Below, piece after piece: positions 1-64,000 of a stretch of 64,000 bases of DNA. The stretch's first letter is position 1. Each line of letters starts with the position of its first letter. The translations under genes were made by a program, and so were the position numbers. Source of the DNA: Nostoc sp. CENA543 (GTDB taxonomy: Bacteria; Cyanobacteriota; Cyanobacteriia; Cyanobacteriales; Nostocaceae). Below the pieces are notes generated by a model. That model did no database searches and was not told the DNA's origin. It saw only the letters and a list, made by a program, of their open reading frames with translations. The DNA lies in contig NZ_CP023278.1 of assembly GCF_002896875.1 (NCBI RefSeq), positions 2,108,001 through 2,172,000 of the forward strand, written 5' to 3'.

Positions 1-11
1 TTTTTGCTAGT

Positions 12-785
12 TTATTCACAGTTAGTAGCAGCATAGATAGCAGTAGCGATCGCATTTTTTACAGCTATATCTTTCTGAGATAAATTCACCGCTTCTGTAA
101 TGGTGCGTTGTGCTACCACTGCACACACAGCCGCCGCCGCAAAACCGTAGACTCCCGCCATTTTGAATAATGTGCCGCATTCCATCTCATAGTTGAGGAT
201 ATTTAGCTGCCGATATTCTGCTGTAATACCCTGTAGCGATCGCATTAAATAAGGATTAGCAGAATCAGTGCGTTCCTGTCCTTCATAAAAGGTATCGACG
301 GAAGCCGTAACTCCCATATAATATTCTACCTGTAATGCTTGTGCAGCCTTGACCAAAGCCACAGTTAAAAACGGATCGGCGGCGGCTGGATATTCCACTG
401 GTGCAATATCATTGGCTGCACCTTGACGACATAACGCCGCACTACTAATGACAATACTACCGATGGGAATATGGGTTTGAATTGCACCACAAGTCCCAAT
501 ACGAATAATCTGTTTAATTCCTAGCTGCACCAACTCATTGACCACAATACTTAAAGAAGGCGCACCCATCCCACTGGTAGCAGATATAATCAAGCGACCA
601 TTGGGTAAATATCCTAGATAGCTATTGAGTCCGCGATTCTCAGACAGCAAACGCACATCCTGTAAATAAGTGTGAGCAATTAACCGCGCCCTTTCAGGGT
701 CGCCAGATAATAGCGTCATGGTGGGAGGTGTAGCACCTAAATCATCTAGCCCAAAGCCAAGATGATAAAAGTATTGATTTGGCAT
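12..785 (-). CDS. Uridine/purine nucleoside phosphorylase family protein (uridine phosphorylase-like)
   Basis: The 257-residue product has the marks of the PNP/UDP phosphorylase superfamily, which split nucleosides with phosphate into a free base and ribose-1-phosphate in the cytoplasm. GDPERA lies at about residues 28-33 (phosphate loop), RIGTCG at about 95-100, and NYEME at about 198-202, where the glutamate region contacts ribose. The NYEMECGTLFKM string is close to that of uridine phosphorylases, so salvage of uridine is the best guess. Length is normal for the family (about 250). The ATG at 785 has only a weak ribosome site. The gene lies downstream of a broken gene on the same strand. 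Substrate choice (uridine or a purine nucleoside) is inferred, not proven. Confidence 0.85.
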   Translation of the reverse strand: MPNQYFYHLGFGLDDLGATPPTMTLLSGDPERARLIAHTYLQDVRLLSENRGLNSYLGYLPNGRLIISATSGMGAPSLSIVVNELVQLGIKQIIRIGTCGAIQTHIPIGSIVISSAALCRQGAANDIAPVEYPAAADPFLTVALVKAAQALQVEYYMGVTASVDTFYEGQERTDSANPYLMRSLQGITAEYRQLNILNYEMECGTLFKMAGVYGFAAAAVCAVVAQRTITEAVNLSQKDIAVKNAIATAIYAATNCE

Positions 786-870
786 AGCTTTATTTAGAAT
801 AAAATTATAAAAAGTAGGTTAGTTTAAGGGACGCGAAACCCGACATCTTGAGGAATTATATTTAGATTAC

Positions 871-1434
871 TTACGAACCGTTTTTCTCTTTCCATGTCAG
901 ATGCCATTGTTCATAAAACTTAGAACTCGGATTAATTTTTTGGCGGATTTCTGCCATTTCTTTGGAACGGTTAATACTTTGCATCAAATAACCATTCTCA
1001 AAAATCAGTTGATAAACTTCCTCATATTTATAAGCTGGTTGAAAGCCAATATGGACATATAGGTTATTCATAAACTTATTAGCTGTTAATAAGCTGCCTG
1101 TAAATTCCACAAAATGTTTTAGTTGTTCATAAACAGCACTAGGATGACCCACAGGCGTATTGCGGCTATGAGGGAAGACACCTAAAAAATCTCTGGCTCT
1201 ACCATGTTTTACAAACAGTTTTTCTTTTAAACCCAGGGACATAATTAATTCTTTTAAGTAGAGTTTTTCTTTTATTACCTCATAAGTGCAACAATAGCCT
1301 CGATAACAAGCGGTTGTACCCTACTGAGGAGAAAAGCCGTGTTGTGTTGGTTCAAATAATCCTGTACCCTCAACGCCAGCAATGCAGAATTTTTGATTTT
1401 CATGTATTAATAAATCACTAATTTGTCCAGTCAT
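871..1434 (-). pseudogene. Conserved-looking small gene split by an in-frame TAG
   Basis: Reading the minus strand from an ATG at 1434 gives 37 codons (MTGQISDLL... to ...GFSPQ), then TAG at 1323-1321, then the same frame runs on without another stop to 871. Ignoring the TAG, the product is 187 residues. The part after the stop has an open 123-residue frame with an internal ATG at 1242. The section just after the stop is cysteine-rich (C-Y-R-G-Y-C-C), and the last part is rich in Phe, Tyr and Lys. I do not recognise the family. No stop other than TAG interrupts 187 codons in this AT-rich DNA, which favours one ancestral gene with a nonsense change. A genuine 123-residue gene starting at 1242, or a sequencing error at 1321-1323, are alternatives. 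Confidence 0.6.
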
Positions 1435-1457
1435 TTATTATGTTCATTAAATATGAA

Positions 1458-2366
1458 TTATTGCCCGTAATCTGAAACCCAGGGATCTAACTTAAATTCA
1501 TGAGACAGGAAATCAATCAAACAACGCACTTTCGCTGCTACAAACCGACTGCGACGATAGACAGCTTGAATAGGTAGTGGAACAGGTTGATAGTCTTTGA
1601 GAATCATCTTCAGATTGCCATTTTCTAACACGTCACCAAATAACCAAATCGGAGAAACCGCAATCCCTAACCCCGCAAATACGGCTGCTCTAATGGCTGT
1701 AGAATTATTTGCTTGAAAGTTACCATTTACTGCAACTTTGATCACTCCCTGAGTTCCTTGAAAGTGCCATTCATTACCTGTAGCTAGACGAGTATAAACA
1801 ATACAATTATGCTTGACCAATTCTTCTGGTGTTTGCGGTTCACCTGCTCGCTCAAAGTAAGATTGATGTCCAATTGTAATTCGCCTTGTAGTTCCAATGC
1901 GTCGGGTAATCAGGGAAGTATCCTGCACGTTACCGATACGAATTGCTAAATCTACCCCTTCTTCTATCAAATCTACAAACTGATCTGCCATCATTAAATC
2001 AATTTTAATATCTGGGTAGCGTTCGAGAAATACATTCAATCTGGGTATGATTTGCAACTGCCCAAAAGCTACAGGACAACACACCCGCAATACACCCGTA
2101 GGCTTTTGTCGTTTTCCCACACTAGATTCTGCTTCTTTAACTGCCTCTAACACTTGCTGACAGTGTTCGTAAAAACGGATACCCTCTTCGGTTAAACTTA
2201 AAGTGCGCGTAGAGCGAACGAGTAACTGAACGTCTAAATATTCCTCTAGTGCTGCAATCTGTTTACTGATAGTGGGTTGAGTGGTGTTTAGTTCACGGGC
2301 GACCGCAGAAAAACTGCCAGTTTCTACCGTCCTGACAAAGCTTTTCATGCAAGCAATGCGATCCAT
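1458..2366 (-). CDS. LysR-family transcriptional regulator
   Basis: This 302-residue protein starts with a winged helix-turn-helix of the LysR type: residues 1-60 include AVARELNTTQPTISKQIAAL and then RSTRTLSLTEEG. It continues with a periplasmic-binding-protein-like effector domain to about residue 290. Length is typical (about 300). It is divergent from the SDR gene that starts at 2488, with about 120 bp between start codons, the usual layout for a LysR regulator and its target. It most resembles the CrgA/AaeR-like branch that controls oxidoreductase genes. Effector and target are inferred from position only. Because the SDR is now disrupted by a transposon, the regulator may have lost its main target. 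Confidence 0.9.
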   Translation of the reverse strand: MDRIACMKSFVRTVETGSFSAVARELNTTQPTISKQIAALEEYLDVQLLVRSTRTLSLTEEGIRFYEHCQQVLEAVKEAESSVGKRQKPTGVLRVCCPVAFGQLQIIPRLNVFLERYPDIKIDLMMADQFVDLIEEGVDLAIRIGNVQDTSLITRRIGTTRRITIGHQSYFERAGEPQTPEELVKHNCIVYTRLATGNEWHFQGTQGVIKVAVNGNFQANNSTAIRAAVFAGLGIAVSPIWLFGDVLENGNLKMILKDYQPVPLPIQAVYRRSRFVAAKVRCLIDFLSHEFKLDPWVSDYGQ

Positions 2367-2487
2367 AGCTAAATTTATTCCAAATAAGAATAAATCATAT
2401 TCTTTTTCGCTGTCTTCTCAAATATTTGAGCATCAATCATCATAAAGATGTCAGCAATCAATGGCACATCAAACGCTGGAGGGTCTT

Positions 2488-2646
2488 ATGGATATCAATG
2501 GTTCTATTGCTTTGGTAACGGGTGCAAATCGCGGCATAGGTCAGGCTTTTGTGGAAGCATTAGTGCAAGCAGGTGCTACCCGCATCTACGCTACTGCGCG
2601 TAATGTAGAGACTTTGAAAGATGTAGTGGCACTTGCTCCCGATAGG
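2488..2646 (+). pseudogene. SDR family oxidoreductase, 5' fragment (split by transposon)
   Basis: This is the first 53 codons of a short-chain dehydrogenase, with the NAD(P)-binding TGANRGIG motif right after the start. The ATG at 2488 is preferred over that at 2461 because GGAGG sits about 5 bases upstream. The frame reads ...LAPDR at 2641-2646 and then enters the transposon end, stopping at 2667. The rest of the gene lies at 6573-7154 in the same phase. Removing 2647-6578 rejoins LAPDR to IVPLALDV and restores a 244-residue SDR of normal length. The fragment has no catalytic residues and should be inactive. Confidence 0.9.
2641..2646. repeat. Target-site duplication, left copy
   Basis: GATAGG directly abuts the left transposon end (TGTAGCG...). 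The same six bases follow the right end at 6573-6578. They encode Asp-Arg of the interrupted SDR in both copies. Confidence 0.9.
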
Positions 2647-2901
2647 TGTAGCGAACTGCAAACATAAACGCTTCAAACTGCAAACAAGTCAATTTTCAAA
2701 CCACATTAACTGCAAATAAGAGGGGTCTTCAAACCACAATAATTGCAAATGAAACCACATTATCTGCAAACAAACCACAATAACTGCAAATGAAACCACA
2801 TTAACTGCAAATAAGCCGTAACCCATGCTGTGATTGGGCTAGAAGATTTATCACTGCAAAAGTGTCCAATTTATACGAACTTTTACACCGGACATATATG
2901 T
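2647..2901. repeat. Left terminal inverted repeat of the transposon
   Basis: This 255-bp end is the reverse complement of 6318-6572. The only difference seen is at 2891 (G, where the partner reads A). The inner limit is a palindrome ACATATATGT at 2892-2901. Unusually long identical ends suggest recent insertion or ongoing sequence exchange between ends. Confidence 0.9.
2698..2812. repeat. Array of five ~20-bp sites inside the left end
   Basis: Five copies of a site close to AAACCACAWTAAYTGCAAAT begin at 2698, 2731, 2752, 2772 and 2793. The last four repeat every 20-21 bases, about two helical turns, so a protein would bind on one face. Shorter CTGCAAA cores also occur nearer the tip. By analogy with Tn7, Tn552 and CAST ends these are probably transposase binding sites. 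The same array, inverted, lies in the right end. Confidence 0.75.
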
Positions 2902-2972
2902 CTATTTATTTAGATATAAATCAAACACTAATAAAACAGAAAAATTTTATATGGGGTATTTCTTGTTTTGAC

Positions 2973-3962
2973 TTAATTTCCCTCTGACGCATACAAAGGA
3001 ATTCCCATTTTTAACATCTGGTCTCTCAAATCTTGGGTTCGACCTGGAGGTAACTGAGCGTGTATAAAAGAATTTACTTCACTTACTCGTATATTTAATA
3101 ACTCAGCTAGAACTTTAGCATTGTAACCATGCCGTATTAAGCGGGGTTCTAAATCGTTAAGTCCTACGTTCAAGACCGCTTCAGCCATATCACGGGTGAC
3201 AGGCTTAGTTGCTGCTTGATAAGCGTCTTCAAAAGCCCTCTGCAAATAATGTTCAATTTGCAAGGGAGTCGTCAGTCGTTGAGCCAAAAATTCAATAGCC
3301 TCATCGGTAATCAAATCTTCAGGTAGATAATCATCGTAAATACACTCACTCAATAGCCATTTTATATACTCAACTTGATGTCCTCTAATACCTTCTAAAC
3401 TAAAAATATTGGTTCTAGCACCAATCTCTTCCAAAGATGGTCGGCGCAGATCATTTTTCAACTTGGGATGACCCAGCAACACTACAGATAAAGTGCAACC
3501 ATTCTGGCGTACCAATTCAATTAAACGCTTAATTTTGACTAACGTACTGTGATGAATGTCATGAGCTTCATCGACAAACAGCACTATAGGCTTACGGCAT
3601 TTTTGAATCAAAGCTAATAATTTTCGTTCTCTAAGTTCTGGGTGAGTCGGTGGTTTAGCATCCTTTTCTGTGCTTAAATCCAAAAACAAAGCACTCATCA
3701 AAACCCCGACGTTGACCTTATCTTTGTCAATTGCAAGGCAACGAGAAATAATTATGTCTTTTTCAGAGGACAATTCCAATTGCAGTCGTTGTAAAGTCGT
3801 TGTTTTACCACAACCAACAACACCTGTTATCGCAATCAAACGACCTTGCCTAATTTGGGGTTTCAGTTCTTTGAATAGATTTGTCTGCTCTTGGGTCTCA
3901 AAATACCCCACATGGTCTAAGGTACGTTTCAGACCAAAATAAGTCATGACATCACTCAACAT
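2973..3962 (-). CDS. Transposition AAA ATPase (TnsC/TniB/ExeA-like)
   Basis: This 329-residue protein is an AAA ATPase of the TnsC/TniB group. It has a Walker A GVVGCGKTT at about 47-55 and a Walker B LFVDEAH at about 128-134. Such proteins bind ATP, form filaments on target DNA and direct the transposase. The start (ATG at 3962) overlaps the end of the transposase gene by 11 bases, pointing to coupled translation; an ATG five codons in is an alternative. The last 50 residues (LAELLNIRVSEVNSFIHAQL) look like a small helical DNA-binding region. Length exceeds that of the CAST V-K TnsC (about 276). Confidence 0.88.
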   Translation of the reverse strand: MLSDVMTYFGLKRTLDHVGYFETQEQTNLFKELKPQIRQGRLIAITGVVGCGKTTTLQRLQLELSSEKDIIISRCLAIDKDKVNVGVLMSALFLDLSTEKDAKPPTHPELRERKLLALIQKCRKPIVLFVDEAHDIHHSTLVKIKRLIELVRQNGCTLSVVLLGHPKLKNDLRRPSLEEIGARTNIFSLEGIRGHQVEYIKWLLSECIYDDYLPEDLITDEAIEFLAQRLTTPLQIEHYLQRAFEDAYQAATKPVTRDMAEAVLNVGLNDLEPRLIRHGYNAKVLAELLNIRVSEVNSFIHAQLPPGRTQDLRDQMLKMGIPLYASEGN

Positions 3963-5601
3963 CGCTCGTACCTGATAAGGGGTGGAAGAAATCTCGAATT
4001 TGTTTGATTACCTCCTGCTTATTGAGAGTAGTCACCAGAACCGCATCAATATAAGCCATTTGTTCAGGGGTAAGTTTTGCTAATGGGCGTGCCAAATAAT
4101 CAGCGATCGCTAATTTGGCTGCAATCACCGTGCTGAATGTCAGTTCTTGAAATGGGTTAGGGTCAACAAAAGGCTGCACCTTTAGTGGGGTTGTATTACT
4201 CCCGAAATCTGGGTTATTGCCTTTACCAATCACAGAATTCGGTAAAGACAACTCTTTAGCTAAAGATTCAATTCGCTCTGCCCGTTTCTGTGTACGTGTT
4301 TTCTTAAAACTACGGTAGCGATGTAGGGGGATTGGCCCATCTACAGGTAGAAATGGTCCATAGCGCCGTTCTTTGTGTTCTACGTACAATTCGTTGTCAA
4401 ATAAACCCCACCACAAAACTACAGTTTCTCCAGCCAAATCTGGCTCAACCTCATAAGCCACCCCCTCAACCATAACGTGAGCATCGATGCCGACTTTGCG
4501 ACGTTCTGGTTCGCGTGCAAATGTACAAAAACGTTCCCAGGTACACATTTGTCGAATTCCCGCCTTGGGTAAGTGTAAGAGCCAATCGTCCAGCCGGGAA
4601 TGAGGTTCGCTGCGATGGGGTCGGCTATTGTAATGGAGCAAAAACTTCATCAACCAAGCGTTCGCCTCAGCTTCCGTCTCCGGTTCATGCAGGTGGTAAA
4701 GGGTTTCGTGCATTTCTTTGACCGTGCGAAAGGGTCTTTCCACTTTCCCCTTAGAACGAGCCGTCACTCGTTGCCCATCTTTGCCCGCAGGTAAATGAGT
4801 ACGTACTTCAATCCCCAAATAACCCATGACTTTTTGAAACACTAAGCTCTTAGCAATGGGGCCATTGTCCATGTACAGCATTTGGGGAATGCCTTGAAAG
4901 GGAAAGTCGCTCCCCGGTTTGGGTGACATGGCAGCAAACATAAACCGCAGTGCTGCTTCCACATCCTCACCGTAAACACAGTGGTATTCTTGGTATGCAA
5001 CACCACTTCGGTCATCCACAACACTATAAAGCATTAACAAGGGATGCCCCCGCCCCGGTTCTAGGAAGGCTGGTGCTTTAACGTGCTTGAGGTCTGATGG
5101 GCTGAGGTCAAAATGCCAACATTGATTGCTATATTCTGCCTGAAAGCGAACAGCAGGCGGTTGCCGTAGAAGGGTATCGCGGTCGTAGCCCCATTTGTTG
5201 AGATAACGATTGACGGTGGTTGGTTTGAGCAAACCTACTGGAACGCGAAGATGACCATCTGGTGTGTTGATGCCATCTTCTTCCAATAAGCGAATTGCTT
5301 GTACGGTAGATAAATGGCGACCTTTGCGGTTAGATGTACGTATTTTAATCGCAGCAATAATTTCGCAGTATCGCTCAAGAGTTCCTTTTGGAATTACACG
5401 CGGTACATCACAATCAACGCGACGTACTGGGCGAACTACATTCCCGGATCGTAGTGTTCGATACACTGTATCTTCAGAAATGCCATACAGTTGAGCTATT
5501 TCTTGGACTAATTCCCGACGAGATGGACTGCGCGGTGGTAGTTGGTCTAAGCGGCGACGTAGGTCTACGATTGCATCAATTGGTATTTGTTTCTTTGGCA
5601 T
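3952..5601 (-). CDS. DDE transposase (rve/Mu-type, TnsB/TniA-like)
   Basis: Taken from the ATG at 5601 this is a 550-residue integrase-fold transposase. An N-terminal helix-turn-helix region (about 28-50, YGISEDTVYRTL) precedes the catalytic core. The likely DDE triad is D165 in CWHFDLS, D245 in LYMDNGP and E288 in GKVERPF. A C-terminal Mu-type beta-barrel region follows. The 5601 start is preferred because GGAG lies about 10 bases upstream and the upstream codons (to 5700) overlap the resolvase gene and read like non-coding translation. Only one base separates the resolvase stop and this ATG, so the genes are translationally coupled. It would cut and join the element's 3' ends with the ATPase. 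Confidence 0.9.
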   Translation of the reverse strand: MPKKQIPIDAIVDLRRRLDQLPPRSPSRRELVQEIAQLYGISEDTVYRTLRSGNVVRPVRRVDCDVPRVIPKGTLERYCEIIAAIKIRTSNRKGRHLSTVQAIRLLEEDGINTPDGHLRVPVGLLKPTTVNRYLNKWGYDRDTLLRQPPAVRFQAEYSNQCWHFDLSPSDLKHVKAPAFLEPGRGHPLLMLYSVVDDRSGVAYQEYHCVYGEDVEAALRFMFAAMSPKPGSDFPFQGIPQMLYMDNGPIAKSLVFQKVMGYLGIEVRTHLPAGKDGQRVTARSKGKVERPFRTVKEMHETLYHLHEPETEAEANAWLMKFLLHYNSRPHRSEPHSRLDDWLLHLPKAGIRQMCTWERFCTFAREPERRKVGIDAHVMVEGVAYEVEPDLAGETVVLWWGLFDNELYVEHKERRYGPFLPVDGPIPLHRYRSFKKTRTQKRAERIESLAKELSLPNSVIGKGNNPDFGSNTTPLKVQPFVDPNPFQELTFSTVIAAKLAIADYLARPLAKLTPEQMAYIDAVLVTTLNKQEVIKQIRDFFHPLSGTSDVE

Positions 5602-5602
5602 C

Positions 5603-6238
5603 CTATGATTTCTCCACCAATTTATCGTGGCGTGGGTGGAGATGTTTGCGTGACAACCAATCGTAGAGGGTGGAAGGTGAACAATCGACCAGTTTGGCAA
5701 TTGAGCGTTTGCTGATTCCTTTGGCTAAATAACTGCGAATTTCTGCTTCCCTGGTGTCCAGTTTCAAATGTGCAGATTGTCGTCCTTTGGGTCGCCCTAA
5801 AGTTTTTCCTTCAGCTTTACGTTTAGCTAGTGCTTCGGTTGTTCTGAGTACAATCAATTCCCGTTCGATTTCTGCTGCCAAGCCTAAAACCGTTGCTGTA
5901 ATTCGGCTTTGCATTGAGTCATCCAGTACCATACCTTGTTTGGCGATATGGACGTTGATTCCTCGACGCACGCAACACTCCAGCATTTCTAATACTTGTA
6001 GGGTGGAGCGTGCCATCCGACTAACTTCTGAAAAAATGACTATATCTTTTGCTTGGGCTGTTTGATTCAGTAGTTGTCCTACACCTCGCTCTAACCATTT
6101 CTCCCGTCCAGAAATTGTGTCCTCTACAAACTGGATGGGACTTAAAGCGTGGATATTGGCATATTCTAAAATGCCATGTCGTTGGTTGTGTACGTCTTGT
6201 TTGTCGCTGGAGACCCTCAGATAAGCGTAAATGGCCAT
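5603..6238 (-). CDS. Serine recombinase / resolvase
   Basis: The 211-residue product is a small serine recombinase. The catalytic serine is in YLRVSSDKQ near residue 10, followed by the IFSEVSRMARS and MVLDDSMQSRITATVLGLAAEIERE stretches typical of the resolvase core (second quoted here only as landmark ends MVLDD and EIERE). A Hin-like DNA-binding tail has SIAKLVDCSPSTLYDWL. It would resolve cointegrates made by replicative transposition. ATG 6238 is chosen over the TTG at 6244. It is the first gene of the transposon's minus-strand operon, next to the right end, where the promoter and res site should lie. Confidence 0.9.
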   Translation of the reverse strand: MAIYAYLRVSSDKQDVHNQRHGILEYANIHALSPIQFVEDTISGREKWLERGVGQLLNQTAQAKDIVIFSEVSRMARSTLQVLEMLECCVRRGINVHIAKQGMVLDDSMQSRITATVLGLAAEIERELIVLRTTEALAKRKAEGKTLGRPKGRQSAHLKLDTREAEIRSYLAKGISKRSIAKLVDCSPSTLYDWLSRKHLHPRHDKLVEKS

Positions 6239-6274
6239 GACCAAACTGGCTGTCGGTAAAAACAGCTTTCTAGA

Positions 6275-6304
6275 TTTAATCGAACGGTATTAGTTCAAAT
6301 TAAA
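6275..6304. promoter_or_regulatory. Candidate res site (imperfect 30-bp palindrome)
   Basis: Just upstream of the resolvase start, TTTAATCGAAC and GTTCAAATTAAA face each other around a seven-base centre (GGTATTA). Size and place, between resolvase gene and right terminal repeat, fit a resolvase crossover subsite of about 28 bp. Further subsites were not recognised, so this is inferred from symmetry and location. It may also overlap the operon promoter. Confidence 0.4.
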
Positions 6305-6317
6305 CCACGAAAAGCGT

Positions 6318-6572
6318 ACATATATGTTCGGTGTAAAAGTTCGTATAAATTGGACACTTTTGCAGTGATAAATCTTCTAGCCCAATCACAGCATGGGTTA
6401 CGGCTTATTTGCAGTTAATGTGGTTTCATTTGCAGTTATTGTGGTTTGTTTGCAGATAATGTGGTTTCATTTGCAATTATTGTGGTTTGAAGACCCCTCT
6501 TATTTGCAGTTAATGTGGTTTGAAAATTGACTTGTTTGCAGTTTGAAGCGTTTATGTTTGCAGTTCGCTACA
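6318..6572. repeat. Right terminal inverted repeat of the transposon
   Basis: This is the reverse complement of 2647-2901 with one mismatch. It contains the inverted ladder of TTTGCAGTTAATGTGGTTT-like sites and ends in GTTCGCTACA. Confidence 0.9.
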
Positions 6573-6578
6573 GATAGG
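6573..6578. repeat. Target-site duplication, right copy
   Basis: GATAGG immediately follows the right transposon end and duplicates 2641-2646. Confidence 0.9.
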
Positions 6579-7154
6579 ATTGTACCTCTAGCATTGGATG
6601 TGACAAATCCTGAGCAAATTGCCGCGATCGCTCAAACTGCTCAAGATGTTAATCTGCTCATTAATAATGCTGGTGTGTCTGGTACAGGTGGCTTTTTTGC
6701 TCCCGCTAGTCTGGAAACGGCTCGTTGGGAAATGGAAACCAACTACTTTGGTGTATTAAATATAATTCGTGCTTTCGCACCTATCCTGAAACAGAATGGC
6801 GGTGGGGCGATTGTTAATCTGCTCTCAATTGCATCGATGGTGAATGTTCCAGTTTTTGGTTCTTATAGTGCATCAAAAGCGGCGTTGTATTCTTTAACCC
6901 AGGGAATCCGAGCAGAATTAGTGAAACAAGGCACACTAGTTGTAGGTGTCTTTCCTGGCCCTGTTGATACAGCAATGGCTGAAAATGTTCCCCTGGATAA
7001 AGTACCCCCCATTCAAATTGCTCAAACTACGTTGGAAGCAGTAGAACAGGGCGTTGAAGATGTGCAACCTGACCCAGTTTCTCAGCAAGTATTTGCAGGT
7101 GTTCGACAAGACCCTAAAGCCGTTGAAAAGCAATTTGCCGGTATGCTGCCTTAG
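6573..7154 (+). pseudogene. SDR family oxidoreductase, 3' fragment (split by transposon)
   Basis: This in-frame remainder of the dehydrogenase begun at 2488 reads DRIVPLALDV from the duplication onward. It holds the NNAG motif, the catalytic Ser region (LSIAS) and the YxxxK pair in SYSASKAAL, then PGPVDT. It ends in TAG-free coding and a TAG/TAA region at 7152-7154. The open frame can be read from an ATG inside the transposon end (6543), but that would lack the cofactor-binding glycine motif. It was probably a cytoplasmic NAD(P)H oxidoreductase under the divergent LysR gene; the substrate is unknown. Confidence 0.88.
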
Positions 7155-7245
7155 TAAGTAGGCACAATTCTGAGAAATACAAGGGTATAGGTGAGAAAAA
7201 ATGTTTCTTCCGTAAGGAACTTCCAACTAAAAAAATCTTCCATCT

Positions 7246-7310
7246 GTAGGGTGCGTCAGTACAAAGAATATCTAGGTATAGCGAAGGTTTCTTACACTGA
7301 CGCACCCTAC
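7246..7310. repeat. 65-bp MITE-like inverted repeat
   Basis: Perfect 15-bp arms GTAGGGTGCGTCAGT (7246-7260) and ACTGACGCACCCTAC (7296-7310) enclose 35 bp with no coding capacity. This TAGGGTGCGTCA type of repeat is familiar in cyanobacterial intergenic DNA. It sits 40 bp before the first CRISPR repeat. Confidence 0.8.
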
Positions 7311-7350
7311 TGGACTGGCACTACACCGTTACCATCCATCCTGACGAATG

Positions 7351-8662
7351 GTTTCAGTCCCCTTGCGGGGAAATGGTTGATGGAAACACTACCAGTTATC
7401 CGATTTAAAAATGCCGTACTAGTGTTTCAGTCCCCTTGCGGGGAAATGGTTGATGGAAACGCAAGATGAAAAATCGTACGCTAAATCAAAGTTTCGTTTG
7501 TTTCAGTCCCCTTGCGGGGAAATGGTTGATGGAAACATCGTCGGGTGATCGGGGGTGATCGTCTCGATTTTTTAGTTTCAGTCCCCTTGCGGGGAAATGG
7601 TTGATGGAAACTTTAAGTGGTGATTTTTTGAAGGATGCTTTAGATGTTCTGTTTCAGTCCCCTTGCGGGGAAATGGTTGATGGAAACTTTTTTTGCAATT
7701 ACAATCCTAAGAGCAAAACAAAGTTTCAGTCCCCTTGCGGGGAAATGGTTGATGGAAACTACTCACGCTTCGCCTAGTACGCATTGGCGGCGGGGTGTTT
7801 CAGTCCCCTTGCGGGGAAATGGTTGATGGAAACTTTTCGCTCATCTTTAAAAATGGTCTAACGGCATCGTGTTTCAGTCCCCTTGCGGGGAAATGGTTGA
7901 TGGAAACCGTTCATAATTAAAAGTTCGACTCATCAGTTAATATACGTTTCAGTCCCCTTGCGGGGAAATGGTTGATGGAAACCCGGGCTAATACTGCCCG
8001 GTCATCCCTTTTTTGATCAAGTTTCAGTCCCCTTGCGGGGAAATGGTTGATGGAAACCCTCTTGATGCGCCAGGACTTGCCAATTTTCTTAGAGGATAAA
8101 TGTTTCAGTCCCCTTGCGGGGAAATGGTTGATGGAAACCCTAAAGCCGTACAAGATTCCCAAGGTAATCTTCTAGTGTTTCAGTCCCCTTGCGGGGAAAT
8201 GGTTGATGGAAACCATAATTGCGGCAGCTTGGGGGTATCTAGTTTCTCTAGAGTTTCAGTCCCCTTGCGGGGAAATGGTTGATGGAAACCAACAACAGCT
8301 TTCTGAAGTGTTAAATGTGGGTTAGTTTCAGTCCCCTTGCGGGGAAATGGTTGATGGAAACCAATTATAGTTTCTACAACCGCTTGTAGTTGCTTGTCGT
8401 TTCAGTCCCCTTGCGGGGAAATGGTTGATGGAAACTCTTCATAGTCTTCATCTTCATAGTCGCCATCTTCGTGTTTCAGTCCCCTTGCGGGGAAATGGTT
8501 GATGGAAACTCATGCTCAAGCAATATTCCCACGTTGTCTGCGAATATCTGTTTCAGTCCCCTTGCGGGGAAATGGTTGATGGAAACTTTACCGACAAGAT
8601 TGCTAGCAAATGCGCCAACTCTCCCGTTTCAGTCCCCTTGCGGGGAAATGGTTGATGGAAAC
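7351..8662 (-). CRISPR. CRISPR array, 18 repeats, 17 spacers (subtype I-D)
   Basis: A 37-bp repeat, GTTTCAGTCCCCTTGC...TTGATGGAAAC on the plus strand, occurs 18 times with no difference that I can see. Starts are 7351, 7424, 7500, 7575, 7651, 7723, 7797, 7871, 7946, 8021, 8102, 8177, 8253, 8325, 8399, 8473, 8550 and 8626. Spacers are 35-44 bp. Read on the minus strand the repeat ends in GGGGACTGAAAC and contains the CCCC/GGGG hairpin, as in cyanobacterial I-D repeats whose ACTGAAAC becomes the crRNA 5' tag. Transcription is therefore called as minus, away from cas2, with the leader at 8663-8880. Open frames seen across the array are artefacts of the repeat. Confidence 0.97.
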
Positions 8663-8880
8663 TGCTCGCTACTGAAACTTATATAGAGCAAGCTTCCTGG
8701 GAAGCATTTTGACGAGTCGCAAAATTAGGTCGATTTCAGCCCACCTTATTGCGACTAATTCGCAACTTCCCGAATTGTTGAAACGCTGTAATTATTATGT
8801 TGTCAAGGTTCTGGCGATTTTGACGAATCCCCAGGGTTTTTGACCCCGCTTCGACTGGTCAAACATCAAGTTAGTAAACC
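8663..8880 (-). promoter_or_regulatory. CRISPR leader with nested inverted repeats
   Basis: This 218-bp gap between the array and cas2 holds no gene. It contains AGTCGCAA (8715-8722) facing TTGCGACT (8749-8756), and TTGCG (8749-8753) also pairs with CGCAA (8761-8765). ACTGAAAC, the repeat's terminal tag inverted in relation to the array, lies close to 8670. It should contain the array promoter and the integration-guiding leader end. Orientation is inferred from repeat type and cas2 position. Confidence 0.6.
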
Positions 8881-8882
8881 CA

Positions 8883-9176
8883 TCATAAGACTATAACTTG
8901 TTCTTGTCGAGGTATTTCTGAACCATATGTAATAGTTCTTTTCACTGCGCCCGCATCTAGTACGTATATTCGCACAGAATCCTCTTCAGATTTGATGAGT
9001 TTTTCGACTTTTGTTTGTAGTGTAGCAAATTGGACTGGTGTTAAAAAACACTCAAATACACTGTATTGCGTCCATTTGCCGTAACCAGAAAGCATTTTAT
9101 GCAACCGCGTGCGGCGTTTATTTGCCGCTTTATTGTCTGGCAAGTCGTAAATAATCAAATAAAATAGTGTGGTCAT
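8883..9176 (-). CDS. cas2: CRISPR-associated endonuclease Cas2
   Basis: The 97-residue protein has the Cas2 ferredoxin-like fold signature: FYLIIYDLPDN with the conserved Asp at residue 11, then TRLHKMLSGYGKWTQYSVFECFL compatible with the second strand and dimer face (seen as TRLHKML and QYSVFEC). Cas2 bridges two Cas1 dimers during spacer capture. It is the last gene of the cas operon; its start is two bases after the cas1 stop, so the two are coupled. Confidence 0.95.
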   Translation of the reverse strand: MTTLFYLIIYDLPDNKAANKRRTRLHKMLSGYGKWTQYSVFECFLTPVQFATLQTKVEKLIKSEEDSVRIYVLDAGAVKRTITYGSEIPRQEQVIVL

Positions 9177-9178
9177 AA

Positions 9179-10156
9179 TTAACGTAAAGCCAAAGCTTTA
9201 TAAGGAATCCCTTCTTGCAAATGACGACTGAGTAACCTGGCTTGTAACTCTATGGCGCGGCGATAAGTGCATCGATATTCAAAAACAGGATGCTTAAACT
9301 CATCATTCATTTTGCGCTCAAAGGCTTGCAAAAATGATTTTTTAGCAGCTTCTTTCAACCGATAAGCACCTAAACTTTCATCAAAATCCTGGGGTTGAAT
9401 TTCGCGTTTATGCAACACTGTCAGCACAATATTATCGGCAATTAAAGCTCGGAACTCTTCCATTAAATCGAGTACCATTGCAGGCTGACCGTGATGAACT
9501 TCGTGGAGGTATCCTATATATGGATCTAAACCAGCGACATGAACAGCCGCAGTTACTTGCACTCGCAACAAACCATAGGCGAAACTGAGGAGTGAATTTA
9601 CAGGATCTGTAGGTGGACGGCGATTTCTGCCGTTAAAAGTCCACTGTTTTCCTACCATATCCGGCCAGCAAGCAAAATATTCCTTGGCGGCTAACCCTTC
9701 AATACCCCTCACTTGGTCTATGGTTTTCTGGTTTTTAACTTGATTTTTACGTTCTTTTAGGGGGTTATCCCGTTGATTCTGGCGGTACAAAACTTGATAT
9801 TGATTGTGAATTTTAGCCGCTACTATTGTTTGCACTAGTTCCAACCGCCGCACAGGATCATGATATACCTGATACTGAGCTAATCGGAGTTGACCGTTAC
9901 GGGAAGAACCAGGAAGTGCAGACCCAAGATATTTACCAAAGTGAGAAAGGTAATGCACTGGCATTCCCAATTCTAAGGCATACATCAGAGCGTCGCCCGT
10001 CACTTGGGGATTTCCCATCAACACTACTTGTTCTACAGTTTGTGCTGGGACACTTTGTTTTTTCCAAGAACCATCTTCTTGTTTGAGAGCAATATTAAAG
10101 GCTTCATAATTCTTGCTCAAAACAGCATCAGCTTGAGTGACGTAGAGTATAGGCAT
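9179..10156 (-). CDS. cas1: CRISPR-associated integrase Cas1 (I-D type)
   Basis: This 325-residue Cas1 inserts new spacers at the leader end with Cas2. Expected metal-binding residues are visible: E153 in RGIEG, H218 in GYLHEVHHG and D230 in MVLDLMEEFR. The N-terminal beta domain starts PILYVTQADAVLSK. Length and sequence fit Cas1 of I-D and related cyanobacterial systems. It follows cas4 by 33 bp and is linked to cas2 by two bases, forming an adaptation cassette. Confidence 0.96.
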   Translation of the reverse strand: MPILYVTQADAVLSKNYEAFNIALKQEDGSWKKQSVPAQTVEQVVLMGNPQVTGDALMYALELGMPVHYLSHFGKYLGSALPGSSRNGQLRLAQYQVYHDPVRRLELVQTIVAAKIHNQYQVLYRQNQRDNPLKERKNQVKNQKTIDQVRGIEGLAAKEYFACWPDMVGKQWTFNGRNRRPPTDPVNSLLSFAYGLLRVQVTAAVHVAGLDPYIGYLHEVHHGQPAMVLDLMEEFRALIADNIVLTVLHKREIQPQDFDESLGAYRLKEAAKKSFLQAFERKMNDEFKHPVFEYRCTYRRAIELQARLLSRHLQEGIPYKALALR

Positions 10157-10189
10157 ATTAGTTAGATGTGAAATAGTTGGTGAATATGG

Positions 10190-10792
10190 TTAAAAATCGT
10201 CGCTTGTGGAGAGATTTGATTTTTGTAATTGCCTCACTTCAACAGGCAGACAGATGTTTTGTAAACTACATGATTTACATTTTTTAGTGTGGTCAATTGG
10301 TGCAGGCATAGCTTTATAGGCAGCAAGTTGAGCTAGTAAAATCGCCTGTTCTGTCATCTGCCGGAGTTCTGGGGTGAATGCTACTGTCTGTCTTTTGCGG
10401 TTGGCGTGATAGAATATTTCACCATAGGTAATAGTGTGTCCAGTGCGTTCCTCTAAACACAAAGCGGCTGCACACAGTTGAAAATGATCGTTAAGATGCT
10501 GTGCCATCTTGCCTTTTTTGTATTCCACTGGAATAAGTTGACCGTCGCATTCTTCCACAGCATCGATAATACCAGCAACTTTTAGGCGATCGCTCCACAC
10601 CCATTGTTGTTGATGAATGAGGGTTTCTCCCTCTTGAAATGTGGTTTCTTCATTCACATTACGGTGAATATGGCGACCTAAAATAATATGTTCATTGTCT
10701 TCCATTTCACCCAGCAAATATTCCAAATAAAATCGGCGTGGACAATATTCCCAAGCGTTAAGATACGCCAGGGGTAAGTAATCTTCTGTCAT
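10190..10792 (-). CDS. cas4: CRISPR-associated exonuclease Cas4
   Basis: The 200-residue protein is a RecB-like Cas4 that trims prespacers and helps select the PAM side. Four cysteines fit an iron-sulfur cluster: C17 (EYCPRRF) and C172, C175, C181 (CKSCSLQNIC). The nuclease centre is indicated by H43 (GRHIHR), D77 and the E90-x-K92 pair in PVEYKKGK. It lies between cas6 and cas1 in the minus-strand operon, the usual I-D position. Confidence 0.95.
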   Translation of the reverse strand: MTEDYLPLAYLNAWEYCPRRFYLEYLLGEMEDNEHIILGRHIHRNVNEETTFQEGETLIHQQQWVWSDRLKVAGIIDAVEECDGQLIPVEYKKGKMAQHLNDHFQLCAAALCLEERTGHTITYGEIFYHANRKRQTVAFTPELRQMTEQAILLAQLAAYKAMPAPIDHTKKCKSCSLQNICLPVEVRQLQKSNLSTSDDF

Positions 10793-10822
10793 AAGCGCGT
10801 AGTCAATATAAATCTAAATTTC

Positions 10823-11650
10823 TTAATTTTGAATTTTGAATTTTGAATTTTGAATTGATATCTGTCCCATACCCATCGCGGTTTTACGTCCGACACCGGC
10901 GAAGGCGGCGAAATTGGCTAATACTGTCGCAATTCTCGCTGCTTCTGGCTCTAAAAACTGATATTTTACCCAACCTTCAGCCCCAATTTCTGCGCTAGCT
11001 TCTAACTTTAAAGCATAGGTTTTCAGTTCAAAAGCTGCAATTTGAGCGTTCCATTCTACAGCCGGAAACTTTAATTCTGGGGGCGCAAAAGTATTCCAAC
11101 GTCGCCACAAATTATCAAATACTAACTCTGGTAAGGGAAAAGGTTGTACTTTTTTAGCTTGCTTAAAACTAGTCGGAGACAGCAATTTTAGTGTGATTTC
11201 TTCAGAGATGTTGTCTATATTTGCTAGTGTGTTGTAGTCAGAAATATCCGCTAAAGGATGAGTACCAGGTAAAGTATAAAAACCGCGCAAGACAAACTGA
11301 CATTCACCCAAATTCAGCAGTTCACTGTGCCAAAGTTCTATACCTTTTAATAATGGCTCAATCAAATCACCATCTAGCAAACCGATGCGAAAAATAAAAT
11401 CATCGCCTGGTTTGGTTCGGGGTTGACGACGGTATCCTATCAAGCCGGAAACACTAAAGGGTGAAACTTGTGCGCGGTGGATAATCTCTGCGGTTTGCGG
11501 ATCTGCTAATCTCAGCCAGTCCATAACTTGAGCATGAATTGCTCTCCCCAGACTAGCAGGGATAATTTTTCCCGAAGTCGCACCCAGTTGAATTACCACA
11601 GCATACAAGCTCGTGGATTTAGGCGGTGATGATATCAGTTCCAGCACCAT
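10823..11650 (-). CDS. cas6: Cas6 crRNA-processing endoribonuclease
   Basis: Cas6 cuts the array transcript within the repeat. The 275-residue product carries the C-terminal glycine-rich loop GVGRKTAMGMG that binds the repeat hairpin. The start at 11650 (MVLELISS) is preferred to the frame's upstream ATG at 11704 because GGAG stands six bases before it; even so it overlaps the end of csc1 by 32 bases. The last ten or so residues (QNSKFKIQN) are translated from a TTTTGAA tandem repeat at 10827-10856, so the natural C-terminus has been extended by intergenic repeat DNA. The catalytic histidine was not assigned. Confidence 0.9.
   Translation of the reverse strand: MVLELISSPPKSTSLYAVVIQLGATSGKIIPASLGRAIHAQVMDWLRLADPQTAEIIHRAQVSPFSVSGLIGYRRQPRTKPGDDFIFRIGLLDGDLIEPLLKGIELWHSELLNLGECQFVLRGFYTLPGTHPLADISDYNTLANIDNISEEITLKLLSPTSFKQAKKVQPFPLPELVFDNLWRRWNTFAPPELKFPAVEWNAQIAAFELKTYALKLEASAEIGAEGWVKYQFLEPEAARIATVLANFAAFAGVGRKTAMGMGQISIQNSKFKIQN
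10827..10856. repeat. Heptad tandem repeat at the cas6 3' end
   Basis: About four copies of TTTTGAA, a common Nostoc-type short tandem repeat. It forms the last codons of cas6. Similar DNA lies before ispE (63520-63548). Confidence 0.8.
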
Positions 11651-12344
11651 AGGAGACTCCAGCAGGTAAACAGGTTTTATCAGGTAATTCCCAATAGTCG
11701 CCACTAAGTTGCGCTTGACTGACTAAACTTACAGGAGGCATAACAATGCGGTTGTAAAGTAGTAGTCTGGATGATGGGGGTAAGTCTAAGGGATTTAAGG
11801 GATGCTTGCTGATATATTGTCCAGAGCGTTCCTTCCATTCTGTAATTTTTGTGGTTTCAACTTGCACCTTCGCCGACCATTTACCCAATCTCACCCAATG
11901 GGGAATTGTCACATCTGCACTAGCGATAATATAGGTTTTATACCGACTACCTACGGCTAATTCCTTAGCACGCCCGTAATTAATGGGATAATTACGTTTC
12001 GCACCTTCGCCACCGAACTGTACAGATTTACCATAGTAGGCGACTTGTGCGGCTTTGAAGGTATTGACTTGATAAGACCAAACCACAGGTAAAGCGGGAA
12101 AAACATAAATTCCTGCTTGATTGAGATGTAACAGATTTTGCTCTTGACTTGCGTCTAAATAACTAGGTTTTTGAGCGATCGCCCCTTTAAGTCGATAAGG
12201 TTTCGGGATATACTCTGCTTCAAAGAAAGCAAAACTCAACGCCCAATTGTGCAGATATTTTTCGGTTTCATAGAGAATCCCCATTTCACGAGTCGCAAAA
12301 AATACATTATCGTGGAGGGTTAGTTTGCATTCGTAAATTATCAT
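11619..12344 (-). CDS. csc1: Csc1 (Cas5-type subunit of I-D Cascade)
   Basis: The 241-residue Csc1 caps the 5' tag end of the crRNA in the I-D effector. It begins MIIYECKLTLHDNVFFATREMGILYETEKYLHNWALSF in part, matching Csc1 proteins (key words TREMGILYETE and LHNWALSFA). The open frame extends to an ATG at 12416, but those 24 codons translate intergenic GGGGCATT repeats (PYAQCPMPNSPCPSPNS), so 12344 is taken as the start. It overlaps cas6 at its 3' end. Confidence 0.9.
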   Translation of the reverse strand: MIIYECKLTLHDNVFFATREMGILYETEKYLHNWALSFAFFEAEYIPKPYRLKGAIAQKPSYLDASQEQNLLHLNQAGIYVFPALPVVWSYQVNTFKAAQVAYYGKSVQFGGEGAKRNYPINYGRAKELAVGSRYKTYIIASADVTIPHWVRLGKWSAKVQVETTKITEWKERSGQYISKHPLNPLDLPPSSRLLLYNRIVMPPVSLVSQAQLSGDYWELPDKTCLPAGVSYGAGTDIITA

Positions 12345-12361
12345 TGTTAACTCTTTTGATT

Positions 12362-12472
12362 GCGAATTGGGACTGGGGCATGGGGAATTGGGCATGGGGC
12401 ATTGGGCATAGGGCATTGTATTTTTCTCCCCCTGCTCCCCCTGCTCCCCTGCTCCCTGCCCCCTGCCTTATT
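12362..12472. repeat. Degenerate GGGGCATT / CCCCTGCT tandem repeats
   Basis: This stretch between csc1 and csc2 consists of GGGGCATTGGGCAT-type units followed by CCCCTGCTCCCCTGCT units. It is the type of intergenic filler seen at many places in the window. It interrupts the cas operon without adding a gene. Confidence 0.8.
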
Positions 12473-13460
12473 TCCCTTTCCCTTTCTTACCTGCGATCAC
12501 GCCGTAGGTTTCTGCGTAAGTTTTGGTTTGTTGATACAAAGTATTCAGTGTATCCCGTAGTTGGGTTTCGTCTTGATAAATGGTTGCGACTTCACTCAAT
12601 AAATCATGTAATTGAGAACCGGTAATGACTTGAGTTTTCCGAATGGGTTCTTGGTTGAGTAAGTTGGTTGTCACTTCTGTGGCTTTGTTGAGAATGTCGG
12701 CAATTGGGGCGTTAATATCTGGTTTTAAGGCATCATACAAGGCTTGGGTAAAATGTAGGTTACTGAAGATTTCGCCATCACATAAGGCAATACCAATGAT
12801 ATGATTTGCCATTGTCCCTGTTCTTGATTCTTGTGCGCCGTAGCGACGAGTCCGCATCAGGTTTCCTAACACATATAAAAAGCCTTCATAGGTAGGGTCA
12901 CGGAGGGTTTCTACTGTGGGAAAGGTAATTTCTGGTAATACATGATCTAACTCATTAATGGCACTCCTCATCACACCTTGTTCACTCATTGTTCCGCCTT
13001 CAAAGGGTGCATTAAAAGTAAAACTGCGGTGAGATTGTTCATAGGGACTCAGAGAGAAGGCAGAATCGGAGTAAACTTTAGAACGTTCTGAACCACTATC
13101 ACCAATTGCAAAGCCATAGATAATGCAATCAGGACATTTTTTACAGGAGTTTTCGCCGTTATATTCACAGAATTTATCTTTCTCGGCGGCGTTAGCACTG
13201 GTTAATTCTAAGGAACGTAATAACTCTCTACCTGCTAAACGTTCTGGGGTAATTTGCTTACGCTTAAACATGACTAATCGACTGATGGCTTCTTGGGTAG
13301 TAATTCCGGCTTGGGTGCGGGCTGTATTCAAAACTCCGTCGGTTTGAAATACGGGGAAGGATTGACTGTGACGCACCATTAAAAAGTGAACGTATTTACC
13401 AGAAGCTAAACGGGGGAAAGCTGTTTGAAATTTTGGTTGAATGGTGTTAAGAATAGTCAT
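12468..13460 (-). CDS. csc2: Csc2 (Cas7-type backbone of I-D Cascade)
   Basis: The 330-residue Csc2 forms the helical backbone along the crRNA. Recognisable stretches are FLMVRHSQSFPVFQTDG near the start, LMRTRRYGAQESRTGTM in the middle, and a cysteine cluster CEYNGENSCKKCPDC at about residues 98-112, probably a zinc-binding insertion. The ATG directly follows the TAA of cas10d (TAAATG on the coding strand), a sign of coupled translation. Length is normal for Csc2. The lysine/glycine tail GKKGKGK lies at the repeat boundary. Confidence 0.95.
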   Translation of the reverse strand: MTILNTIQPKFQTAFPRLASGKYVHFLMVRHSQSFPVFQTDGVLNTARTQAGITTQEAISRLVMFKRKQITPERLAGRELLRSLELTSANAAEKDKFCEYNGENSCKKCPDCIIYGFAIGDSGSERSKVYSDSAFSLSPYEQSHRSFTFNAPFEGGTMSEQGVMRSAINELDHVLPEITFPTVETLRDPTYEGFLYVLGNLMRTRRYGAQESRTGTMANHIIGIALCDGEIFSNLHFTQALYDALKPDINAPIADILNKATEVTTNLLNQEPIRKTQVITGSQLHDLLSEVATIYQDETQLRDTLNTLYQQTKTYAETYGVIAGKKGKGK

Positions 13461-16418
13461 TTATTTTTCTCCTTTGGTTTGTGTTTTTTCGGTTTGTTTT
13501 TCTTGTGCAGCTAATAAGCGATAAGCAAATTCAGCACCGGATTTAATGCGGTTGCGATTTTCTTGGAGTAAAGCGCGATCGCCTTTATAAAGTCTCAAGA
13601 ATAATTCATCAACGCAGGTTGTCATAAAGGTATGAATTGCTGCTAATTCCTGGGCTTTACGTGTGGAAATATCGACGGATTTATCCATTAAAAATGGACG
13701 TTTATAAACTTCTTGTCGTTCTAGTGCATCGTTGAGTTTTCCCGCCGCTTGCAAAATTACGTCTTCTCTCGCTATCTGTTCGGGAACTGTCAAAATTACT
13801 TCCAAAGCTTTCGCCAGTGGGAGTAAAACTGCATGACTAGATTCCCCCACATTCACTTGATAAAATTGGCGATACTCTTTCACTAATCGTTCAATTAATT
13901 GCAATTTTTCGGTCATCTTTTTATCTCCTGTTATCCAGAGTTGGGCATATTTCCAAATACGTTTAACATCTTCTGGGCTGGGTTCTCGTTTGTTTTCGCG
14001 GATTCCTTCATTGGCGATCGCAAATACATTTAATACATCGGTGGCTAAATCTCTGGCTGTCCCATTCAAGGCTTGCCAACGTGCGTCCGGTGGGGAACTG
14101 CGAAACTCTAAATGAATGCTGTAAGCTATCAATAGCCGTTCTAAGGCTGTTGCTAAATCCTGCAATCGTAAGTTCTGATTTATACCTAATATTTGCCAAA
14201 ATCCTGCCGCCCCATCTAGTTTGGCTGACTCTACAAATTCTTGGTCGCTGGCGTAAAGTGGGTCAGGACTGCTCGTAGCAACCACTTTCACACCTAAAAG
14301 TGTAGGTAATGCTAAGGCTAAAAAACTCGGTTCTACCCAAGCATCTGTAGTAGTTTTACCCCTGGTGGTGGTATAAGTCATTGCCATAAATGGCAAGTCT
14401 GCACGGGAGTAACTATCACCATATCTACCGATTTCCGCCTCATCCCGCCAAGACAAAGTTTGCAGTCCGCTATATTGCATCCCCCCATCTAACCAATGTT
14501 TGCGGACTTCCCACAGGTTGACGCGTTTGAGTTCCTTCACCAGTCGCCGCACTGCGACAGCAACTTGGGGTGAGTAGACGTAAGCCGGGAAGATATATAA
14601 AAATACAGGCTGTTGTTCTTCTAATTTTCCCGACGCACCAGTCCAAAAGGCTTGACGCATCAGCATTTCTAACGACCAGATTTTAGAAATACCCCGTTTA
14701 ATGCGTCCTCCGCCCAAGGCGTTTTTGTTGCTGTATTGTTGGGGTTTGAATAGGACGACAGTATCTAGTTGATCCTCAGCATCAGGATCGCCTGCACTTA
14801 AAGAACAAATGGCTTGATTATTGACTTTTGCTAAAGAATATGTATTTAGTTCATTAGCAAACTCAACTGCTGGCTGATTAGATGGGTAAACTTCCAAATA
14901 TTGGGCTAAGTAATGAATAAAAGCCTCATAGGTAGGACTACTGTTAGCTTTGAGTAAATTATTTTGCTCTGCCCAAGTTGCGAGGCGATCGCTTAATTTT
15001 CCTAAACACTCCTCTACCTGTCCCTCATCTAAGGTGGCGTGAGTTGCTATGTAATGGGCTGCGGCTTGATACCAGCCATAATTTACACCCCCTGATTGTA
15101 CTTGTGTTTGTTCTGGTGATATTGTGCCTTGCAATTCCAAAGCTGACAGCATCCAAGGTATGTAGTCTTGGCTACCTTCAAAAAATTCTCTTTGTGCCAA
15201 GATAATCAACTCGGCTAATCTATCAGCGCGGATATCTGCACCTTGTAATAAAAAGGTTTTTTCTGCATCCGTCAGAGTTAATTTCTCTAACCGCTTGGGT
15301 GTGGCTGGGGATTTGACATTGGCGACTTTGATTTGTACGACACTGGGAAGTAAGCGAATCAAGTCCGCAGGGGTAAACAATTCTAAAGTCTGGGGAGCAA
15401 TTTTCATTCCCTTCCCATCACGAACAAACCCCACATCACCGCTTTGGAAGTATGCGGCTAATCCTCGTTGATTGTTTTCTTCATCGCCTCGAATCAGACT
15501 TTCCCACACAGCCGTTTGAATATCTGCTAAGTCGGGTGTGACTACATCCGTGGGAGTGAGATATACTGCACCTTGAGCAAAATAAAGAATCGGATTCCAA
15601 CCCAACTGACGGGCAAAATTGACGACGGCGTTATGAATTTGGTTGGTAATTAAACCGCGACAATCCCGCAGGCGATGGTAAACCAATTTTTGGGGAATAT
15701 TGAGCCAGTCGAGATGATCTTGGAGGCGATCGCCTTTTGTTGTGGTTATAATCTCTGCGGGATCACCCATATGAACCGCCACATCACCAAAGGCTAATAG
15801 GTGGCGTAAAATATCATTCAAGCGACGGTCATCTATGGTAAATTGGCGTTCATCGTTCTCCCAGTTAGAAAGAATTGAGTTACTATCAACGCTAAATTGA
15901 GTATTTTGGGCGAGATAGGCAATTTCTAGTAAATAATCTCGCCATTGATCCCAAAACAGTTGAAAGTCTAGTTTTTCGCCTAATTCACGGCATAAGTTAA
16001 TGATTGCGTCAATTTCATGGGCTTTTGGTGGTGGTTGTTCTTCGCCTTGACCCCGTACATATTTGTTGTAGTCGTGTAGGGTTAAACCTAAGCATAGTAA
16101 GCGTTTTTCGGCTTCTTTGAGTTGTCGGTGTTGGGGTAAATACAGGCTGAGATTCCAGGCTGTTAATAGTCCATTGAGGACGTGAACTAAGAGGCTTTGG
16201 TCGGGTTTTGCAGCCCAGCGTTTAGCGTTTTCATCAGCATAGCGATCGCCTTGTTTGATGAGGGTTTGATAGTGGGCTGTTTCTGACCCTCCCATTGCGG
16301 GAATTAATCCAAATTCTCTTTCCATTGCGGGGAGAATGGTTTGGATGAAGGTTTGTAAAATGGGGTCGGTGTCGGATGGGAGGGTTTCTATGAGTAGGGT
16401 TTGTAGTAGTGTGAGCAT
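13461..16418 (-). CDS. cas10d: Cas10d (Csc3) large subunit with HD nuclease
   Basis: This 985-residue protein is the I-D large subunit. The HD nuclease, which in most type I systems is part of Cas3, is here at the N-terminus: H79 in SLLVHVLNG and the HD pair H115-D116 in GLTLHDYNKY. The remainder matches Csc3/Cas10d, with a degenerate palm region and no GGDD cyclase motif seen. It recognises the PAM, recruits Cas3' and degrades the target. It follows cas3' by 19 bp and touches csc2. Confidence 0.94.
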   Translation of the reverse strand: MLTLLQTLLIETLPSDTDPILQTFIQTILPAMEREFGLIPAMGGSETAHYQTLIKQGDRYADENAKRWAAKPDQSLLVHVLNGLLTAWNLSLYLPQHRQLKEAEKRLLCLGLTLHDYNKYVRGQGEEQPPPKAHEIDAIINLCRELGEKLDFQLFWDQWRDYLLEIAYLAQNTQFSVDSNSILSNWENDERQFTIDDRRLNDILRHLLAFGDVAVHMGDPAEIITTTKGDRLQDHLDWLNIPQKLVYHRLRDCRGLITNQIHNAVVNFARQLGWNPILYFAQGAVYLTPTDVVTPDLADIQTAVWESLIRGDEENNQRGLAAYFQSGDVGFVRDGKGMKIAPQTLELFTPADLIRLLPSVVQIKVANVKSPATPKRLEKLTLTDAEKTFLLQGADIRADRLAELIILAQREFFEGSQDYIPWMLSALELQGTISPEQTQVQSGGVNYGWYQAAAHYIATHATLDEGQVEECLGKLSDRLATWAEQNNLLKANSSPTYEAFIHYLAQYLEVYPSNQPAVEFANELNTYSLAKVNNQAICSLSAGDPDAEDQLDTVVLFKPQQYSNKNALGGGRIKRGISKIWSLEMLMRQAFWTGASGKLEEQQPVFLYIFPAYVYSPQVAVAVRRLVKELKRVNLWEVRKHWLDGGMQYSGLQTLSWRDEAEIGRYGDSYSRADLPFMAMTYTTTRGKTTTDAWVEPSFLALALPTLLGVKVVATSSPDPLYASDQEFVESAKLDGAAGFWQILGINQNLRLQDLATALERLLIAYSIHLEFRSSPPDARWQALNGTARDLATDVLNVFAIANEGIRENKREPSPEDVKRIWKYAQLWITGDKKMTEKLQLIERLVKEYRQFYQVNVGESSHAVLLPLAKALEVILTVPEQIAREDVILQAAGKLNDALERQEVYKRPFLMDKSVDISTRKAQELAAIHTFMTTCVDELFLRLYKGDRALLQENRNRIKSGAEFAYRLLAAQEKQTEKTQTKGEK

Positions 16419-16437
16419 GAATCAATTCAAAATCAAA

Positions 16438-18555
16438 TTAAAAAATGTAGGGTTTTGTGCGATCGCATTTGGGAATCCTCCATTTGAGGGCTTCTAGAAG
16501 GAGTGCATCTTGGTTGAAGGCGCAGGCGTGGCTTTGTTCGTCAGCGTCTGTTAGTCGATATAGTCCGAAGGTGGGGTTGAGGTGTAAGGCGCGGCTAATG
16601 TCCCAATGGCTGTTGTCTGGGGTGCGATTGACTTGGATTAGGAAGGTGAGGAGTTTTTGTTTACGGAGACAGCGACTGACTTCTGCTTGGGGGTGTCCGG
16701 TGATGCTGAGTCTATCTATCAGGGAAAGGGTACATTGTTTGAGTTCATCTGTACCGCGATCGCATTCTAATCTGATGGGGAATCTTTGATCAGACCAACG
16801 TTGGACTTTTAGATAAGTTTGAATATATTTCTCTGGAAATTCCGTAGCGGGATGGTTGGCTTGTTGTGCAGCTTGGATAAATTCTTCTCTATCAATGATT
16901 TCCACTTCTGCGTAGGGTAACAATCTCAGCAAATCGTAAGTATAAAAGCGTCCTTCATCCCAAACAGCAGCTTGTAAATCTGAACCTCCCCGAAATCTCA
17001 ATAGTTCTTCTTGGATAGCTTTCCCCGTGGAATCGTTCCCCAAGTTGAACCAATGTCCGCGTTTTTTATCTAATTGTTCTCCATAAACCCGCCGCAAATC
17101 TTCCGCCATACTGGTTTGTAGCGGTTGCATGACTCCTGTTGTTTTGGGACTCATACTAATTAACAAACCTTGGGCTTGCAGTGCGCCCCAATATTCGCGG
17201 TATCGTTCAAACTCTTTGGGAGGATCAAATGCTTCGGTAATAATTTCGCGGAACTCCAGACGACTGGATTCTTCCTTACCCGCTAACTTTTCCTTCAGTC
17301 TCGCCATAATCCAAGGAGTACGGCTAGGTAACAATACAAAAGCTTGATAAGCTGAAAAACCAGCATGACGACCGAGACGACCTAATCTTTGAATGAAAGT
17401 AGCAGAATCACTCGCCTCAAAAATCAGCAAATGAATCTTAAAATCTACACCCACATCCACCGCAGAAGTTCCCACCACTAAAACTGATTGGGGTGCATTT
17501 TCTAAATCTGCTTGAGTTATCGCCCTTTCTTGTCGGTCAATTCGTCCGCTAACTTCCCTCACAATCACATCAGGAAGTAAAGCCTGGAGTTGACGCACAG
17601 CCCGACTTACCAAGGCGACGGAGTTAAGAATAATTAACCCTCGTCCCCTTCCTTCGGCTTCTAAAAGGGTGCGAATATTTTCAGCTTCTTTTGTTAACCA
17701 ACTTAAAGAATCAGTATCTTGCTCTAACTGGATAAATTCCAAATTAACAGCTTGGCATATTTGCCGAAATCCTGGTGTAGACTCACTTTCATAATTTCCT
17801 GACACCTCCGTCACCTTAAACCCAGCAGTTTTGAGAATTTTCATAAACTCTGGCTTAGGAGTCGCAGAAGTAAACAAGAAACGCATGGGACGTTTTTTCG
17901 GGCGATTATGACGAATCAATAGCATACTGTTGAGAATTGCGGCTTCTTGATGCACACCAAAAATATGAAACTCATCAGCAATGTATAAATCGAGATTTCT
18001 AGCCAAAGTAATCGGTAACTCTGCCCGATTATAAGCAGGGTTAAGATAGCGAAAATGCGCTACTAAATGAAAAATATCGGGATTAGTCAAGATAACGTGT
18101 TTTTGCTTAAATGTCAGCAGTAATTCCTTGAATTTGTTACCTTTTTGTCCTTGCTCTACCCTGCGGGCTAAGTCAGCACCATAAAGAATGTCAATCAATG
18201 ACTGTCCTTCTGGGTTAAACTGTTCATAATAGCCAAAAACTTGCTTTTGTTGGTCTGTGACTAATTCAATAGTCGGGTAAAGTCCAATGACTCGCAAATC
18301 AAGGTTAAGTAACCCCGCCAAATAAGCTGCAAGAGATTTACCATCACCTGTGGCTGACGTGTTAAAGATAACTTCCGATTCTCCTTTGAGAATGGCGGCA
18401 TAAGTTTCGGCTTGGTGGGAAGATAAAGGACAACCAGAACCCTTTCCAAAGTTAGGAGCTTGCTTTTTGACTTGGCAAGTCTCCGTACAACCAAGAGGAC
18501 AAGCCCCAACTCCTGGGTTAAGTTGGGAATAGAGGGGCAGTAATTTAATTTTCAC
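16438..18555 (-). CDS. cas3: Cas3' helicase of subtype I-D
   Basis: The 705-residue superfamily-2 helicase unwinds target DNA; it lacks an HD domain, as expected for I-D. Walker A TSATGDGKS is at 66-74, DEFH at 194-197, SATPKP follows as motif III, and QRLGRLGRH as motif VI. The start codon is GTG at 18555. An unusual cysteine set precedes the helicase core: C19, C23, C27 and C42, in CPLGCTETC and GCPL, possibly a metal or Fe-S site. It is the first gene of the eight-gene operon and is divergent from a WYL regulator. Confidence 0.94.
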   Translation of the reverse strand: MKIKLLPLYSQLNPGVGACPLGCTETCQVKKQAPNFGKGSGCPLSSHQAETYAAILKGESEVIFNTSATGDGKSLAAYLAGLLNLDLRVIGLYPTIELVTDQQKQVFGYYEQFNPEGQSLIDILYGADLARRVEQGQKGNKFKELLLTFKQKHVILTNPDIFHLVAHFRYLNPAYNRAELPITLARNLDLYIADEFHIFGVHQEAAILNSMLLIRHNRPKKRPMRFLFTSATPKPEFMKILKTAGFKVTEVSGNYESESTPGFRQICQAVNLEFIQLEQDTDSLSWLTKEAENIRTLLEAEGRGRGLIILNSVALVSRAVRQLQALLPDVIVREVSGRIDRQERAITQADLENAPQSVLVVGTSAVDVGVDFKIHLLIFEASDSATFIQRLGRLGRHAGFSAYQAFVLLPSRTPWIMARLKEKLAGKEESSRLEFREIITEAFDPPKEFERYREYWGALQAQGLLISMSPKTTGVMQPLQTSMAEDLRRVYGEQLDKKRGHWFNLGNDSTGKAIQEELLRFRGGSDLQAAVWDEGRFYTYDLLRLLPYAEVEIIDREEFIQAAQQANHPATEFPEKYIQTYLKVQRWSDQRFPIRLECDRGTDELKQCTLSLIDRLSITGHPQAEVSRCLRKQKLLTFLIQVNRTPDNSHWDISRALHLNPTFGLYRLTDADEQSHACAFNQDALLLEALKWRIPKCDRTKPYIF

Positions 18556-18561
18556 GTTAAG

Positions 18562-18594
18562 CTTGTGGTGTATGTTGTCACAAGTCTAATACAC
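18562..18594. promoter_or_regulatory. Overlapping inverted repeats between cas3' and the WYL gene
   Basis: CTTGTG (18562-18567) faces CACAAG (18579-18584), and GTGTAT (18568-18573) faces ATACAC (18589-18594). They occupy the 51-bp space between the GTG of cas3' and the preferred ATG of the WYL gene, where both promoters must begin. They are candidate operators for autoregulation and cas repression. The arms are short, so this rests on position as much as symmetry. Confidence 0.4.
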
Positions 18595-18606
18595 AAAAAA
18601 ATAGAG

Positions 18607-19566
18607 ATGGTATCAAAAAATGATATTAACTCTAACCAATTGGGGTTTGCTTTAGAGATATTGAAGTTACTGGCGCAAAAACCACACAAGAAAGCAGAAT
18701 TAATTATTGCATTAGGCGATCGCGGTTTTGCAGCCGGAGATTTATCCCAAAAAATTGCTCGCACCATTACTAAACTCAGAGACTGCGGATTTGACATCAA
18801 AAGCGCGCCCAACCGTCCCTATGAGTTGATAGAATCGAAATTTCCAGTGATTTTGTCAACAGAACAGCAACAAGCCCTAGCAATGGCCGCAGAATTGCTG
18901 TCAGACATGGGTTTTACGGCTCAAGCTGGTCACATCTGGCGCATTGGGAACTTCAACAAAACCAACATCCCCAATTTAGCAGCAGATTTTCATCCTCCAG
19001 CTAACTATAGCGAAGAAAATTTAGATGCCGTTTTACAAGAATTACAACAACGCCTACAACAAAAACGCCGCTTTGTCATTTGGTATTGCAACAGCAAGGG
19101 TGAAGAAAGACACTGGGACGTAGACAAATCAGAATTGAGATTGCATGATGGTTCACTATATCTATTTGCCTTAGTTCCAGACTGGTTTAGTCGCCATATT
19201 CCCACTAGACCCAATGTGGAACAAAACTCAGCCTTTAGAATAGATCGGATCATCCGCGTTGGTGCAGCTTCCCAAACACCTTGGATTTACAGTAAATTCC
19301 CCACCATAGATATTACCTACCGACTCACAGGTGCTTTAGCCACCTACAAACCTCGCCGACCCCATGAAAAAATCATCTCTTCCCCAGAAAACACAGAATA
19401 TGTTGATATTGTGGCTCAGGAAGACTTTGTCTTTTGGTTTATTCAAAGAATGTTACGCTACGGCGCAAGTGCCACTGTTTTAAATCCGCCTTGGATAGCA
19501 CAACAAATCCAAGATGCTCATCAAAAAGCCCTTGACAACTACTCTGGTCAATTAAATTTGGGTTGA
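18607..19566 (+). CDS. WYL-domain regulator of the I-D locus
   Basis: The 319-residue protein has an N-terminal winged-helix region (about 10-65, ALEILKLLAQKPHKKAELI), then a WYL-type Sm-like fold (RRFVIWYCNSKGEERHWDV, LRLHDGSLYLFAL) and a WCX-like C-terminus. WYL proteins sense nucleic-acid-like ligands and control defence genes; a related gene next to the Synechocystis I-D array (Sll7009) has been reported as a repressor of that array. ATG 18607 is preferred to GTG 18565, which would leave no space for promoters beside cas3'. Its role here is inferred from that precedent and the divergent layout. Confidence 0.85.
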   Translation: MVSKNDINSNQLGFALEILKLLAQKPHKKAELIIALGDRGFAAGDLSQKIARTITKLRDCGFDIKSAPNRPYELIESKFPVILSTEQQQALAMAAELLSDMGFTAQAGHIWRIGNFNKTNIPNLAADFHPPANYSEENLDAVLQELQQRLQQKRRFVIWYCNSKGEERHWDVDKSELRLHDGSLYLFALVPDWFSRHIPTRPNVEQNSAFRIDRIIRVGAASQTPWIYSKFPTIDITYRLTGALATYKPRRPHEKIISSPENTEYVDIVAQEDFVFWFIQRMLRYGASATVLNPPWIAQQIQDAHQKALDNYSGQLNLG

Positions 19567-19604
19567 AAACCCAACATGATCAAAACTGTGTTGTGTAAAA
19601 TCTA

Positions 19605-20183
19605 TTATGCAAAAATCTGTTGTAAATTTAAAACAAAACCAGGGAGAACATCTTCACCCGATAAACTTGTGGGAGATTGTAAAAATTCTGGTGCTTGATT
19701 GGGGCGATAAATTATTACTTGTTTATCTTTAGGATTAATTAACCAACCGAGTTGTAACCCATTGGCTAAATATTCTTGCATCTTCGCTTTAGTATCTTCT
19801 ACATCATCAGTTTCCGAAACTAATTCCACTGCAAAATCAGGACACAAAGGGAGAAATTTCTTTCTTTGTTCTGGTGTCAAAGCTTCCCATCTTTCTATTT
19901 TTATCCAAGCCGCATCAGGCGAACGAGTTGCCCCATTTGGTAGTTTAAACCCAGTAGAAGAATCAAAAGCTTTTCCTAGCTGATTTTGACTGTTCCAAAA
20001 CCATATTTGACCTAATAAATCAAAATTTCGATTTCCCGTTTCTCCCCCAGTAGGTGACATAATAATTAATTCCCCTTCAGCAGTTAACTCTAGCCGCAAT
20101 TCTTTATTCACAGCAACAATTTGTGCAAATTCCTCATCAGTAAATTGCAGATTAGGAGGTAATTGTAAAGTTAAAGCTGTCAT
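19605..20183 (-). CDS. Uma2 family (DUF820) putative endonuclease
   Basis: The 192-residue protein belongs to Uma2, a PD-(D/E)XK-fold family greatly expanded in cyanobacteria. Visible marks are ELIIMSPTGGETG at about 57-69, RSPDAAWI at about 87-94 and FAVELVSETDD at about 117-127; the Asp and Glu in the latter two are the presumed catalytic acids. The usual length is about 190. No biological role is established for most members. It stands alone, convergent with the WYL gene. Confidence 0.88.
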   Translation of the reverse strand: MTALTLQLPPNLQFTDEEFAQIVAVNKELRLELTAEGELIIMSPTGGETGNRNFDLLGQIWFWNSQNQLGKAFDSSTGFKLPNGATRSPDAAWIKIERWEALTPEQRKKFLPLCPDFAVELVSETDDVEDTKAKMQEYLANGLQLGWLINPKDKQVIIYRPNQAPEFLQSPTSLSGEDVLPGFVLNLQQIFA

Positions 20184-20355
20184 ACTTAAACACCATCAAC
20201 ACTAAATATTTACCTCTCTCCTCTAAGAAGAAAAGCTGACGTTGCATAAATGTGGGATGAATTAAGCTTTTTGAGTAAAGTGAACTATAGATTTCTTGCG
20301 GCTTTGCGCCTCTTGGCGAAACAATATCTTAACTGCCGAAAAATCTTAAAAGCAA

Positions 20356-20428
<73 letters not shown>

Positions 20429-20489
20429 ACATAAACAATCATAATAACAATATTATAGTTAATTCGTCAATATTTAGTCAATTGAAAAT

Positions 20490-22733
20490 TTAAATTGTAG
20501 TAGATTGGGGAAATTTGATCATAAACGTTGTTTGTCCTGCACCACTTTCTACGTGAATTGAGCCGCCTAAATGTCTGACCATTTTTTTCACTAAAGCCAT
20601 TTCTAAGCCTGTACCGCTATATTTCCAGGGGTCATTTTTGGAAAGGTGGTAAAACGGCTCAAAAATGCGGGTTTGATCCTGGGTGGAAATTTCTAACCCC
20701 GAATTACTGACGCTAATTTGCAATGCTGCGGCTGTGGTTTGGGTAGAGACTGTTATTGATTCTCCTGGGGGGGTGTATTTGCACACATAGTTCAAAAGTT
20801 CGGTGAGAATGCGTTCTAGTTCGGTGATGTCGGTGACTAGGGGGGTGAGATTAGTTGCAATATCGAGTTTTAATTGCTGTCCCTGACAACTAGTCACATC
20901 TAAAAAAGCGGCGACAACGGGAGGAAGCCACGTTTGTAAGTCGATGTTAATCAAGGTTGGGGGTTCTGGTTCTACCTCCAAATGAATTAGGGTGAGTAAA
21001 TCGTTTATGAGTCGGCTTTCTCTTCCACATTCTTTATGCAGAATTTGTAGGAGTTGGGGAGCGATTTCTGTATCTAGCGTACCGTTGGGTAAAAAGAGAC
21101 TTTCTAGGGTTTGAGCCGCTAGACTAATGCTGGTTATGGGTGTTTGTAGTTCATGGGAGAGGTTTTTGAGGAATTCTTGGTTGAGGCGTTCTTTGGTTTC
21201 TAGTTTTTTGATTCTGGCTTGTTTGCTAGCATTGAGTCTAGTTTGACGAATGGCGATCGCACATTCATGGGCTAAAGTTTGTACTAAGTCAATCTCTAGT
21301 TCCTCAAATCTCTGTTGTGTGGGTTTAATCACCCAAAGATTGCCTAAAATCCCATCTTTGTCATAAATAGGACAAGCCAACTGTGTAATCACCAGTAATT
21401 TAGGATGCCATCCAGGAACGATTTCTACAGATTGAAAAGGTTGTTTTTGCATGAGTGGCTGATAAATTTCGCACAACTCTTGCGGTTGTCTGATCAGTCC
21501 CTGGTAGGTAATTTGGGTAACTGCATACTCATGCACTACACTCACCACAGCACAGTCAGGACTGTAGAGTTCGATATAGCAAGATTCTAGTTGCAATAAT
21601 TTGGTCAACTCTTGGGTAACGTAGGCAAAAACTAGCTTTTCTTCTGGATGATCCCGGATTTTTTCTGTCACCCTCAGCACTAAGCTTTGAAAGTTTTTTG
21701 TCTGCTGTAGGTGCGTGTGGTGTTCTTGCTTGTGTAACTCTAGCTGATTTTTCAGCTGTTTGATTTGCTGTTGTAGTTCTTGCTGGTGGGTAGCTATTCC
21801 CAGTTGGGAGGCTATTTGCTGGAGTAAATCAATTTCAGTTTGCTGCCATTGGTGGGGTTCATGGCAATATTGAGCGATTAATAATCCCCACAAATTCTGC
21901 TGTAATAAAATAGGAACGACTAGATGCGCTCTCACCTGCAAGGAGTTTAAAAAATCTCTTTGGCAATTATTAATCCCATCAGTATAAATGTCTGTGACAA
22001 TTTGATGACAACATCGCCCCCGATGTTCTTGATGTTGATAACGTAAGCAAGGATCAGGGAAATGTTTACCTAAGAGGGAAATATCAGGTGTCACCGTAGC
22101 TTCAGCAATGACTACGCCATTGTGATCATGAGACATTTGATAAATGAGGATGCGATCGCAATTTAAACAAAGTCGTAAATCTTCCACAGTCTGCTGGAGA
22201 ATCACATTGAAATCTACAGCATCATGAATTCTTTGGGTGACTTTCGCTAATAATTGCTCTTTACCTGGGGTTACTTGTTTGATCGGGGTAATATTACTAC
22301 TAGTCCCCAGGATGCGATAAATTCGTGAGTTAGCATCCCGCAATGGCGTTAATGTTGTACTCCACCAAGTCGAAACTCCCTGAAACTGTAAACATTGCTC
22401 ATAGGAAATCGTCTTACCCAAGCGCACGCAATCAGTGTAACGCTGACGCACCTTAATTGCATCCACAGGAGTCAGAATATCCTCTGGTTTTTTACCCCGC
22501 AAATCCTGCGAACTGATACCTATCCACCGTTCATGGGTGGGATTAAGTCCCACATAACAAAAATCACCATTCTCTAACACATCCACCACAAAGATAGATG
22601 TCTGCACAGAGTCATACATACTAAGTAGTAACTGTTCCACACTACTTTTTTCATCAACTGCTGTGCCGAAAATAAGGCGAGTGTGAGATTGTTCCGTCAA
22701 CTCGACTGTAGATTCTACTGAATTTATATTCAT
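20490..22733 (-). CDS. PAS-GAF-GAF sensor histidine kinase
   Basis: This 747-residue soluble sensor kinase has a PAS domain (about 30-150), a GAF domain (about 165-310) with a cysteine-histidine-rich loop (RGRCCHQIV), a coiled-coil (about 310-350, glutamine-rich), a second GAF (about 350-500) and a C-terminal kinase. The phosphorylation site is the His in LSHELQTPITSI. The ATP-binding region shows SGTGLEMALVKKMV and IFEPFYHLSK. No membrane segments are seen. The GAF loop is not the usual bilin-binding DXCF or CH pattern at a clear position, so chromophore binding is uncertain. No response regulator gene is adjacent, so the partner is unknown. Confidence 0.9.
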   Translation of the reverse strand: MNINSVESTVELTEQSHTRLIFGTAVDEKSSVEQLLLSMYDSVQTSIFVVDVLENGDFCYVGLNPTHERWIGISSQDLRGKKPEDILTPVDAIKVRQRYTDCVRLGKTISYEQCLQFQGVSTWWSTTLTPLRDANSRIYRILGTSSNITPIKQVTPGKEQLLAKVTQRIHDAVDFNVILQQTVEDLRLCLNCDRILIYQMSHDHNGVVIAEATVTPDISLLGKHFPDPCLRYQHQEHRGRCCHQIVTDIYTDGINNCQRDFLNSLQVRAHLVVPILLQQNLWGLLIAQYCHEPHQWQQTEIDLLQQIASQLGIATHQQELQQQIKQLKNQLELHKQEHHTHLQQTKNFQSLVLRVTEKIRDHPEEKLVFAYVTQELTKLLQLESCYIELYSPDCAVVSVVHEYAVTQITYQGLIRQPQELCEIYQPLMQKQPFQSVEIVPGWHPKLLVITQLACPIYDKDGILGNLWVIKPTQQRFEELEIDLVQTLAHECAIAIRQTRLNASKQARIKKLETKERLNQEFLKNLSHELQTPITSISLAAQTLESLFLPNGTLDTEIAPQLLQILHKECGRESRLINDLLTLIHLEVEPEPPTLINIDLQTWLPPVVAAFLDVTSCQGQQLKLDIATNLTPLVTDITELERILTELLNYVCKYTPPGESITVSTQTTAAALQISVSNSGLEISTQDQTRIFEPFYHLSKNDPWKYSGTGLEMALVKKMVRHLGGSIHVESGAGQTTFMIKFPQSTTI

Positions 22734-23165
22734 GCGAGAGTCCCTGTCTGATGTTAATGACTCTTGGAGGCACTCATTTTTGAATTTCGCTGGTATAAAA
22801 TGTTTTTAGTGCCTCAAGCGAATGATTATGAGTCGTTGCTTACGATATTTGAGCCTTTCTTTAATTCTTATCAGAAATTTAGGCCAGTGGATAGCAATAC
22901 GCTTAACAAATCCTATATTGTGAAGGTTAAAACGCATTTGCAAGCTAGTCTAATTTTATTTATTTTTTTATGAAGATTAAACTAAAATTGTTGCATATAT
23001 TTAATTGTATACAAACATTGTATCAATGAATATTACGTTTCTTAACAAATAGGGGTGGAAGGGAGTAGGGGTGTAAGGGTGTAGGGGTGTAAGGGTGTAA
23101 GGGTGTAAGGGTGTAGAGGGGACATTATACCAATGCCCAATGCCCAATGCCCAATTCCCAATTCC
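22734..23165. other. Gene-free gap: inverted repeat and tandem repeats
   Basis: Upstream of the kinase, GAGGCACT (22767-22774) faces AGTGCCTC (22808-22815), a possible operator or hairpin. From about 23052 to 23118 the DNA is GTGTAAGG/GTGTAGGG repeats, and 23131-23165 is CCCAATG repeats running up to the exoprotein stop. A 69-codon frame at 22764 has no credible start or family resemblance. Confidence 0.6.
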
Positions 23166-25658
23166 CTAATGCACGCCGCAACCCGCCGCTTTCAATGCTG
23201 GACTGTGGGGTGTAGCGGTGGGTGCTTGCGCCACGAGAACTATATTGCCATCGGGTGCGACTATCCAACCTTGGGCTTCGATAATTTCAGGGGGGCGATC
23301 GCCTGATTGCATATTTGTGGTATTCTCTGGTGTATGCGGTTGTATCTTACCAGTGTGGCTTTCTCTATCTGCTGGGACATTAATCCAATCTGTGAGGACT
23401 GTATCCCCTGATAAGGTATCCATTGGACTCACTGAAATTCCGCCTCTGCCTGTAGAAATAAATGAACTTCGTTCCGTGCTTTTTCTCTGACTACAAGTAG
23501 AAGTAATTTGTTGAGAAGTATCGACTAAATTTGTGGGTAGTTCTACTATCCCCTGACTATTATCAACATCAGGTGTGTTAATTTGTATATCGCCATTTAA
23601 AGCGGAATTCTGCTGCGAAAAAGCTGTAATATCGTTAGTTGGCAGTTCACTCGGTTTTAATTCTTCTGGCTTGTCAGTGCCTAATAATCTGACTAAATCT
23701 GCACGGGTACGGGGTACAAAGCCAAAAATGCGCTCAGTATTGATATTGATTTTGCCACCATTGCCAGCAAAAGCATTGGCAGTGATATCGTTATTTTCTG
23801 AAGATGCACCCACAATAAAGCCATTAGGTATATCGATGCTAACATTACCGCCATCCCCTCTTCCTAGAGTTTTACCTGCACTAGTAGAGATTTGACTTTG
23901 ACGACGCATCAATAGTAAATCCTGCACCTTGAGTGTGATATTTCCACCCATACCCGCCTCACTCTCGGCAATCAATTGTCCGCCATTTTCGAGCCGGATG
24001 GAACGAGCATTGATATTGATTTCACCTGCTGCGCCTAACTTCGTGGGATCTCCTAAATAAATCACAGTTTTGGGTACTGCACTACTAACAGAAATTGCTC
24101 CGCGATCGCGAATAATTAATTTATCAGTAGTTAAATTTAAGTTTCCGGCTTTACCAGTTCCTCTGGTGGTGGTAGAAATACCAGCGACAAAATCATTGAT
24201 AGAAATACCAGCTACTTCTATGGATTCCGAGGCATTCACCGTCACATTGCCCCCTCGACCTATTGCTGGTATGTAGTTCCCTCCTGATAATATCCTACCG
24301 GCAGACTCGGTGCTGAGTATTGCTCCATCGTCAATACGTAAAACTTTGGTATTAATGAATATATCACCGGCATCTCCTATATCAGCAGTTGCAGCGAATA
24401 ATCCCCCAGGGACAGTTTGATTCCCGAAGGTTCTACTACCAGTTAACACCACAGATTCAGAGGCATTAATAATTAATTTACCACCCGACCCTAAGCGTAA
24501 TTCTGGATTGGCAGCCGCAGCATTATTGAGAAATTGCGCCCCTACTCTCACTTGTGCTACATCTTTGACAATGAGATTACCAGTTGTAATTTCTAAGTTG
24601 CCTGCATTACCAGCACCGAAGGTAACAGTTGTTAAAATTGCGGAATTTAAACCCACCAGTTCTACTGATTCTGAAGCATTAATGGTTAAATTACCGCCTT
24701 GTTTTTTACCTAAAGTATTAGCTAAAATTTGTGAGCGACTATTGACTAATATTTGCTTACCTTGGAGATGAACGCTACCGCTACCTTCACCACTCACATC
24801 AACTTGAGAAGGCCTCGCTGAATTGTTGATAATTCCTTCTGTTAGTTGAATTTTTTGCAAATCGCGGACATTTTCGTATCCTAGTTTCCATCCTTGAGGA
24901 GTGGGTTGGATATGAACAATACTATTAACACCGACGCTTCCTAATTCGATTCTGCCTTCCTTGGCGGTTAAATTGCCTCCCTGCAATATCAAATCGCCGC
25001 CTACTAGTGCTAAAGTTCTTTGTGGCTGTACCTGTAATCCAGCAGGACTGTTGAGACGATTTGTGGCACCACCTAAACTAGCTTGGGATTGGTTTTTGAT
25101 TGCACCTAATTTGGTGCCGAATTGTAAGCCTGTGGGAACGTTGACAGCTAACAATGGTGCGGTTTGTGGATTGGAAGCACTAAATTGCAGATTATTTGCA
25201 AAATTGATCCTATCGGCTGTAGTAGCTAAAAAAGAACCTTGAATATCTAAAGCAGCACGAGAACCGAAAACAATGCCATTGGGGTTAATAAAAAATAGGT
25301 TAGCTGTACCGTTAGTTTTGAGAATGCCATCAATATTGGAAATGGAATTACCTGTGACGCGACTGAAAATATTTTGAATGTTCGTAGTGTTATTAAAGTA
25401 AGCCGTATTGCCATTATACAAAGAAAAATTTTCAAAGCTATGGAATAGATTGTTGCCACGAATAGAACCACCATCTATTTGATAAATCGTTTGACCATTG
25501 ACAACTTGAGGTGTGACAACTGAATTCTCTAAACCCAATGTCTGATCCTGGTTGATTTGTGCCAAGACGCAATCTCCAGAAAAGACGGATAGGCTAGCAA
25601 TTGCTAAAGCATTTACTAGCCTCAAATCAGAATAGCGATCGCTTCGATTTTGACTCAT
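23166..25658 (-). CDS. Two-partner-secretion exoprotein (filamentous haemagglutinin-like)
   Basis: The 830-residue protein has a signal peptide (about 1-33, ending near CVLAQ) and the TPS secretion domain: NLFHSFENFSLYNGNTAYF, NIFSRVTG and the diagnostic NPNGIVFG. Long beta-helix repeats with GNLTI/GGNVTVNASE motifs follow. Such exoproteins cross the outer membrane through a TpsB (FhaC-like) pore; none is encoded nearby, so one must be elsewhere. The stop codon lies right at a CCCAAT tandem repeat. Function could be adhesion or surface structure; it has no visible toxin domain. Confidence 0.9.
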   Translation of the reverse strand: MSQNRSDRYSDLRLVNALAIASLSVFSGDCVLAQINQDQTLGLENSVVTPQVVNGQTIYQIDGGSIRGNNLFHSFENFSLYNGNTAYFNNTTNIQNIFSRVTGNSISNIDGILKTNGTANLFFINPNGIVFGSRAALDIQGSFLATTADRINFANNLQFSASNPQTAPLLAVNVPTGLQFGTKLGAIKNQSQASLGGATNRLNSPAGLQVQPQRTLALVGGDLILQGGNLTAKEGRIELGSVGVNSIVHIQPTPQGWKLGYENVRDLQKIQLTEGIINNSARPSQVDVSGEGSGSVHLQGKQILVNSRSQILANTLGKKQGGNLTINASESVELVGLNSAILTTVTFGAGNAGNLEITTGNLIVKDVAQVRVGAQFLNNAAAANPELRLGSGGKLIINASESVVLTGSRTFGNQTVPGGLFAATADIGDAGDIFINTKVLRIDDGAILSTESAGRILSGGNYIPAIGRGGNVTVNASESIEVAGISINDFVAGISTTTRGTGKAGNLNLTTDKLIIRDRGAISVSSAVPKTVIYLGDPTKLGAAGEININARSIRLENGGQLIAESEAGMGGNITLKVQDLLLMRRQSQISTSAGKTLGRGDGGNVSIDIPNGFIVGASSENNDITANAFAGNGGKININTERIFGFVPRTRADLVRLLGTDKPEELKPSELPTNDITAFSQQNSALNGDIQINTPDVDNSQGIVELPTNLVDTSQQITSTCSQRKSTERSSFISTGRGGISVSPMDTLSGDTVLTDWINVPADRESHTGKIQPHTPENTTNMQSGDRPPEIIEAQGWIVAPDGNIVLVAQAPTATPHSPALKAAGCGVH

Positions 25659-25734
25659 CGAAAATTTAGTCTCTTACGCCGTTCTTCTAGGACGACTTTA
25701 CACGGAATGTGATCAAAAGTGAAGTATGCTTTAT

Positions 25735-26058
25735 TTAGCAATAAACCCAACAGCCATCGGGATTACCATCAAATGGGCAAGGCTGAATCAATCCTAAGTT
25801 TGCACCTATGGGTGGTTTGGGTATGCTGAAAGATTCAATGGCTACCTGACCATTACTCTCATCAGCCGATTGCAGTTGATTGACATCTAGGGTGTATTGA
25901 ATTTTCAGCACTTGTGTATCAGAAATACCGTATTTTTCCAGTACCTTACCCAACTGGGATTTATTCAGAACTTCTATTAGTTCCCGGCTAATTTCATTTT
26001 GCAATTGCTCTAGAGTTTGAGGATCGAGAGAGACTTCCTGTAACATTTCAGTATCCAT
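25735..26058 (-). CDS. Small protein with cysteine-containing C-terminal tail, unknown family
   Basis: The 107-residue product is acidic and helical for its first 60 residues (SLDPQTLEQLQNEISREL...), then Ser/Pro-rich, and ends in PCPFDGNPDGCWVYC with three cysteines. There is no signal peptide or membrane segment. It lies 76 bp upstream of the exoprotein gene on the same strand and may be cotranscribed. The leader-plus-short-cysteine-tail shape resembles a ribosomally made peptide precursor, but no modification enzyme is nearby and I do not recognise the family, so that is only an idea. Confidence 0.6.
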   Translation of the reverse strand: MDTEMLQEVSLDPQTLEQLQNEISRELIEVLNKSQLGKVLEKYGISDTQVLKIQYTLDVNQLQSADESNGQVAIESFSIPKPPIGANLGLIQPCPFDGNPDGCWVYC

Positions 26059-26169
26059 GACTGTTGGGTACTCGCACCAAATATTGATTTATCTTCAATG
26101 AGAGTGGGTTTAACCTCTCCCAATTACTAATATCAGTTGGTTTGAGCAAATTTATGCAGTCATGAAGAA

Positions 26170-26997
26170 TTAATTTTTAATCCCTGTGGTAGCAATACCT
26201 CTAATGAACTGACGCTGACCGATGAGAAACAGCACCATGACAGGTACAGTAGCAATGGTTACTGCCGCCATCATCAAAGGCCAATTATTGGTAAACTGCT
26301 CTTGAAACTCAGCCAACGCTAACTGCACTGTTCTTAATTCTGGTCTAGTGGTAAATACTAGCGGCTTAAATAAATCGTTCCACTCCGCGATAAATGTAAA
26401 TAAAAATAGTGTTACTAAAGCCGGACGGGCTAAGGGTAACATGACTTGCCACAGAATTTGTAGTCTGTTTGCCCCATCGATAGTTGCAGCTTCTTCCAAT
26501 TCCACAGGAATTGTTTGGAAATATTGACGTAAGAGAAAAATTCCAAAACCGTTGACCGCAGTGGGTAAAATTAAAGCTCCGTATGTATTGATTAGGTGTC
26601 CCCACTTCAACACCAAGAAAATAGGAATCACCAACAATTGAAACGGAATCACCAAAGTAGCTAAAACAACTAACAACAGTGCTTGTCTGCCGCGAAATTT
26701 CAGCCTAGCCAACGCATAACCGGCTAAAGCCGAAGTCACAATCTGAAATGCCGTCACCGCGATCGCCACCAAGGTAGAATTAGCAAATGCTAATAAAAAC
26801 TTACCTCTGTGCCAAGCATCCTGATAATTGCCTAAAGACCAATTATTTTTAGGCAAAATTTCTATGTTTGACCCTGGAGGTACAAAAGATGTCAGAAAAA
26901 CCACAAATAGTGGTGACAGCACAACGACTGCCCCTAGTATTAATCCTGCTAGGCTGAAAAAATCGGCAGATTTTAGATTCTGGTTGGAGTTAGACAT
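26170..26997 (-). CDS. Carbohydrate ABC transporter permease (MalG-type)
   Basis: The 275-residue inner-membrane protein has about six membrane segments and the EAA loop EELEEAATIDGANRLQILWQVM with the conserved G (visible as EEAATIDGANR). These mark the second permease of type-I sugar importers. It is taken from ATG 26997; a TTG at 27009 reads through tandem-repeat DNA. The partner permease, binding protein and ATPase are not in the window, so the transported sugar is unknown. Orphan sugar permeases are common in Nostoc-type genomes. Confidence 0.9.
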   Translation of the reverse strand: MSNSNQNLKSADFFSLAGLILGAVVVLSPLFVVFLTSFVPPGSNIEILPKNNWSLGNYQDAWHRGKFLLAFANSTLVAIAVTAFQIVTSALAGYALARLKFRGRQALLLVVLATLVIPFQLLVIPIFLVLKWGHLINTYGALILPTAVNGFGIFLLRQYFQTIPVELEEAATIDGANRLQILWQVMLPLARPALVTLFLFTFIAEWNDLFKPLVFTTRPELRTVQLALAEFQEQFTNNWPLMMAAVTIATVPVMVLFLIGQRQFIRGIATTGIKN

Positions 26998-27002
26998 GAG
27001 TT

Positions 27003-27066
27003 TGGGCAATGGGGAATGGGGAATAGGGAATCGGGAATGGGGAATCAGGAAACAAGGGAGATGTTA
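27003..27066. repeat. GGGAATGGGGAAT-type tandem repeats
   Basis: Degenerate heptamer repeats lie directly upstream of the sugar permease start. They contain no gene. Confidence 0.75.
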
Positions 27067-27302
27067 TTTAAATGATCTGTTTTACCTATGCCCCATGCCC
27101 CATTTCCAGTCCCATTTTGAAATATTTTCCCCCATGAGCTATCGAATTAGTTAAATTGGTAGAGCTATCACACACAGCAAAAGCTAATCTATAACATAGT
27201 GACTTGTTAAGTAAAATTAAACAACGATGGGCATTACCCTAAAATCATGGGGTAAATTAGGTTTCGGTATCAAATAATTCAGGTTACAGGAGTAAACATA
27301 TC

Positions 27303-27998
27303 ATGCAGCAGGTTGCAGCCGATTTAGAAATTGATTTCCACAGCGAAAAATACAAAGATGCCTATAGCCGCATTAATGCGATCGTGATTGAGGGTGAACA
27401 AGAAGCTCATGAAAATTACATCACACTAGCTGAACTGCTGCCAGAACATAAAGATGAATTGATTCGTCTCTCCAAAATGGAAAGTCGTCACAAGAAGGGA
27501 TTTGAAGCTTGTGGACGCAATCTGGAAGTTACACCAGATTTAGAGTTTGCTAAGGAATTTTTTGCTGGGTTACACGGTAATTTTCAATTAGCGGCTGCCG
27601 AAGGTAAAGTGGTGACTTGCCTTTTGATTCAATCTTTAATCATCGAATGTTTTGCGATCGCTGCATATAACATCTACATCCCTGTAGCTGATGATTTTGC
27701 TCGTAAAATTACTGAAGGCGTAGTTAAAGATGAATACAGTCATCTTAACTTTGGGGAAGTTTGGCTCAAAGAACATTTTACAGAATCCAAAGCAGAATTA
27801 GAAGCGGCTAACCGTCAAAATCTGCCTTTAGTTTGGCAAATGCTCAACCAAGTTGCAGCAGATGCAGCAGTTCTGGCAATGGAAAAAGATGCCTTAGTCG
27901 AAGATTTCATGATTCAGTACGGAGAAGCTTTAAGCAATATCGGCTTCACCACCAGAGACATCATGCGTCTGTCAGCTTACGGACTAGCAACTGTTTAA
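27303..27998 (+). CDS. ado: Aldehyde-deformylating oxygenase
   Basis: This 231-residue non-haem di-iron enzyme turns fatty aldehydes into alkanes and formate. All six metal ligands known for the family are at the expected positions: E32, E60, H63, E115, E144 and H147 (in [16 protein letters not shown] and KDEYSHLNF). The start ATG follows CAGGAG at a fair distance. It is followed by aar on the same strand after a 342-bp repeat-filled gap, the standard cyanobacterial pair. Confidence 0.97.
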
Positions 27999-28340
27999 GT
28001 AGTTGTGAGTGGTGAGTGAGGAGTGAGGAGTGCTGAGTGCTGAGTGAGGAGTGAGGAGTGAGGAGTATCGAGAAGGTAAAACAGGTTTTGAATAGTCAGT
28101 CACACCCTTTCTATACTCATTCCACTCAGCCCAGATTTAATCAAAGCTCCTAAATACTACTCTCCACTCAGCATTGGCTAAACGCCGCGCTACCGCTAAC
28201 ACAACTCAGCACTCAGCACTCCTCACTCAGCACTCCCCACTCACTCTTGACACTTTGTATAGTATTTTTAAGAGTTAGGTATAGTCTCTTACCCACCGAT
28301 TTCACGCTTTTAGTAAAGCCCACGCCTAATATATCACTCC
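27999..28340. other. Gap between ado and aar: tandem repeats
   Basis: No gene is seen. It holds GTGAGTGAGGAG-type repeats (about 28005-28075), CACTCAGCACTCC-type repeats (about 28200-28250) and one copy of the dispersed GGCTAAACGCCGCGCTACC element (28176-28200), also found at 42069 and 42100. The aar promoter should be in the last 90 bases. Confidence 0.6.
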
Positions 28341-29360
28341 ATGTTTGGTCTAATTGGACATCTGACAAGTTTAGAACACGCTCAAGCGGTAGCCAGGGAA
28401 TTGGGATACCCAGAATATGCCGACCAAGGGCTAGATTTTTGGTGTAGCGCACCACCGCAAATAGTTGATCACATTAAAGTTACAAGTGTTACTGGCGAGA
28501 TTATTGAAGGTAAGTATGTAGAGTCTTGCTTCTTACCGGAAATGTTAGCAAATCGCCGGATTAAAGCTGCAACGCGCAAAATCCTGAACGCAATGGCTCA
28601 TGCTCAAAAGCATGGCATTGATATTACGGCTTTGGGTGGGTTTTCCTCAATTATTTTTGAAAACTTTAACTTAGAGCAGTTTCAGCAAGTTCGTAACATT
28701 AAGCTAGAGTTTGAACGCTTTACTACAGGTAATACTCATACAGCTTACATTATCTGCCGCCAAGTAGAAGCAGCATCACAGCAAATAGGCATTGACCTTT
28801 CCCAAGCTACAGTAGCCATCTGTGGAGCGACTGGTGATATTGGTTCTGCGGTGACTCGTTGGCTAGATGCCAAAACCGATGTCAAAGAACTTCTGCTCAT
28901 TGCTCGTAACCAAGAGCGTCTCCAGGAATTACAAACCGAACTGGGGCGAGGCAAAATCATGGCGTTGGATGAAGCCCTACCCCAAGCTGATATTGTAGTG
29001 TGGGTAGCTAGTATGCCCAAAGGCGTGGAAATTGATCCCACAACTTTAAAACAACCTTGTTTATTGATTGATGGTGGCTATCCCAAAAACTTAGCTACAA
29101 AAGTGCAGCATCCAGGCGTGTATGTATTGAATGGTGGCATTGTGGAACATTCTTTAGATATTGACTGGAAGATTATGAAAATCGTCAATATGGATGTGCC
29201 AGCACGCCAGTTATTTGCCTGTTTTGCGGAATCGATGCTATTGGAATTTGAGAAGTTATACACGAACTTTTCTTGGGGGCGTAATCAGATTACCGTAGAC
29301 AAAATGGAGCAGATTGGTCGAGCTTCAGTCAAACATGGGTTTAGACCACTGCTGGTTTAA
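28341..29360 (+). CDS. aar: Long-chain acyl-[acyl-carrier-protein] reductase
   Basis: The 339-residue enzyme reduces fatty acyl-ACP to aldehyde with NADPH, feeding Ado. A Rossmann motif [10 protein letters not shown] spans about 161-170 and the nucleophilic cysteine is C294 in QLFACFAES, the position known from the Synechococcus enzyme. It starts [18 protein letters not shown], typical for the family. Located between ado and accA, it links fatty-acid synthesis to alkane production. Confidence 0.97.
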
Positions 29361-29521
29361 GATTGGGGACTGGGGAATAGGGACTGGGAAGATGGGGAAG
29401 TGTGGGGAGAGAGGGGGGAAAGATTTCTTCCCCTCCCACACCTCCCACCCCTCCCACACTTCCTACTTGCCCCAATACCCAATCCCCAATACCCAATCCC
29501 TAATACCCAATCCCTAAACGT
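29361..29521. repeat. Tandem repeats between aar and accA
   Basis: GGGGACTGGGGAATAGGG units, then CCTCCCACCCCTCCCAC, then CCCAATACCCAATCCC units fill the whole 161-bp gap, leaving little unique DNA for an accA promoter. Confidence 0.75.
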
Positions 29522-30502
29522 ATGGCTACTACTGAGCGTAAACCTTTACTGTTGGATTTTGAAAAGCCTTTAGCAGAACTGGCAAACCGAATTGACCAAA
29601 TTCGTCAGCTAGCTGAGGAAAATGGTGTGGATGTTTCTGGGGAAATTCGCAAGCTAGAAACACGCGCTATGCAACTGCGAGAGGAGATTTTTAGTACCTT
29701 ATCCCCAGCGCAGCGTCTGCAAGTTGCTCGTCACCCCCGCCGCCCTAGTACCCTAGATTATATTCAGGCGATTAGTGATGAATGGATGGAATTACATGGC
29801 GATCGCTCTGGGAGTGATGATCCAGCTTTAATTGGTGGTGTGGCTCGTTTAGGTGGGCAACCTGTGGTGATGCTGGGTCATCAAAAGGGACGCGATACTA
29901 AGGATAATATTGCGCGTAATTTCGGGATGGCTACCCCTGGCGGTTATCGCAAAGCAATGCGCCTGATGGAACACGCCAATAAGTTTGGTATGCCAATTTT
30001 GACATTTATCGATACGCCAGGAGCTTTACCTACAGTGATCGCTGAACGTCAAGGCGCAGGGGAAGCGATCGCCTATAATCTGCGGGAAATGTTCTCTTTA
30101 GATGTACCCATTATCTGTACAGTCATCGGTGAAGGTGGTTCTGGTGGTGCTTTGGGTATTGGTGTGGGCGATCGCCTGTTAATGTTTGAACACGCTGTTT
30201 ACACCGTGGCTACCCCCGAAGCCTGCGCCGCCATTCTCTGGAAGGACGCTAGTAAAGCTCCCCAAGCTGCCGTCGCTTTAAAAATTGTCTCCCACGACTT
30301 GAAAAATTTGGGCATTATTGACCAAATTCTCCCTGAACCCATTGGGGGCGCACACACCGAGCCTCTACAAGCCGCTAACACCCTCAAACAAGCTCTACTG
30401 GATAATTTAGAAGAGTTAAACCGTTTAACATCCCAAGAAAGAAGGCAACTGCGTTATGAGAAATTCCGCAAAATCGGTGTTTTTTCCGAAGTTGCTCATT
30501 AA
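29522..30502 (+). CDS. accA: Acetyl-CoA carboxylase carboxyltransferase, alpha subunit
   Basis: The 326-residue subunit, with AccD, moves carboxyl from biotin to acetyl-CoA to make malonyl-CoA. Typical stretches are [14 protein letters not shown] at the start, HRSGSDD-like [24 protein letters not shown], and the oxyanion [10 protein letters not shown]. Length is normal for bacterial AccA. The position right after aar is conserved among Nostoc-type cyanobacteria and fits supply of fatty-acid precursors. Confidence 0.97.
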
Positions 30503-30860
30503 CCAGCCTGAGAAAATCACTCATTAACGCAATTGCAGTGTTATAATTGCCTGTGGCTCTTAACGGTTTTTAACAATCCGAACAGCCGCAGGTATTTGTT
30601 TGTATAACAAACCTACTCTCAGAGAGAGGTTTGCACACCATCCCTCAATTAGTTTGAATTCATATAGCCTGATTAATCAGGAAGTTATTGTTCGTCCCGT
30701 GGAGTGAACACTTAATCAGGACGCTAATAATAACAAACAATATTAGCACTTTTTTATGAAAATCATCGGATTTTAAGATTGTTTTAATCTAATTCCCCCA
30801 AAAGATTTTCATAATGGGATGGACAAGGCGGGCAAAACTGCCAAAAAATTGGGAGACAGC
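30503..30860. other. Gap between accA and SDR: palindrome and large hairpin
   Basis: No gene is seen. CCTGATTAATCAGG at 30668-30681 is a perfect 14-bp palindrome, with a further CTTAATCAGGA near 30710. TTATGAAAATC (30754-30764) faces GATTTTCATAA (30804-30814), arms of 11 bp around 39 bases. These may be operator and 5'-leader structures for the SDR gene, or a small RNA. Confidence 0.5.
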
Positions 30861-31586
30861 ATGATTTTGGAGCAGAAAAGACGCGCTTTAATTACTGGAG
30901 CTAGCAGTGGAATTGGCAAAGCGACGGCACTAGCTTTTATGAAAGCAGGTATAGATGTGGCTTTAGTCAGCCGTTCTCTGGATAAATTGGAAGCTGTAGC
31001 CGCAGCCAAGCCAGAATCTGGAGTGATAGCCAAAGCCTACGCCCTAGACCTAGCAGAAGTATCGCAAGTAAAAGCAAAAATAGAGGCGATCGCCCTCGAT
31101 TTTGGCGACATAGATATTTTGGTCAACAATGCGGGGATGGGTTACACAGCCAGCTTAAGTGAAACCCCCCTTGCAGATTGGCAAAAAGTGATTGACCTGA
31201 ATCTGACTAGCGTCTTGCAGTGCATTCAAGGAATTCTGCCAGGAATGCGAGTTCGAGGTACAGGGACAATCATCAATATCGCCTCCATAGCCGCCAAACA
31301 AACCTTTCCTAACTGGGGTGCATATTGTGTCAGTAAATTTGGCTTACTGGCTCTCTCGCAAACGCTAGCACAGGAAGAACGCGCCCACGGGATTCGTGTC
31401 ACCACCATTTGTCCTGGTTCTGTCAACACCGAAATCTGGGATACAGAAACCGTTCATGCTGATTTCGACCGTTCCCAAATGCTCACCCCAGAAGTTGTGG
31501 CTGAGTCGATTCTGCACACTGCCTTGTTACCACCACAAGCAGTCATCGATGAATTGATTCTTATGCCCAGTGCTGGCGCACTCTAA
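30861..31586 (+). CDS. SDR family oxidoreductase (FabG-like)
   Basis: This 241-residue classical short-chain dehydrogenase has TGASSGIG, NNAGMGY, the catalytic Ser in NIASIAA, and YxxxK in AYCVSKFG, then CPGSVNTE. ATG 30861 is preferred to 30819 because GGGAGA is five bases upstream. Next to accA, a role in lipid or aldehyde metabolism is plausible but not shown; sequence alone cannot separate it from other FabG-like enzymes. Confidence 0.9.
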   Translation: MILEQKRRALITGASSGIGKATALAFMKAGIDVALVSRSLDKLEAVAAAKPESGVIAKAYALDLAEVSQVKAKIEAIALDFGDIDILVNNAGMGYTASLSETPLADWQKVIDLNLTSVLQCIQGILPGMRVRGTGTIINIASIAAKQTFPNWGAYCVSKFGLLALSQTLAQEERAHGIRVTTICPGSVNTEIWDTETVHADFDRSQMLTPEVVAESILHTALLPPQAVIDELILMPSAGAL

Positions 31587-31655
31587 ATTTAGTTGTGTGT
31601 TACTGCTCATTTGTTTTTCATCCATAGCAAATGACCAATAACTAATGACTAATGT

Positions 31656-31720
31656 ACGGGCGGGTTTAACCAAGATATCTGTTGGCAAACGTGAAAATCT
31701 CACAGAACCCGCCCCTACTG
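31656..31720. repeat. 65-bp MITE-like element, copy A
   Basis: The ends GTACGGGCGGGTTT and AACCCGCCCCTAC are roughly inverted. The interior (AACCAAGATAT...GAAAATCTCACAG) matches, in reverse, the element at 62044-62106. It has no coding capacity and lies between the SDR gene and folE. Confidence 0.75.
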
Positions 31721-31760
31721 ACTCACGACTCACATTCAACCATAACCAAGTATTGACATC

Positions 31761-32468
31761 ATGACTATTGCTAGTTCCAACGGTTCTAATCGCTCACAAT
31801 CGCCTCTAATTCCCGACTTGGCAGAAGCCATCAACACCCGACCAGACCGCAACACCCACAACGGCAGACAGCCAGATTTGCATCCACCCTCAGAAGAACA
31901 CATGGAACAAATGATGGATGCAGTCAGATCCATATTAGTAGGAGTGGGCGAAGATCCAGAACGGGAAGGTTTATTAAAGACACCCAAGCGGGTAGCCGAG
32001 GCAATGCGGTTTTTAACCAGTGGCTACAACCAGTCCTTAGAAGAACTCATCAATGGTGCAGTTTTTGACGAGGGACACAATGAGATGGTGCTAGTTCGGG
32101 ACATTAACTTCTTTAGCCTCTGTGAACATCATATGTTGCCCTTTATGGGTAGAGCGCACGTTGCTTATATCCCTAATCAAAAAGTTGTGGGATTAAGTAA
32201 ACTAGCCCGAATTGTCGAGATGTATTCCCGTCGTTTGCAAGTGCAAGAAAGACTGACTCGCCAAATTGCCGAAGCGGTTCAAACCATCTTAGAACCCCAA
32301 GGAGTAGCAGTAGTCATGGAAGCCACCCATATGTGCATGGTCATGCGGGGTGTGCAGAAACCCGGCTCTTGGACTGTAACTAGTGCAATGGTCGGTGTAT
32401 TCCAAGAAGACCAAAAAACCCGCGAAGAATTCTTTAACTTGATTCGTCATCAAGCCGCATTCTTTTAG
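31761..32468 (+). CDS. folE: GTP cyclohydrolase I
   Basis: The 235-residue enzyme opens GTP to dihydroneopterin triphosphate, first step to folate and pterins. The zinc-site motif [10 protein letters not shown] and the later [13 protein letters not shown] with its cysteine are intact; [19 protein letters not shown] is the typical N-terminal word (seen as EDPEREGLL and TPKRVAEAM). The first 45 residues are a variable extension. Downstream DNA is tandem repeat. Confidence 0.96.
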
Positions 32469-32600
32469 GGAATCGGGAATGGGGCATGGGGCATTGGGCA
32501 TGGGGCATTGAAGTAAAACCTTCCTTGTCTCCCAATCCCCAGTTCCAATTCCCTATTCCCTATTCCCTATTCCCTATTCCCTATTCCCCAATCCCCAGTC
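32469..32600. repeat. Tandem repeats between folE and trpF
   Basis: GGGAATGGGGCATGGGGCATT units are followed by repeated CCCTATT and CCCCAATCCCCAGTCCC. The last part codes for the final residues of TrpF on the minus strand. Confidence 0.8.
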
Positions 32601-33220
32601 CCTAATTTCTGAAACAGCAAGGCGACTTTATTTAAATCTTTATCCCCTGGTTTAATTTCTACACCGCTAGATAAATCAATACCATCAGGATTAACCTGAC
32701 TCAAGGCTGCTTGAATGTTATCTGGTGTCAGTCCTCCGGCTAGCAACCAAGGACGACTAGGGCGAAATTGTTTCAATATCTGCCAATCTATGGTTTTACC
32801 TGTGCCGCCTAATTGCTGGGGGTGATAGGCATCTAGTAATAAAGTATCTATGTATGGCGTGTAAATAGTTGCTTGCGCTAAATGCTCAACGTTACGGATT
32901 CTCATGGCTTTAATAATTTCCACGTTAGGTAAAGCCTGACGCAACTCAGCGCAAAATTCTGGGGGTTCGTCTCCATGTAACTGTACGCCAGTTAACCCAG
33001 AACTAGAGACAATCTGACTGATTTCACTCAGACTGGCATTGGCGAAAACGCCAATTTTGTCAACATTTTGGGGTAAATCCGCCACTGCCGCCTGAATTTG
33101 GGGAATGGTGACATAGCGGGTCGAAGTAGGTACACAAATAAATCCTAGTGCAGTTGCACCTAAAGAAGCGATCGCTACTGACTGTTGTGGTTGAGTAATA
33201 CCGCAGATTTTTACACGCAT
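32567..33220 (-). CDS. trpF: Phosphoribosylanthranilate isomerase
   Basis: The 217-residue TIM-barrel enzyme performs the third step of tryptophan synthesis. It starts [18 protein letters not shown], with the catalytic Cys in KICGIT, and has [21 protein letters not shown] and GIDLSSGVE motifs. The last 11 or so residues ([11 protein letters not shown]) are translated from an intergenic tandem repeat, so the normal C-terminus ends just before. It is convergent with folE. Confidence 0.95.
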
Positions 33221-33335
33221 AGAAAATTTAAATACAGCAAACTGTAAAACCGAATTTCGGTGATGTCCTAACTAACTCTATAATTTTCTAGGTCTACATT
33301 AAATTTGACCGTTATATTTAGGAGACAAAAGCTTG

Positions 33336-33587
33336 ATGACACCAAATCTATTGGCGGCTGCTACAACTGTACCAGTCACACCTGAATGGAGTCCAACTGT
33401 AGCTATTATCATCAGTGCTAGCAGTGTAGTAGCTCTTTTGTTAACTCTCAGAATTGAAAAACCCCAAGTCGGCCCTAAATTACCAGGGCTACCTCTAAGT
33501 GTCCCCGCGTTTCTTGGTGCTATGGCTTTTGGTCATGTGATCGGTATTGGTATCGTCTTAGGATTGACTAATATTGGTCGTCTATAG
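33336..33587 (+). CDS. psaK: Photosystem I reaction centre subunit PsaK (copy 1)
   Basis: The 83-residue thylakoid protein has two membrane helices (about 17-40 and 55-80). The PSI PsaK features are KPQVGPKLPGLP and FGHVIGIGIVLGLTNIGRL in part. ATG 33336 has AGGAG about 12 bases upstream. It sits at the edge of PSI and helps bind antenna proteins. A second psaK follows after 250 bp. Confidence 0.94.
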   Translation: MTPNLLAAATTVPVTPEWSPTVAIIISASSVVALLLTLRIEKPQVGPKLPGLPLSVPAFLGAMAFGHVIGIGIVLGLTNIGRL

Positions 33588-33838
33588 TTGATGAGATTAG
33601 TCATACGTTTTATCTGACGTATTACTGAGTCCAAAACTTTTCAGACGAATTAGTGTTCTTTCTCCAAGCATGAGACTTGAGACAAGAGTACAGACCATTT
33701 CGGCGTTACCGACTCAACTGAAGAGAGATAGTTAAACCTTTCTCTTGAGAGAGGATTCTACAACTTCTGTTAGTGGAGTATTAACTGGGTGATTAACTCA
33801 TAGCCTCAATAAATTGTACTCATGCAGGAGAAAGAACT

Positions 33839-34117
33839 ATGTTTTCATTAATGCTGTTAGCAGTTCAAGTAACTGTTCCTAACACTGGTACAAGCTGGAA
33901 TTGGGCGGGAACACCAATTATTATTGGTAGTTGTTTATTAGTGCTTTTAATTGCTGGCTGGTCAGTTTGGTATCCCCATGTCGGCCCCAAAATGCCTTTA
34001 CCTTTCCCTTCTTTATTTAATAATCCTAGTGTGGCGACATTTTTAGCAGCTATGAGTTTTGGTCATATTATTGGCGTAGCTGCTGTTTTAGGCTTAACAA
34101 ATTTGGGTATTCTTTAA
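33839..34117 (+). CDS. psaK: Photosystem I reaction centre subunit PsaK (copy 2)
   Basis: The 92-residue paralogue of the preceding gene shares [11 protein letters not shown] and [22 protein letters not shown]-type endings (key part SFGHIIGV). It has a Trp-rich N-terminal part (SWNWAG) and two membrane helices. AGGAGA precedes the ATG. The 250-bp gap before it is large enough for its own promoter, so the two copies may be used under different light conditions, as known for PsaK paralogues in other cyanobacteria. Confidence 0.93.
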
Positions 34118-34479
34118 AACTTTTCATAAATTAGGGGAGATGGGAAAAAGATTTCTTATTTCCCTGTTTCTTGTCTCAGCTTTTTTATACTTTTGGTGTG
34201 GGTAAATTATTAATACCCAATATAGAACTGAGTAAAAATTATATCAAGAAAAGCGATAGACTACGCCTGGACTTTGGCGATCGCACCACTGCCAACTCGG
34301 CATAAAATTTGTATTTTTCTATTTTTTCACTGCTCAAGTCAGCCTGATTGTCTATTCTAGAATTGGGGATAAAGCAAGATTTTGTCATGTCTCCCCGTCA
34401 AAATAACAAATTTATATCTAAAACACCTCATGCCATCGGTGGTATGTCTGCTGAAAATATCTAGTTGCAGGATAATCTA
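34118..34479. other. Gap between psaK and the M50 protease
   Basis: No gene, repeat family or clear terminator was recognised in this 362-bp stretch; one GCGATCGC-type site occurs near 34277. Confidence 0.5.
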
Positions 34480-35673
34480 ATGCAAACAAATTGGAGAATT
34501 GGGTCTTTATTTGGCATTCCCCTATTTTTAGACCCCTTGTGGTTTGTCATCTTGGGTTTGGCGACGCTGAATTTTGGTGTAGCGTATCAAGAATTAGGAA
34601 CTGTGACAGCTTGGAGTGCGGGAATTATTATGGCACTGCTGTTATTTGCTTCCGTGTTAATGCACGAATTAGGCCATAGTTTAGCAGCGCGATCGCAAGG
34701 CATTAAAGTTAATTCTATTACCCTATTTATGTTTGGGGGCATTGCAGCGATTGAAGAAGAGTCGAAAACCCCAGGAAAAGCCTTTCAGGTAGCGATTGCA
34801 GGGCCTTTGGTGAGCATTGGGTTGTTTTTTCTTCTTAGATTAGGTGGTCATGTTGTCCCTGATACTAGCCCAATCAGCATGATGGTGGGTGACTTGGCGA
34901 GAATTAACTTAGTCGTCGCCCTATTTAACTTAATTCCAGGATTACCCTTAGATGGTGGTCAGGTATTAAAAGCTGCATTGTGGCAAATTACTGGGAATCG
35001 CTTTCAAGCTGTACATTGGGCAGCTAAGGCGGGACAGATTTTGGGTTATGGTGCGATCGCCTTGGGTTTTGTGGTAGATTTCTTGACTAGAGAGTTAGTC
35101 ACTGGTTTATGGATTGCGTTATTAGGTTGGTTTGCCGTGCGTAACGCCAACACCTATGACCGGATGACTACATTACAGGAAACCTTGTTGAAAGTGACAG
35201 CCGCCGATGCAATGACTCGTGATTTCCGTGTCATAGATGCTGATCAGACTCTACGTTCCTTTGCTGACGCATATTTATTAGCAACCACCGCGTCAGAAGT
35301 TTATTTTGCAGCCTCTGATGGCCGTTATCGGGGAATGGTCGCCATTGAGGATTTACGCTTAGTAGAAAGAAGTGAATGGGAAACCCAAACTCTCCATAGT
35401 ATTGTTCATCCTCTGACGGAAATACCCACAGTTACGGAGTCAACTTCCATTGCTGAGGTGATTAATAAGTTAGAAACTGAGAAATTAGCCCGTGTTACTG
35501 TCCTCACACCTGCGGGTGCTGTGGGGGGAGTAATTGACAGGGGTGATATTGTCCAGACTTTAGTGGAAAAGTTAGGTTTGCAGATTAGTGAGGGTGAGAT
35601 TAAGCGCATCAAGCAAGATGGTAATTATCCGCCTGGGTTACAGTTAGGAGTGATTGCAAAGTCTACACTTTAA
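34480..35673 (+). CDS. Site-2 protease family (M50) with CBS pair
   Basis: The 397-residue membrane protease has zinc ligands in VLMHELGHS (H62, E63, H66) and LPLDGGQVL further on, within about six membrane segments. Two CBS domains cover about residues 235-385. Such proteins cleave substrates within the membrane, often to release regulators; CBS domains may sense adenosyl ligands. ATG 34480 (MQTNWRIG) is preferred to the upstream in-frame start at 34465. Substrate unknown. Confidence 0.93.
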   Translation: MQTNWRIGSLFGIPLFLDPLWFVILGLATLNFGVAYQELGTVTAWSAGIIMALLLFASVLMHELGHSLAARSQGIKVNSITLFMFGGIAAIEEESKTPGKAFQVAIAGPLVSIGLFFLLRLGGHVVPDTSPISMMVGDLARINLVVALFNLIPGLPLDGGQVLKAALWQITGNRFQAVHWAAKAGQILGYGAIALGFVVDFLTRELVTGLWIALLGWFAVRNANTYDRMTTLQETLLKVTAADAMTRDFRVIDADQTLRSFADAYLLATTASEVYFAASDGRYRGMVAIEDLRLVERSEWETQTLHSIVHPLTEIPTVTESTSIAEVINKLETEKLARVTVLTPAGAVGGVIDRGDIVQTLVEKLGLQISEGEIKRIKQDGNYPPGLQLGVIAKSTL

Positions 35674-35932
35674 TTTCGATGCGAGAGGATTTTTCACCAC
35701 CAAATTACAGTGATAAACGTTGATAATTAGTCCACTTTATTAGTGTTTATCAGTGTGAGTTGGTGGTGATGATTTCCGAATTCCACCACAGGCGATCGCA
35801 ACTAGTTTTAGAATAACTGCATAAAAATAGTGAATAACTTCACCAACCTCACCCTTGAAGGGTTCAGAAAGCATCCGTTCATTGACTTATTTTTTGTAAC
35901 CATATAGAGTAGCGTTTTCATTTAGAATCCTC

Positions 35933-36535
35933 GTGTCTATCAACCGCCTGACTCAACAAATCCAATTCATCATTGAAATTGACCGTTTAAAATTAATACT
36001 GCGCCAGACTTTGCTGACAGATGGTTCGCGTCAAGAAAACAGTGCGGAACATTCTTGGCATTTGGCAATTATGGCATTTACTTTGGCAGAATATGCCCCA
36101 GAAGGAGTTGATATTCTGCGCGCTATCAAAATGGTATTGATTCACGATTTAGTAGAAATTGATGCGGGGGATACCTTCTGTTACGATGTGCAGGGTAATG
36201 AAGGTAAAGCCGAGAAGGAAGCGCAAGCCGCATTACGTTTGTTTGGGATGTTACCACCAGAACAGGGAAAAGAATTTCATCAATTGTGGCATGAGTTTGA
36301 ATTGTGTGAAACTCCCACAGCTAAATTTGCCGCAGCATTAGACCGCATCCAGCCTATACTGCATAATCAACAAACCCAGGGTGGAACTTGGCGTATTCAC
36401 GGAATTAGACGAGATCAGGTAATGAAGCGAGTAGCACCTGTAGAAACTGGTGCGCCGGAACTTTGGCCTTTTGTGTTGCAATTGATAGATGATTGCGTAG
36501 CGGCTGGTTATTTGCAAGAATCTCGTTTGTCGTAA
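35933..36535 (+). CDS. HD-domain hydrolase (YfbR/HDDC2-like)
   Basis: The 200-residue protein has the metal-binding HD pattern: NSAEHSWH (His), LIHDLVEIDAGD (His-Asp) and a later Asp in ALDRIQP. This matches the HDDC2/YfbR branch, whose known members remove phosphate from 5'-deoxynucleotides. The start is GTG at 35933. The stop TAA lies inside a MITE-like repeat that begins at about 36527. Confidence 0.88.
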   Translation: MSINRLTQQIQFIIEIDRLKLILRQTLLTDGSRQENSAEHSWHLAIMAFTLAEYAPEGVDILRAIKMVLIHDLVEIDAGDTFCYDVQGNEGKAEKEAQAALRLFGMLPPEQGKEFHQLWHEFELCETPTAKFAAALDRIQPILHNQQTQGGTWRIHGIRRDQVMKRVAPVETGAPELWPFVLQLIDDCVAAGYLQESRLS

Positions 36536-36618
36536 GGACTTTAGTCCTTATTTCTCCAGGGAGAATTCCACCAAAGTGATGCTACGCCAGCAAAAACAGG
36601 ACTAAAGTCCTGACTACG
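36527..36618. repeat. MITE-like element with AGGACTTTAGTCCT ends
   Basis: The left end TCGTAAGGACTTTAGTCCT and the right end AGGACTAAAGTCCTGACTACGA are near-perfect inverts about 90 bp apart; each end is itself palindromic. It supplies the stop codon of the HD gene. Confidence 0.7.
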
Positions 36619-37336
36619 AACTTAAAACTTCGTTCCACTCAGATAGACAAAGGGGTTGAGTTTTAATCTCTATATCAAAAACATCTCTAGCCGCAGCAAT
36701 TAAAGCTGTCATAATCTGATCTACACTCAAGTTTGGCGGTAAATGTACGGGTTGAAAAGACTCCCCACCAAATACTTGAGTGAATAATTCTGCATTGGGT
36801 TGCAAACGCATCGAACCATGTTGCAAAATCGCGCCACTTTTCCTTAATTGCGCGCTACCAATTAATTTCGCACCATCTGTTAAGACTAAATCTGCACCTG
36901 TCGCTGTTCCGAAGCAATTGGGATTATGAATGTAACCGCGTCCAGCTTTACCATAATTTAACTGAACGCCGATCGCTCGCCATCCTTGAATCAAAAATTC
37001 ACAAATCTGTTGATAATTCTCTAGACGATTCCCCGCTAATCCAGAGGTAACAACAGTATAAGTTAAATCTCCTTGGTGTAAAACTGCCCTCCCACCTGTC
37101 GGACGACGCACTAAATCTAATGTTTGACCTTTCCAAGTGAGATTTTCCCAGTGTTGGGGATAGGTTTTTTGATGATAACCAAGGGAAATAGCGGGTGGCG
37201 ACCAAGTGTAAAATCGTAGAGTTGCAGGACAATTGCCTAATAGGTGCTGTTGTAATAACCATCGGTCAATAGCCATCTGCACACTACCAGAAGCTTCTAG
37301 AAACGGAATCAGTCGCCAAACCTGCTTGTTACTCAT
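36614..37336 (-). CDS. Lipoate-protein ligase A family protein
   Basis: The 240-residue protein has the BPL/LplA fold marks: LVRRPTGGRAVLHQGDLTYTV-type strand (seen as RRPTGGRAVLH) and a lysine in GAKLIGSAQLRKSG that usually contacts lipoyl-AMP. Such enzymes attach lipoate or octanoate to dehydrogenase subunits or the glycine-cleavage H protein. It starts at ATG 37336 and follows the YbjN gene by 17 bp, so the two are probably cotranscribed. Octanoyltransferase (LipM-like) activity is an alternative. Confidence 0.87.
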   Translation of the reverse strand: MSNKQVWRLIPFLEASGSVQMAIDRWLLQQHLLGNCPATLRFYTWSPPAISLGYHQKTYPQHWENLTWKGQTLDLVRRPTGGRAVLHQGDLTYTVVTSGLAGNRLENYQQICEFLIQGWRAIGVQLNYGKAGRGYIHNPNCFGTATGADLVLTDGAKLIGSAQLRKSGAILQHGSMRLQPNAELFTQVFGGESFQPVHLPPNLSVDQIMTALIAAARDVFDIEIKTQPLCLSEWNEVLSS

Positions 37337-37353
37337 TGAAAATTGTGAACTAT

Positions 37354-37830
37354 CTAAGCTGCACCAAATTCAGATTGTAAGGCTTCGTCATTGTTATCTG
37401 CGATCGTTGCCACAATTGTAATTAGTCTCGACACTTCCCCTGGTGATAACTCGGCTAATGTGCGTGTAGACAAGACTACTACTCGATTATCCACAATCCC
37501 AAACCGCGCTTCAAAGGTGCTAGAACAGTTCATTTCTAAAAGTTGACGCATCAACTTAGGTTCATCTTTAGCCGGTAGCTGAAGAATTGCAGCCCAAACT
37601 GTGATTGTGTCTTCATCGGTTGTTCCGGTGAGTTGAACGAATACTTCAACACTCCCGTATTTAAATTTCCACAGATAACCACCTCCTGCGGGGTGACTCA
37701 CCATTGCAGAATCATCTTGTTCTAAGGTATCAATGACATTTTCAATGACTTCTACATGGTTAATACTGCTTGTTTCTACTAGTTCTTCTAGAGAATCTTT
37801 GCTAGTTAGAGTTTCTTGGTAGCTTGTCAT
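37354..37830 (-). CDS. YbjN-domain protein
   Basis: The 158-residue protein has the YbjN/T3SS-chaperone-like fold. Recognisable parts are the central GSVEVFVQLTG and a LMRQLLEMNCSSTFEARFGI stretch (seen as LLEMNCSSTFEARFG). Family members in cyanobacteria are small, soluble and of unclear function, sometimes linked to stress. It is the first gene of a two-gene minus-strand unit with the lipoate ligase-like gene. Confidence 0.85.
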   Translation of the reverse strand: MTSYQETLTSKDSLEELVETSSINHVEVIENVIDTLEQDDSAMVSHPAGGGYLWKFKYGSVEVFVQLTGTTDEDTITVWAAILQLPAKDEPKLMRQLLEMNCSSTFEARFGIVDNRVVVLSTRTLAELSPGEVSRLITIVATIADNNDEALQSEFGAA

Positions 37831-38113
37831 ACAGATTTTTCTCTCAATATACTCACTACATACTTTATAGCCTGTGAGTCAAATTCGGTTGAGTTCCTCA
37901 AGGGAGAGTCTGAGGGGTGAGTGCTTAGTGCTGAGTTGTGAGTTTTGAGTGATTTTTTCTCCCCTGCACCCTTACACCCCTATTTTTTCCAGAAGTAAGA
38001 AAGGTTACATTTATTTTTAGAAGAATTGCTTGTAATATATCTCTTGCTGCACCTGTACTCAGTAAGCAGTGTAGCTATTTTTAATTTTTATGCCGCTAAG
38101 GATGTATAAAGCT

Positions 38114-39175
38114 ATGTCCTCTCTGTCTGAGATTGTGCAAGCTCGTGATGTGCGTCAGTTGGGAATTAACCCGAATCATTGGTATGTGGTTGCACGTAGT
38201 AATGAAGTGACAAATAAACCATTAGGCATGACAATTTGGCATCAGGCGATCGCACTTTATCGAGACAGTCAAGGACAAGTTCACGCCCTAGAAGACCGTT
38301 GTCCCCATCGTCAAGTTAAACTCAGTCACGGACAAGTCATTAACGATGAATTAGAGTGTGCTTATCACGGTTGGCGTTTCAATCAGCAAGGCGAATGTGC
38401 AGCAGTTCCCTATTTAGCCGCTAATCAGAAGCTACCTAACTGTACTATCCGCCGCTACTTAGTCAAAGAACAAGACGGTTTTATCTGGTTATATCTCGGT
38501 AAGGAAGAACCAAAAGTAGAACCTCTGGGTTTACCAGAATGGGAGCATTTAAATTATATTGCTACAGTTTCCGTTATTAATTGCCAAGCTCATTATTCCT
38601 ATTTAATTGAAAATCTGATGGATATGTATCACGGACATTTACATCAGGATTTACAAGCTTGGGCGGAAGCTACACTCCAAGATATAGATGAAAATGATCA
38701 CAGAGTAGACGCGCACTACCAAGCCCAAAGTTATTACAAAATCGATAAAATCTGGTCAATTTCCCAATTATTTTTCCCAGCACTCCGACGTTTACATCCC
38801 GAACCCCTAGATGTGAGTTACATTTATCCCCATTGGATGTCTACTCTAGGAAAGGACTTTAAAATCTATTGCTTATTGTGTCCCATCAGTGAAACTCAAA
38901 CTAAGGCTTATCTCATTCACTTCACTTCATTAAACGCCTTTTGGCGATTACATAAACTACCGGTATGGTTTCGGCGATTTGTCAAAAATAGCCTATTTGG
39001 TGCAGCCCAAAAACTACTCGATGGTTTAGTTGTTCAAGACGTAAAAATGATTGAAGAAGAACAACAAGCCTACTTACAAAATCCCGAAAGACGCAACTAT
39101 GAATTAAATCGCGCCTTAGTCAGTGTTCAAAGACTGATGAGAAATCAAGCGGAAAAGTCAGAAATTAATTACTAG
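38114..39175 (+). CDS. Rieske non-haem iron oxygenase (PaO/ring-hydroxylase type)
   Basis: The Rieske cluster ligands are CPH and CAYH (C71, H73, C90, H93 counted from ATG 38090). The mononuclear iron site is in ENLMDMYHGHLH (D178, H181, H185). The length, about 353-361 residues, fits the group that includes pheophorbide a oxygenase and choline monooxygenase-like enzymes. Starts at 38090, 38102 and 38114 are possible; the last has AAGGA upstream. Substrate unknown. A dedicated reductase is not nearby. Confidence 0.88.
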   Translation: MSSLSEIVQARDVRQLGINPNHWYVVARSNEVTNKPLGMTIWHQAIALYRDSQGQVHALEDRCPHRQVKLSHGQVINDELECAYHGWRFNQQGECAAVPYLAANQKLPNCTIRRYLVKEQDGFIWLYLGKEEPKVEPLGLPEWEHLNYIATVSVINCQAHYSYLIENLMDMYHGHLHQDLQAWAEATLQDIDENDHRVDAHYQAQSYYKIDKIWSISQLFFPALRRLHPEPLDVSYIYPHWMSTLGKDFKIYCLLCPISETQTKAYLIHFTSLNAFWRLHKLPVWFRRFVKNSLFGAAQKLLDGLVVQDVKMIEEEQQAYLQNPERRNYELNRALVSVQRLMRNQAEKSEINY

Positions 39176-39241
39176 AGTTTCTTCATTTTGTTCCTTTCGT
39201 TGTCTTAATATAACAATATTGTTATAGTTCAAGGGGATGCT

Positions 39242-39640
39242 GTGCCTGAAACCCATGTTGTGTTCTACCAGGAAGCGGAAGGGGAAGTTCCTGTCCTTGA
39301 ATGGCTGACGCAACTTTTGAAACAAGACCGCAAAGGTTATGCAAACTGTGTCGCTCGAATTAAACAACTGGCGACTTCAGGTTACGAACTCCGTCGCCCG
39401 GCTGCTGATTACTTGCGCGACGGGATATATGAGCTTCGTGCAAAGCATATTCGTGTGCAATATCGCATTCTGTACTTCTTTCACGGTCAAAATGTGGCAA
39501 TTCTCGCTCACGCTATCACGAAAGAAGAAGCATCTGTACCACCAATTGATATTGAACGGGCGATTGCACGAAAACTTTTATTTGAAAAAAACCCTGAAGT
39601 TCACACCTACGTAGAGGAGCAAGAGAATGGCCAAGACTAG
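39242..39640 (+). CDS. higB: HigB/RelE-type toxin (phage Gp49-like)
   Basis: The 132-residue protein has the Gp49/HigB pattern of RelE-fold mRNA interferases: EVPVLEWLTQL near the start, YELRRPAADYLRDGIYELRAK centrally (seen as DGIYELRAK) and VQYRILYFFHGQNVAIL. It probably cuts mRNA on ribosomes. The GTG start has AAGGGG upstream. Its 3' end overlaps the antitoxin gene by 14 bases. The toxin-first order is the HigBA arrangement. Confidence 0.88.
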   Translation: MPETHVVFYQEAEGEVPVLEWLTQLLKQDRKGYANCVARIKQLATSGYELRRPAADYLRDGIYELRAKHIRVQYRILYFFHGQNVAILAHAITKEEASVPPIDIERAIARKLLFEKNPEVHTYVEEQENGQD

Positions 39641-39938
39641 CGATGCAATAAAAATCATTGACCAAATGACTAGCAGCGACCCTGAGCTTGAGGCAATGGT
39701 AGCAGAAGCTTCAATCAATGCAGAAGTGGCACAGTTGATTTATGAAGCTAGAACAAAAGCAGGGTTAACACAGAAACAACTGGCTGAACTTATTGGCACA
39801 AAACAGCCTGTGATTGCACGGCTAGAAGATGCTGATTATGAGGGACACTCTCTGTCAATGCTCCAAAAAATCGCTCACGCTCTTAATCAGCGAGTAGTGA
39901 TTTATTTGACTCCATTGGAACATGAACAGAGCGCATAG
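39627..39938 (+). CDS. higA: HigA-type antitoxin, XRE helix-turn-helix
   Basis: The 103-residue protein has an XRE domain at about 40-95: RTKAGLTQKQLAELIGTKQPVIARLE in part (key KAGLTQKQLAELIGTKQP). It should bind and neutralise the toxin and repress the operon. GAGGAG is eight bases before the ATG, so it can be translated apart from the toxin. The first 35 residues likely form the toxin-binding part. Confidence 0.9.
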   Translation: MAKTSDAIKIIDQMTSSDPELEAMVAEASINAEVAQLIYEARTKAGLTQKQLAELIGTKQPVIARLEDADYEGHSLSMLQKIAHALNQRVVIYLTPLEHEQSA

Positions 39939-40125
39939 TAAGCTGTTAAGCAGTTAAGCATTTAATTTACACATTGAGTCCGCAGAGGGGCAGGGTGCAG
40001 GGTGCAAGGGAGAGGGTTTACAGCTTTTGCCAACATGAAAATGATGCAATCTCTGTAAACATCTAATTGCAGAGGTAGAAATTTTTGTTGAATGCTCTCT
40101 ACAAAGAAATGTTGTCCTGATTCCA

Positions 40126-40923
40126 TTAAGCTACGTCAGAAAAATACATAACTTTTCCACCGTAAGCTAGACGTAGATTTTCTTCTGTGAGTACCTGTTG
40201 TCTAGAACCTGTGGCGATGAGTTCACGGTTGAGTAAGACTAAATCATCAAAGTGGCTAATGGATTCGCCTAAGTCGTGGTTAACTACCAAGACAATTTTA
40301 TTCGCTGCTGCCAATTCATGAAAGACATCAAAAATTACGGCTTGGGTTTTTTGATCAATACCTACGAATGGTTCATCGAAACAGAAAATTTCGGCTTGCT
40401 GCGTTAAAGCACGGGCTAAAAATACTCTTTGCTGTTGTCCCCCTGATAATTGTCCTATGGGGCGATCGCAAAATTCTTTCATCCCTACTCTTTCTAGCGC
40501 ATTTTTTGCTACCTGACGGCTGACACTAGAAAAACTACGTAACCAACCAGTCTTTTTTACACGCCCCATCATCACCACATCCCAAACTGTGGCGGGATAT
40601 GTCCAGTCAATTTGACTACGCTGGGGAACATAGGCTACTTGGTCTAGTTGCTGCATCAGGGGTTTGCTTTGATACAACACCCTACCACTACTAGTGGGGA
40701 CTAAACCCAACATCGCTTTCATTAAGGTACTTTTACCTGCACCGTTAGGGCCAAAAATCCCCGTCAGTCGTCCTGGTTTGACAATACAGTTGATGTCCCG
40801 CAAAGCTTCTTCTGTACGGTAATGTACCCCTAGATGGGTAATGTTAATGTTGGTTGTGGCTGTCATAGTATTAAACACAACTGAGTGGTCATTTCCTTCT
40901 AGGGAAGAATTAGCGGTTCTCAT
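40126..40923 (-). CDS. Manganese/zinc ABC transporter ATPase
   Basis: The ATP-binding subunit has Walker A GPNGAGKST, signature LSGGQQQR and Walker B IFCFDEPFVG, with the YVPQRSQIDWTYPATV Q-loop word seen in MntA/ZnuC-type ATPases. From ATG 40923 it is 265 residues; the longer frame (41016) adds a hydrophobic, unlikely N-terminus, and 40866 is another option. It is divergent from the solute-binding gene at 41021. No permease gene is present, so it must work with one encoded elsewhere. Confidence 0.88.
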   Translation of the reverse strand: MRTANSSLEGNDHSVVFNTMTATTNINITHLGVHYRTEEALRDINCIVKPGRLTGIFGPNGAGKSTLMKAMLGLVPTSSGRVLYQSKPLMQQLDQVAYVPQRSQIDWTYPATVWDVVMMGRVKKTGWLRSFSSVSRQVAKNALERVGMKEFCDRPIGQLSGGQQQRVFLARALTQQAEIFCFDEPFVGIDQKTQAVIFDVFHELAAANKIVLVVNHDLGESISHFDDLVLLNRELIATGSRQQVLTEENLRLAYGGKVMYFSDVA

Positions 40924-41020
40924 AATGTAATTTCCAAGACTGCAACTAAAAAATGAAAAGATTATGAAAATACTGTACCGTAAAAAATGAGAAAAATATG
41001 AAAATAAAGATAACAAGTTT

Positions 41021-41995
41021 ATGGCAACAAAAACTCACTCAAAAGCCAGAGATTTGGGCAAGGTGTTATTGGGGGTGGTTATAGGACTTTTGATACATGG
41101 ATGTACACAAGCCGAGTCTAACCGCAGTGCATCTGTTAGTGGTAATAAGCCGCGAGTTGTAGCAACTAGCACGGTGATTGCTGATTTAGCTGAGGAGGTT
41201 GGAGGGGAAGAAATTCAGTTAAAGGGAATTCTGCAACCTGGTGCTGATCCTCATGTGTATGAACCAGTTCCGGCTGATAGTCGATTTTTAGAAGAGGCTG
41301 ATTTAATTTTATATAACGGCTACAACTTAGAACCAGGATTAATTAAGTTAATGAATGCGGCTGGCGGCAAGGCACGTAAGTTAGCAGTAGGGGAAGTTGT
41401 GCAGCCATTACAGTTAGACAAGGGTAAAGGTGAAATTGTCCCCGATCCTCACGTTTGGGGGAGTGCAGAAAATGCGGTGGCAATGGTAAATTCGATTCGG
41501 GATGCTTTAATTGAACTATCACCAGAAGATAAAGAAAAATTTACCGCCAATGCAGCGCAGTTGACACAAGAATTAAACCAATTGCATAGCTGGATTAATC
41601 AACAAATCCAAACGATTCCTCCCCAGAACCGCCGACTTGTGACAACCCACGATGCTTTTCAATATTATGGACGAGCTTACAACATTGCGATCGCTGGTAC
41701 ATTAATTGGTATAAGTACAGAAGAACAACCAAGCGCGCAAACCGTTCAGCGATTAGTAGAATCCATCAAAAAAATTGGTGTCCCAGCCATTTTTGCGGAA
41801 ACTACAATTAACCCAGCCTTAATTACTACCGTTGCTCAAGAAGCTAAAGTTAAACTTGCACCCCATCAACTCTACTCTGATTCCATCGGTGCAAAGGGAA
41901 GTGATGGCGAGTCTTACATCAAAATGATGGAAGCAAACACCCGCACCATTGTAGAGGCTTTGGGTGGTAAATATACGCCTTTTCAAACAAAATAG
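41021..41995 (+). CDS. Metal ABC transporter solute-binding lipoprotein (MntC/ZnuA family)
   Basis: The 324-residue protein has a lipoprotein signal with cysteine C28 (LLIHGC) and the cluster-A-I metal-binding fold. Likely ligands are H78 (GADPHVYEP), H144 (PDPHVWGS), a Glu in IFAETTINP and an Asp in LYSDSIG. The short charged loop, not a long His-rich one, favours manganese over zinc. It was probably ancestrally an mntCAB system, now arranged divergently without mntB. Confidence 0.88.
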   Translation: MATKTHSKARDLGKVLLGVVIGLLIHGCTQAESNRSASVSGNKPRVVATSTVIADLAEEVGGEEIQLKGILQPGADPHVYEPVPADSRFLEEADLILYNGYNLEPGLIKLMNAAGGKARKLAVGEVVQPLQLDKGKGEIVPDPHVWGSAENAVAMVNSIRDALIELSPEDKEKFTANAAQLTQELNQLHSWINQQIQTIPPQNRRLVTTHDAFQYYGRAYNIAIAGTLIGISTEEQPSAQTVQRLVESIKKIGVPAIFAETTINPALITTVAQEAKVKLAPHQLYSDSIGAKGSDGESYIKMMEANTRTIVEALGGKYTPFQTK

Positions 41996-42386
41996 GGAAT
42001 TGGGCATTGGGAATGGGGAATTGGGCATAGGCGAAAAACCAATAACTCAGCACTCATTACTCAGCATCGGCTAAACGCCGCGCTACCGCTAACAGCACGG
42101 GCTAAACGCCCCGCTACCGCTAACACCACTCAGCACTCAGCACTCACCACTGTATTGATGACAAAGCCGCAGCAAGTGACCATACACTAAACTGCGGCGT
42201 ACTGTACTGGATGGGGATATGGTTGGAAGTTATTTGCGGCTAATCTTGAGCTTCACTTATTGCTACTGACTCTTGACGTAGAATAGAAATTATTAAACTT
42301 TAGCCCCCAGTTTTATTGACTTTTTCTATATCAAGATAGATAGCAAATAATTGAGAATTGCTGTAGATTAGACCTAACCCCCGCAC
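41996..42386. other. Repeat-rich gap after the metal-binding protein
   Basis: Contains GGGAATTGGGCATTGGG repeats at the binding-protein stop, ACTCAGCACTCA repeats, and two copies of the dispersed GGCTAAACGCCGCGCTACC element at 42069-42093 and 42100-42124 (also at 28176). No gene is seen up to the stop of the small gene at 42387. Confidence 0.6.
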
Positions 42387-42602
42387 TTATGCCTCATCAT
42401 AGGGTTCTAGGTCTAGGAGATGGATGTAGGGTTCGACTAATTCGGGACGTTGAAACGCGATCGCTCGTAGTAGATGCCAGTCATTTAAACCCTCAAAAGC
42501 ATTACTGTAATTATCCATTTCCAGACGAGTAGCTAGTTCTTCTACCTCTGCTGCGGTCATGGCCGCGATTTCTTTCTTGGAAATGCTCAGAGTCGTCATC
42601 AT
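42387..42602 (-). CDS. Small conserved-looking hypothetical protein
   Basis: Starting at ATG 42602, which has GGGAGGGG eight bases upstream, the product is 71 residues. The earlier in-frame ATG at 42632 is less likely. The sequence is acidic and helical (SKKEIAAMTAAEVEELATRLEMD), with LNDWHLLRAIAFQRPELVEPY near the end (parts quoted). There are no membrane segments. I do not recognise the family; the strong ribosome site and codon-like composition support a real gene. Confidence 0.6.
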   Translation of the reverse strand: MMTTLSISKKEIAAMTAAEVEELATRLEMDNYSNAFEGLNDWHLLRAIAFQRPELVEPYIHLLDLEPYDEA

Positions 42603-42753
42603 GCTTGCCCCTCCCTTATGCAGCATTCGCACCCAGCACGGGTCAAGTGACGCAAAATAGTGCCACCCAATCTATATTACTCATTAGATGGCATGAATTT
42701 CCTAAAATTTTTCAGGATTTGTACCATATTTTGTAAAAAGATTGTAACCCAGA

Positions 42754-43371
42754 CTAAGCAATTGTCTTGATGATGAAATTCCGTGCCACATCTAACATTT
42801 CCAAATTAATTTCATGTCCTGTCTCAAACTCATGATATTCAACACCCACCCCCAAGGATTTTAATGTTTCTCTAGACCTAAAAGCCGCTTGTAATGGCAC
42901 AACTTCATCCCTTGTGCCGTGCATAATTAAGGTGGGTGGGATATCGCTATTTGTGGAAATGGCATCAGGATGTAAATACCCACTCATCACGACTAAGCCA
43001 GCTATGGGCAATTTAGAACCAACATCTAAAGTCATCGCCCCTCCTTGAGAAAATCCACTCAAGATAGTACGTGATAAAGACACGCCCGTACTAGCTTCTA
43101 AGGACAACAAAAAGTCTGTTAATATTTGCCGACTTTCTTCTAATCCTTGATACATATTCTCCGCCCTTAAGTCGTACCATGCTCTACCAATAGCAGAATT
43201 GGGAAATGGATATGGGGCATTGGGAAAGATAAATTGGTAATTAGGTAATTGGAAATAATCTAATAAGGATGCGACATCGTCAGCATTAGCACCCCAACCA
43301 TGCAACGTGACAACTAAGCCTGTGGGAGTTTGAGAATTTGCTGGTGGAAAGGAAAGATATTGCAAAGACAC
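42754..43371 (-). CDS. Alpha/beta hydrolase (carboxylesterase/phospholipase family)
   Basis: The 205-residue hydrolase has the catalytic triad expected for the YpfH/acyl-protein-thioesterase-like group: S108 in SGFSQGG, D155 in HGTRDEVVP and H186 in ETGHEIN, with the oxyanion HGWGAN near residue 24. It lacks a signal peptide and should be cytoplasmic. The natural substrate is unknown. Confidence 0.92.
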   Translation of the reverse strand: MSLQYLSFPPANSQTPTGLVVTLHGWGANADDVASLLDYFQLPNYQFIFPNAPYPFPNSAIGRAWYDLRAENMYQGLEESRQILTDFLLSLEASTGVSLSRTILSGFSQGGAMTLDVGSKLPIAGLVVMSGYLHPDAISTNSDIPPTLIMHGTRDEVVPLQAAFRSRETLKSLGVGVEYHEFETGHEINLEMLDVARNFIIKTIA

Positions 43372-43468
43372 TGAGTCCTACTCCTGAAATTATGTTCTTG
43401 ATCATCTCGTTATCTTAATAGTTATTACTGATAAATTTATTAAAAACCCATCTTCTCAGAGTTGCCTA

Positions 43469-44422
43469 TCACCAATCACGATACAATTTCTGGGCAAGAA
43501 ACATAATTTCTTCGTTGGGTAGGCGAATCTTGGCTGGCTGACGAGGATAAGATGTTTCAATGGCGCGTGTATCTTGCTCTATCACTGTTTCTACTGCACC
43601 TAATACAAATTTTCCCATTAATGGTTGCAAAATTGGGTGTTTGGGTTGGCTGTAGACTAAAACGAAAGTTTTAGTTTTAGTTGCGGTTTCTGGGTACAGT
43701 GCATGAATTTGTAAAATTTCTCCCAGGGAAAAATCTGTGCGGAATGTTGTCAAGGACGGGAAGGCATACTCTAATACACCTGTGTAGGTTTTTGGTGCAG
43801 TTAAAATCACAGGGTTGCGGAAGATATCATTCCAGGTTGTATCCTCACGGTCTAATTCCTGCACAACCTTTGCCCAATAACCATCATGCTCAAATACGGG
43901 GATGCGATTAGCTTTAATGCCAAATAGGTCGCGATGTGTACCGCTTTGGTGGTTGTAGTCATAATTAATCGAGATACTGTCCAAAAAAGTACCGTTAATA
44001 CTTTTTTCTCCGGCTACTCCCAAAAAGTTCATACCTGCGCTGACTTTGGAGATTAAATCGGGAACGGGAATTTTAGGAGTATAACCGCCATATGTCCAAA
44101 TACAATCGTCTTGAATTACTAGTTCTAAAGTATTGAGCAGAGGTTGACTTCCCACTTTATCTGCATTGTGCAGTTTTCCTTGCCTATCAAACTCTAACGC
44201 ATGGAAGGGACAGGCGATCGCATTTCCGTTTTGACAAATCCAGCCGTCTGATAACGGTGCTTGCATATGTGGACAGACGTTATCCAGTGCAAACACTTCA
44301 CCTTGTTGATTTTGCCAAAGTACATAGTCTTTTCCATTCAAAGTAATTTTATAAGGTTTATTCATGCCCAACATGGAACGATGGGCAATTAACCACGGTG
44401 CGCCAGGCAAAATTGCTTCCAT
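43469..44422 (-). CDS. Rieske [2Fe-2S] oxygenase
   Basis: The 317-residue protein has Rieske ligands C50 and H52 (NVCPH) and C71 and H74 (CPFH). The C-terminal part matches vanillate-demethylase/PobA-like oxygenases loosely, with YDYNHQSGTHRDLFG where the mononuclear iron site would be expected. It is divergent from the TetR gene at 44539 with a 116-bp space, so TetR may control it. Substrate unknown. It is a distant paralogue of the gene at 38114. Confidence 0.85.
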   Translation of the reverse strand: MEAILPGAPWLIAHRSMLGMNKPYKITLNGKDYVLWQNQQGEVFALDNVCPHMQAPLSDGWICQNGNAIACPFHALEFDRQGKLHNADKVGSQPLLNTLELVIQDDCIWTYGGYTPKIPVPDLISKVSAGMNFLGVAGEKSINGTFLDSISINYDYNHQSGTHRDLFGIKANRIPVFEHDGYWAKVVQELDREDTTWNDIFRNPVILTAPKTYTGVLEYAFPSLTTFRTDFSLGEILQIHALYPETATKTKTFVLVYSQPKHPILQPLMGKFVLGAVETVIEQDTRAIETSYPRQPAKIRLPNEEIMFLAQKLYRDW

Positions 44423-44538
44423 AGGACTCTCCCAAGAATTATTTCAGTGGCTCAAATATCGCCACCATCAGAGTAAAATTGTGACAAAAGTTTCATATTT
44501 GATTTTAAAATACGACACATTATTCATATTTTTCAACT

Positions 44539-45306
44539 ATGGTGAGGAATAAACTAGAAACTACCCCAATGCGTCGTCAACCGCAGCAAAAACGCTCTCA
44601 AGAACGCGTCGAGAAGATTTTGCAAGCAGCCGCAGAAGTGTTTGTAGAGGTGGGATATGAAGCTGCAACTACTCATATGATTGCAGCGAGGGCAAAGACG
44701 GCTGTTGGTTCTCTATATCAGTTTTTCCCTGATAAATTGGCAATTTTTCATGCTTTAGAAGCGCGTCACATGGAACAGGTGACAAAGATTAATACGGAAA
44801 TGATGCAGTCAGCAGACAAGCAAAAGCCACTATCAGAGTTTATTGAACGTATGGTGAATACCTACGCAGAATACTTTGACAATCCCATGTCCCGTATTGT
44901 GTACATCCAGTATTTTGTTGCGCCGGGGATGTTTCAGCTATTTGACGAAACTTTTAATCAGCAGTTAATTCAACAACTTGCAGCTTTTTTTCGTGAGTGG
45001 AATCCTGAGTTAGCCGTCGAAAAAAGCGAATTTTTAGCTGAGACGGTTCACATTTGCTACAACGCTTTACTGCTCAATGCTTTACGTCAAGATAAACACG
45101 AAAGACAAGCTCGTTATGCTGAAATTAAGGCTTTATTAGTCGCATATTTGACACCGCACGCACAACCAACAGCGACACAGGTAATGAAAGTAATGATATG
45201 TCCGTACTGCCATTCATCCAGGTTATCGAAAAATGGGCATCGTCACGGGAAGCAACGCTATCTCTGCAAGGACTGTGGTAAACAGTTTTTGGAAAGAGGT
45301 AATTAG
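44539..45306 (+). CDS. TetR-family regulator with C-terminal transposase-like zinc ribbon
   Basis: Residues about 18-65 form a TetR helix-turn-helix (KILQAAAEVFVEVGYEAATT, then AVGSLYQFFPDK), followed by a helical ligand domain to about 210. The last 36 residues are a zinc ribbon with C221, C224, C243 and C246 in the pattern CPYC...GKQRYLCKDCGKQF, the N-terminal ribbon of IS1-type transposases (InsA). There is no other transposase sequence downstream. The fusion could come from an old IS insertion, or be a second DNA-binding module. The likely target is the divergent Rieske gene. Confidence 0.88.
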   Translation: MVRNKLETTPMRRQPQQKRSQERVEKILQAAAEVFVEVGYEAATTHMIAARAKTAVGSLYQFFPDKLAIFHALEARHMEQVTKINTEMMQSADKQKPLSEFIERMVNTYAEYFDNPMSRIVYIQYFVAPGMFQLFDETFNQQLIQQLAAFFREWNPELAVEKSEFLAETVHICYNALLLNALRQDKHERQARYAEIKALLVAYLTPHAQPTATQVMKVMICPYCHSSRLSKNGHRHGKQRYLCKDCGKQFLERGN

Positions 45307-45484
45307 GTGTTCAAAACCGCGATCGCATTTACCAAGTTGCGCGTATGAAGTGCGATCGCAATACCAAGTTTACAGACTTTAAGAAATTGCAGATGTATTA
45401 TCAATTTCTCTGAGATTCTTAAGTAGTGGCTATTTTAGGTCTAATTTGTCACAATAGTAATATTAGTTATCATGCTCTATCAAG

Positions 45485-47716
45485 ATGACAGAAGTTACGC
45501 CACATCCAGAGTGTCCATTTTCACATAAAACTTTTGAACTGCTAAGAAATTTTAAAAATAGTTCAAGTAAAAATTTTTATTTAACACATGAAGAAGAATT
45601 TAAAGAATATATTGAGAAACCTCTTTATCAAATTTATATTCATGTACTTGCTCAATTGCCACTACAAATAATAGAAAGACTGAATATAAATCACACTATA
45701 GAAAAATACTATACTCATGGCTACATAGGATATCAACTAATATCCAAAAAACAATTGTGTAAATTCAATGATGTTTACTTGTTTATAGATATTAGCCAAT
45801 ATAATCTATTTTTCGGATTGATAATATATGAAAATAGTGATGCTAGAAAAAATTTTATAAAAAATATTCAGGATAAAAAAATTAAGGAATTAGTTCTCCA
45901 ACATTTTCACCCCATAGATGATTTAAACTTGCTCTCTAAATCAACTACTAAAATTAGTAAAGAAAATCGTTTATCTGATTGGCTTGGTGCAGTAGGTTGG
46001 CTAAAAAGTGCTACCAAGAATATTCAAGCTAGCAAGCATTTAACACCAGAAAAAGTATTATCTTTTTCTTCATTAGAAATAATTGAACATATAAGAGAAA
46101 CATTGGAAATGGTGTTTATCTTATTTTTGGTTGCAACTGAAGATAATCCTATTCAACAACTTAAAAGATACATCTTAAAAGAAGATTCGATCATGGCTAA
46201 TCATGATTTCAATCTAGGGTTAAAACTCTATAACAAATCTGCATATACAGATGCTATTATAGCATTCGGTTTTGCCATACAAAAAGCTCCAAATTTAGCA
46301 GATGCTTATACATATCAAGGGAAATCAAAAGCAAAGTTAGGAGATATTAACGGCGCGATATTAGACTATAATCAATTACTACTCATAAACCCTAAAAATG
46401 CTGACGCTTATTATAGTAGAGGACATTTTTATTACAACTTAGATGATTATGATAAAGCCATTCTTGATTATAGCCAAGCAATATCGATAAATACTAACTA
46501 TTCTCTTGCTTATTATCACCGAGGATGTGCATATTTAGAATTCAGTGCAAAACTCAAAGCGGTAGCATTAGAAATTTATGAATTTGTAGCACAGTCTTCT
46601 GGTTCACTATTTTCAGTATTTGGAATTAAGATAATACCTCTAATTGTTGTATTTCAAAAATGTGATGCTACACAAAAAGTAATTGAAGATTTACGAATAG
46701 CAATAAATTTATTTGAGAAGGAAAATGATGTGGAAAATTATGAAGAAGCGCAGGGTCGTCTCAATACTGTTCATCCAGGCTATTCAGAACCAGAATTTAC
46801 GGTAATTTACCAAGATATTTTGTCTAAAAAACTACAGATATCTGAAAATCTCCTCCGCCGTTATCATTTGGCTCTCAAAACAAGAAAATTTGTCATTCTG
46901 TCTGGAATCAGTGGAACAGGTAAAACTTGGTTAACTCAAGCATATGCTGAGGCTATTGGGGCTAAATATGATATAGTTCCTGTCGCTCCGAATTGGACTA
47001 CTAATGAAGACTTAATAGGATATTTAAATCCTATAAATAGACAATATCACCATACAAAATTTAGTAATTTTTTAGAAGAAGCAAATGAAGAATATGAGAA
47101 AGCTAAAGCTAACAGACACACACCTAGACCTTATCATTTAGTTTTAGATGAAATGAACCTAGCACGAGTAGAGTATTATTTTGCAAAATTTCTCTCAGTC
47201 ATGGAGGTACGTATACGTAAGGGAGAAGCAGAAATTGAACTTGCACCTAATAAAAAGGTATTATTACCTCCTAACTTTTATTTTATTGGCACAGTTAATG
47301 TAGATGAAACTACTCATAGCTTTGCTGATAAAATTTATGACCGAGCGCAAATGATTGAACTTGAGATTTATCGAGATGATTTAGAAAAGTATTTGATTGA
47401 CGTGGATTATCGAGATATTTTGATGTAAATTTGGGATAATATACACGAAGTTGCGCCTTTTGCTTATCGAACTATTGACGAAATTAAGACCTATGTAAAA
47501 GAGGCAGCAGTATTAGGCGTATCTAAGGAAGAAGCTTTAGACGAACAGTTGTTACAGAAGATACTACCAAAAATAAAAGGTGCAGATGACAGAGTAGAAA
47601 AAGCACTTAAAGCATTTGTGAAAACTGCTGAAGAAAATAAGTTTAATCTCAGCCTTGCTAAAGCTAATAAAATGCTTGCCACATTTGAACAATATGGATT
47701 TACATCATACTTCTAA
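45485..47716 (+). pseudogene. McrB-like AAA protein with TPR repeats; in-frame TAA splits last 95 codons
   Basis: Codons 1-647 are open, TAA stands at 47426-47428, and the same frame continues for 95 codons to TAA 47714-47716. Layout: N-terminal domain (about 1-230, faintly like DUF2461), TPR repeats (about 240-355), then an McrB-type GTPase/AAA motor with Walker A GISGTGKT (474-481), Walker B LVLDEMNLARVEYYF (D555-E556) and GTVNVDETTHSFADKIYDRA (sensor region). The part after the stop (IWDNIHEVAPFAYR...) completes the motor's helical lid. The DNA is more AT-rich than its neighbours, a sign of transfer. It may be inactive, read through, or a sequencing artefact. Known McrB partners sense modified DNA and drive a nuclease. 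Confidence 0.85.
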
Positions 47717-49280
47717 ACTTGTTTTTCTCAACCATGACGGTAAAAAGATAAAAGCTCCTTTAGAATGGCAACCAGCTTATTTAGAAGTTCTCATACCTTT
47801 AGAAAATCGGCGAGAGGTGCAGGTTTACTTACAAGGACAAAAACTCCCATTGTATCTAAGGGAATTAGCTGGACAAGACCGAGTATTAGCTGATTGGAAA
47901 CGTTCAAACCCTGGCTATTATCGAATCCAACTTGAGTATCAGAATGATATTGAAGAAAAAGTTATCACAGTTCTGCCTCAGAAAATTAGCAGTGAAGCTT
48001 TTGCTCAAATGTTAGAAGACCTTGATACTCGTCTTCCAACTTCAGTTGCAATAGGCTTACAAAAAGCTGGTGCTTTAGCTGGGTTAAAACTACCACAACT
48101 GCATGAACATACTTTAGCTCAAGAAATGGTTATTTTATGCCGAGCTATTAAAGGTACAGGAAATAGACCAGGATTAACTAAAATTTTATCTAGGCTTGCT
48201 AGTGAACATCATAAAATTTTAAAAACTAATGAAGTCTGGGTAAGAAAAGAGCAAGTTCGTAAACCTTCAAGCAGTAATCTTATTCACGCTTTTTCTAAAG
48301 GTCATAACTTAGATAAAAGTGGGCAACCCATTCGTCTACTTGATACAAGAGTTGAACACAGTGTAGATGTTTACGAAAACCAATTAGTTAAGTTATTTTT
48401 TGAATTAGTAAGTTTAAGACTAAGAAGAGTAAAAAATGCTTGCGAAGCCAATGATAATCATTTGCTTTTAGATGAAGTAACCACTTTAACGTCTGAACTT
48501 AAAAAAGCTAGACATAAAGCTTTGTTTTTCAATAAAGTCAGCCAACTTAAATATTTACCTACTCAAATAACAATGGTTCTACTAAAAGTTCCTGCTTATC
48601 ATGCTGCTTTGGAAGGATACCTGGAATTTATTAGAAGCCCAGCAGTATATTTAGATAATCCCGACGTAAATGCACCTTTGGAGAACCTGGACAAACTTTA
48701 TCAGATTTGGGGAACTTTATGGGTAATTGTCATACTGTTAGAAGTTGCCGAACAAACAGGATATAACATAGAAGAACAACGTTTAGTAGGTAAAGATAAA
48801 ACGGGAATTTTTGTTAGAGTTTTTCCCAACGGTCAACCAGTCCTTGTTTTAACTCATCCACAACATAAAACTATAGTTAAACTAATTCCTGAACGAACAT
48901 ATGGTACAAGTGGCGAACTCTACAGTTCTAGCTACACAAAACGTCCTGACATAGCTTTAGAAATACAGCTTTCAGATGGTTCACATTTCGTTTATATATT
49001 TGATCCCAAATATAAATTTGAAAGCGAAAATCCAGACACTATAAGTAGAGAAAGCAAGCCAACAAGACAGGATATCGACAAAATGCACGCTTACAGCCAT
49101 GCAATTCGAGATAGAGACGGTCGGCAAGTGGTAAATTATGCTGCTATTCTTTACCCTGGTTCTTATATGCCTTACCCCAAAGCAGAAATTGAGGCTTTAC
49201 CAGCTTATCCAGGTAATGAAGCCGAACTTAGAACACATTTGCATCGGATTTTAACTCAAGCTTTGAATTGGCGTTGCTGA
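47694..49280 (+). CDS. DUF2357/McrC-like nuclease protein
   Basis: Taken from ATG 47694, which overlaps the end of the McrB-like gene by 23 bases, this is 528 residues. An N-terminal beta-rich DUF2357 region (about 1-230) is followed by a helical middle and a C-terminal PD-(D/E)XK nuclease with D419 (KRPDIALEI) and D437-x-K439 (FDPKYKF). It should be the DNA-cutting subunit driven by the McrB-type motor. The frame also opens at 47655, but those codons overlap the other gene and lack a good start. AT-rich like its partner. The pair is a likely type IV restriction-like defence unit. Confidence 0.85.
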   Translation: MDLHHTSKLVFLNHDGKKIKAPLEWQPAYLEVLIPLENRREVQVYLQGQKLPLYLRELAGQDRVLADWKRSNPGYYRIQLEYQNDIEEKVITVLPQKISSEAFAQMLEDLDTRLPTSVAIGLQKAGALAGLKLPQLHEHTLAQEMVILCRAIKGTGNRPGLTKILSRLASEHHKILKTNEVWVRKEQVRKPSSSNLIHAFSKGHNLDKSGQPIRLLDTRVEHSVDVYENQLVKLFFELVSLRLRRVKNACEANDNHLLLDEVTTLTSELKKARHKALFFNKVSQLKYLPTQITMVLLKVPAYHAALEGYLEFIRSPAVYLDNPDVNAPLENLDKLYQIWGTLWVIVILLEVAEQTGYNIEEQRLVGKDKTGIFVRVFPNGQPVLVLTHPQHKTIVKLIPERTYGTSGELYSSSYTKRPDIALEIQLSDGSHFVYIFDPKYKFESENPDTISRESKPTRQDIDKMHAYSHAIRDRDGRQVVNYAAILYPGSYMPYPKAEIEALPAYPGNEAELRTHLHRILTQALNWRC

Positions 49281-49397
49281 ATCAAGTAACGAAATTTGAT
49301 GTATTTCAATCTCAAACTCCTTAACCTCTCTGCGTCTCTGCGCCTCTGCGTGAGATAAATCATCTCATTAATCAGCAACACCTTTTTTCAAACTGAA

Positions 49398-52300
49398 TTA
49401 AACCGTTACACCTTCTAATTGTTCATCGGTTAACTCATACAATTGACGCAACTTATCTAATTTATTTTGATCAGCTTGCCAAAAACCGCGCCCATGCGCT
49501 TCTAACATTCTGCTGACAATATTCCGAAAAGCTTCGGGGTTAGCTTGGCGTAATTTTTCTGCCATTTCGGGGTCTAAAGCATAGGTGTCGGCGGCTTGGT
49601 CGTATACCCAATCATCTTTAAAATCAGCTGTACCACCCCAACCTATTAAAGCGGTCATGCGTTGGGAAATCTCAAATGCACCACCCGAACCTTGATTAGC
49701 CATTGCTTCGGCCCATTTGGGATTTAGCAGTTTGGTGCGGTATTCCATTCTGAGTAAATCATCTAAGTTGCGGGGTGTGGTGTCTTTGGAGAAACTTTCA
49801 ACAAAGCTAGCTGTAACTTTCTTTCCGCTTCGCTGTTCGGCGGCTTTTTTCAACCCGCCTGTGTTGGCGTAATATTCCTGAATATCGGTTAACCCATATT
49901 CTACCGAATCGATTTCTTGCACGATGCGATCGCTTGTCTGCAATAACTGGTTTAATACTTCTGGTCTAGCTTGGCCTTTATCTTGTCTGCCGTAGCTAAA
50001 GACGTTGCGACTTTGCCAAGTTTTACCTAATTCATCGCCTGATTCCCAGTTACCATCAACTACCCTATCATTTACTAATGAACCAAAATCACCTGCTGGG
50101 TTAGAAAATAATCTGGCGGAGGTATTTTCTACACCTTGGGCTTTTAAAGCTAAGGCGTGTTTTTTAATAAAGTTTTGGTCTTCTGGTTCATCAGCTTCCG
50201 CCGCCCTTTGGAATAAATCATCTAATAATTCGATGATGTTGACAAAGCTATCGCGGAAGATTCCTGATAGGTTTCCTAAGACATCAATGCGGGGATGTCC
50301 GACTTCAGACAAGGGTTTTAATTCATAACGGACAATTCGCCCTGTCCCTTCTTTCACAGGTTCAGCACCGACTAATTCTAAAAGAATTCCTAATGATTCA
50401 CCCTTGGTTTTAATGGCATCTAATCCCCACAATAAAACCGCTACTGTTTCAGGATATTTGCCATGTTCTTGTAAATGCTGACTGATGATTTTTTGAGCAA
50501 TTTCTCGTCCCCGTTCATAGGCGGCGGGGGAAGGCATTCTGTAGGGGTCTAAGGCGTGGATATTTCTGCCTGTGGGTAATACTCCTGCGCCATCTCTTAA
50601 TAAGTCGCCACCAGGGGCAGGGGGGATAAATTCACCGTTTAATCCTCTTAATAAATTGGTGATTTCATCTGTGGTTTGCATCAACAAATCTGTGATTTGC
50701 TTTGCTGTTTCTGGGTTTGTTGGTTGTTCACTACCTAAATATGCTTCGAGATATGATGCTAATTCTTTTTCAGTGGGTGGTTCGCCTAATGTATGTAACC
50801 CAGAAGAGAATAATCTAGTTTCTAAAACTTGGAGATATTCGTATAACTTCACTAAATAATCATCAAAAGCATGGCTGCTAAACATTTTGATATTTTCTGG
50901 AGTGAAGGGTATACCCAATTTCTTCGCGTCTTCAAAGGGGCAATCAACATCTAAACCTGTATCAACAATCTTTTTACAAATACCTTCCTTGAGGACATAA
51001 TTCTTTTTCGGATCTTCGCGGTATTCTGCAATTAAATCTCGCAGTGCCACCAATTCTTTATACAACCCAGCCCGACCATAGGGCGGGACGTTGTGAGAAA
51101 TTAACACGCCATATCCGCGACGTTTAGCTAATATCGATTCGGAAGGATTATTGGCAGCATATATATAGAGATTGGGTAAATCTCCTAATAAAATATCTGA
51201 CCAAGAATAACCAGTATTCCCTAAAGGTGAACCAGGCAACCATTCTACAGTGCCGTGCATACCAAAGTGAACCACTGCATCAGCTTGCAGTTCATTTTGC
51301 AACCATTTATAAAAAGCGGCGTATTGGGGATGTGGTGTTAAATCCCGTTCAAACATTAACCGCATGGGGTCGCCTTGTATTCCTAGTGGTGGTTGTATCC
51401 CTATCCACACATTTCCTAACTGCACACCACCCACATGAAGTTCATCGCCGTAGGTTTTAATTCCACTTCCTGTTAAGGATTTCCATTGTTTTTCAATGCG
51501 GGATGTGCGGAGATATCCCAACCATTTTTCTAGTTTTCGGGCGTTAACGGTAGTGGCTGAAGATGGAAAAGGTTTATTCATTTCCCATCTTTCCATTTCT
51601 TCGTCAATTTCTTGGACTTTGCGAATTAATTCTTCCCCATCTTCAGGAATATCGCCGACGTTGTAACCTTGGTCTTTGAGGGCGTGGAGTAATTTAATTA
51701 AACTGCGGGGAACATTTAATAATGCAGCTGTCCCTACTGCACCATAACCAGGGGGGAAGCCATATAAAATGATGGCGATTTTACGTTCTGCGGGTGGTGT
51801 TTGTCGCAGTTTCACCCAGTTTTTGACTCTCCCAATGAGACGCTGTACTCGTTCGGGGACTAAATAAATGTCTTCACCCACTAACCCACCGAGGGGAACG
51901 GTATCAATTGCGCCGTCTAGTTCTGGTAAGGCGTACAAGACTACGCTTTGCAAACCACCTATACCTTGACGTGTCCAGGAGTGGATGTCTTGAATTAACA
52001 GTGGTGCGGCGACGATGTAGGGGATGTTTTTGGCGGTGAGGATGCGTTTGGCTACTTCTACTTGGCGACCGGCTTCCATTGAACCGGCTGGCCCTCCAAC
52101 TAGGGGAAAGCCTATTGTAGAAACTATTGCATCTACTTTGACGGCTTCTTGGGATAGGGAGGGAGTTTCTATATTACCTCGTTGGCGTTGCTGAAGTTCG
52201 TAGTCGGTGGTCATCCAGTCTCTAACTGCTACGTGTCCCTCTACGCCGTTGATGAAGATGGGTAAGGGTATTAAACCGGCTTGTTCAAAGCGGCGAATGA

Positions 52301-53084
52301 GTTGGGGAATGTATGGTTGTTTGGTAATGACGTGTTTACGGTAGAGGAGGATGGCGGTGACTGGGGATTGGGGACTGGGGACTGGGGATTGGGGATTTTT
52401 TTCTATGCCCTGCTTTTGATACCATTCTAGGTAGGCTTTGGGTGATGTGAAATATCCTTGATAGTCGGGATGTAGTAAACCTATGTTGGGGGTTTCGATG
52501 GGTGGGGGAATTTCGCCGACTCTTAAATCTAGATATTTTTCTGCTAGTGTCCAAAATAATGACGCAACGTTTTCTGTGCCGCCGGCGTTCCAGTAACCGT
52601 AGATAATTAACCAGTTGCGGAGGTCTTGGACTTTCTGGACTGGGACGAATTTTAGGAGTTTGGGGCCGATTTTTAAGAAGCTAATATAACCTGCTAGTTT
52701 GTCTTCTTCGCGTCCGTTGCTGAATTTATCGAGGATGAATTTCACGGGTTTGGGCATTCCTTTGGGTTTGTCGCCAATGGCGAATGCACCAATTTTGGTT
52801 AAACTCATCAGTTCTAAGGCTGACTCGAATACTAGGCGGATGGGGATTTGACTGATGCGATCGCGTAACCACAAAACTTGGTCATAATCAAAGATGAGGC
52901 TACCAAAAAATACTTCTGCGCCTTGTAATGCTGCTTCTACTTCTTGGGGTTGGCTGGTAATATCGCGATCGCTAAATACTCTAATATCTAAATCAGTACA
53001 GCGAGATTTCGCCAGCAATGCGGCTTTTCTGTACAGTTCAGCGTTAAATGATTCAAATCCAGCAATCAGAACGATGCGTTTCAT
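49398..53084 (-). CDS. ChlH/CobN-family chelatase large subunit (ChlH paralogue)
   Basis: The 1228-residue protein is a metal-chelatase H subunit, which binds the porphyrin and takes Mg2+ (ChlH/BchH) or Co2+ (CobN) with ATPase partners. Recognisable blocks are YGFPPGYGAVGTAALLNVPRS (seen as YGFPPGYGAVGTAA), VHFGMHGTVEWLPG, GSGGAFEISQRMTALIGWG in part, and DPEMAEKLRQANPEAFRN in part. The N-terminus (MKRIVLIAGFESFNAELY) and length differ from canonical ChlH of about 1330, so it is probably the second, paralogous H subunit of cyanobacteria. Near residues 232-243 (PQSPVPSPQSPV) it carries an insert encoded by tandem-repeat DNA. Confidence 0.85.
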   Translation of the reverse strand: MKRIVLIAGFESFNAELYRKAALLAKSRCTDLDIRVFSDRDITSQPQEVEAALQGAEVFFGSLIFDYDQVLWLRDRISQIPIRLVFESALELMSLTKIGAFAIGDKPKGMPKPVKFILDKFSNGREEDKLAGYISFLKIGPKLLKFVPVQKVQDLRNWLIIYGYWNAGGTENVASLFWTLAEKYLDLRVGEIPPPIETPNIGLLHPDYQGYFTSPKAYLEWYQKQGIEKNPQSPVPSPQSPVTAILLYRKHVITKQPYIPQLIRRFEQAGLIPLPIFINGVEGHVAVRDWMTTDYELQQRQRGNIETPSLSQEAVKVDAIVSTIGFPLVGGPAGSMEAGRQVEVAKRILTAKNIPYIVAAPLLIQDIHSWTRQGIGGLQSVVLYALPELDGAIDTVPLGGLVGEDIYLVPERVQRLIGRVKNWVKLRQTPPAERKIAIILYGFPPGYGAVGTAALLNVPRSLIKLLHALKDQGYNVGDIPEDGEELIRKVQEIDEEMERWEMNKPFPSSATTVNARKLEKWLGYLRTSRIEKQWKSLTGSGIKTYGDELHVGGVQLGNVWIGIQPPLGIQGDPMRLMFERDLTPHPQYAAFYKWLQNELQADAVVHFGMHGTVEWLPGSPLGNTGYSWSDILLGDLPNLYIYAANNPSESILAKRRGYGVLISHNVPPYGRAGLYKELVALRDLIAEYREDPKKNYVLKEGICKKIVDTGLDVDCPFEDAKKLGIPFTPENIKMFSSHAFDDYLVKLYEYLQVLETRLFSSGLHTLGEPPTEKELASYLEAYLGSEQPTNPETAKQITDLLMQTTDEITNLLRGLNGEFIPPAPGGDLLRDGAGVLPTGRNIHALDPYRMPSPAAYERGREIAQKIISQHLQEHGKYPETVAVLLWGLDAIKTKGESLGILLELVGAEPVKEGTGRIVRYELKPLSEVGHPRIDVLGNLSGIFRDSFVNIIELLDDLFQRAAEADEPEDQNFIKKHALALKAQGVENTSARLFSNPAGDFGSLVNDRVVDGNWESGDELGKTWQSRNVFSYGRQDKGQARPEVLNQLLQTSDRIVQEIDSVEYGLTDIQEYYANTGGLKKAAEQRSGKKVTASFVESFSKDTTPRNLDDLLRMEYRTKLLNPKWAEAMANQGSGGAFEISQRMTALIGWGGTADFKDDWVYDQAADTYALDPEMAEKLRQANPEAFRNIVSRMLEAHGRGFWQADQNKLDKLRQLYELTDEQLEGVTV
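52357..52397. repeat. Tandem repeat inside the chelatase gene
   Basis: GGGGATTGGGGACTGGGG units of the usual intergenic type lie in frame within the coding sequence and encode PQSPVPSPQSPV on the minus strand. Confidence 0.8.
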
Positions 53085-53400
53085 TACCGTAACTTCAGCA
53101 ATATTTCTTTACTTTTCATTCTAAACTTGCTTGCGAGTTGCTGGTTGAATATCTGCCTAGTGGCATGGCATCTGTTTTTTTAATGCAGTATCTTTTAATA
53201 CTTTATTTGATGTATCTTGGGAAATTTATGACAGTATGTAAAGTGTCACTGACTAAATGTTGATTTTTCTCTGGAAAAAGATATTCTGGGATTAAGTGCA
53301 AGGAGTGATACCACTTCACCTGATAAACATGAAACAAGTGAATGGGTATAAATCCATACAAAAACGCTTAGAACTTTACTTGTCTAAGCGTTTTTGTGTA
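53085..53400. other. Gap upstream of the chelatase gene
   Basis: No gene is seen. It should hold the chelatase promoter near 53100-53200; at the far end is the porin terminator hairpin (53358-53397). Confidence 0.5.
53358..53397 (-). terminator. Terminator of the porin gene (bidirectional form)
   Basis: ACAAAAACGCTTAGA (53358-53372) pairs perfectly with TCTAAGCGTTTTTGT (53383-53397), giving a stem with A- and T-runs on either side of a 10-base loop. It lies four bases past the porin stop codon. Confidence 0.85.
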
Positions 53401-55014
53401 TTAAAAACTAAAGGTGGTACGGATAGTACCGACGAAGATATCGTTGTTACGAGAGATATGTCCAGGGTCGGTAACTAGAAAGAAGCCTGGTGTAATGGAG
53501 ATGTTATCGTTAACTAAATAACGGTAAAAAACTTCGTAGTGGGTGGAATTACCAGCATCTACATTTGCCACTGCAATGCCGTTATTTAATTTGAGGGGTT
53601 GACCGTAGATGAAGCCCAATATGTCGCCTTTTCTACCAAAGGGGTCATATACACCTAGAGTTGCGGTGTAGGTACTACTAAGAATGACTGCATCTGACGT
53701 GAGGGAATCTGTAACAGCGATACCACCCCAAGCACCAAGGACTAATTGATTGGTGAGTTGCCACTTCATACTGGCGTTGAGTGCATGAATTTGTGATGGT
53801 TCGTTGATGCCGCCGGATGTATCCGCGTTACTACTGCCTGTGCCTGTATCTAATTGTGCGTTACTGGAGTAGCCATTGACATAGGCTAGACCTGTAATTA
53901 ATGAAGGGGTGGGTTTATATAGTAACTGCACACCCAAAGCACTGTGGTCTGCACCGAATAAACCTCGACTGCTGTCGTTACTATTTCTGGTTCCGTAGGC
54001 AAATTGTAAGCGCAATTGGTCGGATACTAACCAGTCAAAACCTAAACCTGCATCAAGACTACCGATTTTGAAGATGGAAGTTGAACCACCAAATAGGGAA
54101 ATCGCACCTTGTCCTGCGTCTGCGTAGGGTGAGTTGACGCTGAGAACACTACTTAAACTAAAGCCGACGGGTTTGAAGGTGAAAACGACGCGATCGCCTA
54201 ATCCCGCAACGCGATATTCTAGAGAATCTAGCCTGACTTGATTGTCATAATCTGCTTGCCAAGCTAATCTTGCCATGTTGGTATTAAATGCGTCGGGATT
54301 GCCGAAACTATCATTGGCTGCATTTCCACTAGCTAAGACTAGGCGAAATCTGTCTTTACCTGTAAAGGATGAGGCTAATTGTATTTGACTCAGATAGGTA
54401 AAAATTGGTTTAGCTTCTCCTTTTCCTGGAGGATCACCACCAAAACCCCCAGCTAATCCAAAGATGGCTTGTCCTCCTAATTTGACGGTGGTGGAAAATT
54501 GTTGTGCGGCAATGCTGTCTGTACGTGCTTCTAATTTATCGATTCTGATTCTTAAGGTCTGTAATTCAGCAGCAAATTCTTCTATTAATTTTTGCAGTGT
54601 TTCTAAATCTTGTTGTCTAATTTTATCGCTGACTCCAGCCGTGATTAATTCATCAATTTTAGTTAATACAGCATTTAGTCCGGCGGCGAATTCGTAGCGA
54701 GTCATGGCACGATTGCCTTTAAATGTGCCGTCGGGATAGCCTGATATGACACCATATCTTTCTACTAAAGATTGTAAAGCAACAAAAGCCCAATCATTAG
54801 GTTGGACATCAGATAATTGTGATACGGATGTTACTCTATCTGTATTTTCAGGCAGTTGTTTTTGTAAGTCTACATCTGAGATATTGGTAGTTTGGTCGGT
54901 AAAGTCTTCAACAATTTCAGGATTATTTACTTGAAATTCTTCAGCTAATGCAGGTTTATTGATACTCAAAAATACTGCTCCTGAAAGCAGTAATAAACAT
55001 CTTTTATTAAACAT
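53401..55014 (-). CDS. SLH-domain OprB-type porin (iron-uptake porin family)
   Basis: The 537-residue outer-membrane protein has a signal peptide (about 1-24, ending PALAE), an SLH domain (about 62-118: VQPNDWAFVALQSLVERYGV, then GYPDGTFKGNRAMTRYEFA), a coiled segment (about 120-170) and an OprB-type beta-barrel ending in a terminal Phe (TTFSF). Cyanobacterial proteins of this type hold the outer membrane to the peptidoglycan and pass small solutes, including iron. A strong terminator follows. The repeats upstream (55071-55146) leave its promoter close to 55020-55070. Confidence 0.93.
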   Translation of the reverse strand: MFNKRCLLLLSGAVFLSINKPALAEEFQVNNPEIVEDFTDQTTNISDVDLQKQLPENTDRVTSVSQLSDVQPNDWAFVALQSLVERYGVISGYPDGTFKGNRAMTRYEFAAGLNAVLTKIDELITAGVSDKIRQQDLETLQKLIEEFAAELQTLRIRIDKLEARTDSIAAQQFSTTVKLGGQAIFGLAGGFGGDPPGKGEAKPIFTYLSQIQLASSFTGKDRFRLVLASGNAANDSFGNPDAFNTNMARLAWQADYDNQVRLDSLEYRVAGLGDRVVFTFKPVGFSLSSVLSVNSPYADAGQGAISLFGGSTSIFKIGSLDAGLGFDWLVSDQLRLQFAYGTRNSNDSSRGLFGADHSALGVQLLYKPTPSLITGLAYVNGYSSNAQLDTGTGSSNADTSGGINEPSQIHALNASMKWQLTNQLVLGAWGGIAVTDSLTSDAVILSSTYTATLGVYDPFGRKGDILGFIYGQPLKLNNGIAVANVDAGNSTHYEVFYRYLVNDNISITPGFFLVTDPGHISRNNDIFVGTIRTTFSF

Positions 55015-55070
55015 CGATTCTCACACCTGATAAGAGAGTTATGGCTAAAAAAATATACTATCACTGCGTT

Positions 55071-55146
55071 AGCAGGGGGCAGGGGGCAGGGGGCAGGGAG
55101 AAAATATAAATCTTTCTTTTTCCTTTTGCCTTTTGCCTTTTGCCTT
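55071..55146. repeat. GGGGGCA and CCTTTTG tandem repeats
   Basis: Four or so GGGGGCA units followed after a short spacer by repeated CCTTTTG; intergenic filler between the FecR and porin genes. Confidence 0.8.
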
Positions 55147-55150
55147 CTTT

Positions 55151-56419
55151 TTAGCGATCGCGTGCTATTCCAGTCGTCAAACTTCCTCTGTAGGGAATGT
55201 TGTTTTGTGGTTCTTCTCCGTTTACACCAAAAACATCAATTTGGGTAATTTGACCATTAGAATTAATCACTGAACCACTAGCATTATTACCACTTAATCC
55301 GGCATTATTAGACACACCTGTATTCCCATCGATGGTGATAGTTCTCTGGTCAAAATCTACGTTAATATTTCTAGGAGAATTAGGATTATTGTCAGGAATA
55401 AATATTGCGGTGTTGTTGGATGTTTTATAAAATGTCCCAGTGACGACATTGGGGTTAATAATTCTTACGGAAACACCAGGACGAGGATTTAAATCTCCTT
55501 CTGTACCGTTCAGTGCGTCGGCGAGAAATGTTCTAGTAAATCCTCTAAATCTTTGAGCTTGATTTTTGAGTGCGGCTAAGGTTTCTCTTCTTACTGCTTT
55601 GAGGGTTTCTTGTACTGGTGTTGATTCTTGCGCGACTAAATTTTCTTGTCCTGGCCCTAACCCAGAAGTTAACGAAACTGTTTTATAGAAAGCTTGTAAA
55701 TCAAATTCTTGGGGATTACCAACTATCCCATTTCTCACAGCTACAGTTTGACCACCTTTCAAAGCGACTGTTTTCTTCTCTTTTTGATCAGATATTTTAA
55801 TATCTCCATCTGTTAGAGCAAAAACTTGTGTTGTATTGCGTTCTTTGTTATGTATCACCATAACTGCACTAGCTTTTTGTGCTGGTGTATATAAATCGTT
55901 ATCTTGGCTAATTTTCAAGTTTTTATTACTAGCAACAAGACGGTTTGGGTTTTGGGCTAATGCTGGTTTTGGTGCGATAATATTAATCTTAGTTTCTGGT
56001 GTTTCTAAGGCAGTTCCTACACTTCCTGGTGGACTTAATATGAGTGCTGTACCATCATCTAATTTAAATATCATTTCATTCAAAGCAATCAGATTACGCA
56101 GTTTAAACCGCCGTAATCCAGGCTCAAAACGAAATACACTACTTTGGTCTACCCTAATTAAAGATTGATCATTAAAAAATAATTGGGCTTCTGAACTTGC
56201 TCCTGTTTTAACTGCATCTTTAGGAACGATGACATCTTTCAGTTCTGCACGCCTGTGTGTTTGATTGTGCAGGATGAGTTCAACAATTTTAATAACTTTA
56301 TAAACTTCTGCGCGAGTCAGTGGTTTATCTGTTTGGGCTAAACCTGGGTTTATCCAACTGTAGGTGAGTAATGCACTGAGAATTAATGTTTGATGTAATG
56401 ACCAATTTCGCCACTTCAT
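55151..56419 (-). CDS. FecR-domain protein
   Basis: The 422-residue protein has a signal peptide (about 1-28, ending PGLAQ) and a FecR domain at about 55-150 (GASSEAQLFFNDQSLIRVDQSS in part, then FRFEPG). A linker and a Asn/Gly-rich C-terminal region (NNAGLSGNNASGSVIN) follow. In this form it is probably an exported surface or periplasmic protein, not a sigma-factor regulator, since there is no membrane-anchored anti-sigma part and no sigma factor gene nearby. It is upstream of the porin on the same strand. Confidence 0.85.
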   Translation of the reverse strand: MKWRNWSLHQTLILSALLTYSWINPGLAQTDKPLTRAEVYKVIKIVELILHNQTHRRAELKDVIVPKDAVKTGASSEAQLFFNDQSLIRVDQSSVFRFEPGLRRFKLRNLIALNEMIFKLDDGTALILSPPGSVGTALETPETKINIIAPKPALAQNPNRLVASNKNLKISQDNDLYTPAQKASAVMVIHNKERNTTQVFALTDGDIKISDQKEKKTVALKGGQTVAVRNGIVGNPQEFDLQAFYKTVSLTSGLGPGQENLVAQESTPVQETLKAVRRETLAALKNQAQRFRGFTRTFLADALNGTEGDLNPRPGVSVRIINPNVVTGTFYKTSNNTAIFIPDNNPNSPRNINVDFDQRTITIDGNTGVSNNAGLSGNNASGSVINSNGQITQIDVFGVNGEEPQNNIPYRGSLTTGIARDR

Positions 56420-56689
56420 CTTCTTTTACCTTGAATGATTGTTAAATATACTGATGCTGACTATAGTTTAGACTACATAGATTTTCACAAACTTTCCTCA
56501 ATCTTTATATTACGTTTAATTAAATTGGAAAATTGGGGCAGAACTAGTGACCAATTCGCAATGGACTAACGTCCCGCTAAGTTGGTGCAGTCTCTCGTAG
56601 AGAAGACAGCAATTAATCAATCCTGACTTGGCATGGGTTTTTGGGTTTGGGTCTGTACCAGAATTTGAGTAAATTGGTATAAGGACTAA

Positions 56690-56795
56690 TGACTAATGAC
56701 TATTGACTAATGACTAATGACTAATGACTAATGACTAATGACTATTGACTAATGACTAATGACTATTGACTAATGACTATTAACTATTGACTACC
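56690..56795. repeat. Short tandem heptamer repeat (AATGACT)n
   Basis: Consecutive TAATGAC/TATTGAC units, the classical STRR of heterocystous cyanobacteria. A similar array, inverted, is at 62448-62570. Confidence 0.9.
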
Positions 56796-56800
56796 TAAAT

Positions 56801-56824
56801 AAAAACCCCTGGGTGTTCCAGGGG
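56801..56824 (-). terminator. Rho-independent terminator of trpC
   Basis: On the minus strand CCCCTGG-AACAC-CCAGGGG forms a perfect seven-base stem directly followed by TTTTTATTT. It lies 120 bp past the trpC stop. Confidence 0.9.
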
Positions 56825-56943
56825 TCAGGGTTTCGCTGAGATAAGTAATGGTTACTACAATTTATCTAGAAGTAATTCCTGATTCAGCCGCAAAAATTTT
56901 CCGTCATTTTTCGATTTCCCAGCAAAATAGATACCCCATAGTT

Positions 56944-57783
56944 CTACACCCCTTTCAATAACAGCTGCACAGCTTTTTCGATATCGGTTTCCTTCATCAA
57001 AGATTCTCCGACGATGACTGCATTAGCACCTGCTTGCTTGACTAGTGATAGGTCAGCGTGGGTGTATAGTCCTGATTCTACGACTATGATGATACCCCAG
57101 TCTTGTAATTGCGATCGCCTTTGAGCAAGTATGTTTTGAGTGGTACTCAAATCAATGGAGAAGTCTGCGAGGCTTTGGTTGTTAATACTGATGATGCGGA
57201 CATCTTCTAGCTTCAGCACTCTATCTAGTTCTACTAAGGTATGTACTTCTACTACAGCATTCATTCCCAAATAGTGAATGATGCGTAAAAAGTCCTGTAT
57301 TTCCCTATCTGTGAGGATGGAAGCCATCAGCAAGATTGCGTCTGCACCGGCGGCGCGTGCTAAATAAATTTGGCAGGGATCAATGACAAATTCTTTACAT
57401 AGTAAGGGTAATGTAATGCGTTTGCGAAGGATGCGTAAAATTTCAAAGCTGCCATGAAAAAAGCATCTGTCGGTAATTACGGAAATACAAGCTGCACCAC
57501 CTCTTTCATAGGCTTGGGCGATCGCGATAGGATCAAAGTCAGTACGGATGATTCCACGTCTGGGTGAGGCTTTTTGAATTTCTGCAATCAGGCTGGGTTT
57601 ATGGAGATTTTGTTGTAAAGCAGTGCAGAAGTCTCGGACGGTTGGCGCAGCTGTTAACTGGCGTTGTAGGGATGCTAAAGACATTTGTTGGTGTAGCTGA
57701 GATACTTCTTGCTTTTTCTGCCAAACAATCTCTCTGAGCATTGGTTGTAAACTGGTGATGTTAACGGCACTAACTGGGTACAT
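56944..57783 (-). CDS. trpC: Indole-3-glycerol phosphate synthase
   Basis: The 279-residue TIM-barrel enzyme closes the indole ring in tryptophan synthesis. It has LIAEIQKASPRRG with the catalytic lysine, LCKEFVIDPCQIYLARAAGADAILL in part, and VVESGLYTHADL near the end. Length is standard. It is apart from trpF, as usual in cyanobacteria; paralogues are common in Nostoc-type genomes, so it may be one of two. Confidence 0.94.
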   Translation of the reverse strand: MYPVSAVNITSLQPMLREIVWQKKQEVSQLHQQMSLASLQRQLTAAPTVRDFCTALQQNLHKPSLIAEIQKASPRRGIIRTDFDPIAIAQAYERGGAACISVITDRCFFHGSFEILRILRKRITLPLLCKEFVIDPCQIYLARAAGADAILLMASILTDREIQDFLRIIHYLGMNAVVEVHTLVELDRVLKLEDVRIISINNQSLADFSIDLSTTQNILAQRRSQLQDWGIIIVVESGLYTHADLSLVKQAGANAVIVGESLMKETDIEKAVQLLLKGV

Positions 57784-57827
57784 TTTCCAAATTTAAAATA
57801 GCAGAACTCTGACGAACTAGGTTAATT

Positions 57828-57986
57828 TTGGATTTTAGATTTTAGATTTTAGATTGACCCCGACCACTCCTTAGATGTGGTACTTGGATAATTTGGATTG
57901 ACTGTTTTCTCTGCGAGAGGCTACGCCATCGTACAGGAAATGAACAAAAAAACATCAATCCAAAATCCAAAATTTAAAATCTAAAA
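57828..57986. repeat. GATTTTA repeats flanking a short unique region
   Basis: GATTTTAGATTTTAGATTTTAGATT at 57828-57855 (described, not continued) and AATCCAAAATTTAAAATCTAAAATTC-type repeats at 57957-57986 form loose inverted blocks between trpC and the HetP-like gene. Confidence 0.6.
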
Positions 57987-58016
57987 TTCGGAGGTTTTTC
58001 TCCTTACATCCTGTCA

Positions 58017-58319
58017 TTAAACATAGTGTTCTATATCCACTACCCTTTGATTTGGCATCCAGCTTGATTGCAGACGAAAAATTTCTTGATTCTCTGATGT
58101 TTGGGTGTTTACTTTTTTGTTTAAACAGTTGTTTTTCAGCAATCGGATATAAGTGCGATATGGCATATATTCCATAGGATTATAGCCGAAGAACCGTAGC
58201 AGTAAAACGCAAGCCCAGGAGTACTTTCCAGCAATAATGGCTTTGATAATCTGTTCTATTTGTTCGTTATTTATTTTTTTGACATTCTGTGAATGACAAC
58301 TGGTGTTTTGTTGATACAT
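58017..58319 (-). CDS. HetP-family protein
   Basis: The 100-residue protein has the HetP core: [20 protein letters not shown] followed by [20 protein letters not shown]. HetP and its paralogues act at the commitment step of heterocyst differentiation in Anabaena. This copy has a short N-terminus and an unrelated-looking C-terminal 30 residues, so it is probably one of the HetP paralogues, not HetP itself. It faces a 1.6-kb stretch without a convincing gene, room for complex regulation. Confidence 0.78.
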
Positions 58320-59957
58320 ATTTTTCCCTGATGATGATTCAGTCTTGATTGCAAGACTTTTTTAAAAGATGGTCAGATAAAGTGCTGTTAGATACCTGTA
58401 TATCTTTGTTGTGTATAAGATATACAGAATTGAATCTTTATAAAATTGCTGAACTTGGTTTTGTTGATAGTTTGATGCACACCATAGTTTTATTTAACCC
58501 ATCCAATTGTTTTGGAAATTACATTATGGAATTGTCAAATACTATGGACTTTTTATGGTAGATGCTTATTCCCGCTACTTCGGTTATTTGCTGCTTTTAT
58601 GTGAAGAATTGTCTTATTGGCTGCATACAACCTGTGGTTTGATGATGATGTTAGCTGACTTTTTGTGATTTTAAGTAGATGGATAAAGGGTATTTTTCAC
58701 TGCTGGTCAGCATTCCTGTCTATCATTTAGTGTAGTGTTCATTTTTTCCTCAGTGAGTCGGGGAGATATATAGAATATCTCCAAAGGTTAGATGAGAACT
58801 TGAATTGCAAATCATAGGATGATTTGTGTGGTATGTGGAACGGAGTATAGCGTTTTAACATACCTTACCGGAGAGTTTGCTTGAGAGCTTCCTGATTTAG
58901 CTTGTTTCCCTATCTCAATCACTATCTCAACTCAAAAATTTTGACACTACAGCACAGGTGAATCAGCAAATTGCTGCAAATAGTTCTTGAAAATAGGAGT
59001 GGATTTCACTATTTAGTATTTTTATCTGCTGAATAAATATCTATCTAGCTAACTCAACTCCTAAAAATGAACCGTTTTGCAGAAGCAGCTTCTTTGCTAA
59101 GATTACTCAATCTTGTGCAGTAGATATATGATTATTATTTTGCTAGATATATCTTTTTTTTCGTTTTTGGATTACCGTTAATTTTTGTCTCTAATGGAGG
59201 GTAAATATTGGCGGCAAGCAATTATACCATTATTTATAACAAGAAAATAAACTTATGTTTTGAATATCAGTAAAAAAATATAACTGAGATTGAATATCTT
59301 GAATATTTTGTGGTTGTCAGTTCTATTTATTTAGCAATTCATTACTGTTTTTTTAAGGCTAAATTTTTCTCAATTTTAATTATCAATATTTTATGTATAG
59401 CAAAATACATTTTGGCTTAATATTTTCTATTGCTTAAGATAGATGACTCAGCTTAACTCAACTATATAGCCTCAAAAATGTACTTCTCACGGCAGATGAC
59501 TGGGTGTATTCTTATGTAGTTTAATCTCTGTGAAGAAGAAATTAACATTATTTTGTATCTTCTAAAACTCATCTATGATTGGTGAGATTGCCATTTTTTG
59601 TGATTCGGAAACACACAGAGGTGCTTATCTTTATTATTTGAAATAATATGCTAAATTTATTTTCAGATTTGTTGACTGTCTCTTGAAAAGAGGGAAAATA
59701 AAACTGATTAGCAAACAATCATAATCAATAAATTTAAATTTAAAAATACAAATGGTTTTGCCATATATATTTCAAGCATCATTAAACTTTGGTAAAGATA
59801 TTAAGATTTTTGTGTCATATAAATGACAAGATTGACATATTGGATATACATTTTATTTGTGATATATCTCTTTAAAGATAATTATTTTTTCTTTGTTATC
59901 AAAACTTTAGTAGATTTTAGTGATTTGTTACCGAACACAACTATTGGTGATGAAAAA
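58320..59957. other. 1.6-kb AT-rich region without a convincing gene
   Basis: A 70-codon frame at 58349 (plus) and the 45 codons upstream of the response-regulator start have no family resemblance or ribosome site. The DNA is very AT-rich and contains no repeat that I recognise. It may hold long regulatory leaders for the divergent HetP-like and response regulator genes, or small RNAs. Confidence 0.5.
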
Positions 59958-60560
59958 ATGATACAAGAATCATCGATAACAATCCTTGTAATTGAAGATG
60001 AAACTGATACTCGCAATCTGTTTTTAAATATTTTAGAGTCGGAAGGTTTTGAAACAATTGGTGCTGAAAACGGTGCTGAGGGAATTAAGCAAGCACAAAA
60101 ACATTTACCAGACCTAATTATTTGTGACATTATCATGCCCGACATGGACGGATATGATGTTTTAAACAATCTGCGTCAAGATCCTGTAACAGCCATTATT
60201 CCCTTTATTTTTCTGACTGGTAGTGATGATAAGGCAGCTATCCGTAAGGGAATGGAATTAGGTGCTGACGACTATATTACCAAACCCTCGACGATAGAAG
60301 AGTTACTAAGAGCGATCGCAGTGCGTTTAGAAAAGCAAGCTTTATTTAAATACTTGTATGCGGGTAAATCTCAGCTAAATCCTGAGTCTCTGGTGCTTGA
60401 GCCTGAGTTTGTATTCCCACATTGGTCACAAGTTAAGGTTGTGAAGCAGTTGTCAAGGGGATTTGAGAAGGTGGTTGAAAGAAAAATTCAGGTGAACCAC
60501 GTTGTTTCTCAGGGAAGGGGGCAACGATTAGCTTCATGTTCGGTTTTCGCTGTCGTTTAA
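59958..60560 (+). pseudogene. Response regulator receiver protein, truncated by IS4-family element
   Basis: From ATG 59958 a complete receiver domain is seen: LVIEDETDTR (acidic pocket), LIICDIIMPDMDG with the phospho-acceptor Asp, FLTGSD and ADDYITKPS. After about residue 135 (KQALFKYLY) the frame reads on into the transposase gene region on the other strand (from 60433) and stops at 60560. The native C-terminus, whether a short tail or an output domain, is therefore missing. The receiver may still fold and be phosphorylated. The ORF also extends upstream to 59823, but those codons look non-coding. Confidence 0.8.
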
Positions 60561-61860
60561 CAATACCTAAATCTTGATTGTCAGGAGATGCAAAATATTT
60601 GATAGGGTCAGTTGCCTTACCGTTTTGATGAGCAACATAAAAATGATATAAACCGCGATAAATCATCTCTAAAGAAATGGAATCAAAAGGTAAAGAAAGT
60701 TCGTCGGCTACTGCATCACCTAAATCGACCAACACAGCATAAAATAACCAAGTACCCCAAATCTGCAATTGAACACCGTTCATTGAACCAGTCCATAAAT
60801 AACTTAAACCTAAAAGTCGCTTTACAGTATTAAAAGCATCTTCAATTCTCCATCTTCGGCGATACAAATCAGCCACAACATAGGGTGGTAGAACTGTAGG
60901 GTCAAGCACACTCGTTAAATAAGAATGCCATGTCTTGCCTGAACGAATTTCAACTAGACGTAGAGTAACAAAGGGAGTCTTCTTTGTGCCAGAACCAATA
61001 CGTATCAGACGGTCACGTAAAGAGAAGCTATCTGTAAACACTTGCTGGACATAAATTGCTGCTCCCTTTTTTAACCGGGTTATGAAGTTCACATTCTGAG
61101 CAATTAGTTGTAGCCAGAAATTAAAGTGGTAAAATCCTCTATCTAATAAAAGCAGAGTCTTGGGAGTAACTAAATTTAAAATATCTGCTTCAAACTTTGT
61201 ATCAGCAGTTCTAGGATTCTCACAAAACCATATTTCTACAGGTAGCAGATTTTTTAAATCTATGACTGTGCCAATTTTTCCGGCTAATTTACCTTGAGGT
61301 GCGTCTTTTAAGCTCTCAAGTTTCTGAAACAATGCTTCCAAGATTGAACAGTCTACTATCCATATCTTTTCAAATTTCGTCAAAGTAAATTGAACACTTT
61401 GAGGAATTTTACGTTGAGTTCTTCTTTGCCAAGAAGCTTGTAAATGTGGCAATAAATCTTTAAATACTTTCTCAAATAATTGAGCCGGAAAAGTTAAAAA
61501 CCGTTGAGATATTGCTTGCTGGCTAACCTCAAGGGGTCTACACCACAAAAACCCTTCCCTTGATAACATCCTTGTCAGTTCCGTGACTCCTGCAACATCA
61601 CGCCAGAGTAGAGTTAGCACCGCCGCCACCATTAATGGTAAGTTGAGAATCCTATCTCTTAATCCCAGTTGCCGATAGTAATTTTCTTGGGATGTAATGG
61701 CTGGTGTTAATAATGCCGACAGATGCGATGCTATTACTTCGTCTTCCACCATCGGCCGTTGCTTCTTTTTGGCATGATCTCGATTGATTTTACGGCTGCT
61801 ACTCACGGTTTTTACAATCGCTCAATTACTTGTCTTAACTGAGTTTCACATAATTTTTTC
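60430..61860. mobile_element. IS4-family insertion sequence (ends approximate)
   Basis: A complete transposase gene lies here. I could not fix the terminal repeats: TGTGAAGCAGTTGTCAAG near 60440 and, inverted, TGTGAAACTCAGTTAAGACA near 61850 are only loosely alike, and no clear target duplication was found. The insertion has cut the end of the response regulator. Confidence 0.7.
60433..61806 (-). CDS. IS4-family transposase
   Basis: This 457-residue DDE transposase has D152 (IWIVDCS), D222 (LLLLDRGFY) and E322, the last inside the YREK signature of the IS4 family, Y315-x2-R318-x3-E322-x6-K329 (YRRRWRIEDAFNTVK). It appears full length and without frameshift, so the element may be active. It lies opposite in strand to the response regulator it interrupts. 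Confidence 0.93.
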   Translation of the reverse strand: MSSSRKINRDHAKKKQRPMVEDEVIASHLSALLTPAITSQENYYRQLGLRDRILNLPLMVAAVLTLLWRDVAGVTELTRMLSREGFLWCRPLEVSQQAISQRFLTFPAQLFEKVFKDLLPHLQASWQRRTQRKIPQSVQFTLTKFEKIWIVDCSILEALFQKLESLKDAPQGKLAGKIGTVIDLKNLLPVEIWFCENPRTADTKFEADILNLVTPKTLLLLDRGFYHFNFWLQLIAQNVNFITRLKKGAAIYVQQVFTDSFSLRDRLIRIGSGTKKTPFVTLRLVEIRSGKTWHSYLTSVLDPTVLPPYVVADLYRRRWRIEDAFNTVKRLLGLSYLWTGSMNGVQLQIWGTWLFYAVLVDLGDAVADELSLPFDSISLEMIYRGLYHFYVAHQNGKATDPIKYFASPDNQDLGIVKRQRKPNMKLIVAPFPEKQRGSPEFFFQPPSQIPLTTASQP

Positions 61861-61914
61861 TGTTAGGAAATCCTACTTTCAAACCTGCTGATAATGATAA
61901 TCAAATATTGGGGT

Positions 61915-61949
61915 GGGGAAGGAGGGCAGCGACGCTGCCCTCCTTCCCC
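61915..61949. repeat. Perfect hairpin with 16-bp arms
   Basis: GGGGAAGGAGGGCAGC (61915-61930) and GCTGCCCTCCTTCCCC (61934-61949) are separated by GAC. There is no T-run next to it, so it is more likely a dispersed repeat than a terminator. Confidence 0.8.
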
Positions 61950-62043
61950 TTACACCCGATTATCATTCTTATGCAGCAATATTTATGTACAAGGATGTAT
62001 TGACGAAATTCACTTATTTCTAACTTGTGGCAAATGTTAGCCG

Positions 62044-62106
62044 GTAGGGGCGGGTTCTTTGAGAAATTTACACTTTCAAACACATATTTTGGTTAAACCC
62101 GCCCGT
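62044..62106. repeat. 63-bp MITE-like element, copy B
   Basis: GTAGGGGCGGGTTC at one end and GTTAAACCCGCCCG at the other. It is the inverted relative of 31656-31720. Confidence 0.75.
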
Positions 62107-62109
62107 GAA

Positions 62110-62439
62110 TTAGTCATTAGTCGTTTTTTCTTTGGTGAAGCTTTGGAATAGTAGTTGTATTCCTAGAGCGAGTAAACCAATGGCTACTATAGTAAATACT
62201 CCAGATCCCAAGGCGACGATACCCACCACCAGGGTACGAACGGCGGAGGTAATTTTGATGACTAGTTGGTTATCAGAAGTGATAGGTTTTTGAGCGAAGG
62301 TTGTAGCGATCGCAATCATGAGAGAATATGAGCCATATCCCATCACTCCAGAAATAATTGACCCTGTAAGACAGCGTAACGGACTAGCTGTAACTTGTGT
62401 GTTTGTATCTGTGGTTGGTGTCGTGTTTTGTTCTGTCAT
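62110..62439 (-). CDS. DUF3082 membrane protein
   Basis: The 109-residue protein has a Thr-rich N-terminus and two or three hydrophobic helices (about 25-48 and 70-98: VVGIVALGSGVFTIVAIGLL). The pattern and position after ispE fit the cyanobacterial DUF3082 family of unknown function. It is separated from ispE by an STRR array, but runs on the same strand. Confidence 0.75.
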   Translation of the reverse strand: MTEQNTTPTTDTNTQVTASPLRCLTGSIISGVMGYGSYSLMIAIATTFAQKPITSDNQLVIKITSAVRTLVVGIVALGSGVFTIVAIGLLALGIQLLFQSFTKEKTTND

Positions 62440-62447
62440 AAGTTAGT

Positions 62448-62570
62448 TATTAGTCAATGGTCAATAGTCAATAGTCAATAGTCATTAGTCATTAGTCATT
62501 AGTCATTAGTCAATAGTCAATAGTCAATAGTCATTAGTCAATAGTCAATAGTCATTACTCATTACTCAGC
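62448..62570. repeat. Short tandem heptamer repeat (AGTCATT/AGTCAAT)n
   Basis: About 15 units between ispE and the DUF3082 gene; the inverse of the array at 56690-56795. Confidence 0.9.
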
Positions 62571-62572
62571 AC

Positions 62573-63517
62573 TCAAGCCACCTGAATTCCCTGTGCAATT
62601 GTGCGCGTCACGAATAATTCTAAATCTTCGTCGGGAATTGCTTCTCTAATTTGTAACTTAACTTGTTCTGCTTCCGCTTGAGATGCACAGATAGCAAAGA
62701 CTGAAGGGCCAGAACCAGACATCATTGTTCCGATAACACCGGCTTGAGCTGCAAATAGTTCTCGTAGTTGTGTAACTTGGGGATAGGCGGGTAAGACTAC
62801 ACGCTCTAAATCATTGTGCAGTTGTTGAGATATTTCTGTGGCATTTTTATCTAAGATAGCTTTAACCATTGCACTGGAATGAACGGCGGCGGCTCGTGCT
62901 GCTAAGTCGTTGGTATCTTTGAGATAGCTACTACCATACTCTTGACGATAGGTTTTATATGCCCAAGCTGTGGATACTTCGAGACTACGATATTTAGCTA
63001 ATACTATATATATATGATCTAAACTCGGCAGGGGTGCAAGTTGTTCTCCTCTTCCTGTGGCGATGACTGTCCCACCTGCAATGCAAAATGGGATATCTGA
63101 GCCGAGTGTCGCACCAAGTTCTTCAAGTTCTGATTGAGTTAGTCCTAAGTTCCAAAGTAAATCTATTCCAACTAGAACTGCTGCTGCATTGGTTGAACCT
63201 CCAGCCAAGCCGGCTGCTACTGGTATGTACTTGTGGAGGGTGATATCAACTCCACCGTATTTAGCGAAGGCTTCGGGAAATTTTTTCGCCATGAGTTCGG
63301 CGGCGCGATATACAAGATTACTTTTATCTGTTGGGACTTGGGGATGGTTGCAATGTACTTGAATAGTTTCACTGCTAATAGATTTTATTTCAATTTTGTC
63401 GGCGAGGTCGATACTCTGCATGATCATGACTAATTCATGATAACCATCTGGTCTGTCGCCGATGATTTCTAAATACAAGTTGATTTTGGCGGGAGCAATT
63501 AAAGTGTAACTACGCAT
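62573..63517 (-). CDS. ispE: 4-diphosphocytidyl-2-C-methyl-D-erythritol kinase
   Basis: The 314-residue GHMP kinase catalyses the ATP-dependent fourth step of the MEP isoprenoid pathway. It has PAKINLYLEI at the start, PVAAGLAGGSTNAAAVL as the ATP-binding motif and MMSGSGPSVFA near the end. ATG 63517 (MRSYTLIAPAK) is preferred to the frame's 63535, which reads through repeat DNA. It is downstream of rsmA by 41 bp, the common cyanobacterial order. Confidence 0.96.
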   Translation of the reverse strand: MRSYTLIAPAKINLYLEIIGDRPDGYHELVMIMQSIDLADKIEIKSISSETIQVHCNHPQVPTDKSNLVYRAAELMAKKFPEAFAKYGGVDITLHKYIPVAAGLAGGSTNAAAVLVGIDLLWNLGLTQSELEELGATLGSDIPFCIAGGTVIATGRGEQLAPLPSLDHIYIVLAKYRSLEVSTAWAYKTYRQEYGSSYLKDTNDLAARAAAVHSSAMVKAILDKNATEISQQLHNDLERVVLPAYPQVTQLRELFAAQAGVIGTMMSGSGPSVFAICASQAEAEQVKLQIREAIPDEDLELFVTRTIAQGIQVA

Positions 63518-63519
63518 GA

Positions 63520-63548
63520 TCAATTCAAAATTCAAAATTCAAAATTAA
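63520..63548. repeat. AATTCAA tandem repeat between rsmA and ispE
   Basis: Three to four TCAAAAT/TTCAAAA units, the same type as at the end of cas6. Confidence 0.75.
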
Positions 63549-63558
63549 AGAGTGGGGA

Positions 63559-64000
63559 CTACTTTTGGGTTTCCCAGTCAACTATCAACAAGTTGGCTAA
63601 TTCTACCCATTGCTGTGTGCTGATGTCTTCAGCTCTGGCTTGGGGGTTTATATTTAATTGTTCCAGTAATTGACCCAGGCGATCGCGATCAATAACAGAT
63701 TGCAGGTTATTTCTTAGCATTTTGCGTTTTGCACCAAAGCCTAACTTAACTAAGTTCTCCAATTTTTTGGGGTCGTTAGCTGGTGTTTCTATTTGTCGGG
63801 GACGCAACCTAACAACGGCGGAATCTACTTTTGGTGGTGGATAAAATGCGCTGGCGGGGACATGACAAATTAACTCACACTCAGCTAAATATTGAACTCT
63901 CACTGATAATGCGCCAAAGGTTTTTGAGCCGGCTTTAGCATATAATCTTTCCGCGACTTCCTTCTGAATTAGTAACACGATTGACTCAAAAGGTGTGGGG
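63559..64000 (-). CDS. rsmA: 16S rRNA dimethyladenosine transferase, 3' part
   Basis: The frame is open through the window edge (TPFESIVLLIQKEVAERL reads up to 64000), so only the C-terminal 146 residues or so are present. QKEVAERL and the PPPKVDSAVVRL motif are diagnostic for KsgA/RsmA, which dimethylates two adenines at the 3' end of 16S rRNA. The SAM-binding half is outside the window. A GTG at 63978 is only an internal codon. Confidence 0.95.
   Translation of the reverse strand, partial: PTPFESIVLLIQKEVAERLYAKAGSKTFGALSVRVQYLAECELICHVPASAFYPPPKVDSAVVRLRPRQIETPANDPKKLENLVKLGFGAKRKMLRNNLQSVIDRDRLGQLLEQLNINPQARAEDISTQQWVELANLLIVDWETQK

Follow-up and report, generated by a model that had tools for sequence, protein, structure and literature searches.

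Two adjoining genes in the genome of Nostoc sp. CENA543, encoding a McrB-like motor with TPR repeats and a DUF2357 nuclease, raise the question of what such a motor senses and whether this copy of it still works. An earlier note on the 64-kb stretch of DNA that we analysed (the window) had read them as a variant McrBC-type defence pair with the TPRs in the sensor slot. The variant motor/nuclease pair with TPRs stood up to our analysis, but the motor proved to be interrupted and the copy is probably not a working one. On balance we favour the reading that a two-gene McrBC-like (Type IV restriction) system has been disabled recently in this genome; its intact relatives would read foreign nucleic acid and probably cut the DNA of invading viruses. 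The chief interest of the locus is the shuffling YktB-like domain of these intact relatives, and not a TPR sensor.

Organization of the locus

All parts of the pair lie on the + strand. The motor ORF (45485-47428, 647 aa) begins with an N-terminal domain of 230 residues (45485..46174), followed by TPR repeats at about residues 240-355 (46202..46549; Pfam TPR_11, E 6e-12, and TPR_1, E 2.5e-11, with the matches at about residues 250-350). A helical link to the motor, delimited from the sequences of relatives (46550..46759), contains an insertion shared with the related loci L009 and L016, and in part with L014. The link leads into a McrB-like AAA+ core of the NxD branch (46760..47425), recognised by Pfam AAA_5 (residues 470-620), by alignment and by its best PDB matches, in which we find a Walker A motif (GISGTGKT, 46904-46927), a Walker B motif (LVLDEMN, 47138-47158) and the signature N-V-D (47297-47305). 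Downstream stands an intact McrC-type nuclease gene (47694..49280, 528 aa), combining DUF2357 with a PD-(D/E)XK domain whose motif residues are PD (48945-48950) and DPK (49002-49010).

Of the parts that had been named for this pair, Pfam bears out the TPRs, the McrB-like core and the DUF2357/PD-(D/E)XK partner, but the break in the motor frame had been missed. The reported 3' overlap of the two genes does not exist as such: 265 bases separate the end of the motor ORF from the nuclease ATG (47694), and an overlap appears solely in the continuing frame (47429-47716), beyond the stop codon. The AT-richness of the pair was correctly seen, its GC content being 33.1% versus 41.2% for the window, and six intact relatives also lie 3-6 points below their own flanks.

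The motor, the nuclease and their pairing

The motor scores above the Pfam cut-off for AAA_5, and its profile finds McrB GTPases as best matches in the PDB (6ut3, E 1.1e-7). Its signature, NVDETT in the window and N-x-D in all aligned kin, is not the canonical NxxD. NxD marks a recognised branch of McrB-like GTPases that includes the CoCoNuTs, and no GTPase of this branch had been characterised when it was described (McrBC census, PMC11090510). The nuclease exceeds its Pfam cut-offs by a wide margin (DUF2357, 62.0 bits vs 23.3; PDDEXK_7, 83.2 bits vs 22.1) and keeps the PD...DPKYK motif in alignment with its relatives; a search of its profile against PDB sequences returned no match.

The nuclease gene lies directly downstream of the motor gene in all 34 relatives with enough DNA to tell (L010-L034 and L036-L044), a count that leaves out L009 and L035, which end too early, and the truncated copy L045. 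Judged by gene order, the pairing is beyond chance, and homologues of the motor do occur with the nuclease.

The NxD signature (NVDETT), which places the motor in the branch that contains the CoCoNuTs, also invites the reading that RNA is the target, or that the pair works through abortive infection, as has been predicted for those relatives (PMC11090510). However, Pfam detects no cold-shock (CSD), YTH, HEPN or Hsp70 domain in the motor or the nuclease, and the AF2 model of the L010 motor, which comprises the N-terminal domain, TPRs, AAA+ core and lid, contains no long coiled coil. With no long coiled coil in the modelled motor and none of these accessory domains in either protein, we do not file the pair as a CoCoNuT. 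Also against an RNA-directed or abortive system are the intact PD-(D/E)XK motif, unlike that of many CoCoNuT McrC proteins (PMC11090510), the EVE domains carried by motor kin, and the fusion of the N-terminal domain to an HNH nuclease. Taken together we consider such a system improbable; RNA is nonetheless a possible target of a McrBC-like pair of this kind.

A premature stop in the motor

Reading of the frame and comparison with relatives place a premature in-frame TAA at 47426..47428. It removes the last 95 residues of the motor, a helical lid, and the frame then runs on from 47429 to 47716, ending in GFTSYF. When the intact motor of L010 is modelled with AF2, the lost segment corresponds to helices 605-698, which form a helical bundle after the AAA+ core. 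Every relative that has both the motor core and the tail carries a sense codon at this position, with one frame throughout. A separate search of the 293 genomes of the order found one TAA in the motor frame of CENA543 and none in the six other motor-bearing genomes; a complete motor including the C-terminal lid is absent from the CENA543 genome.

The closest copy, in Anabaena subtropica of the same genus (L014), has the same tail protein; a single base separates the two copies at the stop codon, and their 285-bp tails contain one further difference. The nuclease has a dN/dS of 0.36 against this copy, which shows purifying selection up to recently. Because of the one-base difference, the unchanged tail protein, the intact nuclease and this dN/dS, the stop is probably a recent event. 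The truncated motor is probably inactive and the CENA543 copy a system that no longer works; against this, the selection on the nuclease suggests that the pair may retain some use. Such a copy would be a defence gene seen in the course of its loss, and a close relative has something else at this site.

The TAA is known from one assembly and is a single-base difference, so that it might be a sequencing or assembly error in a strain whose system is in fact intact. We think this unlikely, as the assembly, 7.2 Mb in 6 contigs, is close to complete (completeness 100) and the stop site shows no frameshift or low-complexity context. Still less likely is that the truncated motor and the nuclease cooperate as they stand, or that the TAA is read through: the preserved nuclease and tail would fit either, but the lid lies in one frame in all relatives that have both parts, and internal deletions mark L016 and L045 as decaying copies as well.

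Between 46901 and 47300 of the window, the motor DNA is 82-89% identical to that of A. subtropica, compared with about 98-100% on both sides, which suggests a recombination tract that spans the motor from Walker A to Walker B.

The N-terminal domain as candidate reader

The first 230 residues align over ten relatives and are modelled with confidence by AF2 (pLDDT 84.9, pTM 0.86). Structure prediction, which the earlier note had proposed for this segment, gives a clear fold: the best solved structures are PDB 2a8e (VIA Z 15.4, rmsd 3.4, 191/210 residues aligned), which we take to be B. subtilis YktB, and the DUF1054 protein 3mqz (VIA Z 12.8), and the next row after these two DUF1054 entries drops to Z 7.2. 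We know of no function for DUF1054, and sharing its fold does not by itself indicate DNA reading. By sequence, residues 1-230 match no Pfam family above its own cut-off, including EVE and DUF3578 (ADAM); DUF1054 itself is matched below its cut-off by one member of the domain (E 0.072). The idea that residues 1-350 are a known McrB specificity domain thus finds no backing in sequence, and our literature search found no paper linking DUF1054 or DUF2461 with McrB.

Other assignments were tried and set aside. DUF2461 is a weak lead, matched below threshold by 5/9 members (best E 0.0012; 11.3 bits in the window and 17.0 bits in L015 vs a cut-off of 22.8), and an hhalign comparison with a single DUF2461 sequence reached a probability of 2%, in matching register. 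Matches of the domain profile to the homing endonuclease I-DmoI (E ~0.005) received no support from the fold search, in which the T4 MotA DNA-binding domain (Z 5.2) fell within the noise of the list. The viral fold library yielded nothing with E below 0.001.

It is the company kept by this domain that points to its role. Present in 31/293 genomes of the order, it is mostly carried by canonical McrB proteins (NTADRS, NxxD) without TPRs, and in 5/5 of those tested the following gene exceeds the cut-off of Pfam McrBC, the McrC component. In L068 it forms one protein with an HNH_2 nuclease (57 bits vs a cut-off of 21), and in L045, itself a truncated copy, it is joined to the motor without TPRs. 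Conversely, proteins of other phyla with the same motor carry EVE modified-base domains in the N-terminal slot (L020, L026) or have no N-terminal domain at all (L027-L044); beside those from Melainabacteria without such a domain, no constant upstream sensor gene was seen by eye. Specificity modules shuffle among proteins in this way, and therefore the N-terminal domain, rather than the TPRs, most likely fills the sensor slot. We regard this YktB-like domain as the likely reader and the TPRs as an additional module. A tree is compatible with a single move of the domain onto the NxD motor. Should the domain act as a reader, it would bring a non-PUA fold to the few modification sensors known and suggest a function for the DUF1054/YktB fold.

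Two further observations concern these N-termini. The HNH_2 fusions (L068, 895-2277, and L075) may represent a new type of restriction enzyme in which reader and nuclease are joined. In L015 (7284-7980), L017 and L073, the N-termini appear to contain a second, unnamed cyanobacterial module that is common to NxD and canonical McrB proteins.

The TPR module

TPRs usually bind peptides or proteins. One may therefore suppose that a phage protein or peptide binds the TPRs and so switches on motor and nuclease, and the architecture of N-terminal domain, TPRs and NxD motor is indeed kept in nine cyanobacterial copies from several genera (the window, L009-L013, L015, L016 and L019), with TPR helices modelled at pLDDT ~95 in the intact relative L010. 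We hold this to be very doubtful, as the N-terminal domain stands on McrB and HNH proteins that have no TPRs, the closest motor kin that lack TPRs begin with other domains, EVE for example, and the truncated L045 dispenses with the repeats between domain and motor. The earlier placing of the TPRs in the sensor slot accordingly finds no support. The conserved module may serve for spacing, for a partner protein or for a second signal. A bolder proposal would join both inputs: YktB/DUF1054-like domains as unrecognised readers, of modified bases or other nucleic-acid features, in cyanobacterial McrBC and HNH enzymes, and a second, protein-binding input that gates the nuclease in the TPR-bearing NxD lineage. 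We advance this conjunction tentatively, expecting it to fail sooner than to hold.

On the reading we prefer, that of a disabled McrBC-like copy, we propose that its intact relatives act as follows. The motor would use its YktB-like domain to recognise something characteristic of foreign nucleic acid, in all likelihood a DNA modification. Its AAA+ core would form a ring that hydrolyses NTP, and the DUF2357 nuclease would bind to this ring and cut. The TPRs between reader and motor would be an added protein-interaction or spacing module.

Distribution and genomic setting

The motor is patchily distributed, occurring in 2/13 genomes of the genus and 7/293 of the order, with intact relatives in Nostoc, Symploca, Kastovskya and Trichocoleus; viral contigs hold distant motors only (27-38% identical). 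A role in defence is supported by a relative from Chloroflexi, since it adjoins DISARM DrmB (E 2.4e-74). No methyltransferase was evident by eye beside the pair in the relatives listed.

In A. subtropica the pair adjoins the same chlH gene as in CENA543. In the nearest genome, G009, the flanking genes are 95-96% identical and three unrelated small genes occupy the site of the pair. The AT-rich island likely arose as genes came and went at this variable site. The three small genes (L078, 1055-2624) have no Pfam or PADLOC match and are another candidate cassette.

Two other features of the surroundings may be mentioned. Upstream of the pair (44539-45306), and also in the G009 copy, lies a TetR-family regulator with a C-terminal zinc ribbon that resembles those of IS1/IS1595 transposases (sub-threshold in Pfam). 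The stretch 59001-60000 of the window is very AT-rich (26.5% GC) and stands beside a transposase-like ORF (60433-61806).

Comparison with known systems

The N-terminal domain has the fold of DUF1054/YktB proteins (PDB 2a8e, 3mqz), but these are stand-alone proteins, and its sequence scores below their Pfam cut-off. Where it precedes an HNH nuclease (L068, L075), the arrangement resembles that of modification-dependent HNH endonucleases such as the EVE-HNH enzyme VcaM4I (PMC7897488), although the domain is of the YktB/DUF1054 fold rather than a PUA-superfamily reader. Among catalogued candidates, PADLOC PDC-M26A is strongly matched by the motor (E 5.8e-52), the best stretch lying in the motor core and not in the N-terminal domain or TPRs, and the nuclease has no PADLOC match.

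With the NxD-branch McrB-like systems, including CoCoNuT (PMC11090510), the pair shares the NxD GTPase motif and the DUF2357 partner. Unlike CoCoNuTs, it has no coiled coils in the L010 motor model and no cold-shock, HEPN or Hsp70 domains, its PD-(D/E)XK motif is complete, and it forms a simple two-gene operon. From McrBC (Type IV; E. coli K-12 McrB/McrC and Thermococcus McrBC, PDB 6ut3) it departs in its NxD instead of NxxD signature, in an N-terminal domain that matches neither DUF3578/ADAM nor EVE, in its TPR insert and, in CENA543, in the truncation of the motor. Shared with McrBC are the order of the genes, an AAA+ McrB-like motor followed by a DUF2357-PD-(D/E)XK nuclease, and a variable N-terminal module.
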